DNA of 64,000 nucleotides from a bacterium GBS-1 (GTDB lineage: Bacteria > Synergistota > GBS-1): the NCBI GenBank assembly GCA_001443005.1, contig LEKQ01000001.1, forward strand, positions 454,792 through 518,791. The letters run 5' to 3'. A program made the position numbers and the translations under genes. The first letter of the stretch is position 1; each line of letters starts with the position of its first letter. Positions 1-64,000 of this stretch are shown here, one piece after another. A model generated the notes under the pieces. It did not search any database. It was given only the letters and a program-made list of their open reading frames with translations, and was not told where the DNA came from.

Positions 1-99
1 CACAGCAACGAGGTCTATACCCTTAGAGCTACAGAGGTCTAAAACCTTATAGGCATTGTCTTTTATCTTTTCAAGGTATACCTCTAAAAGAGGATACAT
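1..99 (-). CDS. Ornithine/alanine racemase-like protein, N-terminal fragment (partial)
   Basis: Only the first 33 codons are in the window. They start at an ATG two bases after the argF stop and run off the left edge. The visible protein begins MYPLLEVYLEKIKDNA and continues VLDLCSSKGIDLVAV. This matches the opening of the alanine-racemase-like PLP family that includes ornithine racemase: a 'YP.LE..LEKI..N' start, then the first beta strand of the TIM barrel that carries the PLP lysine. That lysine would lie outside the window. The tight link to ornithine carbamoyltransferase favours an ornithine substrate, but a generic alanine racemase or YggS-type PLP protein cannot be excluded from 33 residues. 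Confidence 0.6.
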   Translation of the reverse strand, partial: MYPLLEVYLEKIKDNAYKVLDLCSSKGIDLVAV

Positions 100-101
100 G
101 C

Positions 102-1040
102 TCAAATAACTATAAGAGCCAATATTGCTTTATGGGCATGAAGTCTGTTTTCAGCCTCATCGAAAACTACCGAGTTGGGCCCATCCATGACATCATCGGT
201 TATCTCCTCTCCCCTATGAGCGGGTAAACAGTGCATAACTATAACATCTTCCTTAGCCAAGGAGACGAGCTCATTATTAACCCTATAAGGCTCAAATATT
301 TTCATTCTTTCAGCCTTTTCAGCTTCTTGGCCCATGCTAACCCAAACATCGGTGTATAAGATATCTGCACCTCTAACCGCTTCCTTAGGATCGCTTAAAA
401 TCTCTATCTTAGATCCGCTTCTTTTAGCAAACTCCTTAGCTTTATCTAAAACATCCTTCTCAGGATAATAACCCTTAGGAGAGCAAATAGTTATATCCAT
501 CCCCATTATGGTGGAGCCATAAAGCAGGGAGTGAGCCATGTTGTTTGCCCCATCACCTACGAAGACAAGTTTAAGTCCCTCAAACTTGCCTTTCTTCTCC
601 CATATTGTTAGAAGATCACCAAGCACCTGCGTTGGATGATATTTATCGGAAAGACCATTTATAACGGGTACAGAGGAAAATCGAGCGAGCTCCTCAACCG
701 TGGAGTGAGAGTAAACCCTCGCCATTATACAATCAACGTAGCGAGACAAAACCCTAGCAGTATCCGCCACCGTCTCTCCCCTACCAAGTTGAAGATCGTT
801 TTTGCTAAGATAAAGAGCATGCCCTCCAAGCTGAAGCATAGCTACCTCAAAGGATACCCTGGTCCGCGTAGATGGCTTCTCAAAGATCATGGCAAGTGTT
901 TTACCAGCGAGAAGCGGAGGAAACTCCCCCCTTTTAGCCTTAAGCTTTAGATCCTTAGCGGTCTCAAGTAAGGTCTCTATCTCCTCCCTCGTAAAATCCG
1001 CTAACGTCAAAAAGTGCCTACCCTTTAACTTGCAGACCAT
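102..1040 (-). CDS. argF: Ornithine carbamoyltransferase
   Basis: Transfers a carbamoyl group between carbamoyl phosphate and ornithine to give citrulline, in arginine synthesis or, run backwards, in arginine breakdown. At 312 residues it is normal length. The carbamoyl-phosphate signature STRTR is at residues 57-61, HPTQ at 135-138, the ornithine loop SMGQE at 235-239 and the HCLPAHRG signature at 270-277. These mark it as an ornithine rather than aspartate carbamoyltransferase. The ATG follows an AAGGAGGG site. It is the last complete gene of the long minus-strand operon and is followed after two bases by a racemase-like gene. Whether it works anabolically or catabolically cannot be told from the sequence. 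Confidence 0.93.
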
Positions 1041-1055
1041 TTAAAACTACCCTCC

Positions 1056-2264
1056 TTAAGCTCCATATTTCTTTAACCTTAGGGCGTTAGCCAAAACAAG
1101 GGGCATAAGGTCAATCGCATAAATTATACCCAAGCTTCCCTTGAGGCACTCGCTCTCACAGAAGGATGATATTTTGCTCGGCAAGACATAGGGAGACCAA
1201 AGAAGGACGGGAACTGGATGCCAACTATGGGACTTAAGAAGAGCGGGTGTGGAGTGATCTCCTGTTATAACTAAAACGTCTGGGGAAGCCTCAAGCAGAA
1301 TCGGAAGGGCTTTGTCAACCTTCTCTATAACTTCAACTTTCTTATCGAAAGCTCCATCTTCACCGTAGGAATCAGCCTTCTTTACGTGTATATAAAAGAA
1401 ATCATACTTGTCTTTATTCTCCTTAACCGCATTAAAGGCATCCTCGGGCTCAGGACCAGTCTCGATCGGCTCCATCCCTACAAGCTGAGCTACCCCCCTA
1501 TACATAGGGTAGTAAGCTACCGAAGCACACTTAAGCCCGTAAAGCTCTTCCATCGTAGGGATATCTGGCGGCAAAGCAAACCCCCTTAGAAGAATAGTGT
1601 TAGCAGGCCACTCATCCTTTAAAACTTCGCTCGCTTTCTCTATAAACTTATTAACTATCTCCTCCGATCTTTTAGCTTCAGGAGAGAGAGCCTTCGCTCT
1701 CTCAGGTGGTAAGCCATTCTTCTGCGGATCAGCATCGCTAATCTTATCAGACAACCCCTCTCCCCTGAAAACCACCGCAAATCTGTGCTCCATGCCAGGG
1801 TATAAGTATACTTTGACCCCATCTATCTCCCTTATCTCCATGGAAAGCTTAGCAGTAAGTCTCTGATTCACCTCCGTTGAAATCCTCCCTGCTCTTCTAT
1901 CGATTATCATCCCATCCTTTAAAGTTGCATAGTTTCCCCTACAGGTCAGATCCCCCTTTCGAACGTCCGCTCCTACACCAAGCGTCTCAAGTATCCCTCT
2001 ACCTATATCATATCTTATAGGATCATAACCAAAGAGAGCTAGGTGCCCAGCACCGCTCCCTGGCGTCAAACCAGGCATGATGGGATAAAGCAAACCACAA
2101 GATGACTCATAGGCAAGCTTATCCATGTTTGGCGTATTAGCAGCCTCGAGCTCCGTTTTACCATTCACCGGCAAGCCACCAAGCCCGTCTATGACCAGAA
2201 AGAAAATCTTCGTCTTAGCATCCCTTATCGCAAGATCCCTCAGTATATCCTCTCTATTCAACAT
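1056..2264 (-). CDS. apgM: 2,3-bisphosphoglycerate-independent phosphoglycerate mutase, archaeal type
   Basis: Interconverts 3- and 2-phosphoglycerate in glycolysis and gluconeogenesis without a bisphosphoglycerate cofactor. The N-terminal FLVIDGLGGLP segment and the following ELEAANTPNMDKLA match the metal- and phosphoserine-site region of ApgM, a member of the alkaline phosphatase superfamily. VITGDHSTP and the later SWHPVPVLLWSP carry the C-terminal metal ligands. Its length of about 402 residues fits ApgM rather than the ~510-residue bacterial GpmI. I chose the ATG at 2264 because it lies just after GGGGAGGGGGTG; the GTG at 2270 falls inside that site. It follows the EF-G paralogue in the same operon. 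ApgM occurs in archaea and scattered thermophilic or anaerobic bacteria. Confidence 0.9.
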   Translation of the reverse strand: MLNREDILRDLAIRDAKTKIFFLVIDGLGGLPVNGKTELEAANTPNMDKLAYESSCGLLYPIMPGLTPGSGAGHLALFGYDPIRYDIGRGILETLGVGADVRKGDLTCRGNYATLKDGMIIDRRAGRISTEVNQRLTAKLSMEIREIDGVKVYLYPGMEHRFAVVFRGEGLSDKISDADPQKNGLPPERAKALSPEAKRSEEIVNKFIEKASEVLKDEWPANTILLRGFALPPDIPTMEELYGLKCASVAYYPMYRGVAQLVGMEPIETGPEPEDAFNAVKENKDKYDFFYIHVKKADSYGEDGAFDKKVEVIEKVDKALPILLEASPDVLVITGDHSTPALLKSHSWHPVPVLLWSPYVLPSKISSFCESECLKGSLGIIYAIDLMPLVLANALRLKKYGA

Positions 2265-2285
2265 AGACACCCCCTCCCCAAAACT

Positions 2286-4376
2286 TTACTTTCTCTCCTC
2301 CTCCTGCTCCCTTTGAGCCTCTTCGATTATCCTCTTGGCTATCTCAGGAGGAACCTCCTCATAGTGCGATAGGCTCATCCTAAAGCTTCCCCTTCCAGAG
2401 GTTATCGAGCGCAAAGTTATAGCATATCTGGCCATCTCAGCCATAGGAACCAGGGCCTTGACCACCTGAAGCCTGCCTTTTGACTCTATACCCAATATCC
2501 TACCACGCTTGCTATTGAGATCACCCATAACGTCACCAAGATAATCTTCAGGAACGGTAACTTCCACCTCCATTATAGGCTCAAGCAAGACTGGGTTGGC
2601 TTCAGCTATACCTTTCTTAAAGGACAAGGAAGCAGCTATCTTAAAAGCCATCTCAGAGGAGTCCACCTCATGGTATTTACCATCGTAAAGTATGGCCTTA
2701 AAGTCCACGGTTGGATAACCAGCCAATACACCCTTCTGCATAGCCTCCCTAAGCCCTTTTTCTACCGCTGGGATATACTGCTTAGGAACGACTCCACCAA
2801 CTATTCTATCCTCGAACTGAAAACCGCTTCCTCTAGGCAATGGCTCATACTCTATCCATACCCATCCATATTGACCGCGACCGCCGCTCTGCTTAACATA
2901 TTTACCCTCTGCCTTAGACCTCCCCTTAATAGTCTCCCTATAAGGAATCTTGGGCATTCTCACGTTTAAATCTACGTTATATCTCGTTTTCATCCTATCG
3001 ATGGCAACATCAAGATGAATATCACCCATGCCAGCTATAACCGTATCCCCCGTCTCAACGTTCTTGTAAGACTTGAAAGTCGGGTCCGCTTCCATCAATC
3101 TCTGGAGAGCGTTGCTTAAGCGATCTTCATCTCCCTTCGTCTTAGGCTCTATAGCGAGGAAGTAAACCGGCTCAGGGAACTTAACGCTCGGGAAAACTAT
3201 AGGAGCATCCTTAGCGCAAAGCGTGTCACCGAAACCGCTCACCTTAGGCTTAGCTATAACCACGATATCACCAGCTATAGCTTTATCAGCCTTAATCAGG
3301 CTCTTCCCCATCGGGTAAGATAGATTGCTTAACCTTTCCTCTTCTTTCTTAGTTGAATTTAAAACGTTAGAATCGGCAGCAACTTCTCCAGACCAGACCC
3401 GCATATATACGAGCTTACCCACATAGGGATCCAAAGCCACCTTAAATACCCATGCAGAAAAGGGATCAGATGGACTTGGACTCCTCAATATCTCCTCTCC
3501 AGTATCAGGATGACTTCCCTTCACGGGAGGTCTATCTGAGGGGGAAGGCAGCAAATCAACAATGTAATCCATAAGCTGTCTTATACCTATATTCTCCGAA
3601 GCAGATCCAGCAAGCACAGGGACGACTTCCCCGCTTAAAACCGCCTTCCTCATCGCCCTCGTTATCTCCTCAGGGGATATCTCACTCCCCTCAAGATATC
3701 TCTCCATGAGCTCCTCATCGGTCTCAACTATCTTCTCTATCAACATCTCCCTTATCTCAGCGACTCTTTTCTCCATGTCGGCAGGTATCTTATCCTCTCG
3801 AAACTTCCCACTCCTGTCCCTCTCATATATGTAAGCCTTCTCCTTAAGTAGATCAACAACCCCCGTGAAAGACTGTTCAGCTCCTATTGGGATGGTTATG
3901 GGAACCGCATTTCGAGAAAGGTAGTCCTTAACCATCTCATAAACCCTGTAAAAATCAGCCCTCTCTCTATCAAGCTTGTTTATAAAAACCATTCTCGGTA
4001 GACCAAGCTCCGTTGCATACTCCCACGTCTTCTCAGTATTCACCTCAACACCGGAAACAGCACAAACAACGCTTATAATGCTATCGCAAACCCTTATGGG
4101 AGCCAAAACCTCTCCTACAAAGTCGGCATACCCAGGCATATCCACTATGTTTATTCTCTTCCCTCTATAGTCGATGAAGGCAACTGCCGCGTTAATGGAT
4201 ATCTTCCTCTTAATCTCATCTGGGTCGAAATCCATTACGGTATTTCCGTCATCCACCCTACCTAACCTAGTGATCGATCCTCCATTAAAGAGAATAGCCT
4301 CAGCCAGAGACGTTTTTCCTGCACTACCATGTGCAACTAAACCTACGTTTCTAATGTCAGAAGGCCCGTACCCCAT
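2286..4376 (-). CDS. Elongation factor G-like GTPase (EF-G paralogue)
   Basis: A 696-residue translational GTPase with the EF-G domain order: G domain, domain II, then domains III-V. The P-loop reads AHGSAGKTSL instead of the AHIDAGKTT of canonical EF-G; DMPGYADF is the G3 motif and NKLD the G4 motif. This variant P-loop is typical of the 'EF-G-like' (EF-G2) family found beside a normal fusA. Domain IV carries SGGRGQYGWVWIEYEP and domain V ends with SLSHYEEVP. The canonical fusA would be expected elsewhere in the genome, in a ribosomal operon. The precise role is unclear; paralogues of this type have been linked to ribosome-dependent GTP hydrolysis with weak or specialised translocation. Its ATG follows AGGAGGTTAGAAGAT. 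Confidence 0.85.
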   Translation of the reverse strand: MGYGPSDIRNVGLVAHGSAGKTSLAEAILFNGGSITRLGRVDDGNTVMDFDPDEIKRKISINAAVAFIDYRGKRINIVDMPGYADFVGEVLAPIRVCDSIISVVCAVSGVEVNTEKTWEYATELGLPRMVFINKLDRERADFYRVYEMVKDYLSRNAVPITIPIGAEQSFTGVVDLLKEKAYIYERDRSGKFREDKIPADMEKRVAEIREMLIEKIVETDEELMERYLEGSEISPEEITRAMRKAVLSGEVVPVLAGSASENIGIRQLMDYIVDLLPSPSDRPPVKGSHPDTGEEILRSPSPSDPFSAWVFKVALDPYVGKLVYMRVWSGEVAADSNVLNSTKKEEERLSNLSYPMGKSLIKADKAIAGDIVVIAKPKVSGFGDTLCAKDAPIVFPSVKFPEPVYFLAIEPKTKGDEDRLSNALQRLMEADPTFKSYKNVETGDTVIAGMGDIHLDVAIDRMKTRYNVDLNVRMPKIPYRETIKGRSKAEGKYVKQSGGRGQYGWVWIEYEPLPRGSGFQFEDRIVGGVVPKQYIPAVEKGLREAMQKGVLAGYPTVDFKAILYDGKYHEVDSSEMAFKIAASLSFKKGIAEANPVLLEPIMEVEVTVPEDYLGDVMGDLNSKRGRILGIESKGRLQVVKALVPMAEMARYAITLRSITSGRGSFRMSLSHYEEVPPEIAKRIIEEAQREQEEERK

Positions 4377-4381
4377 ATCTT

Positions 4382-5608
4382 CTAACCTCCTCCTTTTTTA
4401 CAGAATATCCCAATTGCCTCTATGTGAGACGTTTGAGGAAACATATCAACCCACTTCAAGGATTCAAGATCATAACCTGCTCCCCTTAAGCGAAGCAGGT
4501 CCCTTGCCAATACTGGAGGATGACAGGAAACATAGACCACCTTCTTAATACTGCTTCCCTTTAAAGCTTGAATTATGCCCTTTCCAATACCCTGCCTTGG
4601 CGGATCAACTACAAGCGCCTCTCCATCGAAATCGGAAACTAAAGATGGAAAGACCTCCTCTGCATCTCCCCTTATGACTTCGGCTAACCCTAAGAGACTA
4701 TGTTCCTTGAGATTTTCCTGAGCATCCTTAACAGCAGACTCGTTAGCTTCGATAAGCTTAACCTCTTTACCCTCGCGAGCAAGCAACATCCCCAAAATCC
4801 CAACCCCGCTATAAAGATACCATATTTTCTCAAACTCTTTAAGCTCCCTAACTATAAAAAGATATAACTCCTCTGCAACCTTAGGATTAACTTGGGAAAA
4901 AGAATCATAGGAAAACTTAAGATTAAGGCCACACCATTTCTCATAAGTGTAAGACCTACCCTTTAGTGTGAACCCTCTTTCGACTATAAAGAAGGGCAGC
5001 TCTTTTAACCTTTTCCTCCTCTCTTTCCTAATCTTGCTACAAGAGACCAAGACCTCGCTTTTATCCCTACCATAATTGCTTCTTATGGAAACCTCCGTAC
5101 CCTTTTCGAAAGCGCCAATCTCATCTAAGACCAGCTTTGCCTCATTAATCGTAGAAACGAGAACAGGGCAACTTCCTATCCAAATGACCTCGTTCGTTCC
5201 TCTCCTAAAGAAGCCAAGCCTACCTCTATGATCTGCATGGAATCGAACCCTATATCTGTACCCCCAAGCTTGGCCCTTATAAATCAGCTCAGGCTTAACC
5301 TTCTCCTTTCCTATCCTCTCAAAGACCTCCTCCAAGGCTTCTTCCTTAAAAGTTATCTGCCCCTCATAGGATATATGCTGCCAATCACAACCCCCACATA
5401 AACCGAAGAACTGACAGCGAGGAGAAACCCTAAAGGGAGAAGGGTCTATGACCTCACTAACCTCACCCAAGGAGTAATCCCCTCTAATTTCGGTCACCCT
5501 CACCTCAACAACCTCACCCTTTAAAGCTCCCCTCACGAAAACAACCCCTTGAGGTGTACGGGAAATGCCATATCCTCCATAAACCATCCTCTCTATAGAA
5601 AGCCTCAT
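4382..5608 (-). CDS. RlmD/TrmA-family (uracil-5-)-methyltransferase with TRAM domain
   Basis: S-adenosylmethionine-dependent methyltransferase that makes 5-methyluridine in 23S rRNA or tRNA. The first ~60 residues form a TRAM RNA-binding domain. [14 protein letters not shown] supplies cysteines of the iron-sulfur cluster seen in RlmD (RumA). The C-terminal half holds the Rossmann methyltransferase with VDPPRQG and the catalytic cysteine in [13 protein letters not shown]. At 408 residues it is typical of the RlmD/RlmCD group. The ATG overlaps the gatB stop as ATGA, implying coupled translation. The exact uridine target cannot be assigned, so no symbol is given. Confidence 0.88.
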
Positions 5609-7044
5609 GAAAGGGCCTTAAGCTCCTCCTCCAAAACCTTTCTAACCACGGCTGGGTTAGCTTTGCCCTTGGTAACCTTCATCACTTGCCCAAGAAGGAA
5701 GTTAAAAGCCTTATCCTTCCCACTTAGGTATGACTTCACCGCATCCTCATTCTCTTCCAAAACCCTCTTAACCGCATCTTTTAAAGCCTCCTCATCGCTA
5801 ACCTGCTCCAACCCCTTAGATTTAACTATATCTATTGGTGCCCTCCTCTCCCTTATCGATTCCTCAAACACAGCTTTCGCAACCTGATTGTTAATCACGC
5901 CCTTTTCTAAAAGCTCCAAAACCTCTTTAAGGTAAGGAATAGCGAAGTAACAATCCTCTATCTTGAGCCTTAGATCATCAACTATCCTCAAAAGCTCCAC
6001 CTGAATCCAATTGGAAACCTCTTTGGGCTTACCTATTTCCCTAACGCAGGCATCGAAGAAATCTCCCAAAACCTTAGATGAGCTGAGCACAAAAACTTCA
6101 TAATCTCCTAGGCCAAAATCCATCTTCCATCTATTTCTCCTATCCCAGGGAAGCTCTGGCATAGTTTTACTTATCTCAGATACCATTTCATCAGAAATGA
6201 ATAATGGAAGAAGGTCTGGTTCGGGAAAATAGCGATAATCATGCGCTTCCTCCTTCCCTCTTAAAGAGGTAGTGATACCCTTCGAATCATCCCAGTGCCT
6301 CGTCTCCTGAATGACCTCCCCGCCCGAAAGGATTACCTCCATATGCCTGTTTATCTCATAAGCTAAGGCCCTCTCAATTGCTTTAAAGGAGTTCATGTTC
6401 TTTATCTCTGTTTTTGTTCCAAACTTTCCGTCTACAGATATGGATATGTTAGCGTCGCACCTTAAAGACCCCTCCTCCATGTTTCCGTCAGAAACGCCAA
6501 GATGCTGAACTAGACTTCTTAACTCCATAACGAAGTTCCTAGCCTCCTCAGGAGACGAAATATCTGGCTCGGTAACTATCTCTATCAGAGGAACACCACA
6601 CCTGTTGAAATCGACCAATGAGTATTCCGCTCCCTCCAGCCTACCGGTTTTCGTGGGGTGAACCAGCTTCCCAGCATCCTCCTCCATGTGAACCCTTCTT
6701 ATCCTTATCCTCTTCCCATCGATCACAAGATAACCGTTTACAGCTAAGGGAATATCATACTGAGATATCTGATAAGCCTTTGGGAGGTCAGGGTAAAAGT
6801 AGTTTTTCCTGTGAAACCTAGTCTTTTTCAGTATAGTACAGTTTAAAGCCAAAGCGGCTCTTAAAGCAAGCTTTAGCGCTTCCTTATTTAGAACGGGGAG
6901 AGAACCAGGTAGCCCTAAGCAAACTGGACAAACTATGGTGTTAGGCTCCCTACCAACATAATCCGTAGGGCAAGAACAAAACAGCTTAGTTTTGGTCAAC
7001 AACTGACAATGAATCTCAAGGCCGATAACGGGTTTCAATTCCAA
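5605..7044 (-). CDS. gatB: Aspartyl/glutamyl-tRNA(Asn/Gln) amidotransferase subunit B
   Basis: tRNA-binding and kinase subunit of GatCAB, which amidates mischarged Glu-tRNA(Gln) or Asp-tRNA(Asn). The start [16 protein letters not shown], the zinc-site cysteines (C24/C26 region and the later CPVCLGLPG), [20 protein letters not shown] and [12 protein letters not shown] are family hallmarks. At 479 residues it is standard length, with the YqeY-like tail domain at the end. The TTG start sits six bases after GGAGGTGA and the gene follows gatA by only seven bases. gatC, gatA and gatB run consecutively in the order of assembly of the complex. Confidence 0.96.
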
Positions 7045-7050
7045 ATCCGC

Positions 7051-8511
7051 TCACCTCCGATAAGGCCTACGACTATGGCACTCGGTTTCAGCTTCGAAGG
7101 CAGATGCAACCCCCAGAACCCCATATTCGTCAAAAGCCCTTCCTATTATCTGAATACCTATCGGCAGCCCATCATCCGAAAACCCACCATTTATAGATAT
7201 AGCGCAAATTCCAGCCAAGTTAACGGGAACCGTAAATACATCAGAGAGATACATAAGTATAGGATCATCTATCTTCTCTCCTATCTTAAATGCTGGCGTT
7301 GGAGATGTGGGAGTTAATATATAATCAACCTCTTTGAAAGCTTCATCAAAATCTTCCTTAACTAATCTCCTCACCTTTAAAGCTTTAAGGTAAAAGGCAT
7401 CATAATATCCAGCACTTAGAACATAAGTTCCTATCATTATCCTTCTCTTAACTTCCTCACCGAAACCGTTCGTCCTCGTCTCGAGATACATCTCCCTCAA
7501 CGACCCAGCCTTGAGCCTTAGTCCATATTGAACACCATCATATCTCGCGAGGTTGGAGCTAGCCTCAGCGGGAGCTATTATGTAGTAAGTAGGAAGAGCG
7601 TACTCAATGTGAGGTAGAGATATTTCCACCACTTTAGCCCCAAGCTTCTCAAAAACCCTCTTAGCCTCCTCTATCACGCGAGCGACCGATCTATCGATAG
7701 ATTCACTGACGCATTCTCTTGGAAGCCCAATCTTTATACCCTTAAGATCCTTAACTTCGCAAGCTTCAAGATAGTTAGGCAGATTCAACTTTATAGAGGT
7801 GGAATCCTTGTCATCCTTTCCTGCTATAACCTGAAGCAAGAGCGCGCAATCTTTGACATCCTTGGTCATGGGACCTATCTGATCCAGAGAGGAAGCGTAA
7901 GCTATAAGACCATATCTTGAAACTAAACCATAGGTTGGCTTCAAGCCAACTATACCGCAGAAGGCCGCAGGTTGTCTAACCGACCCACCCGTATCTGAAC
8001 CCAAAGCTAATATGGCCTCACCGGCAGCTACAGCAGCCGCAGAGCCACCGCTTGATCCACCAGGAACGGTCTCCGGATTCCAAGGGTTTCGCGTAGGACC
8101 AAAGGCAGAATTTTCAGTAGAAGAGCCCATCGCAAACTCATCAAGGTTCGTTTTACCTACTATTATCCCACCTGCTCTCTTAACTCGAGCCACAACCGTA
8201 GCATCGTAAGGAGGACGAAATCCCTTAAGTATCTTTGAAGCACATGTAGTTTCAATCCCCTTGGTACAAATTATGTCCTTAATAGCAATTGGGATCCCAC
8301 CAAGGGGTAAACTCTCACCCTCCTTAAGCCTCCTTTTAACCTCCTTGGCCTGAGCGTAGGAACTATCCCTAAGAAGTGTTATATAAGAATTTAACGTCCC
8401 CTCAACGGCATCTATCCTATTAAACACGGAATCAAGAACATCTTCAGGCCCAATCTCCCCCTTTGATATCATCTCTTTAAGCTTCCAAGCTGGCATATCG
8501 CATAACTCCAA
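7051..8511 (-). CDS. gatA: Aspartyl/glutamyl-tRNA(Asn/Gln) amidotransferase subunit A
   Basis: Amidase subunit of GatCAB; it releases ammonia from glutamine or asparagine for transfer to the mischarged tRNA. The amidase-signature triad is visible: Lys in AIKDIICTKG (about residue 77), cis-Ser and nucleophile Ser in the VPGGSSGGSAAAVAAG and GSDTGGSVRQPAAFCG segments. At 486 residues it is normal for the family. The TTG start follows GGGGGGAGATGTT. It is preceded by gatC and followed by gatB in one operon. Confidence 0.96.
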   Translation of the reverse strand: MELCDMPAWKLKEMISKGEIGPEDVLDSVFNRIDAVEGTLNSYITLLRDSSYAQAKEVKRRLKEGESLPLGGIPIAIKDIICTKGIETTCASKILKGFRPPYDATVVARVKRAGGIIVGKTNLDEFAMGSSTENSAFGPTRNPWNPETVPGGSSGGSAAAVAAGEAILALGSDTGGSVRQPAAFCGIVGLKPTYGLVSRYGLIAYASSLDQIGPMTKDVKDCALLLQVIAGKDDKDSTSIKLNLPNYLEACEVKDLKGIKIGLPRECVSESIDRSVARVIEEAKRVFEKLGAKVVEISLPHIEYALPTYYIIAPAEASSNLARYDGVQYGLRLKAGSLREMYLETRTNGFGEEVKRRIMIGTYVLSAGYYDAFYLKALKVRRLVKEDFDEAFKEVDYILTPTSPTPAFKIGEKIDDPILMYLSDVFTVPVNLAGICAISINGGFSDDGLPIGIQIIGRAFDEYGVLGVASAFEAETECHSRRPYRR

Positions 8512-8528
8512 AACATCTCCCCCCTTCG

Positions 8529-8813
8529 CTAAACTATTCTTGGAACCTTAATGTATCCCCCTTCCTTATCAGGAGCCATGCCTAAAACATCTTCTTGCGA
8601 TAATCCTTCTCCCACTTCATCATCCCTTAAGGGAGTGGACTCCTCGATAACATGGCTTAACGGCTCAACGTTAGCGGTATCCAGCTCCTGAAGCTTAGCG
8701 AAATACTCTAGTATCCTACTGAAATGATGTATCATTTTCTCCTTCTCCTCTCCCTTTAGATCCAAATACGCCAACTTCATAATGTGTTCAACGTCACCCC
8801 TCGAGACCTTCAT
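8529..8813 (-). CDS. gatC: Aspartyl/glutamyl-tRNA(Asn/Gln) amidotransferase subunit C
   Basis: Small 94-residue clamp subunit of GatCAB that wraps around GatA and stabilises the GatA-GatB contact. The N-terminal helical part (residues 1-45) reads VEHIMKLAYLDLKGEEKEKMIHHF, followed by the conserved VEPLSHV and a PLRDDEV segment. It lies 17 bases after ligA and 17 bases before gatA, so the three subunits are co-transcribed. The presence of GatCAB implies that glutaminyl- or asparaginyl-tRNA is made indirectly in this organism. Confidence 0.93.
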   Translation of the reverse strand: MKVSRGDVEHIMKLAYLDLKGEEKEKMIHHFSRILEYFAKLQELDTANVEPLSHVIEESTPLRDDEVGEGLSQEDVLGMAPDKEGGYIKVPRIV

Positions 8814-8830
8814 TTCTCACCTTACCCTCC

Positions 8831-12390
<3,560 letters not shown>

Positions 12391-12398
<8 letters not shown>

Positions 12399-13338
12399 CC
12401 CTTCCCATCTTTGACTTTACGGAGACAAGAACCTCCATCATGCTAGAGAGGCTCCCAAGTCTCAATATATATCCCCTTAGCCAACTTGAACTACTCATAT
12501 CTCTTAAGATCCACGGGATTATCGCCTTAACGTACTTAGCTCCCTTATCATCCCCATATAAGCTTTTAACCTCATGGCAAAAATCTAAAAGCCAGTTTAT
12601 TCTATCTAAGGATGACTCTTTAGTATAGTATCCCTTACTTTCGAGCTCCCTTATCTGCCTCGGAAGAAAGGGGTTTCTTAATACCCCACTTGCAAGCATA
12701 ACGCCATCACACTTTGTGAACTCAACCATCGCTAAAGCATCTTCAGCTTTATTCACCCCTCCGTTCCCTATAACTGGAACGGAAATCTCTTCTTTAAGTC
12801 TCCTTATGCTACCCCAATCAACAGGCCCTTCGGAACCATCTTCCACATACCTGGCATGAAGTGTTATCCAAGATACTCCTTCCCTCTCCAACACCTTGGA
12901 TAGCTCCAAAAAGGTCTCCCTACCCCGCCAGCCTTTCCTAAGTTTAACGCTCACCGGAATGGTTACCGCTTCCCTAACCTTAGAGAAAACCTTAAGAGCT
13001 CTATCCAAGTCCAAGAGAAGCTTAGCTCCACCATCGCTTTTTAAGATCTTACGAGCAGGACAACCCATGTTTATGTCGATGCTTGAAGCTCCCCACCTCT
13101 CGGCTATTTTAGCCCCTTCGGCCATCTTAACTGGGTCTCCTCCAACTAATTGCACCCCAACAGAACTTTCATCGGGAGCTATATCAATCAAGCTCAAAGC
13201 CTTGGGATCAAGATGATACAGAGCCACACCGCTTATCATCTCTGTATAAGCATAATCTATTACGTTATCACGACCTATAAGCTTTCTAAAGGGGCTTTTA
13301 GTTATCCCAGCTATAGGAGCTAAAAATAGCCTTATCAC
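12391..13338 (-). CDS. tRNA-dihydrouridine synthase
   Basis: FMN-dependent enzyme that reduces uridine to dihydrouridine in tRNA D-loops. It is a TIM barrel of 315 residues opening APIAGITKSPFR, with the catalytic cysteine in INMGCPARKI (about residue 95) and the flavin/tRNA motif VIGNGGVNKAEDAL. Most bacterial Dus proteins are 310-350 residues, so it is complete. The GTG start overlaps the coaX stop as GTGA, indicating translational coupling. I cannot tell DusA, DusB and DusC apart with confidence. Confidence 0.93.
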
Positions 13339-14099
13339 GAATTTCTCTCGTATATTATCCTTAACCCCTCAAGGGTCAACCATGGATTAACCAAGTTTAT
13401 CTCCTTAGACTCCTCTGCAACCAGATCTATAAGCCCACCTGTAGCAACAACAAAGCTATGCTCTCCTAACTCCCTTTTTATCCTTCTTATCATACCATCT
13501 ATCATAGAAGCGTAACCAAATATAAAACCTGATTGGATATTCTCCTCGGTGGTCTTTCCAATAGCAGACATGGGTTTCCTAAGCTCCACCTTAGGCAATA
13601 AAGCCGTCCTAGCAAATAATGCCTCTGAAGCTACCTTTATCCCAGGAAATATCGCACCTCCGAGCCAATTCCCACCTTCATCCACGGCACACCAAGTAAG
13701 CGCAGTTCCCATATCTACGACTATAACAGGCGCTCCATATAAAAAGTAGGCACCCACAGCGTTAGCTATTCTATCAGCACCAACGGTAGCTGGATTTTCA
13801 ACCGCTAACCTTATCCCTAAATCAAGCTTATAGGAAACCCAAAGGATGTTAAGAGAAAGACACTCCTTCACAACCTTAGTTATAGATTCCACAAGGGGAG
13901 GAACAACGCTAGCTCCCACCGCCCCTTTAACATCCTTAGGAGCAATAGAGGACATTCTCATTATCGAATCAAGGAGAATTGCATATTCATCCTTGGTTCT
14001 ACCCCTATCGGTAGACAGCCTCCAAGCCCTAACGAGCTCGCTATCTTTATAAAAACCCATAACTATGTTCGTATTACCAACATCCACCGTTAAAAGCAT
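13335..14099 (-). CDS. coaX: Type III pantothenate kinase
   Basis: Phosphorylates pantothenate, the first step of coenzyme A synthesis; type III enzymes are not feedback-inhibited by CoA and need a monovalent cation. The ASKHA-fold phosphate loop DVGNTNIVMG is at residues 5-14; TVGADRIANAVGA and the catalytic VVDMGTALTWCAVD segment follow, then GGAIFPGI. At 254 residues it is typical. It is the first gene of the long minus-strand operon and has a near-consensus promoter just upstream. Confidence 0.95.
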   Translation of the reverse strand: MLLTVDVGNTNIVMGFYKDSELVRAWRLSTDRGRTKDEYAILLDSIMRMSSIAPKDVKGAVGASVVPPLVESITKVVKECLSLNILWVSYKLDLGIRLAVENPATVGADRIANAVGAYFLYGAPVIVVDMGTALTWCAVDEGGNWLGGAIFPGIKVASEALFARTALLPKVELRKPMSAIGKTTEENIQSGFIFGYASMIDGMIRRIKRELGEHSFVVATGGLIDLVAEESKEINLVNPWLTLEGLRIIYERNS

Positions 14100-14141
14100 T
14101 TCTTACCCCCCTTCCGAAAAATAACGGGCAATCTAAGCTAA

Positions 14142-14170
14142 ATTTTAGAATTAGCATTAATAAGTGTCAA
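14142..14170 (-). promoter_or_regulatory. Promoter of the coaX-dus-lysS-ligA-gatCAB operon
   Basis: On the minus strand TTGACA (14170-14165) and TAAAAT (14147-14142) are separated by 17 bases. Transcription would start near 14135, some 35 bases before the coaX ATG. No other convincing promoter was seen in the short junctions down to position 1, so this may drive the whole operon. Confidence 0.7.
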
Positions 14171-14208
14171 GAAAAATAGGAAGGAAGTTACAACTATACC
14201 CCTCTATC

Positions 14209-14238
14209 TTGACAAAGAGCTATGAAGAATAATATACT
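14209..14238 (+). promoter_or_regulatory. Promoter of the leuC-leuD-dehydrogenase operon
   Basis: TTGACA at 14209-14214 and TATACT at 14233-14238, spaced 18 bases. The expected start is near 14245, leaving a leader of about 43 bases before the leuC TTG. That is too short for a leader-peptide attenuator, and I see none. Confidence 0.68.
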
Positions 14239-14287
14239 TAATTCATAAAGGATTGAAATATCATTTTAGAAAGAGAGGTGACTTCGT

Positions 14288-15553
14288 TTGGGAAAAACGA
14301 TCATTGAAAAGATACTTCAAGCCCACACTAAAGATGAAGTTAAGCCAGACAGGTTGATTGAAGCCGACATAGATTTGGCCTTCGCCAACGATATCACAGC
14401 CCCCTTAGCTATAGAGGATTTTAAGCTTATGGGGGCAAAGAAGGTGTTCGATCCGGAAAAAGTGGCACTCATCCCTGACCATTTTACCCCAAACAAAGAC
14501 ATTAAATCGGCAGAACAAGCAAAGCTCGTGAAGGAGTTCGCGAAAGAATATGGGATAAAGCATTATTTTGAGGTTGGAAGGGGAGGAATCGAACACGTCC
14601 TACTACATGAAGAGGGGCTAACTCTACCAGGCGATGTGATCATTGGAGCGGATTCTCATAGCTGCACCTATGGAGCGCTTGGTTGCTTCGCCACAGGAGT
14701 AGGAAGCACAGACCTAGCAGCGGCTTGGGCACTGGGGAAGCTATGGTTTAAAGTTCCAAGGACGATGAAGTTCATCTATCACGGAAAGCTTAAAAGATGG
14801 GTTGGAGGCAAAGATATAATCCTCTTCACCATAGGGCAGATAGGGGTAGATGGTGCTCTCTACAGGGCTATGGAGTTCTCTGGAGATGTGATAAGAGAGC
14901 TACCTATGGATGACAGGTTTACCATCTGCAACATGGTGATAGAAGCAGGAGGAAAGTGCGGAGTAATAGAGCCTGATGAAAAAACCATAGAGTATCTTAA
15001 TGGAAGAGCAAAGAGGAATTATAGGATCTTTAAGAGTGACCCTGACGCCGAATACGAAAAGATATATGAATGGGATTTAAGCGAGCTCGAGCCTCAAGTA
15101 GCCATGCCTCACTCCCCGGCTAACGTTAAAGGGGTAAGCCAATTAAGAGGAGTGAAGGTTGATCAAGTCGTCATAGGCTCCTGTACCAACGGAAGGTTAA
15201 GAGACCTAGCCATAGCCGCTGAAATCCTTAAAGGGAAGAAAGTCCATCCCGATGTGAGAGTCATAATATTCCCTGGAACCCAAAGAGTTTACAAGGAAGC
15301 TTTAAAGCTTGGATATATCGAGACCTTTATAGAAAGCGGAGCGGCCGTTTCAACCCCCACCTGTGGACCGTGCTTAGGAGGTCACATGGGGGTGCTGGCT
15401 AAGGGAGAGACCTGTATCTCTACAACTAATAGAAACTTCATAGGGAGAATGGGACATAAGGATAGTTACGTTTATCTGGCTTCGCCAGCTGTTGCAGCAG
15501 CAAGCGCCATAGCCGGTGAAATAGCAAGCCCAGAAGAGGTGATGAAGGGATGA
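14288..15553 (+). CDS. leuC: 3-isopropylmalate dehydratase-type hydro-lyase, large subunit
   Basis: Iron-sulfur isomerase of the aconitase superfamily, large subunit. In leucine synthesis it interconverts 2- and 3-isopropylmalate; close relatives act on homocitrate or citramalate. The 421-residue form is the short 'LeuC2/archaeal-type' subunit. [4Fe-4S] cysteines are visible in [26 protein letters not shown] and [14 protein letters not shown]. The TTG start follows GAGAGGTG by seven bases. The stop overlaps the leuD start by four bases (ATGA). The substrate is not settled by sequence alone, because homoaconitases of the alpha-aminoadipate lysine route look very similar. Confidence 0.87.
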
Positions 15554-16044
15554 TCAAAGGGAAAGCTTGGAAGTTCGGAAACGACATAGATACAGACGTA
15601 ATAATACCTGCCATCTACCTTAATACAACCGATCCAGAAGAGCTTGGGAAGCACTGCTTCGAACCCATATTCCCAAACTTCAAAGAAAGGGTAAGTAAGG
15701 GGGATATAATAGTGGCTGGGAAAAACTTTGGATGTGGTAGCTCTCGCCAACATGCTCCTATAGCCATAAAGGCTTGCGGTATATCTTGCATTGTAGCCTC
15801 CTCCTTTGCGAGGATATTCTTCAGAAACGCAATAAACATAGGACTACCAATACTTGAGTCAGAAGAAGCCTCGGAGAAGATAGAAAACGGAGATGAGGTT
15901 GAAATAGACCTGGAAAAGGGAATAATAAAAGATCTAACCAAGAACTTGGAGTTTAAAGCTGAACCACTCCCAGAATCGGTGCTTGAGATACTTGCAAGTG
16001 GTGGATTGGTGAACTATGTAAGGAGAAAGCTTGGAGGTGAATGA
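15550..16044 (+). CDS. leuD: 3-isopropylmalate dehydratase-type hydro-lyase, small subunit
   Basis: Swivelling-domain partner of the upstream large subunit. The 164-residue protein opens [15 protein letters not shown] and contains the substrate-recognition segment [14 protein letters not shown], with [12 protein letters not shown] later. The recognition loop between the second and third beta strands ([16 protein letters not shown]) is the region that differs between isopropylmalate and homoaconitate enzymes. Overlap with leuC on one side and near-contact with the dehydrogenase on the other imply one transcript and one pathway. Confidence 0.87.
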
Positions 16045-16048
16045 TTGG

Positions 16049-17176
16049 ATGTACAGAGTCGCAGTAATCCCAGGAGATGGAATAGGAGAGGAAATAGTAA
16101 GAGAAGGTGTAAAGGTTCTCGAAGCAGCGGCAAGAAAATACGGCTTTTCCATCGAATGGACATGGTATCCATGGGGAGCAGACCACTACCTTAAAACCGG
16201 TGAGCTTTTACCAGACAGCGCCATAGAGGAAATGAAGGAGATGGACGCTATATACTTAGGAGCGGTGGGAGATCCAAGAGTTAAACCTGGGATCCTGGAA
16301 AAGGAGATATTGCTTAAGCTAAGGTTTGAGCTCGACCTATACGTAAACCTCCGCCCGATAAAGCTCCTTCCCGGAGTCCCAACGCCTTTAAAGGACAAGG
16401 GACCAGAGGATATCAACTTCTACGTTGTCAGAGAGAACACTGAGGACTTCTACGTGGGACTTGGTGATCGCTGGAAGGGGGCAAAAAGAGAAAGCTCCTT
16501 TAACCTTAAGAGAAATCTTTATAACGCTAAGATCAACCTTTCCATAGATATAAACCCTGACGACGAATATGCCTATCAAATAGGGATAAACTCAAGAAGA
16601 GGTTGTGAAAGGATAATAAGGTATGCCTTCGATCTAGCTAAAAAGAAGGGGTTAAACAAGGTTACAGCCGTTGACAAAGCAAACGTCTTAACGAATGTCT
16701 ACTCCCTCTGGAGAGATGTTTTTGAGAAAGTGGGTAGCGAATATCCAGATATAGAGAAAGATTATGCCTTTGTAGATGCCATCACAATGTGGATGGTTAA
16801 AAGCCCAGAAAACTACAAGGTTATAGTAGCACCAAACATGTTTGGCGACATAATAACAGACCTAGGCGCTATGATTCAAGGAGGATTGGGCTTAGCGGCT
16901 GGGGGAAACATTAATCCTGGAAAGGTATCGATGTTCGAGCCCATTCACGGTTCAGCACCGAAATACAAGGGGACCGGAAAGGCAAATCCTCTAGCTACCA
17001 TACTAGCTGGTGCTATGCTACTTGATCACATAGGAGAGGAAGAAGCAGCTAAAGAAATAGAAAGAGCGGTAGGCAAAGCGCTAACTGAGGGAAGGATAAG
17101 AACCTACGACCTCGGTGGAGAAACAAAAACCTGGGAGGTTGGAGATATATTAGCTAAGATAATAGAGGAGGGCTAA
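16049..17176 (+). CDS. Beta-decarboxylating dehydrogenase (isopropylmalate/isocitrate/homoisocitrate family)
   Basis: NAD(P)-dependent oxidative decarboxylase of a 2-hydroxy-3-carboxy acid. The 375-residue protein opens VAVIPGDGIGEEIV, has the substrate motif LRFELDLYVNLRPIKLLPG, catalytic Tyr in VVRENTEDFYVG, and the metal and nucleotide segments VAPNMFGDIITDLGA and FEPIHGSAPKYKGTGKANP. Co-transcription with leuCD suggests LeuB. However, the ELDLY.NLRP segment and the 'IKLLPGVPTPL' stretch resemble enzymes annotated as tartrate or homoisocitrate dehydrogenases as well. I chose the ATG at 16049, after TTGGAGGTGA. It meets the convergent DedA gene tail to tail. Confidence 0.82.
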   Translation: MYRVAVIPGDGIGEEIVREGVKVLEAAARKYGFSIEWTWYPWGADHYLKTGELLPDSAIEEMKEMDAIYLGAVGDPRVKPGILEKEILLKLRFELDLYVNLRPIKLLPGVPTPLKDKGPEDINFYVVRENTEDFYVGLGDRWKGAKRESSFNLKRNLYNAKINLSIDINPDDEYAYQIGINSRRGCERIIRYAFDLAKKKGLNKVTAVDKANVLTNVYSLWRDVFEKVGSEYPDIEKDYAFVDAITMWMVKSPENYKVIVAPNMFGDIITDLGAMIQGGLGLAAGGNINPGKVSMFEPIHGSAPKYKGTGKANPLATILAGAMLLDHIGEEEAAKEIERAVGKALTEGRIRTYDLGGETKTWEVGDILAKIIEEG

Positions 17177-17775
17177 GCAACCCTCCTCTTAAGAAGATGA
17201 TAGAGAAGTAGACCCCCTCCACCCAAAAGGGCAAAAATCCCTACCTCCTCAGAATACCTTCTAACTAGGTCGATGTTATTCCCCACATGGTACCCCACAA
17301 GGGCAAGAAGATACACCCACATCCCAGCCCCTAAGCATGTATAAATCGTGAAGGGAAAGGCTGGCATCTTAGCCACACCTGCAGGAAGAGATATATACTG
17401 TCGAACGACCGGTATTAGTCTACATATAAATGTGCTTATACCCCCGTACTTTTCAAAGAAAACCTCCGCCCTTTTTAAGCTTCTCTCAGATATCATTAAA
17501 AATCTACCATATTTAATTAAAAGAGGTCTACCAAGCTTATATCCCAAGATATAGTTAAACCACGCTCCCAAAAGGCTTCCCATAGTCCCCCAAAAAACCA
17601 CAAGCCAAAAATTCATCTTCCCCTGCGAAGCAAGATAAGCCGCAGGTGGGACCACAACCTCGCTCGGAAAAGGGAAAAACGAAGATTCCACAGCCATTAA
17701 AAGGAAGACTCCTGTATATCCCCATTTTTCTATAAGGTAAACTACTCTCCCAAGGATATCGTAAAGGAGCTCTAT
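17173..17775 (-). CDS. DedA-family membrane protein, probable non-standard start
   Basis: Polytopic membrane protein of the DedA (SNARE-associated) family; characterised members act as flippases or transporters for polyprenyl-phosphate or phospholipid. The ESSFFPFPSEVVVPPAAYLAS motif region, a central amphipathic segment (FEKYGGISTFICRLIPVVRQYISLPAG) and four or more hydrophobic segments are clear. The first ATG in frame (17697) would begin the protein inside the first conserved helix. In-frame upstream codons encode IELLYDILGRVVYLIEKWGY, which looks like a true DedA N terminus. No ATG, GTG or TTG exists there before the upstream stop; the best candidate is ATA at 17775, preceded by AAGG and one base after the stop of the secreted-protein gene. 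Confidence 0.72.
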   Translation of the reverse strand: MELLYDILGRVVYLIEKWGYTGVFLLMAVESSFFPFPSEVVVPPAAYLASQGKMNFWLVVFWGTMGSLLGAWFNYILGYKLGRPLLIKYGRFLMISERSLKRAEVFFEKYGGISTFICRLIPVVRQYISLPAGVAKMPAFPFTIYTCLGAGMWVYLLALVGYHVGNNIDLVRRYSEEVGIFALLGGGGLLLYHLLKRRVA

Positions 17776-17776
17776 C

Positions 17777-18652
17777 TTACCTTAAAACCTCCCCCTTTGG
17801 AACTATCACGTTCAAATTAGTGAACTTAATTTTAACGCTTCCCATAGCCACCAAACCTATTCCACCTGAAGGAATCGTAGAATCACGAGTCTCAAATATC
17901 TTTTTATCGCCTTCACCGGGAACGAGAACGTAACAGCTAATCTTATCCCCATCGGTTACCACCTTCATGATACTAAAGCTCAAAGGCCCTTTTGCCCAAT
18001 CCTTCACGATACGAGGCTTTCCCTTATCAAGAACCTGAAGCGAAAAAGCACCATCTCCCCTATGAAGGAACATATAGAAATTATCAAGATCCTTAACCCT
18101 AAACATCAGCCCATATATAACATCGGTACCAGTATAACCGCTTTCCTTAACAGCTATATCCACGCTATATGAGTAATTAGCATATCTGCTAATATAAGGC
18201 TGGACGCTTGCGGGCAAACATAAAGCTGTTAGGTCTTGACGCTCCATCTGAATGAAAAGCCCACCGTTAGCTACATAAATCCTCCTCTCGTAAGTGCTAA
18301 CCTCAGGCCAGCCGTTTCGGTTATCCACGAAATCCTCGTAAAGCACGTGAAGGTCCGGTAGAGAATCTATCTCCGATTCGGTTATATTACCATCCATGGC
18401 ATAACTTAAGAACTTATGCTGAAGCTTAGGATCAACTTGAGCTATATAGTTTATATAAAGCTTCTCAAGGTCGTCGAGCTTTCTATCATCCCCCAGCTTC
18501 TTAATAAAGGAGAAAACCTCAGGGTTGGGTTTTCTCTCATTAAAAAAAACGCTCTCAGCGTAATTTAAAGCGGGATTCCCAACGGCAAACGCAAGAGAAG
18601 CCAATGCGAGAAAGGTCAAAACCTCCAGGCCCAAGATAATCCTTCTCATCAA
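17777..18652 (-). CDS. Secreted protein with a C-terminal concanavalin-like beta-sandwich (unknown function)
   Basis: I do not recognise a named family. The first ~23 residues (MMRRIILGLEVLTFLALASLAFAVG) are a signal peptide or single membrane anchor. Residues ~30-110 are helical and charged. From DFVDNRNGWPEVST to the end is a beta-rich module with YSYSVDIAVKESGY, DVIYGLMFRVKDLDNFYMFLHRGDGAFSLQVL and SGGIGLVAMGSVKIKFTNLNV, the layout of the laminin-G/DUF1080-type jelly-roll modules that bind carbohydrates. The fold call is inference from pattern. It sits directly before the DedA gene, so it may act in the envelope. Confidence 0.7.
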   Translation of the reverse strand: MMRRIILGLEVLTFLALASLAFAVGNPALNYAESVFFNERKPNPEVFSFIKKLGDDRKLDDLEKLYINYIAQVDPKLQHKFLSYAMDGNITESEIDSLPDLHVLYEDFVDNRNGWPEVSTYERRIYVANGGLFIQMERQDLTALCLPASVQPYISRYANYSYSVDIAVKESGYTGTDVIYGLMFRVKDLDNFYMFLHRGDGAFSLQVLDKGKPRIVKDWAKGPLSFSIMKVVTDGDKISCYVLVPGEGDKKIFETRDSTIPSGGIGLVAMGSVKIKFTNLNVIVPKGEVLR

Positions 18653-18672
18653 GGATCACCCCCTTTTAGGTC

Positions 18673-18678
18673 ATTATA
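18673..18678 (-). promoter_or_regulatory. Extended -10 promoter element for the secreted protein-dedA unit
   Basis: On the minus strand TGGTATAAT gives a perfect TATAAT with an upstream TG dinucleotide, about 20 bases before the gene start. No good -35 box was found at the right distance. Confidence 0.5.
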
Positions 18679-18699
18679 CCACAAAGCTTAAGTCAGATC

Positions 18700-18728
18700 T
18701 TTTCAGATAAACCTAGCTGTGATATTAT
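18700..18728 (+). promoter_or_regulatory. Possible promoter of the threonine/aspartate-family operon
   Basis: TTTTCA (18700-18705) and TATTAT (18723-18728) are spaced 17 bases, upstream of the ATG at 18771. Both boxes are imperfect. The leader is too short for a threonine-type attenuator, and no threonine-rich leader ORF was found. Confidence 0.4.
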
Positions 18729-18770
18729 TTATTAAACCGCAAACTTCTCCAAAAGGGGTGAACATAAAGC

Positions 18771-19502
18771 ATGAAGAAGGCTCTGTTCGTGTTGAAAACG
18801 CGGAAGGCCAAGAGGCTGATAGCCAAGGCTGTGGCAAATCTGCCGGAAGTTAAAAAAGCATTGGAAGAGGGGTACATAGTGATAAATCCAGGCTCAACCA
18901 ATGGATATGTAGCGGAGGAAATCCTCGGAAGAGAGATTGAAAAGGATCGATTCGTCATAGGTTACATAGAAAATGGAAAGCTCTGCATATCACCAGCCGA
19001 AAGAAGGCTACCTCCAATAATAATTTACAAGGGTAAGCAGATAGACGAGCCCTACGATAGCGTATTAGACAAGCTTGGGAAAAACGATGTGATAATAAAG
19101 GGAGCAAACGCCATAGACTTCGAAGGAAACGTTGGAATTATGCTTGGCAACAAAGTGGGAGGAACGATAGGGAAGATAATTGGACCTGTCGTATCCAGAG
19201 GGGTGAAGCTGATAATACCTGTTGGCCTGGAGAAGCTGATTCCATCAGTAAAGCTAGCATCATCGGTGTTAGGAATAGAAGAGCTAGACTACTCCGATGG
19301 CCTTAAGATAGGGCTTATGCCGGTAGCCTACGGCAAAGTTATAACGGAAATAGAGGCATTCTTCATACTTGCTAATGTAGAAGCCTTCTTGGTGGCTAAA
19401 GGAGGACTAAACGATTCTCAAGGAGCATCGATAATCGCCGTTTGGGGAGAAGACAAAGATGTAGACAGGGCCATAGAGATAGTCAATAACTTAAAGGAGT
19501 AA
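18771..19502 (+). CDS. Conserved protein of unknown function at the head of the thr operon
   Basis: A soluble protein of 243 residues without signal peptide or membrane segments; I do not recognise its family. It contains several glycine-rich turns after beta strands (VINPGSTNGYVAEEILG, VIIKGANAIDFEGNVGIMLGNKVGGTIGKIIGPV, LIIPVGLEKLIPSV) and closes with IIAVWGEDKDVDRAIEIVNNL, a shape that recalls nucleotide- or amino-acid-binding folds. It starts at ATG after AAAAGGGGTGA and is followed nine bases later by thrC. The position suggests a role tied to threonine, homoserine or lysine metabolism, but this is only context. Confidence 0.75.
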   Translation: MKKALFVLKTRKAKRLIAKAVANLPEVKKALEEGYIVINPGSTNGYVAEEILGREIEKDRFVIGYIENGKLCISPAERRLPPIIIYKGKQIDEPYDSVLDKLGKNDVIIKGANAIDFEGNVGIMLGNKVGGTIGKIIGPVVSRGVKLIIPVGLEKLIPSVKLASSVLGIEELDYSDGLKIGLMPVAYGKVITEIEAFFILANVEAFLVAKGGLNDSQGASIIAVWGEDKDVDRAIEIVNNLKE

Positions 19503-19511
19503 GGATATGCC

Positions 19512-20567
19512 ATGGACTCGGAAGGTGTTATGCGAAAATGGCGTGAGTTTCTACCAATAACAGAGAAAACACCTATCATCACTCTTGGAGAAGGAAACAC
19601 TCCTCTTATAAGAGCAAGAAATATCGAAAAGGAGTTTGCCCTTAACTTTGAGCTTTATTTGAAGTATGAGGGGGCAAACCCAACGGGTTCCTTTAAAGAT
19701 AGAGGAATGGTTATGGCTGTAGCTAAAGCTTTAGAGGAAGGCGCAGTAGCGATAGCATGCGCATCAACGGGGAACACCTCAGCATCAGCAGCAGCTTATG
19801 CTGCGAGAACAGGACTTAAGTGTATAGTTATAATTCCAAAGAAAGCCATAGCCTTAGGAAAGCTCGCTCAAGCCCTGGCGGCAGGGGCAACTGTTATAGC
19901 GATAGAGGGAAACTTTGATGATGGTCTGAGAATAATAAGAGAGCTAACGCAGAAATATCCTATAACGCTTGTCAACTCCCTGAATCCCTATAGGCTTGAG
20001 GGGCAAAAGACAGCAGCCTTTGAAGTATGCGAGGTTTTGGGAGAAGCGCCTGATTACCTAGCGATACCCGTGGGAAACGCCGGAAATATCAGCGCCTATG
20101 GAATGGGATTCAAGGAGTTTAAGAAAATAGGAAGGATAAATAAGCTACCGAAGATGCTTGGCTTTCAAGCGGAGGGAGCAGCCCCAATAGTAGAAAACAG
20201 GGTCATTGAAAATCCCGAAACCATAGCAACTGCTATAAGAATAGGAAATCCCGCACACTGGCAAAGGGCGGTAAATACTGTTAAGGAGCTTGGGGGAGGC
20301 TTCTATAAGGTTAGCGATGAAGAAATCCTAGAAGCTTATAAAACCGTTGTGCGAAGAGAAGGAGTATTTGTGGAACCAGCTTCCGCCGCATCAATTGCAG
20401 GAGTGATAAAGCTAAGTAGAGAGAGATTCTTCAAAGAGGGATCTAAAGTTGTCTGCGTCTTAACGGGACATGGGCTGAAGGACCCAAACATAGCCATAAA
20501 GGTGGTTGGAGAACCACCATCATGCCCTCCTCTCTTAGAGGAGGTGATAAAGCTAGCCCAGATTTAG
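19512..20567 (+). CDS. thrC: Threonine synthase
   Basis: PLP enzyme converting O-phosphohomoserine to threonine. The 351-residue protein belongs to the short class: [16 protein letters not shown] lysine in [11 protein letters not shown] (about residue 59), [22 protein letters not shown] as phosphate/substrate loop and [12 protein letters not shown] as the PLP-phosphate cup. [16 protein letters not shown] lies near the C terminus. It precedes thrB, lysC and asd, so the whole homoserine-to-threonine route except homoserine dehydrogenase is in one operon. Confidence 0.95.
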
Positions 20568-20583
20568 GAGGTGATTTTTAGGG

Positions 20584-21492
20584 TTGATAAGGGTCAGGGT
20601 TCCCGCAACTTCTGCAAACTTAGGACCAGGGTTTGATATAATAGGAACAGCGTGGAATATTTATAACATCTTCGAATGCGAGGAGATCGAAGAAGGGGTC
20701 GAAATAAACGTCGAGGGAACTCAAGACATAAGCAGGGGGGAAGACAACGCCGTATACAGAGCCTTTAAAAGAGCCTTTGAGTTCAAGGAAGAAGAACCTC
20801 CCAAAGGTGTAAGAATCAACATAAAGGTTAACATTCCTACGAAGAGAGGCTTAGGCTCAAGTGCTACGGCATACTTAGGAGGCTTACTACTAGCCAATAG
20901 GTTTCTGAGTAAACCCCTAAAGAGGAAGGAGCTACTCAATCTCGCTGTGGAGCTTGAAGGACATCCGGATAACGTTTACCCAGCCTTCTTCGGAGGTATC
21001 ACCTTGGCTTACAACAAGGAGGACAACATCGAACCTTATAGACTCAGAGTCCGGGGCTTTCCAGCAGAAACGTTCGTTCTGGTTCCTCCTTTCGGAGTTC
21101 CAACAGAAGAAGCTCGGAGAGTTCTACCTAAAAGCTACTCTCGGGAGGAAGTTATCTTCAACATGAGACAGGTCAGCCTTCTTATAACCGCCCTTGAAGA
21201 GAGAGAACCAGAGCTATTAAGATGGGCCTTTGAGGATAGGATACACCAACCATATCGAGCTCCCCTAGTTCCAGGTATGTATGAGCTCTTTGAGGAAGCT
21301 ATAAAGTTAGGAGCCTACGGTGGGGTATTAAGCGGAGCGGGGCCAACCTTACTTTTCTTCACCCCTCTTGGAAAAGCAAGAAGCATCGCTAGTAAACTTG
21401 CGGAGAAGTGGGAAGAGATTTTGAAAGATAAGGTAGAGATCATAATAACAGATATAGACTATAGAGGAGCTACTGTAATGGAGGTATCGTAA
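20584..21492 (+). CDS. thrB: Homoserine kinase
   Basis: GHMP kinase that phosphorylates homoserine, giving the substrate of ThrC. The N terminus VRVPATSANLGPGFDIIG and the ATP loop PTKRGLGSSATAYLGGLLLAN are diagnostic, followed by ELEGHPDNVYPAFFGG and the C-terminal GGVLSGAGPTLLFF. At 302 residues it is normal. The start is TTG, about ten bases after AGGAGGTGA, which overlaps the thrC stop region. Confidence 0.95.
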   Translation: MIRVRVPATSANLGPGFDIIGTAWNIYNIFECEEIEEGVEINVEGTQDISRGEDNAVYRAFKRAFEFKEEEPPKGVRINIKVNIPTKRGLGSSATAYLGGLLLANRFLSKPLKRKELLNLAVELEGHPDNVYPAFFGGITLAYNKEDNIEPYRLRVRGFPAETFVLVPPFGVPTEEARRVLPKSYSREEVIFNMRQVSLLITALEEREPELLRWAFEDRIHQPYRAPLVPGMYELFEEAIKLGAYGGVLSGAGPTLLFFTPLGKARSIASKLAEKWEEILKDKVEIIITDIDYRGATVMEVS

Positions 21493-21494
21493 AG

Positions 21495-22709
21495 ATGCTT
21501 GTGGTTCAAAAATATGGTGGAACATCAGTAGGAAGTCTTGACCTAATAAGAAATGTTGCCCATAGGGTCAAAAAAACCAAGGAAGAAGGGCACGATGTAA
21601 TTGTAGTTGTATCTGCTATGGGAAGGACTACCGATGAGCTACTTAAGATGGCTTACACCCTTTCTTCCTCTCCTCCAGAAAGGGAACTGGACATGCTTGC
21701 CTCAACAGGGGAACAGGTATCAATAGCCTTACTCTCCATAGCTTTACATGATTTAGGGTGTCCTGCGATCTCTCTAACCGGCGCACAAGCAGGAATAATA
21801 ACAGATAGCCTTTTCACACGCGCCAGAATCGTCAGGATGGATACGTGGAAGATAGGAGAAGAGCTAAGCAAAGGTAAAGTGGTCATAGTAGCTGGCTTCC
21901 AAGGAATGAACGAAAAAGGAGAGATAACTACGCTTGGAAGGGGAGGTTCGGACACAACCGCCGTAGCCTTAGCAGCTGCCATGAAAGCCGATGTTTGTGA
22001 GATATACACCGACGTGGATGGCGTCTTCACAGCCGATCCAAGAATAGTCCCAGAAGCAAGGAAGCTAAGAGAGATAACCTACGATGAGATGCTTGAGATG
22101 GCTATAGCTGGAGCTAAGGTTTTACAACACAGAGCGGTAGAGTTTGCCAAAAGATTTTCTGTTCCCCTTCATGTTAGATCTTCCTTCAACTATAATGAAG
22201 GGACATGGGTAAAGGAGGAGATAAGCATGGAAAGAAGGGGTGTAGTAACCGGGGTAACGGTTGACAAGAAAATAGCTAAAGTTACCCTCCTCGGGGTTCC
22301 AGATATCCCTGGAATAGCCCATAAGTTCACAAAGGCATTAGCCGAATCTGGAATAAACATAGATATGATAATCCAGAGTGAGCCTAGGGGAGGGTATAAC
22401 GACATCTCCTTCACCATAGGAGAGGGAGACCTGGAAAAAGCAATGAAGATACTAAAGGAGCTATCAGATGAGATAGGAGCAGAAGGTGTTACTGGAGATA
22501 AGGAGGTAGCTAAGGTATCCATCGTCGGCGCTGGAGTATGTTCTAACCCAGAGATCCCAGCCATCATGTTTGGAACATTGGCTGAAAACAACATAAACAT
22601 AGAGCTGATAAGTACCTCCGAAGTTAGGATATCCTGCGTTATAAGAGAAGCAAAGGCCGATACCGCAGTAAGAGCTCTACACAAAGCCTTTAAGCTCGAG
22701 GAGGAATAG
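21495..22709 (+). CDS. lysC: Aspartate kinase
   Basis: Phosphorylates aspartate, the entry step to lysine, threonine and methionine. The 404-residue protein has VQKYGGTSVGS at the N terminus, the amino-acid kinase core with GRGGSDTTAVALAAA and YTDVDGVFTADPRIVP, and two C-terminal ACT domains (from about residue 265: VTLLGVPDIPGIAHKF and VSIVGAGVCSNPEIPA) that usually bind lysine or threonine for feedback control. It lies two bases after thrB and two bases before asd. Confidence 0.95.
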   Translation: MLVVQKYGGTSVGSLDLIRNVAHRVKKTKEEGHDVIVVVSAMGRTTDELLKMAYTLSSSPPERELDMLASTGEQVSIALLSIALHDLGCPAISLTGAQAGIITDSLFTRARIVRMDTWKIGEELSKGKVVIVAGFQGMNEKGEITTLGRGGSDTTAVALAAAMKADVCEIYTDVDGVFTADPRIVPEARKLREITYDEMLEMAIAGAKVLQHRAVEFAKRFSVPLHVRSSFNYNEGTWVKEEISMERRGVVTGVTVDKKIAKVTLLGVPDIPGIAHKFTKALAESGINIDMIIQSEPRGGYNDISFTIGEGDLEKAMKILKELSDEIGAEGVTGDKEVAKVSIVGAGVCSNPEIPAIMFGTLAENNINIELISTSEVRISCVIREAKADTAVRALHKAFKLEEE

Positions 22710-22711
22710 GC

Positions 22712-23707
22712 ATGTATGCTATATCCGTTGTAGGAGCTACCGGAGCCGTTGGAAGGGAAATATTAAAGGTCCTTGAGGAAAGAAGCTTCCCTGTAAAGGA
22801 GATCTTCCTTTTTGCATCGGAAAATTCTGAAGGGAAAGAGCTAGAGTTTATGGGAGAGCGCGTTAAAGTAAAGGCTCTCTCTGAAAGCAGCCTAAAGAGT
22901 GTTAAAACAGACTTCACCTTCTTCTCTGCTGGAACAAGCGTTAGCCAATACTTCGCTCCGATAGCTGCTTCCACAGGAAGCTTAGTTATAGATAATAGCA
23001 GAGCGTTCAGATATGAGGATTGGGTACCATTAGTGGTTCCAGAAGTTAACCCGAAAGCTGCCTTTAAGCACAAGGGAATCATAGCAAACCCAAACTGTTC
23101 TACCATACAGATGGTTGTAGCATTAAAACCTCTTCACGATTATGCAAAGATTAAGAGAGTGGTCGTGGCTACTTACCAAGCGGTTTCTGGAGCTGGTTGG
23201 AAAGCAGTATTAGAGCTTAAAAAACAGATAGAGAGTCCCGATGAAGCTCCAGAAGTGTTCCCCAAGAAGATAGCTTTCAATGTGATCCCGCAAATAGACG
23301 TTTTCCTTGAGGATCTATATACAAGAGAAGAAGACAAAATGAGAAGAGAGACGATAAAGATAATGGAGGATCCGAGTATAAAGGTCTCTGCAACGACTGT
23401 GAGAGTTCCTGTAATCAGGGGACACTCTGAAGCGGTGAATGTGGAATTTGAAAGGGAAATAAGTGTTGAGAAAGCGAGAGAGATACTTAAGCAAGCGCCT
23501 GGTGTGATACTAATGGATGAACCTCAAAAGGGGATTTATCCCACTGCTCTTGACGTTGATGGAAGGGATGAGGTATTCGTCGGGAGGATAAGAAAAGATG
23601 AAACTGTTGAACACGGACTTAATATGTGGATAGTAGCTGACAACCTAAGAAAAGGAGCGGCAACAAACGCCGTTCAAATAGCACAACTCTTTCTAAAGGG
23701 AGGTTAA
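22712..23707 (+). CDS. asd: Aspartate-semialdehyde dehydrogenase
   Basis: NADP-dependent reduction of aspartyl phosphate to the semialdehyde, the branch-point intermediate. The N-terminal nucleotide motif VVGATGAVGREIL, the catalytic cysteine in NPNCSTIQMV (about residue 129), TYQAVSGAGWKAVLEL and the catalytic histidine in RVPVIRGHSEAVNVEF are all present. At 331 residues it is typical. It immediately follows lysC. Confidence 0.96.
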   Translation: MYAISVVGATGAVGREILKVLEERSFPVKEIFLFASENSEGKELEFMGERVKVKALSESSLKSVKTDFTFFSAGTSVSQYFAPIAASTGSLVIDNSRAFRYEDWVPLVVPEVNPKAAFKHKGIIANPNCSTIQMVVALKPLHDYAKIKRVVVATYQAVSGAGWKAVLELKKQIESPDEAPEVFPKKIAFNVIPQIDVFLEDLYTREEDKMRRETIKIMEDPSIKVSATTVRVPVIRGHSEAVNVEFEREISVEKAREILKQAPGVILMDEPQKGIYPTALDVDGRDEVFVGRIRKDETVEHGLNMWIVADNLRKGAATNAVQIAQLFLKGG

Positions 23708-23712
23708 GCTTT

Positions 23713-24915
23713 ATGGAGTGGGAAAGCAGGTTCTCAAGCCTCGCGCGTGAGAGAGTGAAACCATCTGGCATAGAAAAGATGCTTAGGCTTATGAGAAGTC
23801 CGGGGACTATATCTCTAGCAGCTGGGGAGCCCTGCCCTAAGCTTTATCCAACGGAGGAGTTTAAAGAAGCAATAACCCAAGTGATAGACGAACAGGGAGC
23901 CCACGCCTTAAGATACAGCATAGCTGGAGGTATACCTGAACTTAAAAGCTTTACAATAAGCTGGCTAAGGGACTGGGGCATAATAAATAAGAGCTTAACC
24001 GAAGATAACATACTATTCACAACAGGATCACAGCAGGCCTTGGAGATAATAGGACAAACATTTTTAGAGAAGGGCGATAAGATAGCGGTAGAAGCTCCTA
24101 CATATCCTGAGGCAATGCTCATATTTAAGAAGTACAATGCTAGCTTTCTATCAGTATCCATAGATGAAAATGGAATGATAGTAGATGAGCTTGAAGAAAA
24201 GTTAAAAAAGGAAAGGATAAAGTTCCTTTATAGCGTAACCAACTTTCACAACCCAGCAGGTGTAACCCTTTCCTGGGAAAGGAGAGAAAGGCTCGTTGAG
24301 CTTGCAAGAAGATATGATTTCTTCATCATAGAAGATGACCCCTATCACTTCATAAGCTACGAGGGGGAAGCTTTGCCATCCATAACGAAGATAGACACAG
24401 AGAGAGTTATATCCTTGGGAAGTTTCTCAAAGGTAATGGTTCCAGGGCTCAGAATCGGATGGATCATCGCACCAAAGGAGGTAATTGGCAAGACCTCCCT
24501 GGTTAAGTATTCCATGGAGCTCTGTCCACCAACGATATTACAGCATGCACTATATAAGATCCTATTAAAGAAGAATCTCAAGGAACATGTAAACAAGCTG
24601 AGAAGAACTTACAAAGAAAAAAGAGATGCATTAGCTACAGGACTTAACGATCACCTTAAACCCCTTGGGGTAGAATACACGATACCTGCTGGCGGTTTCT
24701 TTTTCTGGGTAAGATTTCCCGAGGGTATAGACTCTGAAGAGCTGACCTTGAAAGCCGTTCAAGAGTACAAAGTAGGAATTGTGCCAGGAACCGGCTTTTT
24801 TGACAATCCAGAGAAAGGGAAAAGATACGCACGTCTAGCTTTTTCCCTCCTTGACCCAGACAAGCTTATGGAAGGAGCAGAAAGACTTGGGAAAGCCTTA
24901 AAAAGCTCGCTTTAA
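23713..24915 (+). CDS. PLP-dependent aminotransferase, LysN/aromatic (class I) type
   Basis: Fold-type I aminotransferase of 400 residues. ISLAAGEPCPKLYP at the N terminus, FTTGSQQALEII, NFHNPAGVTLSWERR, IIEDDPYHF and the PLP lysine in SLGSFSKVMVPGLRIGW (around residue 240) are visible. It resembles 2-aminoadipate, branched-chain and aromatic aminotransferases of the LysN/MocR-derived group, which are broad in substrate. Its place after asd favours a role in amino acid synthesis. With a possible homoaconitase and homoisocitrate dehydrogenase nearby it could transaminate 2-oxoadipate, but no other lysine alpha-aminoadipate gene (lysW, lysX, lysZ, lysY) is present in the window. Its stop codon lies at the edge of a large palindromic terminator. 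Confidence 0.85.
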   Translation: MEWESRFSSLARERVKPSGIEKMLRLMRSPGTISLAAGEPCPKLYPTEEFKEAITQVIDEQGAHALRYSIAGGIPELKSFTISWLRDWGIINKSLTEDNILFTTGSQQALEIIGQTFLEKGDKIAVEAPTYPEAMLIFKKYNASFLSVSIDENGMIVDELEEKLKKERIKFLYSVTNFHNPAGVTLSWERRERLVELARRYDFFIIEDDPYHFISYEGEALPSITKIDTERVISLGSFSKVMVPGLRIGWIIAPKEVIGKTSLVKYSMELCPPTILQHALYKILLKKNLKEHVNKLRRTYKEKRDALATGLNDHLKPLGVEYTIPAGGFFFWVRFPEGIDSEELTLKAVQEYKVGIVPGTGFFDNPEKGKRYARLAFSLLDPDKLMEGAERLGKALKSSL

Positions 24916-24962
24916 TTTAAAGTTGCCGCTCGCTTTTTAAAAAGCGAGCGGCAACTTTAAAT
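24915..24962. terminator. Perfect 48-base palindrome, bidirectional terminator
   Basis: Two 24-base arms (24915-24938 and 24939-24962) are exact reverse complements with no spacer. The GC core GCCGCTCGC is flanked by T5/A5 in the centre and AAAGTT/AACTTT outside. It sits between the convergent aminotransferase and chemoreceptor genes, so a transcript from either side makes a long hairpin ending in an A/T-rich foot. It begins on the last base of the aminotransferase stop. Confidence 0.85.
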
Positions 24963-24971
24963 CCTAATCTT

Positions 24972-26462
24972 TTACTTTAAAGCAGCTATCCTCTTCTCCT
25001 CAAGGCCTGAAAGCTTTCTTAAGATAGATTCGAATATATCACGCATCTGGTGTGAGATTCTTTCCGCCTCTTCGTAGTATCTCCTAGCTTCTTCTTTGTT
25101 CTTCCTCTTTATAGCTTCTATAGCTTTTCTTCCGCTTTCGTGAAACTTGGCGTGGATGTCTTCGATAGACTTCCACTCTTGAGCCACTTCCGCAATTGTC
25201 ATGGGCACAGCGTAATAGAAGTGCCCGAAAGCACACTTGGTATGGTCAAGCTGAAGTGGAAGGAGCTCCCCCTTTTCGATTATCTCCCTCAACACATTCT
25301 TCCAATTCTCATGGGCCTTCAAGGCCTTATTAATTATGTCTATAACCTCGGCACGTGAAACCGCATAATACCCCTCCTTCAGGGCATTAAACATCTCTCT
25401 AATCGTAGCGGATATATTATCATCCAAAGCGGAGATAAACTTAGAGTGAACAAGCAAATCCTGAGAGACCTTATCAATCGTCTCAGCTAATAGACTTAAA
25501 CGCTCAGCATCCTTGGCTAAAGAGTCCATGGCTGCTTTAACTTCCTCAGATGAAGCTGTAATGGTCTCCGCCGATTGACTTATCTCCCCTATACTCATTG
25601 AGATGCTTTCAAACATCTCTATATTTCTCCTAACGGTATCATAAATCAAGTCTATCTTCTCACTCATTGCATCTGTAACATCTGTGGTAGCACGCAAGCT
25701 CTTCTCACTCTCCCCAGCCTTTTCCTGAATACTTCTAGTGAACTGGCGCATCTCATTAAGGTTCTTCTTGGTATTTTCAGCGAGCTTTCTTATCTCATCA
25801 GCAACCACTGCGAAACCGCGTCCTGCTTCCCCAGCACGCGCCGCCTCTATAGCGGCGTTCAAGGCTAACAAATTGGTTTGTTCAGCCACTTGTTCAACGC
25901 TATTAACTATGTCCTCAACTCTCTGGATTAAACCTATAAGCTCACCCATGGTAGTAACCATTACCTGAGCCTGAGATACTAACCTTCCCTTAAGAGCGTT
26001 AACCTCTGAAAGGAACTTCATACTCTCGTCATTCTTCTCTTGGAGCTGAAAAGCTCCCTCCTTCAGCTCTCCGAGTTTATCGGTTATAAGCTGAATTGAA
26101 CGACTGACCTCATCCATTCCAGCAGTCGTTTCCTCAACCACAGCAAGGTTAGACTGACTAAGCGATGAAATCTCTTGGACTAAGGCCTTAAGCCTGTTAG
26201 AAATGTGTCCTGTCTCAACGTCGAACTTGCTTAAATCGCCAACAGTAGAAAGGAGCTTCCTCGCCACTTCCCCAGTTTTTGCCTCTACCTCAAAAAAGTG
26301 TTCAAATGTCCTTGCAAGCCTATTGTGAACCTTAAACTTTATCTCCGGCTTTTGAGCTGCTTTACCCATTCTTATAGCATCGATGTAATCCAAGATCTCT
26401 AAAGCTTCTTCACAGCGTGAATGACCGCCAAAAATCGACTTAATTCTATCCAAGAGTGACAA
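24972..26462 (-). CDS. Soluble methyl-accepting chemotaxis protein with C-terminal CZB zinc-binding domain
   Basis: Cytoplasmic chemoreceptor. There is no signal peptide or membrane segment. Residues ~60-380 form the signalling coiled coil with the conserved hairpin tip [36 protein letters not shown]. Past residue ~400 is a chemoreceptor zinc-binding module with [16 protein letters not shown] and [13 protein letters not shown], giving the His/Cys/His ligands typical of CZB domains. I chose TTG at 26462, eight bases after AAGGAGG; the GTG at 26471 lies inside the ribosome-binding site. It is the last gene after a BMP-type ABC importer, only about 18 bases from the final permease, so the two may be co-expressed. 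Confidence 0.88.
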
Positions 26463-26480
26463 AAAAACCACCTCCTTTCG

Positions 26481-27401
26481 CTACTCCCGCTCCTCTCTAG
26501 AATAGGGTTTCATCAGCGCTGTAGGGGCACCTATTCTCTTCCTCATGGCCTCACTTGAAATGAGAGACAGAACTACAATCGTAAGAGCGTAGGGAAGCAT
26601 CATAAGAAGATGGGAAGATATGGCTACTCCCATCGCCTGGATCCTAAGCTGTAAAGAAGCTACCCCACCAAAGAAGTAAGAAGCCAAAAGAGCGCGCAAA
26701 GGATTCCACGCAGAAAATATGACAAGCGCTACAGCGATCCAACCTCTCCCCGCAGTCATGTTCTCTATCCACATAGAGGTATAGGCTAAAGATAGATAGG
26801 CTCCCCCAACAGCGGTAAGCATCCCCCCCAAAATCACGTAAAGATACCTTATCTTAAAAACGCTTATGCCCACAGTATCCGCCGTCTTGGGGTCCTCCCC
26901 AACAGCTCTAAGATTCATCCCCCACCTGGTTTTGAATATGTAAAACCAGGAAAGGGGAACAAGAACATAGGAAAGATAAACTAAGGGATCATGACTAAAT
27001 AAAACCTTGCCAATGAAAGGGATATCGCTAAAGAAAGGAATATAAATAGGAGAGAATTGACTTGCAGTTTTACCTATGAAGGCCTGACCGTAGTAACCGC
27101 TTAAACCTGCTCCAAGCATCGTCAACGCTAAACCAGCTACCACTTGATTAACGCGCATCGTTATCGTCAAAAAGGCGTAAACTAAAGACAAAACTCCTCC
27201 TATTAGGAGCGCCCCTAAAACTCCAAGCCAGGCTGATGAAGTAATATGAGAGACGACGAACCCCATAAGCGCCCCAGCAAGCATAAGCCCCTCCAAGCCG
27301 AGATTAAGCACACCAGAGCGTTCAGCGAATATCTCGCCTAAGGTAGCGTAAAGAAGAGGAGTTCCTGCCCTGATAGCAGCCATAAATATGGCCTCTAGCA
27401 A
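26481..27401 (-). CDS. BMP-type (nucleoside) ABC transporter permease, second subunit
   Basis: Inner-membrane permease of the family that includes YufQ/NupQ. It is about 306 residues with 8-10 hydrophobic segments; GTPLLYATLGEIFAERSGVLNLGLEGLMLAGA at the N terminus and NLRAVGEDPKTADTVGISVFKIRY in the cytoplasmic coupling loop are family marks. The TTG at 27401 is preferred, since the GTG at 27410 lies within GAGGTGA. It overlaps or touches the other permease gene, so the two form a heterodimer. Confidence 0.9.
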   Translation of the reverse strand: MLEAIFMAAIRAGTPLLYATLGEIFAERSGVLNLGLEGLMLAGALMGFVVSHITSSAWLGVLGALLIGGVLSLVYAFLTITMRVNQVVAGLALTMLGAGLSGYYGQAFIGKTASQFSPIYIPFFSDIPFIGKVLFSHDPLVYLSYVLVPLSWFYIFKTRWGMNLRAVGEDPKTADTVGISVFKIRYLYVILGGMLTAVGGAYLSLAYTSMWIENMTAGRGWIAVALVIFSAWNPLRALLASYFFGGVASLQLRIQAMGVAISSHLLMMLPYALTIVVLSLISSEAMRKRIGAPTALMKPYSREERE

Positions 27402-27406
27402 AACTC

Positions 27407-28468
27407 TCACCTCACAAGGCTAATCTTATATCTTATAAAAACCTCTCCAACCAAAACGCAGAAGAAGAGCACCCCTTGGAATATGTATATAACCGATATA
27501 GGAAGCTTCATTATAACTTGAAGTATCTCACAACCAACGAATATACCGCTTAAAAAAAAGGAGACCAAAAGAACGGCTATTGGATTAAGCCTTGAAAGCC
27601 ACGCTACTATTATAGCCGTATAGCCATAACCTGGGGAGAAAGCATGCTGAAGCCTGTGTTGAACCCCCATTATGTAAATCGCACCAGCCAGTCCAGCCAT
27701 TCCGCCACTTAAGAACATCGTCAATATGGTATTCTTCTTAATGTTCATTCCAGCACATAGGGCGACGTCAGGATTATCGCCTATTACTCTAATCTCATAA
27801 CCCCACTTGGTCCTATCTAAGAGAATCTTAAGCAGCAAAGATAGGATGATGGGGGAAAAAACCCCTACGTGCACCTTTCCCCACAGTACGGGTAGCTTCG
27901 CAGACTCTGGAAAGATGGCTGTCATCGGAAAACCAAAGCCTGCCGGATCCTTCCAGGATCCGTATACGAGGTAATCAGACCACAATGTAGCTATGTAATT
28001 AAGCATTAGAGTTACAACTATCTCATCTGCTCCCAAATAGGCTCTTAAAACCCCTGCAATAGAAGACCAAAACCCCCCAGCGAGAAAACCAGCAAAGACT
28101 ATAAGAGGTATCAATACAAAGGAATCCAAGTTGGGGAATAGGAACAACGCCAATAAAGTTGATGCCATCGCTCCAAGATAAAACTGCCCCTCCCCTCCTA
28201 TGTTCCACAACTTCATCTTAAAGGCCAATACCAGACCTAACCCAATGATCGAAAGAGGAACGAACTTAACCAAGGTTCCTTCTAAGCCAACCTTTCTCAT
28301 GAAAGCCCAAAGGAACATGGTCTTATAAGCGCTTAAGGCATCCTTTCCACTCAAAAACATGAACATAGCAAAAACTAGAAGCGCCATGAGAATCGAAGAT
28401 AGCATAACGAACAGCTCAAAGGACTTGCTAACTCGAACCCTAGGCTCAAATTTAAGCTTTATACCCAT
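27407..28468 (-). CDS. BMP-type (nucleoside) ABC transporter permease, first subunit
   Basis: 353-residue inner-membrane permease like YufP/NupP. Hydrophobic segments alternate with short loops; LKMKLWNIGGEGQFYLGAMASTLLAL (residues ~85-110), ADEIVVTLMLNYIATLWSDYLVYG and YEIRVIGDNPDVALCAGMNIKKN (coupling helix) are typical. The start overlaps the end of the ATPase gene by 17 bases. It pairs with the downstream permease. Confidence 0.9.
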   Translation of the reverse strand: MGIKLKFEPRVRVSKSFELFVMLSSILMALLVFAMFMFLSGKDALSAYKTMFLWAFMRKVGLEGTLVKFVPLSIIGLGLVLAFKMKLWNIGGEGQFYLGAMASTLLALFLFPNLDSFVLIPLIVFAGFLAGGFWSSIAGVLRAYLGADEIVVTLMLNYIATLWSDYLVYGSWKDPAGFGFPMTAIFPESAKLPVLWGKVHVGVFSPIILSLLLKILLDRTKWGYEIRVIGDNPDVALCAGMNIKKNTILTMFLSGGMAGLAGAIYIMGVQHRLQHAFSPGYGYTAIIVAWLSRLNPIAVLLVSFFLSGIFVGCEILQVIMKLPISVIYIFQGVLFFCVLVGEVFIRYKISLVR

Positions 28469-30014
28469 TTATCACACCTGCCATGAGCATACCAATGGTC
28501 TCAAGATAACTTTCATCAGGAGGAAAATCTCCGTAAAGCTTCCCTTCGTAGATGACTTTTATCCTATCTGAAAGGGTAAAGATCTCATCCAGATCTCCAG
28601 CTATAAGTAAAACCGCTGTGCCTGAAGCCTTAGCTTCCAAAAGCTTCTCATAAACGAACTCCATCGCCCCTACATCGAGCCCAAAAGTGGGATGGAAAGC
28701 AATCAAAAGCCTTACCTTCCCCTCTAACTCCCTAGCTATAACCAATCTCTGAAGGTTTCCTCCTGAAAGAAGCCTCACTGGCATATCTTTACCCGGAGAT
28801 TGTATACTATACTTCTCTATCAAAAAGTCAGCCACTTTATTGGCATAATCTAAATCTAGAAATAACCCTTTAGAAAACGGCGGTTTTCGGTAGCTTTTAA
28901 GAATTAAATTTTCGACCAGAGAGAGATTAGGAGCTACCCCAAATCTTTTCCTATCTTCAGGGATAAAGCCTCCCCCTTTTTCAATAAAAACCATAGAACC
29001 CTTGTTTGTTATATCCTCACCATCGAAAAGAACCACCCCCGAAGAAGCGCGCCTAAGACCAACCAAAACTTCGGCGAGCTCCCTTTGCCCGTTACCTGCA
29101 ACACCTGCTATTCCAAGTATCTCTCCCTCCCTAACCGAAAAGGACAATCCTCGCAAGACTTTAATTCCCTTATCGCCATAAGCTTCAAGGTCCTTTACCT
29201 CTAAAACGACTTCACCAAAAGACGTTGAAGATCTTCGCTTGCTCGGTCCTAAAGAAATTTCCCTTCCAACCATCATTTTAGCCAGCTCTCCGGGAGAGGT
29301 ATCCTCTTTCCTCACAGTATTAATGACTAATCCTTTTCTCATAACAGTTATTCTGTCTGATATTTCCATAACTTCGTTAAGCTTGTGAGATATGAAAACT
29401 ACCGATTTGCCCTCGTCCTTCAACCTCTTAAGCGTTGAGAAAAGAGCCCTCGTTTCCTTCGGGGTAAGAACAGAAGTGGGCTCATCCAGTATTAATATAT
29501 CTACATCTCTAAGAAGAAGCTTAATAATCTCAACCCTCTGCATCTCCCCAACAGAAAGCTGCCAAACCTTAGCATAAGGGTCAACACTAAGCCCATAAAG
29601 TTCAGAAATTTGCTTCACCTTTTCAGCTACAACCCTTAAGGATGAAAAACCTTTAAGGCCAAGAGCCACGTTTTCCACCACGGAAAAAGAGGGAACAAGG
29701 GTAAAGCTCTGATGTACCATTCCTATTCCGAGGGAGAGAGCTCGCGCAGGGGAATCTATGTTAACTTTACTCCCCCTTATCCATATTTCACCAGAATCAG
29801 GCTGATAAAGACCATAAATAACGTTAACTAGTGTAGTTTTTCCTGCGCCATTTTCCCCGAGAAGAGCATGGATCTCGCCCACCTTCAGGTCAAAGTCCAC
29901 GCTATCGTTAGCCACAACTCCCGAGAACTTCTTCACTATCCCTTTTAGCCTTAAGACAACATCTTGGGGAGGAGCTTTAGCATCTCCTCCCCTGATTAAT
30001 TCCCCGGTTCTCAC
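28452..30014 (-). CDS. BMP-type (nucleoside) ABC transporter, double ATP-binding protein
   Basis: Fused ATPase with two nucleotide-binding domains, 520 residues. Domain 1 has GENGAGKTTLVN, signature LSVGEMQRVEI and ILILDEPTSVLTP. Domain 2 has a degenerate A loop, AGVAGNGQRELAEVL, and signature LSGGNLQRLVIARE, as usual for sugar/nucleoside importers of this class. The GTG start overlaps the stop of the binding-protein gene (GTGA). A strong inverted repeat sits inside codons ~8-16 (29966-29992). The substrate is probably a nucleoside or purine, by family; it is not shown by this sequence. Confidence 0.92.
   Translation of the reverse strand: MRTGELIRGGDAKAPPQDVVLRLKGIVKKFSGVVANDSVDFDLKVGEIHALLGENGAGKTTLVNVIYGLYQPDSGEIWIRGSKVNIDSPARALSLGIGMVHQSFTLVPSFSVVENVALGLKGFSSLRVVAEKVKQISELYGLSVDPYAKVWQLSVGEMQRVEIIKLLLRDVDILILDEPTSVLTPKETRALFSTLKRLKDEGKSVVFISHKLNEVMEISDRITVMRKGLVINTVRKEDTSPGELAKMMVGREISLGPSKRRSSTSFGEVVLEVKDLEAYGDKGIKVLRGLSFSVREGEILGIAGVAGNGQRELAEVLVGLRRASSGVVLFDGEDITNKGSMVFIEKGGGFIPEDRKRFGVAPNLSLVENLILKSYRKPPFSKGLFLDLDYANKVADFLIEKYSIQSPGKDMPVRLLSGGNLQRLVIARELEGKVRLLIAFHPTFGLDVGAMEFVYEKLLEAKASGTAVLLIAGDLDEIFTLSDRIKVIYEGKLYGDFPPDESYLETIGMLMAGVINGYKA
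29966..29992 (-). repeat. GC-rich hairpin inside the first codons of the ATPase gene
   Basis: GGGGAGGAG and CTCCTCCCC form a perfect 9-base-pair stem around a 9-base loop, about 20 bases after the binding-protein stop. There is no T tract, so it is not a clear terminator. A hairpin here could protect the 3' end of the binding-protein message or slow translation of the ATPase, giving more binding protein than transporter. Confidence 0.5.
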
Positions 30015-31093
30015 TTCTTTGGAATCTTACCTACCACACCATCAACAAAGTAGCTCATCTCAAGAAGTTCTTTATCAGTAGCAACTTTACCCTCTGGAAC
30101 CCTAATCTTACCCTCCTGGTCAACTATAGGGCCACCGAAGGGATGGAACTTTCCAGAAACGATGAGTTCCTTATATTTTTCCACTTCCTTCTTAACCTCT
30201 TCCGAAACCATTGGACCGAACGGAGCTAATCCAACGACGCCCTTGTTCATTCCCCACCAAATATCCTCACTCTGCCAGGTTCCATCTAACACACTCTTTA
30301 TGACGTACTCGTATATTATACCCCAGTTCCAAACGGGAGCAGTAAGATGAGCTTTAGGCGCAAAAGCGCTCATGTCAGAGTTATATCCTATAGAGTATAC
30401 CCCCTTCTCTTGAGCCGCTTGCTGAGGTGCGGGGGAATCCTGATGCTGAGCTATAACATCGCAACCAGCCTCAATTAAGCTAAGAGCCGCTTCCTTCTCA
30501 GTCGCAGGATCATACCATGTGTTGCTCCACACAACGTGAACCGTGGCCTTAGGATTAACCTTCCTAACGCCAAGGGTAAAGGCGTTTATCCCCCTTATAA
30601 CCTCAGGAATAGGATGAGCCGCAACATAACCTATCTTATTGCTCTTCGTCATCATCCCAGCAACGATTCCACTTAGGAATCGAGCTTCGTACATCCTACC
30701 GAAATAGGTTCCCACATTCTTCGCCCTTTTGTATCCGGAGCAGTGCATGAATACCACATCGGGATATTTCTTAGCCACTTCTATGGTTGAATCCATGAAA
30801 CCATAGCTCGTTGTAAAAATCACCTTACACCCCATAGCTATAAGGTGCTCTATAGCTCTCGCCGACTCCGCTCCCTCTGGAACCGATTCAAGATAGACAG
30901 TTTCAACGTTAGGGAACTTGGTCTCGATATACTTCCTTCCCTGATCATGAGCGTAAGTCCAACCCGCATCCCCCACAGGCCCTACATAGACGAAACCAAC
31001 CTTAAGCTTCCCTTGAGCTGCAAAAGAAAATCCTCCAATAGAACAAGCGATAAGAGTTAAGACTAATATGCTGAGCCAGACCGCTCTCCTCAA
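30011..31093 (-). CDS. BMP-family ABC transporter substrate-binding lipoprotein
   Basis: Solute-binding protein of the basic membrane protein (BMP/PnrA) family, which usually binds purine nucleosides. The N terminus is a signal sequence with a possible lipobox LIAC, so it is likely anchored to the inner membrane or exported as a lipoprotein. The mature part has VGFVYVGPVGDAGWTYAHDQGRKYIE, VIFTTSYGFMDSTIEVAKKYPDVVF and GCDVIAQHQDSPAPQQAAQEKGVYSIGYNSDM, classic of the family. I prefer the TTG at 31093 after AAAGGAGGTG to the GTG at 31102 inside that site. It starts the importer gene set and is encoded 15 bases after a cysteine-synthase-like gene. Confidence 0.92.
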   Translation of the reverse strand: MRRAVWLSILVLTLIACSIGGFSFAAQGKLKVGFVYVGPVGDAGWTYAHDQGRKYIETKFPNVETVYLESVPEGAESARAIEHLIAMGCKVIFTTSYGFMDSTIEVAKKYPDVVFMHCSGYKRAKNVGTYFGRMYEARFLSGIVAGMMTKSNKIGYVAAHPIPEVIRGINAFTLGVRKVNPKATVHVVWSNTWYDPATEKEAALSLIEAGCDVIAQHQDSPAPQQAAQEKGVYSIGYNSDMSAFAPKAHLTAPVWNWGIIYEYVIKSVLDGTWQSEDIWWGMNKGVVGLAPFGPMVSEEVKKEVEKYKELIVSGKFHPFGGPIVDQEGKIRVPEGKVATDKELLEMSYFVDGVVGKIPKK

Positions 31094-31117
31094 GATATAC
31101 ACCTCCTTTAAGCTTTT

Positions 31118-32170
31118 TCAATCTATGACATCAAGCTTTGACAAGCACTTCTTCTGCTCCTCGCTAAGTCCAATTTCGTGCTCCCTCTCTGGGATATCAA
31201 CCTTCTTTTCAACACCAAAAAGAGGCGTTGAAAAATACCTAAGGCCATTATCGTTTATGAATGTCACTATTCTTTTAAGATTTGGATACCTTTTAGCGAG
31301 CTTTATAGCCGCCATAACATTATGCCCCGAGGATATACCACATAAGATACCCTCTAAACGAGCTAATCTTTTAGACATTTCTATGGCTTCCTCTGAAGTG
31401 GTTAATATAACACCATCTATAACCGATAGGTCAAGATTAGGAGGGATGAAACCATCGCCTATTCCCTCTATCCTGTGAGAACCCCACCTCTGCTCAGATA
31501 GGAAAGGAGCCTCCTTTGGCTCAGCGGTATAAACCTTTATTGAGGGTTTTCTTTCCTTAAGATAGCGCGCCACTCCTGAAACAGTTCCTCCAGTCCCTTG
31601 AGTTTGAACCAGGGCATCCAAGTCTCCATCCATCTGCTCCCATATCTCAGGACCAGTGGTGTAGTAATGCGCAAGAGGGTTATCAGGATTATCATATTGA
31701 GATACTACAAAATATTTATCCGGCTCCATAGAAACGATCTCCTGTAGTTTCCTTAAAGTTATATCAACGTCGCTCTCCGCTCCAGGTGTTAGAATGAGCT
31801 CAGCCCCATAAAGCCTCATTATCTTCATACGCTCCTCACTCATACCCTCAGGTATGAGAATCTTAACAGGATAACCGAATATAGCTCCCATCATCGCCGT
31901 AGCTATACCTGTATTACCTGTCGTCGCTTCTATTATGGTCATGCCCGGCTTAAGCCTTCCACTATCTATGGCTTCCTTAATTATCCTATAAAGTATCCTA
32001 TCCTTCAACGAACCAGAGGGATTGAAATACTCAACCTTCACAAATATTTCAGAAGCTACCCCTTCCTCCTTTGGAATTCTATTAAGCCTAACGACAGGGG
32101 TAAGCCCACATGCCTCCGCGATATTTTCACATACTTTTTTTCTCCTGCCCCAATCGACGCTTATTTCCAA
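31118..32170 (-). CDS. Cysteine synthase / cystathionine beta-synthase-family PLP enzyme
   Basis: Fold-type II PLP enzyme of 350 residues. The PLP lysine lies in FNPSGSLKDRI (about residue 54). The substrate loop is EATTGNTGIATAM where OASS enzymes have TSGNTGI. The phosphate cup is QTQGTGGTVSGVARYLK, and GIGDGFIPPNL and GISSGHNV are further family marks. It could make cysteine from O-acetylserine, work as a cystathionine synthase, or act as a cysteine or serine lyase in amino acid fermentation. Its location between two BMP binding-protein genes is unusual. The start is TTG, six bases after GGAGGTGA. Confidence 0.85.
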   Translation of the reverse strand: MEISVDWGRRKKVCENIAEACGLTPVVRLNRIPKEEGVASEIFVKVEYFNPSGSLKDRILYRIIKEAIDSGRLKPGMTIIEATTGNTGIATAMMGAIFGYPVKILIPEGMSEERMKIMRLYGAELILTPGAESDVDITLRKLQEIVSMEPDKYFVVSQYDNPDNPLAHYYTTGPEIWEQMDGDLDALVQTQGTGGTVSGVARYLKERKPSIKVYTAEPKEAPFLSEQRWGSHRIEGIGDGFIPPNLDLSVIDGVILTTSEEAIEMSKRLARLEGILCGISSGHNVMAAIKLAKRYPNLKRIVTFINDNGLRYFSTPLFGVEKKVDIPEREHEIGLSEEQKKCLSKLDVID

Positions 32171-32188
32171 GAAAGTTCACCTCCAAAA

Positions 32189-33202
32189 CTAAAGAGATTT
32201 AGGGGGAACGAACTTGGCTAGCTCCTCTTCCGAAGAGGGAACAACCAAGACTCCATCGATTACAAGCCCTTTAAGTCTCTCTATCAAATCAAGATCCTCT
32301 TGAGAAAGGAAACCTCTTAAAATCTTCGTCTCCACCAAATCAAAACCACCCTCCCTTAAGCCAAGACGACTAACCCCACCTTTAAAACCTCCATTAAATA
32401 TATCTTTCAACGAAAGATAGGCCGCTACATCCACCTTCCTTGATATGCTCGCCAAGACATTCCCAGAACCCATTAACTCCGGATCCAAATCAACACCTAT
32501 AACGAAAGATCTTCCCCCTCTCTCCTTTGCTGCTTCTATAACCCCAGAGCCACTCCGACCCGCTATCTGAAACACAACATCAACGCCCTGATTAAACAGA
32601 GAAAGGCTAACCTCCTTGCCTTTACCAGCATCGTTTAATGTTCCAACGTAGGCCCCTAAAACTTTTACATCCTTACCTTTGAGAATAGAATAGCCCCTCA
32701 CGCCAGCCTCATAGCCGAAGACGAACCTCATGGCTTGGGATGTCTTCATACCTACAACGTAGCCGACCTTACCACTACCGGTAACCGCAGCAGCAACTAA
32801 ACCTGCCCAAAAACCGCCTTCTTCCTCTTTGAACAGAACACATTTAACATTCGGTGCATCAATTAACGCGTCTATAAGCACAAATTGGCTCTTGGGATAC
32901 ATAAGCGCAGCTTTAGCTACAACATCACTCATCAACAATCCTGCAACCATAACTATGTCGCCCTGTTTCGCACCATCAGAAATATTAGCTAAATAATCTT
33001 CTTGCCTAAAAGATTGAATGACCTTAGCTTTTATATTGAACTCCTTAGCAGCCCTCTGAACCCCAAGCCAACAGCCATCGTTAAGGTTTCCATCTCCAAG
33101 CCCCCCAACGTCTGTCACGAAAAGAACGTTAAAGCTTTCAGCAGAAGATAATCCATACAACAACATTAAAAAAAACCAAAAAACTACTATAGCCTTCTTC
33201 AA
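32189..33202 (-). CDS. Second BMP-family substrate-binding protein
   Basis: A 337-residue exported protein with a 21-residue signal peptide (MKKAIVVFWFFLMLLYGLSSAES) and no lipobox. The mature region follows the BMP pattern: VLFVTDVGGLGDGNLNDGCWLGVQRAAKEF, VAGLLMSDVVAKAALMYPKSQFVLIDA, VGYVVGMKTSQAMRFVFGYEAGVRGY and GVDVVFQIAGRSGSGVIEAAKERG. It is only distantly like the BMP protein encoded downstream, so it probably recognises a different ligand. It is the first gene of this minus-strand operon and starts at TTG after AAAGGAGCC. Confidence 0.88.
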   Translation of the reverse strand: MKKAIVVFWFFLMLLYGLSSAESFNVLFVTDVGGLGDGNLNDGCWLGVQRAAKEFNIKAKVIQSFRQEDYLANISDGAKQGDIVMVAGLLMSDVVAKAALMYPKSQFVLIDALIDAPNVKCVLFKEEEGGFWAGLVAAAVTGSGKVGYVVGMKTSQAMRFVFGYEAGVRGYSILKGKDVKVLGAYVGTLNDAGKGKEVSLSLFNQGVDVVFQIAGRSGSGVIEAAKERGGRSFVIGVDLDPELMGSGNVLASISRKVDVAAYLSLKDIFNGGFKGGVSRLGLREGGFDLVETKILRGFLSQEDLDLIERLKGLVIDGVLVVPSSEEELAKFVPPKSL

Positions 33203-33260
33203 GGCTCCTTTCCCTCCCTAAAGGAAGTCTGCTTTTATTTTACCATACTCTAAAACAAAG

Positions 33261-33290
33261 AAGGCGCTCCTCACTACTAAGGAGCGCCTT
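33261..33290 (-). terminator. Intrinsic terminator of tRNA-Val(GAC)
   Basis: AAGGCGCTCCT and AGGAGCGCCTT form an 11-base-pair stem with an 8-base loop. On the minus strand it is followed by CTTTGTTTTA. It lies directly downstream of the tRNA. Confidence 0.75.
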
Positions 33291-33302
33291 TATACTCAAG
33301 GA

Positions 33303-33377
33303 TGGTGGGTGGTGCTGGAATTGAACCAGCGGCCTCTTCCGCGTCAGGGAAGCGCTCTCCCACTGAGCTAACCACCC
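33303..33377 (-). tRNA. tRNA-Val (GAC)
   Basis: A 75-base cloverleaf read on the minus strand: acceptor GGGTGGT pairs with ACCACCC, the D arm is GCTC...GAGC, the anticodon arm is CTTCC/GGAAG around the loop CTGACGC (anticodon GAC), the T arm is GCTGG-TTCAATT-CCAGC, and the 3' end is A plus an encoded CCA. It decodes GUC/GUU valine codons. Confidence 0.96.
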
Positions 33378-33391
33378 AGCTTGCTTTTTAC

Positions 33392-33420
33392 ATTATATCG
33401 GAGATCATCCTATCTGTCAA
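33392..33420 (-). promoter_or_regulatory. Consensus promoter of tRNA-Val(GAC)
   Basis: Minus strand TTGACA (33420-33415), 17 bases, TATAAT (33397-33392): both hexamers match the sigma-70 consensus exactly. The predicted start is a few bases before the mature tRNA. Confidence 0.88.
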
Positions 33421-33471
33421 GAAACATCGATTATCATTTAGGTGACTTTCTATATCCTAAGCCATCCAATA

Positions 33472-33492
33472 TAAAAAGCTACTTTCGTAGCT
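33472..33492 (-). terminator. Terminator overlapping the rubredoxin stop codon
   Basis: On the minus strand AGCTAC-GAAA-GTAGCT is a 6-base-pair tetraloop hairpin followed by TTTTTAT. The stem includes the last bases of the rubredoxin gene, so transcription ends at once after it. Confidence 0.65.
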
Positions 33493-33646
33493 AAATCGCT
33501 TCAAAGTCCTCCTTAGATGCTCCACACAAGGGGCAGGTCCAATCATCAGGAAGGTCCTCAAAAGACGTTCCTGGTTCTATCCCATTTTCTGGATCACCTT
33601 TTCGCGGATCGTAAACGTAACCACAGACTATGCATCTATACTTCAC
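33491..33646 (-). CDS. Rubredoxin
   Basis: A 51-residue electron carrier read on the minus strand. It begins with GTG ([18 protein letters not shown]) and ends [14 protein letters not shown]. The two CxxC pairs (Cys5/Cys8 and Cys38/Cys41) bind the single iron, and WTCPLCG is the usual second knuckle. The GTG follows GAGGTGA by five bases and lies about ten bases after the superoxide reductase stop. It is the likely electron donor to that enzyme. Confidence 0.95.
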
Positions 33647-33656
33647 AAAGGTCACC

Positions 33657-34049
33657 TCACTCCACTAACACTTCTACCTTACTCTCCCAAAGCCCATGAA
33701 TATTACAATAAGAAAGAGCTATAAGCATCCCTGGCTTATTCACCTTCAGCACCGTTAAAACTACCGGTTCAGCGTAAACCGCACCTGTGTTTGGCCCTTG
33801 AACAGATTCAGCATGAGCGTTGAATTCGTAGTTACCAACCTCATAAACATATGGGTCTCCCTCCGGATGGAAGAAAAGCTTTATCCAGCGTATATGATGC
33901 TCGGTTGTATTAGGATGAGGGATCTCCTTGCCAACTGTAACCCTAACCTCAAAGGGTTCCCCCTTCTTGACCTTCGAAGGAGCTTCGATTACTGGGACAT
34001 GCTTTTCCTTCTTAAAATCCTCAGCCTTAATAAAATCAGCCAACGCCAT
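33657..34049 (-). CDS. Superoxide reductase (neelaredoxin type)
   Basis: Reduces superoxide to hydrogen peroxide without making oxygen, a defence typical of anaerobes. At 130 residues it has only the catalytic domain; the N-terminal desulforedoxin iron domain is absent. The expected Fe(His)4Cys ligands can be placed at His17 (EKHVPVI), His45, His51 (HPNTTEHHI), Cys115 and His118 ([11 protein letters not shown]), and the EK pair before His17 matches the gating Glu/Lys loop. It forms an operon with the downstream rubredoxin. Confidence 0.94.
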
Positions 34050-34134
34050 AATCCTTCCCCCCTTCCATTTTTGATATAAAACCTTCGCCTTTATTATAAC
34101 ACAAAATTAAAGTTAATAAAGAGTTAAAAAATCA

Positions 34135-34542
34135 TTAAAGTGGAATCTCTCCAACCACAGCCGGAACAAGCTTAGTATACTTTACTCCCTTTTGGGATCC
34201 CATCTTATAGGCTATATCCTTAAGGGCTGGAACCGCTCCCTGCAGAAGGATAACCTCAAGGCAGTTGTCTTCATCTATATGAAAGTGCAACGTGGAAACA
34301 ATCTCCCCCAGATGTTCATGTTGCATCTCCGTTATATCTCTTTTGCGATGATCGTAAACTACAACGAGAACAGCCGTAGCTCTCCCCATCGTTTCCTTCC
34401 ACTCCTCCTCAAGAATTGCATTTCTAACCAAATCTCTAATAGCTTCAGAACGATTCTCATATCCCTTCGAGGCTATAATTTCATCAAACTTCTTAAGCAA
34501 CTTTTCCTCCATTGAAACACCAAACCTTACCAACCCACTCAA
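34135..34542 (-). CDS. nikR: Nickel-responsive transcriptional regulator NikR
   Basis: A 135-residue ribbon-helix-helix repressor with a C-terminal ACT-like nickel domain. Residues 1-45 form the DNA-binding part (VRFGVSMEEKLLKKFDEIIASKGYENRSEAIRDLVR). The nickel ligands fit the E. coli pattern at His75, His86, His88 and Cys94 (LHFHIDEDNC). It binds DNA as a tetramer when nickel is plentiful. No nickel transporter or hydrogenase gene is adjacent, so its targets lie elsewhere or include its own promoter. Confidence 0.94.
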   Translation of the reverse strand: MSGLVRFGVSMEEKLLKKFDEIIASKGYENRSEAIRDLVRNAILEEEWKETMGRATAVLVVVYDHRKRDITEMQHEHLGEIVSTLHFHIDEDNCLEVILLQGAVPALKDIAYKMGSQKGVKYTKLVPAVVGEIPL

Positions 34543-34616
34543 TGTCTCTCCCCCCTCCAGAGTGGACTATAAAGATATTACACCTTACAAAAGCCTTATT
34601 CAATAGAAGAGCTCTC

Positions 34617-34644
34617 TTGACTAAGAGATCCTCAATGCTAAAAT
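34617..34644 (+). promoter_or_regulatory. Promoter of the MoaE-like gene
   Basis: TTGACT at 34617-34622 and TAAAAT at 34639-34644, spaced 16 bases, ending about 25 bases before the coding start. Confidence 0.55.
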
Positions 34645-34668
34645 TTAAGAGGCGACCGCCTAAGGGAG

Positions 34669-35043
34669 GTGATTGATCTGAAGCCCTCCATCGAAAAATG
34701 GATAGAAGAGGTCAAAAGAGATTGCGATCCTAATAACGTTGGTATGATACTCATCCATAATGGAATAGTTAGAGGTAGCTCCAAAGTAGAAGGGAAAAGA
34801 GTAAGGGGAATAAGATTATCTTACGATAGAAAGCTGCTTGAAGAAACGCTCAAGAGCTTTTCCCAAAGAGATGGTATAGAGAAAGTAAAGGCATGGATAA
34901 ATGAAGGAGAGCTTAAAACCGGTGATGATATCATGCTTGTACTTGTAGCAGGAAGATATAGGACCGATGTGCTACCTACTTTTGAAGGATTGATAGAGAA
35001 AATCAAAAGAGAAATCGTAAGGGAGGAGGAACTCCTAGAGTAA
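34669..35043 (+). CDS. MoaE-like protein (molybdopterin synthase large-subunit family)
   Basis: About 121-124 residues. The pattern NVGMILIHNGIVRGSSKVEGKRV, the central helix and GDDIMLVLVAGRYRTDVLPTFEGLIEKIKREIV follow the MoaE fold, where a similar strand and helix carry the active site. However, the histidine of the usual 'AHR' and the catalytic lysine of 'WK.E' are not in place (GRYR and IVREEE instead). So it may be a divergent or inactive relative. The GTG at 34669 lies inside the ribosome-binding site GGGAGGTG; a CTG at 34678, eight bases after the site, is a better-placed start. Confidence 0.65.
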   Translation: MIDLKPSIEKWIEEVKRDCDPNNVGMILIHNGIVRGSSKVEGKRVRGIRLSYDRKLLEETLKSFSQRDGIEKVKAWINEGELKTGDDIMLVLVAGRYRTDVLPTFEGLIEKIKREIVREEELLE

Positions 35044-35049
35044 AAAAAG

Positions 35050-35089
35050 AAAGTGGGGGAGCCAAATTTAAATTTGGCTCCCCCACTTT
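35050..35089. terminator. Perfect 40-base palindrome, bidirectional terminator
   Basis: Arms 35050-35069 and 35070-35089 are exact reverse complements with no spacer: AAAGTGGGGGAGCC core ends and an AAATTT/AAATTT centre. It lies between the convergent MoaE-like and cold-shock genes and would end transcription from both sides. Confidence 0.82.
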
Positions 35090-35111
35090 ACGCTCAACGC
35101 CAGGTGTTGCG

Positions 35112-35312
35112 TTAAATCTTTCTCACCTTAGAAGCTTGTGGACCTTTCTTACCAGCGGTTACCTCAAAAACTACCCTATCACCCTCATCAAGGCTCTTAA
35201 AGCCGTTCATTTCGATGCCAGTGTAATGCACAAACACATCCTCACCGCTTTCCGTAGTAATGAACCCATAACCTTTCGTAGCGTTGAACCACTTCACTGT
35301 TCCTTTTGTCAT
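35112..35312 (-). CDS. Cold-shock domain protein
   Basis: A 66-residue OB-fold RNA/DNA chaperone. RNP1-type KGYGFITTE and RNP2-type VFVHYTGI motifs are present, after the standard [18 protein letters not shown] start. The ATG at 35312 lies nine bases after GGAGG; the TTG five codons upstream overlaps the binding site. Like many csp genes it has a fairly long leader (about 60 bases) with a stem (GCTGT.AGG/CCTACAGC) before the ribosome-binding site. Confidence 0.93.
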
Positions 35313-35377
35313 CTTTCTTTCCTCCAACTTTTTTCTTAAAATTTGCTGTAGGCTCGATCTCCTAACAGCGTGATCCT

Positions 35378-35406
35378 ACTATACCACCGAAGGGAGAAAA
35401 AGTCAA
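35378..35406 (-). promoter_or_regulatory. Promoter of the cold-shock gene
   Basis: Minus strand TTGACT (35406-35401), 17 bases, TATAGT (35383-35378). The start would be near 35371, giving a structured leader of about 60 bases. Confidence 0.65.
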
Positions 35407-35441
35407 GAAAAATTTTTAAAAAACTAAAAGGGGGGATAGAT

Positions 35442-36473
35442 ATGAAGGCATGGGTGATACACAGGATAACCGACCTCGCATCAGATCCAGAACCATTAAA
35501 GCTAATAGAAATGGAGATCCCAAAAGTGGAGGAGGATGAGATTCTGATAAAGGTTAAAGCCTGCGGTATATGCCATACGGAGATAGATGAGATAGAGGGG
35601 CGAGCCACTCCCTCTTTTCTACCGATCATTCCAGGGCACCAGATAGTGGGTGAAGTCGTTGAGATAGGAAGTAAGGTCAAAAGATTTCGACCTGGTGATA
35701 GAGCTGGTTCAGGTTGGATTTTCTCAGCCTGCGGAAGGTGCGAGCTTTGCTTAAAGGGTTTAGAAAACTTATGCCCCGAATTCAAGGCTACTGGTAAGGA
35801 CGCTCATGGAGGCTACGCTGAGTTTTTCAAGATTAGGGAGGATTTCGCATTCCGCATACCAGAGAACCTAAGCTACGAGGAAGTGGCCCCCTTTTTTTGC
35901 GCAGGAGCGATAGGATATAGATCATTAAAGTTGAGCGGTATTAAGGACGGTCAGAATCTCGGTTTAATAGGCTTCGGTGCATCAAATCATCTTGTCTTAA
36001 AAATGGCTAAATTCCTCTACCCAAGCTCTAAAATATTCGTTTTCTCAAGGACAGCCAATGAAAGGAATCTTGCTTTAAATCTTGGAGCTACGTGGGCAGG
36101 CAACTTCGATGAAAATCCACCAGAAAAGCTAAACTCAGCTATAGATACTACCCCTGTTTGGGATCCCCCGATAAAGGTGCTTAAGCATCTTAAGCCAGGT
36201 GGCAGACTAGTTATAAACGCCATCAGAAAGGAGAATTCAGATAAAGGATCTCTCTTAAACCTCAACTACGCTGAAGATTTATGGCTTGAAAGAGAGATAA
36301 AATCCGTAGCAAACATAACAAGAAAAGACATAGAAGAATTCTTATCCCTCGTGGAAAGGGCTTCTTTAAAACCAGAGATAGAGCTTTACTCCTTCGATAA
36401 AGCAAACCAAGCCCTCAAGGACATTAAGGAAAGAAGAATTAAGGGAGCAAAGGTTCTGAGGGTAGAAAGTTAA
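35442..36473 (+). CDS. Zinc-dependent alcohol dehydrogenase
   Basis: Medium-chain dehydrogenase of 343 residues. CGICHTEIDEIEG supplies catalytic zinc ligands, PGHQIVGEVVEIG is the GHE-like site, CGRCELCLKGLENLC is the four-cysteine structural zinc loop, and GLIGFGASNHLVLKMAKF is the nucleotide-binding turn. It resembles AdhA/YjgB-like alcohol dehydrogenases that act on primary alcohols. I placed the start at the ATG at 35442 after AAAGGGGGG; upstream in-frame codons cross the csp promoter and do not look like protein. It stands alone, so its metabolic partner is unknown. Confidence 0.88.
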   Translation: MKAWVIHRITDLASDPEPLKLIEMEIPKVEEDEILIKVKACGICHTEIDEIEGRATPSFLPIIPGHQIVGEVVEIGSKVKRFRPGDRAGSGWIFSACGRCELCLKGLENLCPEFKATGKDAHGGYAEFFKIREDFAFRIPENLSYEEVAPFFCAGAIGYRSLKLSGIKDGQNLGLIGFGASNHLVLKMAKFLYPSSKIFVFSRTANERNLALNLGATWAGNFDENPPEKLNSAIDTTPVWDPPIKVLKHLKPGGRLVINAIRKENSDKGSLLNLNYAEDLWLEREIKSVANITRKDIEEFLSLVERASLKPEIELYSFDKANQALKDIKERRIKGAKVLRVES

Positions 36474-36495
36474 GAGAGCATAAAAAGCAAAGCAC

Positions 36496-36523
36496 TTGCC
36501 TTTTTAAAAAGATGTAGTATAAT
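36496..36523 (+). promoter_or_regulatory. Promoter of tRNA-Val(CAC)
   Basis: TTGCCT at 36496-36501, 16 bases, TATAAT at 36518-36523, ending ten bases before the mature tRNA. Confidence 0.7.
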
Positions 36524-36533
36524 AAACATAGGT

Positions 36534-36608
36534 GGGCGCTTAGCTCAGGGGGAGAGCGCTTCCCTCACACGGAAGAGGCCGCTGGTTCAATCCCAGCAGC
36601 GCCCACCA
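36534..36608 (+). tRNA. tRNA-Val (CAC)
   Basis: A 75-base cloverleaf: acceptor GGGCGCT/AGCGCCC, D arm GCTC/GAGC, anticodon arm CTTCC/GGAAG around CTCACAC (anticodon CAC), T arm GCTGG-TTCAATC-CCAGC, then A plus encoded CCA. It decodes GUG. The body is nearly the same as the oppositely oriented tRNA-Val(GAC) 3.2 kb away. The CCA end touches the stop codon of the convergent rimI. Confidence 0.96.
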
Positions 36609-37052
36609 TTATATTTTAAGCCTCATTAGAAAAGCATCCTCTCCATTATCCACATAATATCCTGGAATTATACCCACTGCCTTAAATCCATGCTTCTCAT
36701 ATAAGCCTATAGCAACCCTATTTGAAGGCCTAACCTCCAGGATCACCTCTTTAGCCTTTTTCTCCTTCGCTATCTCAATCAAGGCTAAAAGAAGCTGCTC
36801 CCCTATTTGATTACCCCTCCATTGAGGAGCAACAGCTATCGTTGTTATGTGCCCCTGCCTACCGTAAAATCTAATCCCCGCGTATCCAACAACCTTACCC
36901 CTCAAGCGTGCCACAATATAGACATTTTCGGGAAAGGAGATCTCGCTCATGAAGGTCTTTCCGCTCCAAGGCAGACTAAAAGATTCTTTTTCTATCTCGA
37001 TAACCTCATCAATATCTCCAGGGTTCATAAAGTCTATCTCAACCATAATCAT
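36609..37052 (-). CDS. rimI: Ribosomal-protein-alanine N-acetyltransferase family protein
   Basis: GNAT acetyltransferase of 147 residues. The acetyl-CoA loop VAPQWRGNQIGEQLL, the preceding beta bulge GHITTIAV, and the end VRPSNRVAIGLYEKHGFKAVGIIPGYY.DNGEDAFLMRL are typical of RimI, which acetylates the N terminus of ribosomal protein S18. Its start is seven bases after purA. RimI-like enzymes can have other targets, so the substrate is by family only. Confidence 0.88.
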   Translation of the reverse strand: MIMVEIDFMNPGDIDEVIEIEKESFSLPWSGKTFMSEISFPENVYIVARLRGKVVGYAGIRFYGRQGHITTIAVAPQWRGNQIGEQLLLALIEIAKEKKAKEVILEVRPSNRVAIGLYEKHGFKAVGIIPGYYVDNGEDAFLMRLKI

Positions 37053-37058
37053 CTGACA

Positions 37059-38321
37059 TCAGAGAAGGATTACCTCCTCCCTTCCCGCTCCTACCCCTAT
37101 GAAAAATATCTTACACCCCACTAACTCTTCTATAAGCTTAACATATCTTCTTGCCTCAGGTGGTAAATCGGAAAGGCTCCGAGCAGAAGTTATATCCTCA
37201 TTCCAACCATCTATCTCTTCGTAAATTGGGCGAACTCCCTCAAGAAACGGTGTAAACTCCTCCGTAATCTTACCATCTACCTTGTAAGCCACACACACCT
37301 TTATCTTCTCAAGGCCTGTCAGGACATCTAACTTCGTCAAAGCGATCTTATTAACACCGTTAAGCTTCGCTGAATATTTTATCATAACGGCATCAAGCCA
37401 ACCGCATCTCCTCGGCCTTCCCGTGGTAGCACCGAACTCCCCTCCCCTTTCCCTTATTAAGGAACCAAGCGGCTCTTCCATCTCGGTCGGGAAGGGCCCC
37501 ATACCAACCCTTGTATTGTAAGCCTTTAATACGCCGATTACATCATTCACATCCCTGGGGGATATACCAGCCCCAACGCAAGCTCCTCCTGAAATAGGGT
37601 GAGAGGAAGTAACGTAAGGATACGTCCCATAGGTTATGTCAAGCAGTGTTCCTTGAGCTCCTTCAAGCAGCACTTCCTTGCCTTCCTCTATGAGGGACCT
37701 AACCAGATAAACCGTATTGCATATCTTATCTTTTATGAAATCAGTATAGCTCAGGTAGAGATTCCTCACTTCTAAAATATCTAGAGGACGCTCTCCATAT
37801 ATTTTGGTTATTATCTCGTTTTTCCTATCAAGAACGAACTTCAACTTCTCCTCAAAGAGGTCAGGCCTTAAAAGATCCCCTACCCTTATACCAACCCTTG
37901 AAACCTTATCAGCATAAGCTGGTCCTATACCCCTTCTCGTCGTCCCTATTTTCTGCTCCCCTCTTCTTCTTTCCTCGAGCTCATCCAAAATCTTATGATA
38001 AGGCATAACAAGATGAGCAAGCTCACTTATCCTCAAATCCCCTACTTCTACCGCTTCTCTCTTTAAGGTATCGTATTCTTCCACCAAAAGGGGCAAATCT
38101 ACGACGACACCATCTCCTATAATACAAAGCTTTCCAGGATATAGCATCCCTGAAGGAAGAAGGTGAAAGATGTACTTCTTTCCCTTTAGAACCACCGTGT
38201 GTCCTGCATTGCTACCCCCCTGATACCTTAAAACCGCATCGGCATCCTTAACCAAAAAATCCACAACCTTACCCTTACCTTCGTCACCCCACTGCATACC
38301 TACTATGACAGTAACGCTCAT
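37059..38321 (-). CDS. purA: Adenylosuccinate synthetase
   Basis: GTP-dependent condensation of IMP and aspartate, the first committed step to AMP. The P-loop-like GMQWGDEGKGKVVD is at residues 8-21, with QGGSNAGHTVV, the IMP-binding IGTTRRGIGPAY, ATTGRPRRCGWLDAV and GTP-base loop TKLDVLTG. At 420 residues it is standard. Its start overlaps the end of the YibQ-like gene by four bases, so a housekeeping purine gene is driven from an envelope operon. Confidence 0.96.
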   Translation of the reverse strand: MSVTVIVGMQWGDEGKGKVVDFLVKDADAVLRYQGGSNAGHTVVLKGKKYIFHLLPSGMLYPGKLCIIGDGVVVDLPLLVEEYDTLKREAVEVGDLRISELAHLVMPYHKILDELEERRRGEQKIGTTRRGIGPAYADKVSRVGIRVGDLLRPDLFEEKLKFVLDRKNEIITKIYGERPLDILEVRNLYLSYTDFIKDKICNTVYLVRSLIEEGKEVLLEGAQGTLLDITYGTYPYVTSSHPISGGACVGAGISPRDVNDVIGVLKAYNTRVGMGPFPTEMEEPLGSLIRERGGEFGATTGRPRRCGWLDAVMIKYSAKLNGVNKIALTKLDVLTGLEKIKVCVAYKVDGKITEEFTPFLEGVRPIYEEIDGWNEDITSARSLSDLPPEARRYVKLIEELVGCKIFFIGVGAGREEVILL

Positions 38322-39238
38322 CTCATCACAACCCCATTTCTATAGACTATATCGGAGGCAAAAACCACCTCCACCTGCTTACTTATGACCGGCAAAAGCT
38401 TAGTCAAGGCATTAAAGGTCTCCTGCTTAGCATGACCTATCCCTATGGTAGTGCTCCTCCTTTTAGCTATGGAGAGGAGTCTCAAAATATACTCCTCTAC
38501 CTTATTCTCTCCACTATATCTGTCTATGAATAGAGAGTTATAATAAGAAGGTAGTCCCATACCCATCGCTATGTGGTAGGCTACTGTATCTGGAGTAGTG
38601 TAACTATCTATAAAAAATAACCCCCTTTCCATTAAGACCCTTATAACTTTCCTCATCAAAACAGGATCAGCGGTAGCTAAAGATCCCATATGGTTATTAA
38701 CCCCTACAGCATAGGGCACGCTAACTAAAGCTCTATCTACTATACGTCTTATATCATCTATCCCCATACCGATGCTCACTACATTAGAGTCAAGCACATG
38801 TTTATATGCCTGCATAGGAAGGTGAAGGAGAACCTGCTTGCCATTGCGGTGAGCTATCTCAGCGCTGAAGCTCGAAAAACGAAGGTTTGGAAGAACCGAA
38901 AAGGTAAGCTTATACGGAAGGTAAGCGAACCTAGTCGCAATAGAGTCGCTATAACCAAAGTCATCTATTATGATAGCGAGTTTCGGAAGGCCATTTACCT
39001 TTTTAACTAGGCTATAGGGACCAACGGAAGCAACCACACCAAGACCGCTGTTTTTCTTCCCCTCGAGGCTAAAACCACCGGACCAAAGATTTAGAGAAAA
39101 TTCAATTTGCGTCACCCCAACCTTATGCTTGCTCTGAATTCCGTGCTTCACCGAGACTTCCCTGCGCTCTAGATCCAAAACCTTAAAAGCACCAGCAAAT
39201 AGAAGTATTAATAGGATCCATCCATATCTCTTGATCAA
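38318..39238 (-). CDS. Divergent polysaccharide deacetylase (YibQ-like)
   Basis: A 306-residue protein with one N-terminal membrane segment (residues ~4-20) and a periplasmic carbohydrate-esterase-4-like domain. LAIIDDFGYSDSIATRFAYLPYKLTFSVLPN, KQVLLHLPMQAY, GVNNHMGSLATADPVLMRKV and FFIDSYTTPDTVAYHIA are hallmarks of the YibQ group, which belongs with envelope maintenance genes; the enzymatic substrate is not established for most members. It overlaps the S41 protease gene by four bases, and the usual ctp-yibQ neighbourhood supports the call. Confidence 0.88.
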   Translation of the reverse strand: MIKRYGWILLILLFAGAFKVLDLERREVSVKHGIQSKHKVGVTQIEFSLNLWSGGFSLEGKKNSGLGVVASVGPYSLVKKVNGLPKLAIIIDDFGYSDSIATRFAYLPYKLTFSVLPNLRFSSFSAEIAHRNGKQVLLHLPMQAYKHVLDSNVVSIGMGIDDIRRIVDRALVSVPYAVGVNNHMGSLATADPVLMRKVIRVLMERGLFFIDSYTTPDTVAYHIAMGMGLPSYYNSLFIDRYSGENKVEEYILRLLSIAKRRSTTIGIGHAKQETFNALTKLLPVISKQVEVVFASDIVYRNGVVMR

Positions 39239-40431
39239 GTCCTCTTCAACTCTTCTAACAAGACTTCTTTAGCCTTTTCAAGCTGAACATCCTTATTAGA
39301 ATCTTCCGGTTGGTCAACCAAGATATCAGGGGTAAGTCCTTTTTCATGAATCAATCTCCCTCTAGGGGTATAGTAATAAGCTATGGTTATGTGAAGAGCT
39401 GAACCGTCTTTAAGAGGGATGACCGTCTGAACAGACCCCTTACCAAAGGTCTTAACACCGATAAGCTTAGCCCTTCCGTGATCCTGCAATGCGCCAGCGA
39501 CTATCTCTGAAGCACTTGCACTACCCTTGTTAACTAGTACTACCATCGGATAGTAAGGTATAGCGCTCCCATCAGCGCTATAAACTGAACTATACCAAGG
39601 ATATCTTCCCTTAACGCTAACTATAACTCCCTCCTTTATGAAGACCTTAGCTACAGATACCGCCTCGTTCAAAAGACCACCAGGATTATTCCTAAGGTCC
39701 AGGATTATACCCTTAAATCCCTTTCTCTTAAGCTCCTCTAAAGTAGCCCTAAGCTCATTCGTGGTATTCTGGTTAAAGTAAGTTATCCTCAAATAAGCGA
39801 TATTTTTATCGATAATCTCACCCTTCACAGCCTTAAGCTTTATCTGAGCCCTCGTAAGCGTAAATTTAAGCAATTTTTCCTCACCAGCTCTACGGATCCA
39901 TATGGTAACCTTAGTACCAGGATCCCCTCTAAGGAGTTTAACAACCTTGGAAAGAGGCATCCCTTGCGTTGGTTCATCTTCTATTCTCACTATCTCATCA
40001 TCAGCCTTCAATCCTGCCTCATAAGCAGGGGTATCCTCTATAGGGGAAACTATAACTATCTTCTCATCCTTCTTACTTATGATTATTCCTAGCCCACCAT
40101 ACTGTCCCTCCATCCGAATTCTCTCTTCTTTATACTCCTGAGGGTCCTCGAAAACTGTATAGGGATCTCCTAAAGCTTCAACTAATCCTTTCAAGGCACC
40201 ATACTTTAGTTTCTCCGGGTCTATCTTTGATGGATCCACATAATGGGTCCTTAATAGATCCCAAACCTGTATTATGCTGTTTAAAAGCTCAGGAGGAGGA
40301 AGAGCATCCTTTGGAACAATAGGAACAGTTTGAGGGCTACTAGTTTGAGCGAGGATGGGACTTGCCATCATTAACAATAGAGAGATCAAAAATAATGAAA
40401 TCGTTTTCTTACTAAAATTCACCTTTTCCAC
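39235..40431 (-). CDS. Carboxy-terminal processing protease (S41 family)
   Basis: Periplasmic serine protease of 398 residues. A signal peptide (KKTISLFLISLLLMMASPILAQ) comes first, then the N-terminal helical part, a PDZ domain (around residues 95-175: GGLGIIISKKDEKIVIVSPIEDTPAYEAGLKADDEI), and the catalytic core with LDLRNNPGGLLNEAV, the Ser nucleophile in VNKGSASASEIVAGAL and the Lys in GVKTFGKGSVQTV. CtpA-like proteases trim envelope proteins and activate or degrade peptidoglycan hydrolases. The GTG at 40431 or the one three codons later could start it. It overlaps the end of the WecG fusion gene. Confidence 0.92.
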   Translation of the reverse strand: MEKVNFSKKTISLFLISLLLMMASPILAQTSSPQTVPIVPKDALPPPELLNSIIQVWDLLRTHYVDPSKIDPEKLKYGALKGLVEALGDPYTVFEDPQEYKEERIRMEGQYGGLGIIISKKDEKIVIVSPIEDTPAYEAGLKADDEIVRIEDEPTQGMPLSKVVKLLRGDPGTKVTIWIRRAGEEKLLKFTLTRAQIKLKAVKGEIIDKNIAYLRITYFNQNTTNELRATLEELKRKGFKGIILDLRNNPGGLLNEAVSVAKVFIKEGVIVSVKGRYPWYSSVYSADGSAIPYYPMVVLVNKGSASASEIVAGALQDHGRAKLIGVKTFGKGSVQTVIPLKDGSALHITIAYYYTPRGRLIHEKGLTPDILVDQPEDSNKDVQLEKAKEVLLEELKRT

Positions 40432-42154
40432 TCCCCTTCAACAGATTTAACAGAATAAGCCAAGCAAACTTGTAAAGCTTCAATATCTTCTTAAATCTCC
40501 ACGGTTCTCTTATGGCTCTATATAACCACTCTAGCCCTAACTTTCTAAATATAAGGGGTGCCCTCTTAACGTTACCTGCCCATACGTCAAGACTTCCTCC
40601 GATACCCATCATAATAGGTACGCTGAGCCTCTCCTTATTCCTGAAAATCCACTTCTCCTGCTTGGGTACCCCCATGCCCACGAATAGATAGTGAGGCTGG
40701 ACTTCCCTTATCCTGGATATGATTTCTTCCTCCTTAACTTCATCAAAGTAACCATCATTAACACCAACGATATTCAAGCCAGGAAAAGCCTTCATCATGT
40801 TCTCTGCAGCTTTTTCGGCAACTCCTTTCTTAGCTCCCAGAAGAAAGACCTTCCTACCGTAAAAGGACGCTCTCTCAAGCATTGCATTCATAAGCTCTAT
40901 TCCAGGAAGTCTTCCCCTGATAGGCTGCCCCAAAAGTTTAGAAGCTACAACTACACCAATCCCGTCAGGAAGAACCATATCAGCCTCTTCAAGGATTTTC
41001 CTATACTCCTCATCCTCAAGCGCTGTAAGAATAGCTGGGCTATCAGGGGTAACTATTATATGGCTTTCTCCATCCCTTAAAAAGGCCTCAACTCTACCGA
41101 GAGCGTACTCCAAAGATATATTATCAACCCTAACGCCAAATATCCTTCTTTTCATCCCTGCTTCAGATAGGAAGGCAGATAGCCCCACAGCGTATCTCAC
41201 ATAACCTTTAGCCAACAGAAAAGCCCCAAGGAAAACAACAAAAGCCAGATAAACGTTAGGGAACCTAAACATAAGAAGGGCACCAAAAGCGAAATAAAGG
41301 CTTAACAGATGTATCAAAGAAGATATTTCCCTCTCTCCGAGACCAAGGGAAAGAAGATATCTATAAAGACTATTTCTCTCCTTGGAGAAACTCGATGATA
41401 AGGGGTGAACATATCCGGAAATAACAGCATAGGACACGTTGATCAGAGGAACAGCAAGAATGAATATCGGGACAAACAATGTCAACAAGGCTGTCCTCTT
41501 AAGAAGGCCTAAAATGGCAACAGATGCAAGGAGAAATCCCAACATGCTGGATAGCTCATTACCAAGACGATCGTAACCCTTTATCCAAGAAAGGGCCAAA
41601 CCGAAACCTAAAATAAACATAGATAGAGCTACTGCGTCCCATAGCTCTTGATTTTGAAGATAAGCTACCAAACCAAATAGGATCGAAGCTACAAAGGACA
41701 CACCTAAGGATGCCCCCTTTATCTCATCGAGTATACTCACAGCGTTAGAAACCCATATGAACCAAAGGATGGTCAAAGGGATAGATAGGGAACTCAAGTA
41801 ATAGTAACCACCTGCAGGAGAAGTTATGAAGCGAATACAAACTCCCTCTTGTACGAGATAAAGGGCTACCCCAGAAAGAAAGCACAACTTTAGATTCTTG
41901 GGGAGGTTATAAGCGCGTGAGACTAGTTCCATCAGAAAAACAATAAAAGCACCAATAAGAATAGGGGAGGTTCCAGGAAAGCCCATCACAAAAACTAAAG
42001 AAGAGGAGGCAAAGATAAGGGCTATACCAAGGGTCTTAAAGAACTCAACCTTCGCTTTCTCTTCGTTATCCAATTTTCTCCTACCGAACTTGGGAAGGAT
42101 GACAAAGACCAGAGATAAAACTACAATAAAAAGGCAAAAAAGAAGATACTTCAC
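40412..42154 (-). CDS. Fusion of an MraY/WecA-like membrane domain with a WecG/TagA/CpsF glycosyltransferase
   Basis: About 580 residues. The first ~330 hold many hydrophobic segments arranged like the phospho-sugar transferases MraY/WecA, but the signature regions are eroded: NAVSILDEIKGASLG replaces the N..N..DG.DGL motif, and RLGNELSSMLGFLLA replaces GDxGS..LGF. From FGVRVDNISLEYALGRV (about residue 345) on it is a WecG/TagA-type transferase with VTPDSPAI, ADMVLPDGIGVV, GRLPGIELM and PHYLFVGMGVPKQEKWI. The C-terminal half likely adds N-acetylmannosamine(uronate) to a lipid-linked sugar; the N-terminal half may only bind the lipid carrier. GTG at 42154 follows GGGGGGGTAGGA. It heads the envelope operon. 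Confidence 0.82.
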   Translation of the reverse strand: MKYLLFCLFIVVLSLVFVILPKFGRRKLDNEEKAKVEFFKTLGIALIFASSSLVFVMGFPGTSPILIGAFIVFLMELVSRAYNLPKNLKLCFLSGVALYLVQEGVCIRFITSPAGGYYYLSSLSIPLTILWFIWVSNAVSILDEIKGASLGVSFVASILFGLVAYLQNQELWDAVALSMFILGFGLALSWIKGYDRLGNELSSMLGFLLASVAILGLLKRTALLTLFVPIFILAVPLINVSYAVISGYVHPLSSSFSKERNSLYRYLLSLGLGEREISSLIHLLSLYFAFGALLMFRFPNVYLAFVVFLGAFLLAKGYVRYAVGLSAFLSEAGMKRRIFGVRVDNISLEYALGRVEAFLRDGESHIIVTPDSPAILTALEDEEYRKILEEADMVLPDGIGVVVASKLLGQPIRGRLPGIELMNAMLERASFYGRKVFLLGAKKGVAEKAAENMMKAFPGLNIVGVNDGYFDEVKEEEIISRIREVQPHYLFVGMGVPKQEKWIFRNKERLSVPIMMGIGGSLDVWAGNVKRAPLIFRKLGLEWLYRAIREPWRFKKILKLYKFAWLILLNLLKGSGKGEF

Positions 42155-42239
42155 TCCTACCCCCCCTTGCATTAATCCAGGTCTTATTATAAGCTAATTA
42201 TGCTCACTAAGTCAAACCTCAAAGGAGCGGTGAGAAAAG

Positions 42240-44700
<2,461 letters not shown>

Positions 44701-44705
44701 AGCTC

Positions 44706-45944
44706 TCACCCCTTGTACTTTAAGCATATGAGATGTCCTAACTTCTCAGCTTTCACCTTGAGATACTCCTCATTGTAAACGTTAGGCTCAACCTCCAATG
44801 GGACTCTCTCGATGATCTTAAGGCCGTATCCTTCTAATCCCACGATCTTCCTTGGATTATTAGTCATGAGCCTTATAGTTGAGAGCCCAAGATCCGCAAG
44901 AATCTGCGCCCCTATACCATAATCCCTCAGGTCTGGGGGAAAGCCTAAAGCGAGGTTAGCATCCACAGTATCAAGCCCCTTTTCCTCTTGAATCCTATAC
45001 GCTTTAAGCTTATTTATTAGCCCTATCCCCCTTCCTTCCTGCCTCATATAAAGCAAAACACCTCTCCCTTCTTGCTCTATCATCTGCATTGCCTTGTGAA
45101 GCTGATCCCCGCAGTCGCATCTTAAGGAATTGAAAACATCTCCAGTGAGACATTCCGAGTGAACCCTTACCAAAACCCCTTCTTTACCAGCCACTTCACC
45201 TTTCACTAAAGCGATATGGATGAGGTGATCATCCTCCCTATCCAAAATAGACCTGTAAGCTACAACCTTAAAGTGCCCCCACCTCGTTGGAAGATCCACA
45301 CCATCTACGATGCGTTCAATTAGCTTTTCCCTCTTGAACCTGTAGGCTATTAGGTCCTTTATAGTTATGATCTTAAGGCCGTGGGTCTTTGCGAACCTAA
45401 AGAGCTCAGGCAAGCGAGCCATAGTTCCATCCTCGTTCATGATCTCACATATTACGCCAGCGGGATATAGACCGGCCAATCGAGCCAGGTCAACTGCAGC
45501 TTCCGTATGACCAGCTCTTCTTAAAACCCCTCCCTCCCTTGCCATCAGAAGAAAAAGATGCCCCGGTCTTCTTAAATCCTCGGGCTTAGTCTTAGGATCA
45601 AGTATCGTTTTAACCGTTAAAGCCCTATCATAGGCAGATATACCTGTAGTAGTCCCATACTTAGCATCTACGGTAACGGTAAAGGCAGTCTCGTGAGGGT
45701 CAGTATTCTCTGTAACCATAAGAGGTATCTTAAGCTCTTCCAGCCTTTCCCTTATTATAGGCATGCATATAAGCCCCCTACCATACTTGGCCATAAAGTT
45801 TATGGCTTCAGGTGTAACCTTCTCAGCTGCTATAACAAGATCCCCCTCATTTTCCCTATCTTCATCGTCTACGACTATTATCATCCTCCCTTGCCTTATG
45901 TCCTCTATAGCCTCTTCGATTGTGTTAAAAACGAAATTCTCCAT
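44706..45944 (-). CDS. ribBA: Bifunctional DHBP synthase / GTP cyclohydrolase II
   Basis: Two-domain riboflavin enzyme of 412 residues. The N-terminal RibB domain makes 3,4-dihydroxy-2-butanone 4-phosphate ([40 protein letters not shown]). The C-terminal RibA domain opens GTP ([24 protein letters not shown] with zinc cysteines, [17 protein letters not shown]). Both active-site motifs are intact. It lies between ribE and ribH. Confidence 0.96.
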
Positions 45945-45958
45945 TCCAGAACACCCCT

Positions 45959-46588
45959 TTAGATAAATCCATATCTTTTCAAAAGATCCAAAGTAATCCC
46001 CTCTTTATCCTCTCTCCTTAACATCCTATGGACATACTTCCCAAGAACATCAAACTCAAGGTTAACGAGATCCCCCACTCCCCTCGAGCGAAGATTCGTT
46101 CTCTCAAGGGTATGTGGAATGAGAACGACTGAAAACGCGTTCCTTTCTATAGATGCTATAGTTAAGCTTACGCCATCAACAGCGATGGAACCCTTGGGAA
46201 CTATGTATATAGAGTACTCCTCCGGGACAGCTATCCAAACCCTGCGAGAACCACCCTCAGGAACTACGCTCAGTATCTTACCCATGCAGTCAACGTGACC
46301 AAGAACAAAATGCCCCTCAATTCTATCCCCAATTCTCAAAGGTCTTTCCAGATTTACCTCATCCCCAATCCTTAGCAAGGCTATATTACTCCTTTCAAGC
46401 GTCTCCTTCACAACTTCAACGCTAAACAACCCTTTCCTTGAGAAAACAACCGTCAAACACGCGCCATTAACCGCAATGCTTGACCCAACCTCCAACTCTG
46501 GAAGCTCAGAAGCTACACTCAGCCTCCAAACCCCTCTCTTTTCTATTTCGATAACTCTACCCTTAGCTTCAATCAAACCTGTAAACAT
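45959..46588 (-). CDS. ribE: Riboflavin synthase, alpha subunit
   Basis: Dismutates two lumazines to riboflavin. The 209-residue protein shows the expected internal repeat: [16 protein letters not shown] with NGACLTVV, then [14 protein letters not shown] with [30 protein letters not shown]. Both half-barrels are complete. It follows ribD by about 18 bases. Confidence 0.95.
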
Positions 46589-46606
46589 CTTCCCTCAGAG
46601 AGTTTA

Positions 46607-47680
46607 TTATAACACATAACCTTCAATAAGAATATCAACTCCGACCCTCCTTACCCTAACATCTTTTAAGGTAAGAGAGTCGCTTAGGGAGGACACGCTC
46701 ATCTCATCAAATGGGCCAATGCCCTTACCCAAAACCTTTGGAGCAACAAAGTAGAGTATCTTATCTACTAACCCCATATCTAAGAAGGAGGAGAGAACCT
46801 TTCGCCCTCCCTCTACGATAAGGCTCGCTATACCCATCTCCCCAAGCTTTTTAAGAACCTCGTCAAGATCAAGAAGACCATCCTTCGATGAAACCTCAAA
46901 GAGCTCAACCTTAAGAGCCTTTAGCGCCTTAACCTTATCCTTAGAAACCTGACTTGAGTGAAATATTATCTTTCTTCCTTCCGCGCTTAAAACCTTTGCA
47001 TCTAAAGGGGTCCTAAGATAAGCATCGAGAATGACCCTAACGGGATTCCTCCCCTTAACGAATCTCACAGTTAGTTCAGGATCATCCTTAAGGATCGTTC
47101 CTATACCTACTAAAACAGCATCATAAAAAGCCCTCAATCTGTGAACCAATTTCCTTGACGCGAAAGATGTTATCCACTTTGACTCTCCTGAAGTATCAGC
47201 TATCTTTCCATCGATAGTTGAAGCAACCTTAAGTATCACGAAGGGTATCTTCTTAGTTATCCACTTAAAAAAAGCCTCATTTAGCCTCTTGGCTTCGCTC
47301 TCAAGCACTCCCACAGAAACCTCTAATCCAGCATCCTTCAAGGTCTTGATGCCCCTCCCTGAAACCAAGGGATTGGGATCTAACGTCGCCACAACAACTC
47401 TTTTTATCCCTGCATCTATTATCCTCGGAACGCAGGGAGGGGTCTTACCAAAATGAACGCAAGGCTCAAGATTAACATATAGAGTGGCACCTTTAGCTTC
47501 CTCTCCGGCATTACTTAAGGCGACGACTTCAGCATGAGGCCCTCCATAAAAGGAATGATAACCTTGAGATATCACTTTCCCATCCTTAACAATCAGAGCT
47601 CCAACCATAGGGTTAGGACTAACTTTACCAGCTCCCTTCAAAGCTAACTTTAATGTCTTTTTCATAAAAGTTTCATCCAA
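46607..47680 (-). CDS. ribD: Bifunctional diaminohydroxyphosphoribosylaminopyrimidine deaminase / reductase
   Basis: Second and third steps of riboflavin synthesis in one 357-residue protein. The N-terminal deaminase has the zinc motif PHAEVVAL...LEPCVHFGKTPPC; the C-terminal reductase has VILKVASTIDGKIADTSGESKWIT, VLVGIGTILKDDPELTVR and a final SLIVEGGRKVLSSFLD. It is the first gene of ribD-ribE-ribBA-ribH-serS. The start is TTG after GGGAGGTG. Only 44 bases separate it from the divergent HDOD gene, so there is no room for an FMN riboswitch. Confidence 0.95.
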   Translation of the reverse strand: MDETFMKKTLKLALKGAGKVSPNPMVGALIVKDGKVISQGYHSFYGGPHAEVVALSNAGEEAKGATLYVNLEPCVHFGKTPPCVPRIIDAGIKRVVVATLDPNPLVSGRGIKTLKDAGLEVSVGVLESEAKRLNEAFFKWITKKIPFVILKVASTIDGKIADTSGESKWITSFASRKLVHRLRAFYDAVLVGIGTILKDDPELTVRFVKGRNPVRVILDAYLRTPLDAKVLSAEGRKIIFHSSQVSKDKVKALKALKVELFEVSSKDGLLDLDEVLKKLGEMGIASLIVEGGRKVLSSFLDMGLVDKILYFVAPKVLGKGIGPFDEMSVSSLSDSLTLKDVRVRRVGVDILIEGYVL

Positions 47681-47709
47681 GGGTATAACACCTCCCGACC
47701 AAGATATAT

Positions 47710-47715
47710 TATAAT
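47710..47715 (+). promoter_or_regulatory. -10 box for the HDOD gene
   Basis: TATAAT lies only nine bases before the ATG at 47725, with no ribosome-binding site in between. If used, the transcript would begin within a few bases of the ATG (leaderless). No convincing -35 box is seen. Confidence 0.4.
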
Positions 47716-47724
47716 CATTTTAAG

Positions 47725-48588
47725 ATGAGAGGTTTAGAGATCAAGGATAAGATTCTATCTAAGCTCATAGACCTACCAACGCTACCAGAAGTAGTAAATA
47801 AGGTAATGGAAATCGCGAACAATCCTCGCTCCTCAGCCGCAGATATGGCTAAGGTGATATCTCAAGACCAGGCTTTAACAGCTAGGATCCTCAAGCTTGT
47901 GAACTCAGCATACTATGGCTTTCCGAGAAGGATATCAACGATAGCCCAAGCCATAGTTATATTGGGCTTCAGAACCGTTAGGGATCTAGTCTTAAACATT
48001 TCCATATTGGACATGTTTAACTCCAAGAAGCAAGCGGGTATAAACATTGAAGCCCTGTGGCTTCATAACTTAGCAGTAGCAGTAACATCAAAGGTTTTAG
48101 CTAAAAGGATGGGGTATGACCAACCAGATGAAGCTTTCACCGCTGGACTACTTCACGATATTGGGAAATTAGCCATGATCAAGCTATTCCCTCAAGAATA
48201 TGAGAAGATCGTAAACATAGCTCAAGGTAGCTCCAGATGGATAAGAGATGTGGAGGAAAGCTTCCTCGAGGTAGACCATGCGTTAATAGGTAAATGGATA
48301 GCGGATCACTGGAAGTTCCCACCTCAGTTAACCCGAGCCATACACATGCACCATCAACCTCACCTAGAAAGCGAATATCCGGAACTAACTTCAATAGTAC
48401 ACGGTGCGGATGTATTAGCCAGAATAAAGAAAATAGGCAGTGGAGGAGATGAGCAGATTCCATCCTTTAAGAAAGAGGCTTGGATAATCTTAAAGCTTAA
48501 ACCTCAAGATCTAAATGAGATATATGCTGAGATAGACAAGGATATAGAAGGAGCTATCACGTTCCTAAAGGTGATAAGAGAAGGATAA
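47725..48588 (+). CDS. HDOD-domain signalling protein
   Basis: A 287-residue cytosolic protein made of one HDOD domain, a relative of the HD-GYP phosphohydrolases. LPTLPEVVNKVMEIANNPRSSAADMAKVISQDQALTARILKLVNSAYYGFPRRISTIAQAIVILGFRTV is the diagnostic first half; the HD region has FTAGLLHDIGKLAMI and DHALIGKWIADHWKFPPQLTRAIHMHH. Such proteins usually act in signalling linked to chemotaxis or second messengers. It starts a three-gene signalling operon with a kinase (8 bases later) and a double-receiver protein. Confidence 0.92.
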   Translation: MRGLEIKDKILSKLIDLPTLPEVVNKVMEIANNPRSSAADMAKVISQDQALTARILKLVNSAYYGFPRRISTIAQAIVILGFRTVRDLVLNISILDMFNSKKQAGINIEALWLHNLAVAVTSKVLAKRMGYDQPDEAFTAGLLHDIGKLAMIKLFPQEYEKIVNIAQGSSRWIRDVEESFLEVDHALIGKWIADHWKFPPQLTRAIHMHHQPHLESEYPELTSIVHGADVLARIKKIGSGGDEQIPSFKKEAWIILKLKPQDLNEIYAEIDKDIEGAITFLKVIREG

Positions 48589-48595
48589 AAGAGCC

Positions 48596-50137
48596 ATGGA
48601 GAGTTTAGAAAAAGTTCTAAAGGATTTAAGAGATGCCTACGAGGAGATAATAAGGCTATATAAAGTCTCCGAGGAGATAGGACTTGCATCATCTGTCGAA
48701 GCTATAAAGGATCTCCTTTTAAAGTATGTAGATAGGCTAACCCCCTCTATCAGAGATAAACACCTAATATTAGACTTTAACAACGTTCCTCAAGAGCTAA
48801 GGGATACCTGGAAAAGGTGGGAAGAGGAGGGCATAATAGACTGGATTAAGACACGTGAAAAAACTACGATAGTGCCAGAAGATGACATAATCTATGTGTT
48901 AACTCCCTTGAAGGTGAGAAATAAAATTATAGGAATCTTAATAATATCAAGTTTGGTATGCCCTGAAGAACTCAATCAACAAGTACTAAACCTCCTTGAC
49001 ACCATAGCTCATCAGTCAGCAATCGGTATAGAAAACATCCGTCTTCACAAAGAGATAGAAGACATGAAAAACTTCCTTGAAGAGCTCTTTAACGAGCTCC
49101 CTCACGGCTTGCTTGTCACCGAGACAAACGGTAGGATCAGGATACTTAACGAGAAGCTCTTAGAAATCCTAAACATAACGGACAGGAATAGGACAAGCTT
49201 ACTTGGTAAATACATAGAAGAGGTCTTTTCATCAATATTGTCATTGAAACTAAGAGAAATGATTAGCCAGACCCTTCTCTCAGGGAATCTCTTGGAGGAG
49301 GAGTTTACCCATGAAGCTGGTGAGAAAACGATACCATTAGGTATAAGCTCAAACTTATTTAAAGAGAATGACCTCATAGAAGTTATATTCATTATAAGAG
49401 ACCTATCAGAAAGCAAAGAGCTTGAAAGATTAAGAAGGCTAGATAAGCTTAAAAGCGAATTCATCGCCTCTGTAAGCCATGAGCTTAAAACACCTCTTAC
49501 GGCTATCAAAGGATTCATAGAGCTCATCTTAGATAGCTATAAGGATGTGGGAGACGAAAACCTAAACGCCATTCTTAACCTAATAAACGAGGAGATTGAA
49601 AACCTAACGAAACTGATAAATGAGCTCCTAGATTTTTCAAGGCTTGAAGCAAATAAGTTTCACCTTGAGGTCAGTGAGTTCAGCATAGACGAAGTCATAG
49701 AAAAAGCTGTATCTATTTTCGAAAGAGAAACAGAAGAAAAGGGCATAACCATCTACAAGGAAATAGATGAAAACATCCCCAAGATTAAGGGAGACAAGGG
49801 CAAAATACTTCATGTTCTTATCAACTTGATAGATAACGCCATAAAGTATATAGGAAACGGGAAGAAAATATGGATTAAGGCCTGGCCTGATGAAGGAAAG
49901 GGAATCAACGTATACGTTAAGGACGAGGGGATAGGGATACCCAAGGAGAGCTTACCCTATATATTTGATAAATTCTACAGGGTGGAAAACGACTACATGC
50001 ACAAGGTAAGAGGATTGGGACTGGGTCTATCTATAGCTAAGCAAATCATAGAGGCTCATGGTGGTAAGATATGGGTTGAAAGCGAAGTTGAAAAGGGTTC
50101 AACCTTCTTTCTTTATATCCCAACTCAGGGAGGTTAA
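48596..50137 (+). CDS. Cytosolic sensor histidine kinase (GAF-PAS-HisKA-HATPase)
   Basis: A 513-residue kinase without membrane segments. Residues ~25-150 look like a GAF domain (LTPLKVRNKIIGILIISS, NLLDTIAHQSAIGIENIRLHKEIE) and ~160-275 a PAS domain. The phospho-acceptor is His295 in FIASVSHELKTPLTAIKGF. The ATP site has NLIDNAIKYIG, DEGIGIPKESLPYIFDKFYRV and GLGLGLSIAK. The signal is probably internal and unknown. It is followed by its likely partner, a double-receiver protein, six bases downstream. Confidence 0.93.
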   Translation: MESLEKVLKDLRDAYEEIIRLYKVSEEIGLASSVEAIKDLLLKYVDRLTPSIRDKHLILDFNNVPQELRDTWKRWEEEGIIDWIKTREKTTIVPEDDIIYVLTPLKVRNKIIGILIISSLVCPEELNQQVLNLLDTIAHQSAIGIENIRLHKEIEDMKNFLEELFNELPHGLLVTETNGRIRILNEKLLEILNITDRNRTSLLGKYIEEVFSSILSLKLREMISQTLLSGNLLEEEFTHEAGEKTIPLGISSNLFKENDLIEVIFIIRDLSESKELERLRRLDKLKSEFIASVSHELKTPLTAIKGFIELILDSYKDVGDENLNAILNLINEEIENLTKLINELLDFSRLEANKFHLEVSEFSIDEVIEKAVSIFERETEEKGITIYKEIDENIPKIKGDKGKILHVLINLIDNAIKYIGNGKKIWIKAWPDEGKGINVYVKDEGIGIPKESLPYIFDKFYRVENDYMHKVRGLGLGLSIAKQIIEAHGGKIWVESEVEKGSTFFLYIPTQGG

Positions 50138-50143
50138 GTTACA

Positions 50144-50995
50144 ATGATGCATAGGGAGAAGAATAAGGAGAAGATAATAGTCGCTGAAGATGATAGCAAA
50201 ATACAGATGGTGATTAAAAGCGCCCTTGAAAAGGAGGGATACGATGTATTAACTGCGAAGGATGGTCTTGAAGCCATAAAGCTACTTCAGGAAAACCAAG
50301 ACGTTGTAGGAATTGTAACCGATATAGCTATGCCTAGAATGACCGGCTTGGAGTTAATTGAAGAGATCAGGAAAAACGGCCCTAATCCAGACATACCTAT
50401 ACTGGTCTTAAGCGCCCATCACACCAAGGAAAACATCCTTAAAGCCAAAGATCTAGGTATAAACGAATTTCTCGTAAAGCCTTTCTCGTTGAAAGATCTG
50501 ACGCTCAGAGTAAACAGAATGCTTGGTAAAGAAGTCCCCAAGGAGGAAAACCCAAAAGTAGAAATCAAAGAAGAAAGCAAAAAGAAGGAAGAAGCTGTCA
50601 AACCTATAAGCATGAGCAGCAAAAAGATCCTCGCAATAGATGACTCCAAGATAATACTCAAGCTGATAGAAAGTTCCCTTGAAAGCGCTGGCTTTCAAGT
50701 CATAACTGCAGAAAACGGAAAACAAGGCTTTCTTAAAGCCACGGCTGAAAAACCAGATCTCATAATCACTGATATAATGATGCCCGAGATGGATGGTTTA
50801 ACCTTATGCGAGGAGATCAGAAAAAATCCACAAACACAAAACATACCTATCTTAATAGTCTCCGCAAAGGGGCAGAAGAAGGACGTCCTTAACGCTATAG
50901 CTAAGGGAGCCAACGGATATATAGTTAAGCCCTTTAGCCCCAAGGACCTCGTCCTAAGGGTGAAGCGAATGTTAGGTTTAGACTCAGCTACTTAA
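50144..50995 (+). CDS. Response regulator with two receiver domains
   Basis: 283 residues, with two CheY-like receivers joined by a charged linker (about residues 130-160, rich in Lys and Glu). The phospho-acceptors are Asp60 (GIVTDIAMPRMTG) and Asp210 (IITDIMMPEMDG); the conserved lysines are in FLVKPFS and YIVKPFS, and both acidic pairs (AEDD, AIDD) are present. There is no DNA-binding or enzymatic output domain, so it should act by protein contact, such as on the HDOD protein or a flagellar/chemotaxis partner. Its last eight bases overlap the convergent CBS-ACT gene. Confidence 0.92.
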   Translation: MMHREKNKEKIIVAEDDSKIQMVIKSALEKEGYDVLTAKDGLEAIKLLQENQDVVGIVTDIAMPRMTGLELIEEIRKNGPNPDIPILVLSAHHTKENILKAKDLGINEFLVKPFSLKDLTLRVNRMLGKEVPKEENPKVEIKEESKKKEEAVKPISMSSKKILAIDDSKIILKLIESSLESAGFQVITAENGKQGFLKATAEKPDLIITDIMMPEMDGLTLCEEIRKNPQTQNIPILIVSAKGQKKDVLNAIAKGANGYIVKPFSPKDLVLRVKRMLGLDSAT

Positions 50996-51626
50996 AGTCA
51001 AAAAGGGATATATCCGTCCCCTTTAAAGCTTCTAAGAACTTCTCTTCCTCAAGGTCGCTAACTCTCACCATAACTCTCGCCTTCCCCTCGTGAGGAGAAG
51101 GATAAGTAGCCAGCGCTATTATATTTCCTCCATACCTCGCGATAAGCTGTGTCAGCTGAGCTAAAGCCCCCTTCTTATCCGGGAGTTCGAAGACGAAGCG
51201 AAGTCCCGCCTTACCAGCACCAAGAAGCTTAAGAAGGACCCTAAATATGTCTGTTTCTGTGATTATACCGACGAGCTTGCCATCACGCAATACAGGTAAA
51301 CCACCTATTTTCCTATCAGCCATTATCTTAGCAGCTTCCTCTATGGGAAGGTCATCTGAAACGGTAACAACGTTGCGCGTCATCAAGTCCTTGACCTTAA
51401 GCTTGCTTAACAGATAGTTAAGCTCCCATACATCAAGGCTTGTAGCTTTTGAAGGAGAAGCGTAAAGCAGATCCTTCTCCGTAATTATGCCAACGAGTCT
51501 ACCCTCCCCATCAACTACTGGCAGTCTTCTTATCCCTTTATCCCTGATAAGCTTTAAGGCATCTTGAAAGGAGACATCTTCCTCCACCGTTATAGGGTTA
51601 GGGGTCATGACATCTCTAACGAACAA
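50988..51626 (-). CDS. CBS-pair protein with C-terminal ACT domain
   Basis: A 212-residue soluble protein. Residues ~1-140 hold two CBS motifs (VRDVMTPNPITVEEDVSFQDALKLI...VVDGEGRLVGIITEKDLL and VKDLMTRNVVTVSDDLPIEEAAKIM...KLVGIITETDIF), which bind adenosyl ligands. Residues ~145-212 form an ACT domain (LRFVFELPDKKGALAQLTQLIARYGGNIIAL). This AcuB-like design senses energy state and an amino acid; the target is unknown. TTG start after GGAGGTGA. Confidence 0.88.
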   Translation of the reverse strand: MFVRDVMTPNPITVEEDVSFQDALKLIRDKGIRRLPVVDGEGRLVGIITEKDLLYASPSKATSLDVWELNYLLSKLKVKDLMTRNVVTVSDDLPIEEAAKIMADRKIGGLPVLRDGKLVGIITETDIFRVLLKLLGAGKAGLRFVFELPDKKGALAQLTQLIARYGGNIIALATYPSPHEGKARVMVRVSDLEEEKFLEALKGTDISLFDFK

Positions 51627-51633
51627 GTTACGT

Positions 51634-53160
51634 TCACCTCCACTCCAGTTCTATATCCTCACCTTGGGGATAAACTATCTTGTAACTGAAGCTAACATCT
51701 CTTTCCTCACCAGGCTTAAGCTTCAGCTCCCACTTAAGATGACCGGTTTCGGTCCGCTCGCTTTCCTTAGGCTCCACCTTAACAAGTTCAACTTTGATCC
51801 GAGAGTCTAAAGACACTGGAAAAACCTCGTCTAATACAAGCTTTATTTCCTCTTTAGCCAGGTTCTTAACCTTGACCTCATATCCATATTCCCTAACGCT
51901 GGACTTATCTAAGACTCCCTTCTCCCTCTCTCCAAGCTTTATTGCCTTTCTTTCTACCTCCACTCTCTCGTCACTCCCAAAGCAGATGTCGTAATATCCC
52001 TCTCTACTCATAGCCTTTAAATCACCCTTACCTATGAAAGCTTCACCGAAGAAGAACTCCGCGTCCCCAGGAAGAAAATCAAAGGGAGAGGAAAGCTTAA
52101 CCTTAACCATCCTATAAGCGGAAGGCTCCTGATAAGAACGACACAGATAAAAGACATCCTCAGCGTTTAGACTCCCTCTCCAGATTAAAAGCTTTTGGTT
52201 CTCTCCGGTAGATGGAACAAAAGCACCCCTCTTAAGGTCTATCTTAACCCCCGCTTCAACCTCCCTAAAACGGGCATCCCTATCATGGACTGGAGAAGCA
52301 AGCATCATAGGAAGCGCCTTCTCCTTCACCGGCTTTAAAACACTCTCCTTTTTAACGATATCAACCACCAAGTCTCGTTCTTCAGGAGGAAGTAGTGAAG
52401 CGCCTTTCCTTATAGAAGCCAACACGATATTAGCATCCTTCCAATCCTTTCCAGTTCTCTGCCATAGATTAGCGTAAACTTCGATATCAACCCTCCTATC
52501 CTTGGGAGAAAAAGTGAGCTTATAACTTGGAACCCATCCAGCTTGAGGAGAAAAATAAGAATAAATGACCTTTCCGCCCTTTGAACTATCACCTAACTTC
52601 AACAAGGCAACGTTCTTTCTCCTTGAATCAGGGGTATCTACATCCTTCAACTTCTTCCTAAGGATATCGATCTGAGAGTCTATTTCTCTAATCTTTCTCT
52701 CGATATCTCTAACATCGTTAAGGTACCTTCCCGTTCTGTCTTCAATCAGGCTCATCCAAGCTTGTGCATCGCTTGGGCTACGTAGCTCTATCTTGTTCAA
52801 AACCACCCTAAAGATATCGAAAGATAGGTCAGCGCTCCTTTTCTTAACCAAGAGCTTATCCTTTTCCCCCTCAAGTTCCTTCAACTTATCCTTAAGATCC
52901 TTTATAGCGGGGATTTCATCATCGGAGAGATAAAGAGTTGAGAAAGATATCGACTCTATACGTACTTCTTGAGAAACCACCCTAAAACTATCAAAGGAAG
53001 CAGAATAGGGAAACTCTATCTTTATTTCCGAAGTTCCAGGGGCAACGCTAAGCTCCTCTCTAACCCAAGCCCCTTCGCGATATAGTTCCACATCAAGAGC
53101 ATAGGCAAAGAAGCTAAAGGCAAAGAGAAACAAAATGGAAGCGACTAAGGTCAATCTCAT
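51634..53160 (-). CDS. Secreted DUF4139/DUF4140-like protein with coiled coil
   Basis: A 508-residue exported protein: an 18-20 residue signal peptide (MRLTLVASILFLFAFSFFAYA), an N-terminal beta strand region (DVELYREGAWVREELSVAPGTSEIKIEFP), a coiled coil at ~85-185 (IKDLKDKLKELEGEKDKLLVKKRS...IRKKL) and a large beta-rich C-terminal domain with YFSPQAGWVPSYKLTFSPKDRRVDIEVYANLWQRTGKDW, the mark of the 'mucoidy inhibitor' DUF4139 family. The function of this family is poorly known. It starts four bases inside the phoU end. Confidence 0.85.
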   Translation of the reverse strand: MRLTLVASILFLFAFSFFAYALDVELYREGAWVREELSVAPGTSEIKIEFPYSASFDSFRVVSQEVRIESISFSTLYLSDDEIPAIKDLKDKLKELEGEKDKLLVKKRSADLSFDIFRVVLNKIELRSPSDAQAWMSLIEDRTGRYLNDVRDIERKIREIDSQIDILRKKLKDVDTPDSRRKNVALLKLGDSSKGGKVIYSYFSPQAGWVPSYKLTFSPKDRRVDIEVYANLWQRTGKDWKDANIVLASIRKGASLLPPEERDLVVDIVKKESVLKPVKEKALPMMLASPVHDRDARFREVEAGVKIDLKRGAFVPSTGENQKLLIWRGSLNAEDVFYLCRSYQEPSAYRMVKVKLSSPFDFLPGDAEFFFGEAFIGKGDLKAMSREGYYDICFGSDERVEVERKAIKLGEREKGVLDKSSVREYGYEVKVKNLAKEEIKLVLDEVFPVSLDSRIKVELVKVEPKESERTETGHLKWELKLKPGEERDVSFSYKIVYPQGEDIELEWR

Positions 53161-53831
53161 CTTATCTCACTACTCCTTATAAGCTCTCCAGTAATCATAT
53201 AAATAACCTTTTCCGCTAAATTGGTAGTATGGTCTCCTACTCTCTCCAAATGCCTTGCCACAAACATCAGTTGAACCCCCTGTTTAAGTGTTCTCCCTGG
53301 ATTCTCAAGCATCAAGAAGAAAAGCTCGCTAACTATCTGTCTCTCTAAATCATCTAGAAAATTGTCCATCTTGCAAACTTCGTATGCCTCCTTAACGTCC
53401 CTCTTGAGAAAGGCATCTATTGCCATATCGAGCATCTTTTGAGCATGCTCGGCCATGCGAGGAAGATCTATCAGAGGCTTAATGAATGGCTCCTTCCCTA
53501 TCGCCAAAACTATTCTCGCAATATTAACGGCAAGATCTCCAATCCTTTCTAAATCAACTATCATCTTCATTATAGTGGTTATAGTCCTCAAGTCCCGTGC
53601 CAAGGGCTGCCTTCTCGCTATTACCTCAACGCAAGATCTATCTAAATCTATGGTAAGATCATCTAAGACATCGTCGTTTTTAATTATCTCATTCGCAAGA
53701 TCAAGATCCTGATGGACCAGGGCCCTCATAGCATTAGCCAACGCTTCCTTAGAAAAAGAGGCAAGTTTAAGCATCTTCTCTTCCAACATTCTTAGGTCTT
53801 CCTCTAAACTGGCTCTTATATTAAGGCTCAA
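53157..53831 (-). CDS. phoU: PhoU-family phosphate transport regulator
   Basis: All-helical regulator of about 224 residues with two three-helix bundles. LKLASFSKEALANAMRALVHQDLDLANEIIKNDDVLDDL and the EVIARRQPLARDLRTITTIMKMIVDLERIGDLAVNIAR segment, repeated as MLFVARHLERVGDHTTNLAEKVIYMITG, are the conserved metal-binding bundles. PhoU restrains Pst phosphate uptake and the Pho response; no pst or pho gene is in the window. The TTG at 53831 follows GGAGGTGA; the ATG at 53849 overlaps that site. Confidence 0.92.
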   Translation of the reverse strand: MSLNIRASLEEDLRMLEEKMLKLASFSKEALANAMRALVHQDLDLANEIIKNDDVLDDLTIDLDRSCVEVIARRQPLARDLRTITTIMKMIVDLERIGDLAVNIARIVLAIGKEPFIKPLIDLPRMAEHAQKMLDMAIDAFLKRDVKEAYEVCKMDNFLDDLERQIVSELFFLMLENPGRTLKQGVQLMFVARHLERVGDHTTNLAEKVIYMITGELIRSSEIR

Positions 53832-53891
53832 AACTCGATCACCTCCCATCTCAATCTTATCATACCCCTTTCTCTTTGAGAAGAAGTATGC

Positions 53892-53897
53892 TATAAT
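53892..53897 (+). promoter_or_regulatory. -10 box of the tRNA-Leu promoter
   Basis: A perfect TATAAT lies 12 bases before the tRNA. The hexamer about 17 bases upstream (TTTCTC) is a weak -35 match. Confidence 0.5.
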
Positions 53898-53909
53898 AAA
53901 AAGCGAGGT

Positions 53910-53998
53910 GCCGAGATGGCGGAATGGGAAGACGCGCCGGACTCAAAATCCGGTGGGGTTAAAGCCCCATGCGGGTTCAACTCCCGCTCTCGGCACCA
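53910..53998 (+). tRNA. tRNA-Leu (CAA)
   Basis: An 89-base class II tRNA: acceptor GCCGAGA/TCTCGGC, anticodon arm CCGGA/TCCGG around CTCAAAA (anticodon CAA), a long variable arm (TGGGGTTAAAGCCCCA), T arm CGGG-TTCAACT-CCCG, and encoded CCA. It reads UUG leucine codons. Confidence 0.96.
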
Positions 53999-54019
53999 TT
54001 TAATTTAAGCTTTTCACCT

Positions 54020-55252
54020 TTAGCTTGCAACAAGCCTCTTGGCTTTCCCTGCGGTTCTCTCTAAGCTCCCTGGTGGTAAAATCGTTAAATCCACGCTTAT
54101 ACCCAATCTATCTTTCAAAGCTTTAGAAACTCTTGACGTAAGCTCATTTATATCCCCCTTGAAACCATTGGCAAGCTCACACCTAACCTCAAGCCTCTTT
54201 AGGTATTTCCTTTCGCCTACCACGAGCTGATAGTTCAAGCTAAGCTCACCGAAGCTTCCCAAAACAGATTCTATCTGCTTTGGGAAAACATTAACGCCGC
54301 GAATTATAAGCATATCATCGCTTCTACCCTTTATCCTGTCTATCCTATAACCATGAACCCCACATGGGCATTCACCATTCACAAGCCTAGTTATGTCACG
54401 TGTCCTGTATCTTATCATCGGAGTACCTTCTCTGTTGAGCGTGGTTAAGACAAGCTCCCCTTCCTTCCCAAAGGGTAGGGGCTTTAGAGTTTCAGGGTCC
54501 ACCACCTCAACTATGAAATACTCCTCATTGAGGTGAAGCCCGTTTTTATAGGGACACTCCATGGCTACACCAGGACCCCATATCTCACTCAGCCCATATA
54601 TGTCAAGCGCCATTATGCCTAAACCCTTTTCTATCTGAGCCCTCATCTCCTCGCTCCATGGCTCAGCACCAAATATACCTAAGCGAAGATTAAGCTCATC
54701 TGGAGATATACCTTTCTCAGCCAGGACCTCTGCAAGATAAAGAGCATAGCTTGGCGTGCAAGCCAAAACAGTAGTACCAAGGTCCCTCATGAGCTCTACT
54801 TGCCTTTCCGTATTACCACCAGAAATCGGAATAACACAGCAGCCAAGCCTTTCCGCCCCATAGTGCAATCCCAATCCACCGGTAAAAAGCCCATATCCAT
54901 AGGCAACTTGAACTATATCATCCTCATTTACCCCAGCTAATCTTAAACACCAGGCTACAAGCTCAGCCCACCTATCTATGTCTCCCTTTGTATAACTAAC
55001 CACTGTAGGCCTTCCTGTAGTCCCTGAGGAACAGTGAACTCTTACGATCTTCCTTAGATCAGAAGCTGTAGCTCCCCAGGGATATCCACTTCTTAAGTCA
55101 TCCTTAGTCATAAAAGGAAGATATTGAATATCATTAAAACTCCTTATGTCCTCTGGACTTATACCAGCCTCTTTCATCCTCTCCCTATACCAAGGATACC
55201 TCTCATAAGCTCTCCTCACACTTTCTCTCAAGGCTAGTAACCTATCTTCCAT
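54020..55252 (-). CDS. paaK: Phenylacetate-CoA ligase family protein
   Basis: AMP-forming acyl-CoA synthetase of about 410 residues that activates phenylacetate or a related arylacetate to its CoA thioester. The N terminus has ERYPWYRERMKEAGISPEDI; the ATP loop is VHCSSGTTGRPTVVSYTKGD, followed by YGYGLFTGGLGLHYGAE, YGLSEIWGPGVAMEC, the AMP-binding YRTRDIT and KGRSDDMLIIRGVNVFPKQIE. All match PaaK, including anaerobic ones beside indolepyruvate oxidoreductases. The ATG at 55252 follows AAGGAGGGTGTG. The gene is preceded by its own terminator and an aromatic-codon leader peptide (see those entries). Confidence 0.92.
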   Translation of the reverse strand: MEDRLLALRESVRRAYERYPWYRERMKEAGISPEDIRSFNDIQYLPFMTKDDLRSGYPWGATASDLRKIVRVHCSSGTTGRPTVVSYTKGDIDRWAELVAWCLRLAGVNEDDIVQVAYGYGLFTGGLGLHYGAERLGCCVIPISGGNTERQVELMRDLGTTVLACTPSYALYLAEVLAEKGISPDELNLRLGIFGAEPWSEEMRAQIEKGLGIMALDIYGLSEIWGPGVAMECPYKNGLHLNEEYFIVEVVDPETLKPLPFGKEGELVLTTLNREGTPMIRYRTRDITRLVNGECPCGVHGYRIDRIKGRSDDMLIIRGVNVFPKQIESVLGSFGELSLNYQLVVGERKYLKRLEVRCELANGFKGDINELTSRVSKALKDRLGISVDLTILPPGSLERTAGKAKRLVAS

Positions 55253-55283
55253 AATTAAGACACACCCTCCTTCTTGATAAAAT

Positions 55284-55330
55284 TTAAGGCCGGAGGCCCC
55301 ACCCTTCTTAGATGGAGCCTCCGGCCTTAA
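55284..55330 (-). terminator. Intrinsic terminator in the paaK leader
   Basis: On the minus strand TTAAGGCCGGAGGC (55330-55317) pairs perfectly with GCCTCCGGCCTTAA (55297-55284), 14 base pairs around a 19-base loop, followed by ATTTTATC. It stands about 32 bases before the paaK start, between the leader ORF and the gene. Confidence 0.85.
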
Positions 55331-55343
55331 GACCAAACCCTGA

Positions 55344-55374
55344 GCTTATCCCCTACGGGGATTCAAGCCGGAGA
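55344..55374 (-). promoter_or_regulatory. Antiterminator strand and pause-type hairpin in the paaK leader
   Basis: Minus strand CTCCGGCTT (55373-55365) can pair with AAGGCCGGAG of the terminator 5' arm: nine pairs with one bulged G. The same segment lies at the end of the leader ORF and overlaps its stop. A separate strong hairpin (GCTT...ATCCCC-GTA-GGGGAT...AAGC, 55344-55368) competes for it. So the position of a translating ribosome should decide whether the terminator forms. Confidence 0.65.
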
Positions 55375-55416
55375 CCCTTTCCAACTAAAGTAAAACCTAA
55401 AGACACAAAGGTTCAT
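55363..55416 (-). CDS. Aromatic-codon leader peptide of paaK
   Basis: A 17-residue ORF (MNLCVFRFYFSWKGSPA) that starts at the ATG at 55416, five bases after AAGG, and ends in TGA at 55365-55363. An in-frame ATG at 55428 would add MKVS but lies almost at the transcription start. Five of seven consecutive residues (F-R-F-Y-F-S-W) are aromatic, coded TTT, TTT, TAC, TTT and TGG. It has no ORF-track length and no match to a protein family; its job is probably to stall ribosomes when charged Phe/Tyr/Trp tRNAs are scarce. Confidence 0.7.
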   Translation of the reverse strand: MNLCVFRFYFSWKGSPA

Positions 55417-55439
55417 TGAAACCTTCATCTTGATTTTAA

Positions 55440-55468
55440 AGTATACCATTTACCTTTGAGTTAGTCAA
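55440..55468 (-). promoter_or_regulatory. Promoter of the paaK leader
   Basis: Minus strand TTGACT (55468-55463), 17 bases, TATACT (55445-55440). Transcription should start near 55433, just before the leader peptide. It points away from the TRAP promoter, 25 bases between the two -35 boxes. Confidence 0.8.
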
Positions 55469-55493
55469 TATAAAAACTAACAAGGTGTAACCC
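55469..55493. promoter_or_regulatory. Space between divergent promoters, possible operator
   Basis: The segment between the -35 boxes and its edges has two imperfect inverted repeats: GTTAG (55460-55464) with CTAAC (55477-55481), and CAAGG (55481-55485) with CCTTG (55492-55496). A shared regulator could bind here, but no site matches a named motif. Confidence 0.3.
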
Positions 55494-55522
55494 TTGACAG
55501 CTTCAAGATCCTGTGGTATAAG
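55494..55522 (+). promoter_or_regulatory. Promoter of the TRAP transporter leader
   Basis: TTGACA (55494-55499), 17 bases, TATAAG (55517-55522): eleven of twelve consensus positions. The start is expected near 55529, at or within the leader ribosome-binding site, so the 5' end is uncertain by a few bases. Confidence 0.82.
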
Positions 55523-55541
55523 TTTTAAAGGAGGCGATGTT

Positions 55542-55655
55542 TTGTTGATTAGCGTAACCAGCCGTAGGAACGTTTCTTATTACGCTTATTATTACTACTA
55601 TTATCTTTATCCCGCCAGGTTGCGGGAAAGGCTGGTTGCGCTTCCTCTGAGGTAG
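55542..55655 (+). CDS. Tyrosine-rich leader peptide of the TRAP operon
   Basis: A 37-codon ORF starting at TTG (55542), seven bases after AAAGGAGG, and ending in TAG at 55653-55655. The protein begins MLISVTSRRNVS and then reads YYAYYYYYYLY: nine tyrosines in eleven codons (55578-55610), mixing TAT and TAC, which argues for selection on the amino acid rather than a DNA repeat. The rest is RLRERLVALPLR. An ATG at 55537 is out of frame and reaches a stop in three codons. It is not a known protein and should act as an attenuation leader. Confidence 0.78.
   Translation: MLISVTSRRNVSYYAYYYYYYLYPARLRERLVALPLR
55552..55641 (+). promoter_or_regulatory. Alternative pairing segments of the TRAP attenuator
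   Basis: GCGTAACCAGCC (55552-55563) pairs with GGCTGGTTGCGC (55630-55641) over 12 bases with one G-U. CCCGC/GCGGG (55611-55626) is a small hairpin between them. GGTTGCGG (55618-55625) can pair with CCGCCACC of the terminator 5' arm (55685-55692), 7 of 8 bases, as an antiterminator. These are hand-drawn pairings; no folding energies were computed. Confidence 0.55.
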
Positions 55656-55671
55656 AAACCCTCAGAAGGAA
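55642..55671 (+). promoter_or_regulatory. Hairpin around the leader-peptide stop codon
   Basis: TTCC-TCTGAGG pairs with CCTCAGA-GGAA (one bulge), and the TAG stop lies in its loop (55653-55659). A ribosome finishing the leader would hold this hairpin open. Confidence 0.5.
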
Positions 55672-55678
55672 TTGGGAC

Positions 55679-55714
55679 AAAAAGCCGCCACCTTTCCCAG
55701 GGTGGCGGCTTTTT
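55679..55714 (+). terminator. Intrinsic terminator in the TRAP leader
   Basis: AAAAAGCCGCCACC (55679-55692) and GGTGGCGGCTTTTT (55701-55714) pair perfectly over 14 bases around an 8-base loop, followed by A and TTTTT. It lies 28 bases before the dctP ATG, so the operon needs readthrough. Confidence 0.92.
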
Positions 55715-55742
55715 ATTTTTAAAATAAGGGGGGTATAAAGCA

Positions 55743-56765
55743 ATGAAAAAGCTACTACTAATAGCTGGTGTCTTGATACTCTTAATGGTGAAGGCAACAG
55801 GAATAGGGTTTGCCGCAGAAACCAAGATAAAGCTATCCTATGCGAACTTCTTCCCACCATCTCATGTTCAATCTACCCTCGCCGAAGGCTGGATAAAGGA
55901 GATAGAGAAGCGGACAAACGGTAAGGTAGAGATCACCTACTTCCCTGGAGGCTCCTTGCTCCAAGGACAAAACATATTCGAAGGCATATTAAACGGAATA
56001 GCAGATATAGGTATGTCCTGCTTCGCTTATACAAGCGGAAGGTTTCCAATAATGGAGGCGGTTGACCTTCCGCTGGGCTACCCTGATGGAGTAGTAGCAA
56101 CTAGGGTTATAAATAAGTACTACAACGCGATGAAACCCAAGGAATTATCAGAGGTTAAGGTCCTTTACCTTCACGCTCATGGACCAGGGATACTCCACTC
56201 AAAGATAAAGATTAACAGGTTAGAAGATCTAAAAGGGTTAAAGATAAGGACAACAGGTTTTAGTGCGAAGGTCGCAAAGGCACTGGGCGGAGTTCCAGTA
56301 GCTATGAGCCAAGGAATGGCCTATGAAGCCTTACAAAAGGGGATAGTTGAAGCAACCTTTACCCCAATGGAAACGCTCAAGGGCTGGAAGCAAGCGGAGG
56401 TAATAAAATACTCCATTATGTGTACAAGGATAGGATATACAACAGGTATGTACGTCATTATGAACGCAAGGAAGTGGGATAGCATGCCAGAAGATATCAA
56501 AAAGGTATTTGAAGAAGTTAGCGCAGAATGGATAGAAAAGCATGGTAAAGCCTGGGATGAAAGCGACTTGGAAGGAAAAGAGTTCACCTTAAGCTTGGGA
56601 AATGAGATCATCACCCTTCCAGATGAGGAGCACGAAAGATGGAGAAGAGCCGTAGAACCCGTGATAGATGAATATGTAAGCGAGATAGAGAAAAAGGGAG
56701 TCCCTGGAAAGGAAGCCATAGAAACCCTAAAGAGGCTTATGAAGGAGGAGAGCTCAAAGAAATGA
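55743..56765 (+). CDS. dctP: TRAP transporter substrate-binding protein (DctP type)
   Basis: Exported solute receptor of 340 residues with a signal peptide (MKKLLLIAGVLILLMVKATGIGFAAE). The mature part shows the DctP fold: KLSYANFFPPSHVQSTLAEGWIKEIEKRTNGKVEITYFPGG, DIGMSCFAYTSGRFPIMEA, the carboxylate-binding arginine region LKIRTTGFSAKVAKALGG and NARKWDSMPEDIKKVFEEVS. The family takes C4-dicarboxylates, keto acids, aromatic or other organic acids; the substrate is not set by sequence alone. Its leader carries the tyrosine attenuator. Overlaps dctQ by four bases. Confidence 0.93.
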   Translation: MKKLLLIAGVLILLMVKATGIGFAAETKIKLSYANFFPPSHVQSTLAEGWIKEIEKRTNGKVEITYFPGGSLLQGQNIFEGILNGIADIGMSCFAYTSGRFPIMEAVDLPLGYPDGVVATRVINKYYNAMKPKELSEVKVLYLHAHGPGILHSKIKINRLEDLKGLKIRTTGFSAKVAKALGGVPVAMSQGMAYEALQKGIVEATFTPMETLKGWKQAEVIKYSIMCTRIGYTTGMYVIMNARKWDSMPEDIKKVFEEVSAEWIEKHGKAWDESDLEGKEFTLSLGNEIITLPDEEHERWRRAVEPVIDEYVSEIEKKGVPGKEAIETLKRLMKEESSKK

Positions 56766-57253
56766 GAAGCTTAGGGAAGGGGCTCAACCTTATTTCTGCC
56801 TTAATCTTAGGAGCTATAACATCCCTAATATGTACCGATGTAATACTAAGGCTCTTCAGATATCCAATCCCTGGAAGCTATGATATCACTGAACTCTTGA
56901 CATCGCTCATGCTTTCCTTCGCCATATTAAGGAGCTTTCAAGATGAAGCCCAGATAAAAATAGACCTAATAGATAGGGTTCTAAAGGAAAATGAACTAAA
57001 TATGGTCAACCTATTCTCGCGTTTGGTAACCGCCTTCTTTTTAGCTATACTATCTATCAGCATGATATACTCAGGCCTTAACTCCTACATCTCCGGTGAA
57101 GTATCGATGACGCTTCGCATTCCTCTATATATATGCTATATAGCCATTGGCTTAAATGCAGGCATAGCTTCCCTAAACGAAACCCTACCGATATTAAGAA
57201 TACCTCAAGAAGCAATGACAAAACTACCAAAACTCGGGAGGGAGAGAATTTGA
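56762..57253 (+). CDS. dctQ: TRAP transporter small membrane subunit (DctQ type)
   Basis: A 163-residue protein with four hydrophobic segments and the usual DctQ flow: GKGLNLISALILGAITSLICTDVILRLFRYPIPGSYDITELLTSLMLSFAI, then a cytoplasmic part, and RLVTAFFLAILSISMIYSGLNSY with YICYIAIGLNAGIASL. It bridges the binding protein and DctM. The start overlaps dctP and the stop overlaps the dctM start (TTGA). Confidence 0.92.
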   Translation: MRSLGKGLNLISALILGAITSLICTDVILRLFRYPIPGSYDITELLTSLMLSFAILRSFQDEAQIKIDLIDRVLKENELNMVNLFSRLVTAFFLAILSISMIYSGLNSYISGEVSMTLRIPLYICYIAIGLNAGIASLNETLPILRIPQEAMTKLPKLGRERI

Positions 57254-58533
57254 CCTCTTTAACCTTTGGGGCCATAGCCATAGGATCTTTGCTCTTTCTA
57301 TTCCTTATGAAAGTCCCAGTAGGAATAGCTATGGGGCTCATAGGATTTTTAGGATTCGGAATTCTCGTTTCTTTTCCTGCCGCAATGAAGCTATTAGCGG
57401 TAGATTTCCTCTCCTCTTTTAACTCTTACACTCTCGCAGTGATACCTCTATTTGTACTGATGGGGCAGCTAGCCCATAACTCTGGAATGAGCAAAAGGCT
57501 ATACGAAGCCTCTTACAAACTATTGGGACATCTTCCAGGCGGATTAGCTATCGCCACTATATGGGCAAGCGCAGGATTTGCAGCGATATGCGGTTCAACT
57601 AACGCCTCCACAGCTACAATGGCTATGGTAGCTCTTCCTGAGATGAGAAGGTACGGTTATTCAGAGTCCTTAGCTACTGGAAGCGTAGCTGCAGGAGGAA
57701 GTTTAGGAATAATGATCCCTCCAAGCGTGATATTCGTCATATACGGAATACTCACCCAACAATCCATAGGCAAACTATTCATGGCCGGCGTTCTGCCCGG
57801 TTTGCTTCTCTCAGCCCTTTTCTCATTAGCTATATACATATGGACGAGACTAGATCCTAACATCGCTCCAAGAAGCAGTAAAAGCACCTGGAAAGAAAAG
57901 ATCCTCTCTCTTTCAAGCGCCCTCGAGGTAATAATGATCTTCCTCTTAGTCGTAGGTGGATTATTATATGGTATCTTCACACCCGTTGAGGCAGGAGCTG
58001 TAGGAACTGGTTTAATAGGAATAATCTCTCTACTAAGAGGGAATCTGTCTTGGGACGGAATTAAGCGCTCTCTTCAAGAAAGCGTCCGTATATCTTCCAT
58101 GATAATATTTGTAGTTGCAGGTGCAACAGTATTTGGGCACTTTTTAGCTATAACAAAGCTCCCTCAATCGCTCCAGGCCTGGCTTCTTGAGCTTGAAAGC
58201 TATCCGCATTTAGCCATGCTCTTCATAATAGCAGTTTATATAATTGGAGGCTGCTTTGTGGATGCTTTAGCCCTGATACTTTTAACTGTACCGATATTTT
58301 ACCCTGCGATCATCAAACTTGGTTTCGATCCAATCTGGTTTGGTGTTATGGTCGTTCTCCTAACCCAAATCGGCGTCATCACACCTCCCGTAGGAATCAA
58401 CGCTTACGTGATAAAGGGGATATTCCCAGAGATCCCCATGGAAACTATATTCAAGGGAATTACCCCCTTCTTTATATCCCTACTTTTAGGTACAATGCTA
58501 CTTATTATATTCCCTCAAATAACCCTTATGTGA
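57250..58533 (+). CDS. dctM: TRAP transporter large membrane subunit (DctM type)
   Basis: Sodium- or proton-driven transport subunit of 427 residues with about 12 hydrophobic segments. FLMKVPVGIAMGLIGFLGF, VIPLFVLMGQLAHNSGMSKRLYEASYKLLGHLPGGLAIATIWASAGFAAICGSTNASTATM, MIPPSVIFVIYGILTQQSIGKLFMAG and TQIGVITPPVGINAYV are DctM hallmarks. I chose TTG at 57250, after GGGAGGGAGAG and overlapping dctQ; the longer frame from 57133 only duplicates part of dctQ. Confidence 0.95.
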   Translation: MTSLTFGAIAIGSLLFLFLMKVPVGIAMGLIGFLGFGILVSFPAAMKLLAVDFLSSFNSYTLAVIPLFVLMGQLAHNSGMSKRLYEASYKLLGHLPGGLAIATIWASAGFAAICGSTNASTATMAMVALPEMRRYGYSESLATGSVAAGGSLGIMIPPSVIFVIYGILTQQSIGKLFMAGVLPGLLLSALFSLAIYIWTRLDPNIAPRSSKSTWKEKILSLSSALEVIMIFLLVVGGLLYGIFTPVEAGAVGTGLIGIISLLRGNLSWDGIKRSLQESVRISSMIIFVVAGATVFGHFLAITKLPQSLQAWLLELESYPHLAMLFIIAVYIIGGCFVDALALILLTVPIFYPAIIKLGFDPIWFGVMVVLLTQIGVITPPVGINAYVIKGIFPEIPMETIFKGITPFFISLLLGTMLLIIFPQITLM

Positions 58534-58581
58534 TATACTTTCTTTATGAGCTTACACAACTAAAAGGGGGGTGAAACTAAA

Positions 58582-60606
58582 ATGAGGGCTTCACTGCGCT
58601 TAAAAGTGTTGGTTTTAGTCCTCGTGAGCGTGCTTGTTCCCCTTGGAGCCTCCACGTTAATGAGTTTAAAAGTTAGCAGCCAAAGTATGGAGGACCTAAG
58701 CATAAAATCCTTTAACATAATAGGCGATTTTTTATCTGATAGGATTCTCTCTTTCATAGAAGAAAAGGGTAGAAGCGTAAAGGAGTATAGCGGTAGAAGC
58801 ACTTTTCTAACAGCCATATCTATAGATATGGGGGAAAGCGCTGTAGGAGAAATGTTAAGAATTATAAGATCAGACCCATCCTTCATAGCGTTTCAGCTTT
58901 ATAAGATGAATGGAAAGCTTATAGCCACAAGTGATGAGAGCATCAAAATACCTAAAGAGACCATTGAAAAGGCGTTAAGCTTTGGAAGGGAGGATAAGCC
59001 ATTCACAAGCGACGTCTTAGATCTAGGCTTAAAAGACGAAAGGTTCGGTATAGCCCTGGTTCATCCCGTTCAGACCTTCGGAATACTTGTGGGAATCTTG
59101 CGCTTCTCAAGCGTATCCCAAATTATAAAAAGCTTAGAAGAGGAGGTAAAGGAGAAGACCGGCTTTAGTAGCGCCTACCCTTATGTAGTTAACATGAGCA
59201 AATATACTACAGTTTACCATCCTCTTCCAGAAAACGTCGGTAAAACCCTAAGCGAGCTAAACCTTAAGAGCGTAGAGAGCGATATAAGCAATAAAAGAGA
59301 GACAAGCAGGTACACCCTTCAGGGAAAGGAGAAGTTCGTAACGATAAACTACATCGAAAAGGATGATCTGAGGTTAGCCATAGCCATGGGAGTGAACATG
59401 GAAGAAATCTTAGCTCCACTCTCTCTACTTAAAAGTAAAAGCTTAATTACAGGAGGCCTAATAGCCTTGGCATTTTTGGTTCTTGGTATGCTGTTAGGTA
59501 AGAACATCGTAAACCCCATAAGAAGGCTTATGGAGTTAGCCCAAAGAGCCGCATCAGGGGATCTTTCCTTCTCCATTCCCAGACTAACCAAGGACGAGGT
59601 TGGAGAACTTTGTGTTAGTCTAAACTCTATGATGTCGTCGCTAAGAGAGGTGATTAAAAGTACTACCGAAAGAAGCCTAAAGCTAGATGAATCTTCATCA
59701 ACCCTATCGAAGATCTCGGATGAAACTGCCAAAGCAGTTTCATCCACAACTGAAAGGATAACGGAGGTAACGGAAAACACTAAAAAGCAAGTTGAAGAGC
59801 TAAACCAAGCCTCACAGGCTCTAAATGAGCTCGCCCATATAATAGAACTGACCTATAAAAACGCTCAAGCTACGAGAGCCTCTTCAACTAAAACTGAAGA
59901 AGCTTCAACAAAGATAAAGAAAGCATCTCAACACGTCATAGATAACATGATGGATATAAGGAAAGAGGTTCTCTCTACAGCGGAAGCCGTTAAAAAGCTG
60001 GGAGAGAGATCCAAAGAGATAAACCAGATAGTCGACGTAATAACGAATATAGCTGAACAAACTAACTTACTTGCTTTGAACGCAGCTATAGAGGCAGCAA
60101 GAGCCGGCGAAGCGGGAAGAGGTTTCGCAGTTGTCGCTGAAGAAGTCAGAAAGCTAGCCGAAGCATCAGCACAAGCAGCCACCCAGATATCCAAATTAAT
60201 CGATGAGATAAGAAGGGATACGGAAATCGCAGTTCAAAGCATGATAAAAAGCAGTGAAGCGGTAGAGAAAGGAGCAAGCTTAGCAGAAGAAGCAAGATCT
60301 GCAGTGGATTTCATAATATCAGCGATAAGTGAGACAAAGAGACTAATAGATGAGCTTGAAGAGGTTGTATTAAAAGAGGTCGAGACATCAGAAAAGGTAG
60401 TTAAGCTCATAAATGAGGTAAACGCAAAGGCAGAGAGAAACTATCAAGCGATTGAAGATGTATCTGCAAACGCACAAGAGATAACCGCCTCTAGCGAAGA
60501 GGTAGCAGGAGCAGCTGCTGAACTGAAAGAGATAGCGAAATCAATCAAAGAGACGATCTTAAAATTCAAGATAGAAGAATCGAGAATAAAGGAGGTTGAA
60601 GCATGA
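58582..60606 (+). CDS. Membrane methyl-accepting chemotaxis protein with extracytoplasmic sensor
   Basis: A 674-residue transmembrane receptor. Membrane segments are at ~8-28 and ~288-308; the ~260 residues between look like a Cache sensor ([60 protein letters not shown]). A HAMP linker ([23 protein letters not shown]) and the methyl-accepting coiled coil with [36 protein letters not shown] follow. It is only 48 bases after dctM, so it may guide the cell to a TRAP ligand. A possible extended -10 (TGATATACT) lies at the dctM stop, and the gene overlaps the M18 peptidase. Confidence 0.93.
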
Positions 60607-61934
60607 AGAAGAAGAGCGCATGGGAAAAGCTTTCTCCTGAAGAAAGAGAGGAAAGCTATAGGGTAGGAGAAAAGTATAAGAGTTTTCTAAACAGCGTTAA
60701 GACGGAGTGGGAAGCCATAAGGTATGCGGAAAAAGTGCTTGAAGGAAAGGCTCATAAGATATTTAAGCTGAAGGATAGGATTATAGGAATAGCGCTAAGG
60801 GGAGAGCTCCCCTTAAGAGAAGGATTAAGGATAGTTGCTGCTCACGTAGATGCACCAAGGATAGACCTTAAGGTTCATCCCCTCTATGAAAAGCACGGCA
60901 TTGCCCTATTCGAAACTCACTACTATGGAGGGATTAAGAAATATCAGTGGATGAACGTTCCATTAGCCCTTCACGGGAAAATAGTTAAAGAAGATGGTAG
61001 AATCATAGAGTGGAAGATTGGAGAAGAGGAAGGGGACCCCGCATTTGCCATACCTGACCTCGAGCCTCACCTTGCCTCCAAGCAGATGGAGAAAAGGGCC
61101 TCAGAGTTCATAGAGGGAGAAACCCTCGACATAGTAGTAGGAAACATACCCCTTGAGGAAGAAAAGGAAGAAAAGGAAAGGGTAAAGTTAAACATTCTTA
61201 AGATACTTAAGGAGAAATACGGCGTCGAGGAGGAGGACTTCGTCAGCTCAGATATAGAAGCCGTCCCAGCTTATGCCTCACGAGACATCGGCTTCGACAA
61301 GAGCATGGTGGGGGGGTATGGACAAGACGATAGAATATGCGCATTTGCTGGAATAGAAGCCCTTTTAAGGGTTGAAAAGCCGAAACACCCTATCCTACTC
61401 ATATTAGCCGATAGGGAGGAAATTGGTAGCTTTGGGATAACCGGACTAGAGTCGAACATATTAAGAAGATGGATGGTAGAGCTTCTTGAAGATTGGGAAG
61501 GAAACTCATCTAATCTAACTTTAGAAGAAACGCTATGGAAGAGCAAGGCTATCTCAGCTGACGTTCATGCCGCGGTAGACCCGCTATTTGAGGAGGTCCA
61601 CGAGCTTAAAAACTCAGCGCTACTCGGTTATGGAATCACGATCTCACGATTCACGGGCGTTAGAGGAAAAGCTGGGGGAAGCGAAGCAGATGCAGAGTTC
61701 ACCGCCTGGATAAGAAAACTGTTTAACGAAAACAACGTTCCTTGGCAAGCAGCTGAGCTAGGAAAAGTCGATGAGGGCGGAGGCGGAACCGTAGCTAAAT
61801 TCTTAGCGAGATTCGGAATAGAGGTTATAGACTGCGGACCACCTTTATTAAGCATGCACTCTCCCTTCGAGATCTCAAGCAAAGCCGACCTGTTCTCAGC
61901 GATAAAGGGATATAAGGTTTTCTTTGAAAGCTAG
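60603..61934 (+). CDS. M18-family aminopeptidase
   Basis: Cytosolic dinuclear zinc aminopeptidase of 443 residues that removes acidic or other N-terminal residues. The metal and catalytic residues follow the M18 plan: [74 protein letters not shown] and [16 protein letters not shown]. It fits a peptide-fermenting life style. The ATG overlaps the chemoreceptor stop by four bases (ATGA). Its end is three bases from the convergent mlaD. Confidence 0.93.
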
Positions 61935-61937
61935 AAG

Positions 61938-63233
61938 CTAAAATCTATACTCTATACCTAAGGAGGGCCGAAATTCACCATTTTGGTAGTCAACCCTACC
62001 GAATATAAGGAGCTCCCTTTCTGGTTTACTAAACAGCTTATACCACAAAGAAAGATCTATCTCAGGTTCCTTAACGTTTCTTAAAGCTATTTCCCATGCT
62101 AAAGTAGGGGAGAGCTGCTGGAAAACTCCGTATCCAGGCTCTCCCCTTATAACTCCAAATCTATGAATCAAGTTTCCTTTAACCTTCCTCTCCAGAAGGA
62201 AGCTTAGCTCATTTTCCCCACCCAGGTCATCCAAACCTAGGAAAATGCTTTCCCTTTCATTGGGCAAATTCACTCTAAACCATACATCAGTAAAACCTTC
62301 CCTCTTCTCACTTACAGAGGACTCACCGTACCTGAACCGTGCCCCTCCCCCTACCTGTAACCCTTTCACCCTCTCAACAACTCTCTTGGTCTCCTCAACA
62401 GTAAATTTGACATCCTCTATAGTCTTACCTATGTTGCTTTCCGAGAAGCCCCTAGCCAATATGGAAATCTCATCTGCCGCTTTCTTTATAGAACCAAGCG
62501 TCTCCTCAATAGCCTTAACGTTCTCCGGGGTAGCAAACTCCTGGGCGAAAACTTTAAGCCTCTCGGTAGCAACCTTAATGTTTTCAAGGATGGCCTTAAT
62601 CTCACCTCTGTTTTCGGATATGGTTATTCTAAGCTCGTCCACAAGCATTGAGACTTTCTCACCTAAATTTTCCTCCATAGCTTTAAATCTCGATAGGCTT
62701 TCCTTAGCTTCTTCAAGAACATCATTTAGCCTTGACGCACTGCTCTTTATGGATTCTCTGAAGCTCTCATCTCCCACGAGCTTCTCAAGACTATCCATGA
62801 CTTTACCAAATCTCTGGACTGAAACCCTAACCTCATTAATTAGCTCCTCAAGCCTCTGCGGAGAAATACCTTCAACCCTATCTCCAGGCTTAAGAAGGTC
62901 CCCCTCGGGCTGAGGGATTATCTCCACATATTTTTCCCCAACTATCCCAGCCGTTCCTATCGTAAATATGCTTCCCTTCTTTAGCTCTACACCAGGTGAA
63001 AGAAGAAGCCCCACATAAACCCCATCATCCCTAAGAGATATAGAGAGAACCCTTCCTACTTTAACGCCTGCAACTCTAACTGCATCTCCCTCTTTAAGCC
63101 CACCAACGTAATCAAAGCGAACTGTTAGGGTATACCCCCTTTTCTCCCAGGGCAGCTCTCCGGTTAAAAATATCATCGTTCCCAGAGCTAAAAGGGAAAG
63201 AACTATAACGAGCCCTAAGCTAACCTCACGCAT
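61938..63233 (-). CDS. mlaD: MlaD-family MCE protein
   Basis: Lipid-carrying protein of an Mla-type ABC system between inner and outer membranes. The 431-residue protein has one N-terminal membrane segment, then the MCE domain (TLTVRFDYVGGLKEGDAVRVAGVKVGRVLSISL, IGTAGIVGEKYVEIIP), a long helical coil with repeated IKA, LEN and SLE motifs (about 120-290) and a C-terminal beta-rich tail. It points to an outer membrane. It is encoded after the MlaF ATPase with a 19-base overlap. Confidence 0.9.
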   Translation of the reverse strand: MREVSLGLVIVLSLLALGTMIFLTGELPWEKRGYTLTVRFDYVGGLKEGDAVRVAGVKVGRVLSISLRDDGVYVGLLLSPGVELKKGSIFTIGTAGIVGEKYVEIIPQPEGDLLKPGDRVEGISPQRLEELINEVRVSVQRFGKVMDSLEKLVGDESFRESIKSSASRLNDVLEEAKESLSRFKAMEENLGEKVSMLVDELRITISENRGEIKAILENIKVATERLKVFAQEFATPENVKAIEETLGSIKKAADEISILARGFSESNIGKTIEDVKFTVEETKRVVERVKGLQVGGGARFRYGESSVSEKREGFTDVWFRVNLPNERESIFLGLDDLGGENELSFLLERKVKGNLIHRFGVIRGEPGYGVFQQLSPTLAWEIALRNVKEPEIDLSLWYKLFSKPERELLIFGRVDYQNGEFRPSLGIEYRF

Positions 63234-63967
63234 ATGGGTCCCTCCAGACTACCTTCGATAAACTGCTTGAGATAAGGGTTATTGCTCTCTTTAAGTTCCT
63301 TTACACTTCCCTGAAAAACGATATAACCATCGTAAAGCATGGCAATCCTATCGGCAACCCTGAAAGCGCTTCTCATATCATGAGTGACCATGACTAAGGT
63401 TAAAGATAAGCCCCTTTTGAGGCTAATTATAAGCTCATCTATAGCGGCTGACGTAACTGGATCTAATCCAGTAGTAGGCTCATCTAGAAAGAGTATCTTC
63501 GGAAGAGATACAACAGCTCTCGCGAAGGCCACTCTCTTCCTCATACCCCCAGAAAGCTCTTCAGGATAGAGATTCTCAACCCCTTGAAGACCAACTCGAG
63601 CTAAGGCCTCTTTAACGCGAGAGCGAATCTCCTCCTCCGAAAGGTTAAACAGTTTTCTCAAAGGAAAGGCAACATTCTCAAAAACGGTCATAGAGTCAAA
63701 CAGGGCACCACCTTGAAAAACCACCCCCATAGATTTCCTAACCTCCATAAGCTCATCGTGAGAGGCTTTTACTATATTTACGCCCCCTATCAAAATTTTA
63801 CCCTCATCGGGTTTCATCAAGCCAATCATGTTCTTAAGAAGCACAGATTTACCACACCCAGAAGGCCCTATTATAACGAAAGCCTCCCCCTCTCTAACCT
63901 CAAGGGATATTCCTTTTAAAACCTCCTTACCACCCAAACTCTTCTTAAGGGAATCAACGACTATCAT
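63215..63967 (-). CDS. mlaF: MlaF-like ABC ATP-binding protein
   Basis: ATPase of 250 residues for the lipid transport system. Walker A IIGPSGCGKSVLLKNMIG, Q loop GVVFQGGALFDSMTV, signature LSGGMRKRVAFARA, Walker B ILFLDEPTTGLDPVT and the switch His (VTHD) are complete. GGALFDSMTV is typical of the MlaF/Ttg2A group. The ATG overlaps the upstream permease stop as ATGA. Confidence 0.95.
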   Translation of the reverse strand: MIVVDSLKKSLGGKEVLKGISLEVREGEAFVIIGPSGCGKSVLLKNMIGLMKPDEGKILIGGVNIVKASHDELMEVRKSMGVVFQGGALFDSMTVFENVAFPLRKLFNLSEEEIRSRVKEALARVGLQGVENLYPEELSGGMRKRVAFARAVVSLPKILFLDEPTTGLDPVTSAAIDELIISLKRGLSLTLVMVTHDMRSAFRVADRIAMLYDGYIVFQGSVKELKESNNPYLKQFIEGSLEGPICVRLA

Positions 63968-64000
63968 ACCACTCTAAGAGAGAATATCAGCACGGAAAGG
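63964..64000 (-). CDS. mlaE: C-terminal end of a MlaE-type permease (partial)
   Basis: The window edge holds the last codons of a minus-strand ORF, LSVLIFSLRVV, ending in TGA that overlaps the ATPase ATG. A hydrophobic tail in front of mlaF-mlaD is what an MlaE permease would leave. The identity rests on gene order; only 11 residues are visible. Confidence 0.5.
   Translation of the reverse strand, partial: LSVLIFSLRVV

Follow-up and report, generated by a model that had tools for sequence, protein, structure and literature searches.

Why should a gene for an arylacetate-CoA ligase be preceded by what looks like the regulatory leader of an amino-acid operon? The question is raised by a short region upstream of a paaK gene in a stretch of 64,000 nucleotides (the window), for which an earlier note had proposed an attenuator governed by an aromatic leader peptide. 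The window belongs to a genome of 1.81 Mb in 15 contigs, which by its gene content is probably one of the phylum Synergistota, and the features discussed here are collected in Table 1. The ligase contains the Pfam domains AMP-binding and AMP-binding_C_2, and the solved chains nearest to it are the phenylacetate-CoA ligases 4r1l, 2y27, and 2y4o. Its TIGR02155 score was 504.5 bits, under the equivalog cut-off of 646.3, and judging from its sequence we file it as PaaK-like, a close homologue below the PaaK equivalog cut-off.

Table 1. Features of the paaK upstream region, its ligase and the divergent TRAP operon (window coordinates)
Feature	Position	Strand	Remarks
Sigma-70 type promoter TTGACT-17-TATACT	55440..55468	minus	10/12 consensus matches; TG precedes -10
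Leader ORF, 21 codons + TGA: MKVSMNLCVFRFYFSWKGSPA	55363..55428	minus	stop TGA 55365-55363; G002 orthologue equal in length
Putative regulatory codons Phe10, Phe12, Tyr13, Phe14 (TTT AGG TTT TAC TTT)	55387..55401	minus	kept in G002
Predicted antiterminator 5' strand GGTCTCCGGCTT, within final leader codons	55365..55376	minus	12-bp pairing in snapshot folds
Predicted antiterminator 3' strand (bases of terminator 5' arm)	55316..55327	minus	duplex -27.9 kcal/mol
Terminator hairpin, then ATTTTATC	55284..55330	minus	-40.5 kcal/mol
PaaK-type arylacetate-CoA ligase, Phe-leader type	54020..55252	minus	TIGR02155, PF14535, PF00501
Switching positions 126, 129, 163, 164, 218, 302 (window ligase numbering)			Phe- vs Tyr-leader members
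Promoter TTGACA-17-TATAAG, divergent TRAP operon	55494..55522	plus	read from sequence
Tyr-run leader, TTG start after AAAGGAGG: ...VSYYAYYYYYYLYPARLRERLVALPLR	55542..55655	plus	Tyr frame is the only one with a start codon
Strong terminator before TRAP operon	55679..55714	plus
dctP-dctQ-dctM TRAP transporter	55743..58533	plus	proposed importer of arylacetate or other tyrosine precursor

The promoter claimed in the earlier note was found on the minus strand as described. About a dozen bases separate it from the ATG at 55428 on the paaK strand, and because this codon lies approximately 5 nt past the expected transcription start, the mRNA of the leader would be nearly leaderless. The 17-codon ORF reported previously does exist, starting at a second in-frame ATG (55416), but the conserved leader has 21 codons: the orthologue in genome G002, whose ligase is 88% identical to that of the window, has a 21-codon leader (MRQHYVVYLFVFYFRCLGSPV) at an equal distance from its promoter. 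The pattern F-x-F-Y-F...G-S-P is common to both peptides, and their alignment showed that Phe10, Phe12, Tyr13, Phe14, and Gly-Ser-Pro are kept, whereas Trp16 is replaced by Cys in G002. The orthologue in G001 lies at a contig end with 35 bases upstream and was left out of the leader comparison. The leader had been described as rich in Phe, Tyr, and Trp codons; the four Phe and Tyr codons are conserved and well placed, but Trp16 is neither. Tryptophan was thus rejected as a regulatory amino acid of this leader, since its codon is not conserved and the geometry is wrong, a ribosome on Trp16 already covering the antiterminator.

The terminator comprises 20 pairs overall and has the perfect 14-bp outer stem noted before, with a gap of 31 bases, not 32, to the paaK ATG (55252). 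Its U-tract (ATTTTATC) is short and mediocre, and most of the relatives listed have stronger ones. Structure prediction for the minus strand (55433-55253), which the earlier note had suggested as a check, gave a folding z-score of -5.5, and none of 200 shuffles folded as well. The end of the leader ORF pairs with the terminator 5' arm, as had been proposed, over 12 bp instead of 9, and none of 200 shuffled segments matched the energy of this duplex. The sequence GGGTCTCCGG occurs at four sites in the genome, of which two are in paaK leaders. The two others were rejected as attenuators, being inside other coding frames with no attenuator there.

The alternative pairings were analyzed in snapshot folds of the RNA from the leading edge of the ribosome, assumed to be 15 bases beyond the first base of the A-site codon, to a 3' end at which the terminator 3' arm has yet to be transcribed. 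The 12-bp antiterminator folded (-35.6 kcal/mol for the segment) when the ribosome was placed on Phe10, Phe12, or Tyr13; on Phe14 it was reduced to a 9-bp version, and in folds with the ribosome on Trp16 or at the stop codon it was absent. These computations agree with the earlier idea that a stalled ribosome frees the antiterminator and a finishing one hides it. When the terminator 3' arm was included, the terminator won in both full-length cases folded, and control must therefore be kinetic, as it is in other leader-peptide attenuators.

We infer that termination and antitermination would follow the amino acid supply in this manner. The leader's own last codons (GGG TCT CCG GCT TGA) would provide one antiterminator strand. 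With too little charged Phe-tRNA or Tyr-tRNA, the ribosome would stall on Phe10-Phe14 and leave this downstream strand free to pair with the terminator 5' arm, and polymerase would run on into paaK; under ample supply, a ribosome at the stop codon would cover the strand and the 20-bp terminator would form. The locus contains, conserved in relatives, the clustered codons in a promoter-proximal short ORF that are expected of a leader-peptide attenuator, together with an intrinsic terminator and its U-tract (short in the window) before the structural gene, and folding predicts mutually exclusive antiterminator and terminator structures with the correct ribosome geometry.

One might take the hairpin for a simple terminator, or for the end of some other transcript, with an aromatic ORF in front of it by chance, as aromatic codons are AT-rich and short ORFs common. 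We scanned 185 genomes of the same phylum, 107 of which had a ligase at E<=1e-80, and made a Trp-type search in addition; a GTDB scan added 80 ligase loci. The collection contained 216 non-redundant ligase loci, 123 from the same phylum, and represents part of the listed matches, many loci of genus g8 having been left out. Leader ORFs were counted in those same-phylum loci, 77 in number, for which 200 or more upstream bases were available together with a terminator of -15 kcal/mol or lower. Within a stretch of six codons, a minimum of 3, 4, 5, and 6 aromatic ones was reached at 44, 31, 12, and 2 loci, respectively, as against 12.4, 1.5, 0.13, and 0 expected from dinucleotide shuffles. Chance would thus deliver some 12 of the 77 loci at the three-codon level, but at the four-codon level, reached by 31 loci, no more than 5 were seen in any of 100 shuffled sets. 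The loss of the aromatic codons or of the leader-terminator complementarity in close relatives had been named in the earlier note as the observation that would speak against an attenuator; both are kept in relatives despite sequence divergence. Given also the 21-codon leader shared with G002 and the near-constant location of the antiterminator strand, an origin by chance, already contradicted by this conservation, is barely credible.

The spread of the element was further assessed with a motif (aromatic codons, followed by G-P, G-S-P, or D-P, followed by a terminator) that was written after the leaders had been inspected. It scored in 68 of 121 same-phylum loci, compared with 3.5 expected; the 68 include L185, L193, and L194, which scored on an ORF not accepted as a leader, and the motif misses L002 and L192 despite their Tyr- and Trp-rich leaders. 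In a natural-sequence control, 8 of 371 non-ligase ORFs scored, and 5 of these were judged to overlap a ligase that follows a leader of its own. Among loci from other phyla, 2 of 91 contained the motif, neither of them convincing. The element of the window is not a one-off: its family is found widely in the phylum, in Phe, Tyr, and Trp versions. One large group has a leader with two Phe codons only and the near-constant peptide RFSFTGAGPLHGICA.

Several loci merit separate mention. At many same-phylum loci (e.g., L218, L220, and L222), RFSFTGAGPLHGICA is conserved beyond the apparent need of the antiterminator strand. In L223 (563-674) and L217 (263-422), an FSFTGTDP leader and a terminator lie in front of other genes, with the ligase approximately 2 kb further on; the gene behind this leader in L223 is presumably a DedA-like ORF. 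Phe-rich short ORFs (FPFRFFFFSGFSF, FFHFSLFFSGFSF, and FFRFCCFQFFGGFFF) and terminators precede paaK in the Syntrophobacterales-type loci L044, L047, and L049; their hairpin layout differs from that of the same-phylum leaders, and they may be an independent invention. A single Clostridia record (L061) has an ORF MTRRTAWAFRFYFCSHAKV... and then a strong terminator upstream of paaK.

Across loci, the antiterminator strand corresponds to the G-P codons of the leader (GGGTCCC, GGGACCCC, or GGGTCTCCGG). Its distance to the stop codon is near-constant in most Phe and Tyr leaders, and in Trp leaders the strand is located approximately 40 bases past the stop. Taken singly, the antiterminator pairings gave weak shuffle statistics (P<=0.05 at 16 of the 44 called loci) because the segments are GC-rich, and a cross-partner test was therefore used instead. 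Six called loci were left out, three in which another ORF is the leader (L177, L087, and L232) and three judged to be chance (L245, L109, and L196); the other 38 yielded 23 non-redundant loci. Leader ends paired with their own terminator arms at a mean of -20.05 kcal/mol, compared with -17.47 kcal/mol for swapped partners, and none of 20,000 permutations paired as well as the own partners; the own arm ranked first in 4 of the 23 loci only, since the GGG-CCC motif is generic. The same G-P codons bear on whether the leader peptide might arrest the ribosome by sensing a ligand, in the manner of TnaC. Such a mode would account for conservation at the peptide level in one large locus group, with peptides such as RFSFTGAGPLHGICA, but the conserved G-P residues are encoded by the very bases of the antiterminator strand, and paralogues exchange F, Y, and W for one another, as codon reading predicts. 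We consider ligand-induced arrest very improbable.

Genomes with several ligases have different leaders on different ligases. The leaders in G019 are SFFFFFTGAGP and GFYFYYFTGVGPP, those in G020 are VFTMVFSFTNAGP, SFYYYYVYGSAGSP, and GRWWWYRNRR, and in the genome of the window a 78% identical paralogue (L002, C8:64288-68514) has the leader VYSFVYYYYKE and a third copy (42%) is without a leader. Trp leaders were observed in one genus only (G020, G022, G033, and G072). Ligases with Phe and Tyr leaders form separate clades in the main clade A, in the window family f1, and in the f2 tandem pair; for this comparison, the leader labels of L002, L087, and L091 were set by hand. The IQ-TREE tree, calculated without 11 near-duplicate rows and nine suspect alignment columns, needed three leader-type changes, and a single origin of the Tyr group was rejected (AU p 0.00015). 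The two leader types thus originated on three separately duplicated ligase pairs.

Two observations concern the paralogues of the window ligase. The Tyr-codon run of L002 is read as Tyr in the ATG frame but as Leu in the frame leading on to the conserved G-S-P (GSPV), and a frame change relative to its orthologue L117 seems to have occurred. The third ligase of this family (L197, L195, and L202; 42-45%) is a sister of the Trp-leader clade without a Trp leader, and its residues Pro118, Phe129, and Gly165 resemble those of that clade; we regard this type as a candidate indoleacetate-CoA ligase.

The analysis of the enzymes revealed that leader type is tracked by residues. At 6 of 410 positions, the Phe and Tyr members of each of the three pairs had no residue in common, as compared to a chance expectation of 0.8 to 1.6; at least six such positions were obtained in 1 of 20,000 column shuffles, and in 35 of 20,000 with variability matched in eight bins. 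From Phe to Tyr type, position 126 changes from Gly to Ala, Ser, and Ser across the three pairs, position 129 from an aliphatic residue to Phe, Tyr, and Phe, position 164 from Ala to Thr in each, and position 218 from Ile/Val to Ser, Cys, and Ser. Six loci from the leader clades or their vicinity had been excluded from the Phe and Tyr sets before the columns were computed. Three of them (L176, L206, and L178; leader ..RYYF) have Ala126, Thr164, and Ser218, in agreement with the Tyr type, and three with Phe only (L177, L208, and L091) have Gly126, Ala164, and Ile/Val218, in agreement with the Phe type. Some Tyr members of clade A have mixed leaders (e.g., L126, with four Phe and three Tyr), and in the mixed clade-A leaders listed, at least one of the final three aromatic codons is Tyr.

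Position 129 aligns with the PaaK1 Ala/PaaK2 Ile position, which we take to line the aryl pocket. Tyr164 of 2-hydroxyisobutyryl-CoA ligase, an acyl-pocket residue according to the available part of the source (PMC8388817), aligns, with a deduced numbering offset, 3 residues from position 126 and 6 from position 129. These two positions may thus be near the ligand pocket. Burkholderia PaaK1 and PaaK2 (2y27, 2y4n, and 2y4o) are homologous to the window ligase over its whole length and by alignment have the Gly126 and Ile218 of the Phe-leader ligases, but differ in serving aerobic phenylacetate degradation, as described in the accessible sections of PMC4498308 and PMC9493321.

As to the purpose of such control, the AMP-forming ligase would spend ATP on phenylacetyl-CoA, and an indolepyruvate-type ferredoxin oxidoreductase (IOR) working in the reductive direction, followed by a transaminase, would finish Phe; the paralogous ligases with Tyr leaders would open the same route from 4-hydroxyphenylacetate, and those with Trp leaders from indoleacetate. 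We consider it likely that ribosome-mediated attenuation switches on these arylacetate-CoA ligases in response to a shortage of the cognate aromatic amino acid, so that their products would enter a reductive carboxylation to the arylpyruvate. Such a salvage route had not been proposed in the earlier note.

The same attenuator could also act on a ligase that serves aromatic amino-acid fermentation or arylacetate disposal, the leader merely tuning it to the state of translation. The genome appears to resemble that of an amino-acid fermenter, and many same-phylum ligases are located behind iorAB. However, it is these copies linked to iorAB that have no leader call: iorAB was found upstream on the same strand at none of 68 leader loci (sequence being short for some) and at 33 of 55 loci without a leader call, and the motif scored at none of these 33 iorAB-linked ligases. 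Ligases in ior operons are therefore without a leader, and stand-alone ones mostly have one. Moreover, the geometry corresponds to induction by scarcity, which is the wrong sign for catabolism and therefore fits synthesis, and AMP-forming ligases typically favour CoA-ester synthesis, as stated in the available part of PMC13285125. A role in fermentation or arylacetate disposal is thus unlikely.

Salvage by reductive carboxylation depends on an IOR, which is present in the genome of the window; IOR alpha had a match in all 61 relatives searched, 53 of them over the cut-off. No convincing aromatic leader was found before iorA in the 9 genomes and 10 loci examined, and ORFs with 3-4 aromatic codons in six upstream of some iorA genes were taken as chance. 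Chorismate synthase was detected in 32 of 61 genomes in all. The genome of the window is among these, and salvage is accordingly not its sole possible route to aromatic amino acids. No match was obtained in at least five leader-bearing genomes (G009, G023, G034, G047, and G049), where arylacetate could be the only aromatic route.

A divergent operon for a TRAP transporter has a leader of its own, which is probably the "first" attenuator of the earlier note. Its Tyr frame reads SYYAYYYYYYLYP and contains nine Tyr. The Tyr runs are kept wherever the family has this transporter, in four of four genomes (that of the window and those of L263, L264, and L265), though the gene neighbours differ, and GGGAAAGG/CCTTTCCC complementarity is common to the four leader regions. 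The transporter is therefore predicted to import a tyrosine precursor; judged from the leader, its substrate would be 4-hydroxyphenylacetate, another tyrosine precursor, or tyrosine itself. An Ile/Leu (ilv-like) frame for this leader was rejected, as it is without a start codon and Tyr is kept in four genomes. Searches with Rfam gave a weak match of Phe_leader (RF01859) on the TRAP strand, at 22.1 bits against a gathering threshold of 55. No amino-acid leader family reached its gathering threshold in the whole window, and on the paaK strand (55253-55433) none (e.g., RF01859 Phe_leader, RF00506 Thr_leader, and RF00512 Leu_leader) was matched at E 10.

The pheA, trp, his, leu, and thr leaders of Enterobacteria are leader-peptide transcription attenuators of amino-acid operons. 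The paaK element is like them in its run of codons for the regulated amino acid, its competing antiterminator and terminator, and the terminator directly before the first gene, but unlike them in that its target is an arylacetate-CoA ligase and its antiterminator strand is within the last codons of the leader. The available part of a comparative genomics study of His attenuators in Firmicutes (PMC9413887) describes leaders with one codon run and alternative hairpins, which is the same kind of evidence as ours, but for His operons and in other phyla; there, Synergistetes are mentioned for HisR and not for attenuators. In Bacteroides, an AMP-forming ligase beside IOR is an arylacetate-CoA ligase, for which enzyme data published in 2026 suggested a biosynthetic role (PMC13285125, in part). 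The Bacteroides ligase with its IOR, and methanogen IOR, involve the same two activities in a proposed biosynthetic direction; the available portion of that article does not describe RNA regulation, and the leader-bearing ligases studied here are, in contrast, apart from ior.

No report on the attenuation of a phenylacetate- or arylacetate-CoA ligase was found in the result lists of searches of open-access full text. The RNA device is of a known kind, leader-peptide attenuation, whereas its target and the Phe/Tyr/Trp code appear, by these searches, to be unreported. The interest of the finding rests on this target family, the phylum-wide spread, the three-way code, and the convergent enzyme residues that go with it. 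The direction in which IOR and PaaK-type ligases of anaerobes work, to amino acids or from them, is usually a matter of guesswork; a leader that senses starvation and has a fixed sign speaks for synthesis. The leader codons predict the arylacetate of each ligase, by which substrate, direction, and regulation become testable, and they offer an annotation handle for a large family now mostly labelled "phenylacetate-CoA ligase". We see about an even chance that, in a wider sense, a phylum of anaerobes remakes Phe, Tyr, and Trp from environmental arylacetates via dedicated, separately attenuated CoA ligases, joined in the family of the window by a Tyr-attenuated TRAP importer, and that the leader codons would label the substrate of each ligase as phenylacetate, 4-hydroxyphenylacetate, or indoleacetate.

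Follow-up and report, generated by a model that had tools for sequence, protein, structure and literature searches.

A probable tyrosine-codon transcription attenuator upstream of a TRAP transporter operon in the Synergistota bacterium GBS-1

The genes dctPQM of the bacterium GBS-1 are preceded by a leader that we very probably can regard as a ribosome-mediated transcription attenuator of the classical type, one that reads charged tRNA-Tyr. Judging from the sequence and its relatives, a shortage of tyrosine at the ribosomes is probably what turns the transporter on. The preliminary description of the window (the whole stretch of 64,000 nucleotides analysed here) had noted an order of elements like that of trp, his and phe leader attenuation. 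That reading is now supported by conservation of the leader in four genomes, by compensatory changes in three helices and by a paralogue of the same RNA upstream of aroE.

The leader module and its conservation

The module occupies positions 55494 to 55720, between paaK on the minus strand and the divergent dctP on the plus strand, and its parts are listed in Table 1. The coordinates and counts first given for the promoter, the ribosome-binding site, the TTG-started open reading frame, the nine Tyr codons in eleven and the terminator 28 bases before dctP were all right, the 28 bases being the distance from the end of the terminator stem to the dctP ATG at 55743. A simple promoter scan had missed the promoter solely because it required a T at the final base of the -10 box. 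The GGAGG motif starts within about 10 bases of the TATAAG box, so the predicted transcript begins at or beside its own ribosome-binding site, which would lie at the extreme 5' end. The leader reading frame would encode (M)LISVTSRRNVSYYAYYYYYYLYPARLRERLVALPLR*, and the other two frames across it are closed or lack a usable start. The regulatory codons read TAT TAC GCT TAT TAT TAC TAC TAT TAT CTT TAT.

Table 1. Features of the leader region, the flanking genes and the paralogous copies. Positions are those of the window, except where a locus (L) is given
Feature	Position	Strand	Basis
Sigma-70 promoter: TTGACA (55494-55499), spacer of 17 nt, TATAAG (55517-55522)	55494-55522	+	Sequence
Shine-Dalgarno GGAGG, 7 nt 5' of TTG 55542	55530-55534	+	Sequence
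Leader ORF, 37 codons; start TTG 55542 or in-frame TTG 55545, stop TAG 55653-55655	55542-55655	+	
Regulatory codons, 9 Tyr in 11	55578-55610	+	Sequence; Tyr run conserved in L017, L025 and L027
P1, 5' strand AGCGTAACCAGCC, pairing with 55630-55642 and enclosing the Tyr codons	55551-55563	+	Fold; covariation
P1, 3' strand GGCTGGTTGCGCT	55630-55642	+	Fold; covariation
P2 hairpin CCCGC CAGGTT GCGGG, adjoining the Tyr codons on the 3' side and masking the antiterminator strand	55611-55626	+	
Antiterminator 5' strand GGGAAAGGCTGG, common to P2 and P1	55624-55635	+	
P3 hairpin with the leader stop codon inside; sequence varies among species	55643-55670	+	Fold
Intrinsic terminator, 14 perfect pairs (stem 55679-55714) and T-rich tract	55679-55720	+	Compensatory pair among relatives
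Antiterminator 3' strand CCACCTTTCCC, overlapping terminator 5' arm and loop	55688-55698	+	Identical in 7/7 copies
dctP, TRAP solute-binding protein, aromatic-acid-like group	55743-56765	+	PF03480; structural relatives
dctQ, TRAP small permease subunit	56762-57253	+	PF04290
dctM, TRAP large permease subunit, start approximate	57214-58533	+	TIGR00786 above cutoff; PF06808
Methyl-accepting chemotaxis protein (MCP), probably same operon	58582-60606	+	Follows dctM in G002 and G003
M18 aminopeptidase, overlapping the end of the MCP gene	60603-61934	+	Order kept in G002
Promoter of the divergent paaK leader, TTGACT-17-TATACT	55440-55468	-	
paaK leader ORF MKVSMNLCVFRFYFSWKGSPA* (FRFYFSW)	55363-55428	-	Single genome only
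Terminator-like hairpin 5' of paaK	55284-55330	-	
Paralogous scaffold copies with W/F/Y-rich leaders, 5' of aroE-aroD	L082:3643-3817; L083:5865-5694 (-); L084:9423-9254 (-)		

When up to two mismatches were allowed, the Tyr pattern was matched once in the 64 kb and not at all in 100 shuffles. Leader-size reading frames with at least 8 identical residues in 11 occurred 0.1 times per block-shuffled 64 kb. The RNA from 55529 to 55742 has a minimum free energy of -81.4 kcal/mol (z = -4.6), lower than that of all 200 shuffles. In an Rfam scan of the window only tRNAs reached the threshold; Thr_leader and Phe_leader scored 24.8 and 22.1 bits, respectively, vs 55, and the T-box riboswitch gave no match in the window.

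The class to which GBS-1 belongs is represented by four genomes: that of the window itself (G000, 98.5% complete), 42_11 (G001), G002 and G003. Each of them has one close dctP orthologue (69 to 81% identity), and in all four the whole module precedes it, with promoter, Shine-Dalgarno sequence, Tyr run, antiterminator strands and terminator. TTGACA and TATAA[GA] are kept throughout at a spacing of 17 to 18 nt, and a G-rich Shine-Dalgarno sequence is found at the equivalent position in the relatives. The leaders, whose peptides are MLISVTSRRNVSYYAYYYYYYLYPARLRERLVALPLR, MLMVTSAASEKVYYYAYYYFYYYSPPEGGKGWLRKG, MIINAVSLKDKSYCVYYYYYYYLKPAKLRERLAALLLR and MLSQSAASKLHSFGYRYYYYYLKPARMRERLAVLTMG, contain 9, 9, 8 and 6 Tyr codons, in which third bases are swapped synonymously and TAT and TAC interchange freely. 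The run is thus conserved as codons and not merely as DNA, and what the relatives display is the opposite of a terminator kept after its Tyr codons have been lost. In 42_11 the GGGAAAGGCTGG RNA is unchanged but is read in a different frame, and the distal peptide is unrelated. This indicates separate reasons for keeping the Tyr run on the one hand and the RNA strands on the other. Outside the four genomes, this dctP (E <= 1e-40) is absent from the rest of the 188 genomes of the phylum, and such a leader is missing from all 15 other DctP-like matches in the GBS-1 genome.

Alternative RNA structures and the proposed switch

The alternative stems that had been claimed for the leader could be defined, and they were tested by folding. 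P1 is a long-range stem of 13 bp, and P1 and P2 jointly mask GGGAAAGGCTGG, the strand that forms the antiterminator when it pairs with CCACCTTTCCC. Folding and covariation indicate that the antiterminator is exclusive with the terminator, and that P1/P2 is a third structure that hides the antiterminator. In an alignment of seven sequences, which are the four TRAP leaders and the three aroE copies described below, pairing holds in 97.3% of the cells of P1, P2 and the terminator. Seven pairs in these helices have changed on both sides, compared to a shuffled mean of 2.1 (0 of 500 shuffles reach 7) and to 0 or 1 in slid controls. Compensatory changes affect 5 of the 13 pairs of P1 in the seven sequences, and the four TRAP sequences by themselves hold 4 compensatory pairs, against 1.0. 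The GGGAAAGGCTGG 12-mer is identical in six of the seven copies, the G002 aroE copy having one C-to-T difference. The antiterminator duplex has an energy of -21.3 to -23.7 kcal/mol in the seven copies, and only 1 to 20 of 1000 shuffles are as low.

The effect of a ribosome placed on the Tyr codons depends on what is allowed to pair around it. Under the usual assumption, by which RNA 5' of the stalled ribosome is barred from pairing, the probability of the antiterminator is 0.77 to 1.00 for stalls at Tyr or Phe codons in all four TRAP leaders, every Tyr codon included. Once P1 is permitted to form around the ribosome, stalls at the Tyr codons of the window, and at most of those in the relatives, no longer yield a predicted antiterminator. 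The fold with a ribosome footprint that had been proposed as a check therefore gives the expected antiterminator when cross-ribosome pairing is barred, and does not give it for the window sequence when such pairing is permitted. The short linkers would make closure of P1 around a stalled ribosome strained. The 42_11 aroE copy reaches an antiterminator probability of just 0.33 to 0.57. In ribosome-free nascent RNA, P1/P2 prevail in three species, and G002 prefers the antiterminator. In full-length RNA the terminator is thermodynamically favoured in every case, which means that the switch must be kinetic and decided during transcription. Known attenuators also take their decision during transcription (PMC1183508).

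We propose the following course of events. With ample tyrosine, the first ribosome would clear the Tyr codons and stop within P3; P1 and P2 would re-form and mask GGGAAAGGCTGG, the terminator would fold, and transcription would end some 28 bases short of dctP. A shortage of charged tRNA-Tyr would make the ribosome halt on the Tyr codons, between the strands of P1 and on the edge of P2. This would free GGGAAAGGCTGG to pair with CCACCTTTCCC, which takes up the 5' arm of the terminator, so that RNA polymerase could read on into dctPQM and probably as far as the chemoreceptor and aminopeptidase genes. The induced transporter would then import an aromatic carboxylate. Four points in this scheme are inferred: that the leader is translated, that it responds to tyrosine, that pairing across a stalled ribosome is barred, and what the transporter carries.

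Paralogous and other aromatic leaders, and rival readings

A covariance model built from the four TRAP cores found one more strong match each in G000, G001 and G002, with scores of 82 to 91 bits. In a seven-sequence model, which was trained on these copies as well, they score 115 to 119 bits. The matches are copies of the same scaffold with promoters and leaders of their own, such as MRKGTASLNVWFSFNYYYFYFTWPAKLRERLAVLSLR, and the genes that come after them are aroE and aroD (TIGR00507 and TIGR01093, above cutoff). Next in line in G000, G001 and G002 are genes for a putative TctCBA-type tripartite transporter, which are followed by a gene for an IclR-type regulator. G003 has just a distant aroE (38%) and a single copy of the scaffold. 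Codons for Trp, Phe and Tyr upstream of shikimate-pathway enzymes that all three amino acids share, and for Tyr alone upstream of dctPQM, are what codon-specific control predicts, and the codon content of the leader appears to follow the function of the gene. Among the weaker matches of the covariance model (E of 1e-5 to 1e-3), two in G002 were inspected. One, C3, proved to be an ordinary terminator behind a gene and was rejected as a scaffold copy. The other, C6 (L100:1701-1588, minus strand), is a leader upstream of lysX that contains seven AAG codons for Lys and has an attenuator-like fold. Lysine genes are more commonly under the control of a lysine riboswitch.

Aromatic codons are also found upstream of the divergent paaK. 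Here the 5' arm of the hairpin can alternatively pair with GGGTCTCCGGCTT (55377-55365), a strand that meets the stop codon of the leader, and the minus-strand region from 55468 to 55284 is a candidate for a separate aromatic leader attenuator of paaK. A genome from another family of the phylum, G019 (L122:1471-1760), has a YYYYYAY leader (AAYYYYYAYRN), a promoter and a terminator upstream of a paaK that is 56% identical to that of the window. A further Tyr-run leader, MLKSFVAGFVYAYYYYYESGPVRMPGL (VYAYYYYYESGPVRMPGL), is present with a strong terminator in G097 (L112, reverse strand from about 873; L124:4359-2911, minus strand), where the gene downstream belongs to the tryptophanase/tyrosine phenol-lyase family. 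Repeats of TAT and TAC between dnaA and dnaN in several genomes (L051 and L053 to L057) look like replication-origin unwinding elements.

We have considered whether the codon run could be a chance repeat of TAT and TAC, such as a microsatellite or an unwinding element. Most of the runs of five TAY codons that were examined elsewhere in the phylum are of this kind, being dnaA-dnaN intergenic repeats, low-complexity or coding sequence. Among the runs examined, the combination of a start codon, a short reading frame and a terminator occurs only in this class, in G019 and in G097. In addition, the species of this class have kept the Tyr codons along with the RNA, and on this conservation and the shuffle counts we rejected the chance repeat, to which we give practically no credence. 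The possibility that the attenuator senses leucine is almost refuted. It arises because TAY repeats read in the +2 frame always give Leu (TTA or CTA), so that third-base mixing cannot discriminate between the two amino acids. For this reason the statement in the preliminary description that mixed use of TAT and TAC shows that the peptide matters was too strong. The Tyr reading itself holds, as the Shine-Dalgarno sequence, the start and the stops favour it: three species lack a start codon in the +2 frame, which in G002 is closed, 12 codons long and equipped with an internal TTG but no Shine-Dalgarno sequence. The aroE leaders, too, read W, F and Y in the frame that carries the Shine-Dalgarno sequence and the start. 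On this evidence the Leu frame was rejected.

Terminators between genes are common, and the present one could be constitutive, with a Tyr-rich reading frame that is irrelevant or is a small-protein gene, and with dctPQM fed by read-through or from an internal promoter. We think this very unlikely. The terminator sits between the promoter and dctP and would, with a single transcript start, silence the operon; moreover, promoter, Shine-Dalgarno sequence, Tyr run, two pairs of alternative strands and terminator are conserved together. A programmed arrest of the nascent chain in the manner of TnaC, in which an aromatic-rich peptide or free tyrosine rather than a lack of charged tRNA stalls the ribosome, is unlikely too, even if it deserves slightly more thought. 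For the sensing of tRNA a shorter codon run would do, and the tryptophanase-family gene of G097, which is likely catabolic, also has a Tyr-run leader. The leader of the tryptophanase operon resembles the present one in that a leader peptide governs genes connected with aromatic amino acids. TnaC, however, is an arrest peptide that senses free Trp, whereas the peptide described here is poorly conserved beyond the Tyr run and is accompanied by an intrinsic terminator with an antiterminator. The sequence around the run varies by species and its distal part lies in another frame in 42_11, unlike arrest peptides; the leader peptides share the Tyr run alone and show no conserved arrest residues of the TnaC type. 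The aroE paralogue, furthermore, mixes W, F and Y, and aroE and aroD are biosynthetic. Attenuation through charged tRNA-Tyr is the reading that we retain.

Relation to known systems, the operon and a possible substrate

The trp, his and pheA attenuators of E. coli are similar to the present leader in having a promoter and a short reading frame with a run of codons for one amino acid, in forming a 1:2 hairpin, a 2:3 antiterminator and a 3:4 terminator, and, by the mechanism proposed here, in terminating when translation is fast or absent. The differences are that the codons here are for Tyr, that a TRAP transporter would be controlled and that the scaffold has been duplicated upstream of aroE with other codons. 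Furthermore, the regulatory codons are inside strand 1 in the E. coli leaders, whereas here they form the loop of the long-range stem P1. By codon content the known leader that comes nearest, above all to the aroE copy, is C. glutamicum aroR, also an aromatic-codon leader attenuator. It precedes aroF, contains Phe-Tyr-Phe and responds to Phe, Tyr availability being without effect (PMC11802643), and it differs from the present leader in having no Tyr-only run and no transporter. In the open-access literature, to which the search was confined, neither a TRAP transporter under attenuation nor a leader with a Tyr run was found; for TRAP transporters this agrees with the preliminary description. 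If the proposed mechanism is true, this leader would, as far as found, be the first that attenuates by Tyr codons alone, and dctPQM the first TRAP operon governed by ribosome-mediated attenuation. With two codon programs on one RNA scaffold, the paralogous pair amounts to a natural experiment in which the role of the regulatory codons is directly testable.

The genes dctP, dctQ and dctM encode a complete DctP-type TRAP transporter, with all three Pfam families above their cutoffs, and the operon probably continues into the genes for the chemoreceptor and the M18 aminopeptidase. The codon run would name the amino acid that the cell links to this uncharacterised transporter, and so offers a hint of its substrate class. 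In both sequence and fold, the latter compared with a predicted model of modest confidence (mean pLDDT 63.6), the nearest relatives of DctP in the PDB are 4n6d (ligand not named in the output), Dde_0634 (4nap) and TarP proteins. The TarP relatives were solved with coumarate, caffeate, ferulate, cinnamate or 4-hydroxyphenylacetate. The aromatic-acid TRAP transporters TarPQM and Dde_0634 (7nsw, 7nqg and 4nap) are the closest solved likenesses with a named ligand, at an identity of about 24 to 34%, and no attenuation is described for them in the papers found. The next relatives are marine proteins 'specific for aromatic acid ligands'. We take the ligands in 4nap and 4pgn to be tryptophan or indole compounds. 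TRAP transporters are known to bind indole acids and zwitterionic amino acids (PMC5812351, PMC4646407). By analogy with these proteins, DctPQM may import an aromatic carboxylate, either tyrosine or one of its precursors, for example 4-hydroxyphenylacetate or 4-hydroxyphenylpyruvate.

In the whole genome of GBS-1, prephenate dehydrogenase (TyrA; PF02153) and prephenate dehydratase (PheA; PF00800) were not detected, and chorismate synthase is present. Both prephenate enzymes were found in the three other genomes. Such a gene content likely means that GBS-1 is auxotrophic for Phe and Tyr or makes them by an alternative aryl-acid route. A route of this kind, via PaaK and an indolepyruvate-type oxidoreductase, occurs in some anaerobes and archaea, and it would fit here. 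The attenuator, too, hints that Phe and Tyr may be made from aryl acids. We see about an even chance that all of this belongs together: a single scaffold that was duplicated and re-programmed through the codon run in its loop (Tyr for dctPQM and W/F/Y for aroE-aroD) would, with the independent FRFYFSW attenuator of paaK, constitute an aromatic regulon governed by leader peptides, in a bacterium without detectable PheA and TyrA that perhaps makes Phe and Tyr from imported aryl acids. The MCP and M18 genes (58582-61934) lie close behind dctM, and transport, chemotaxis and peptide breakdown may share control by tyrosine.
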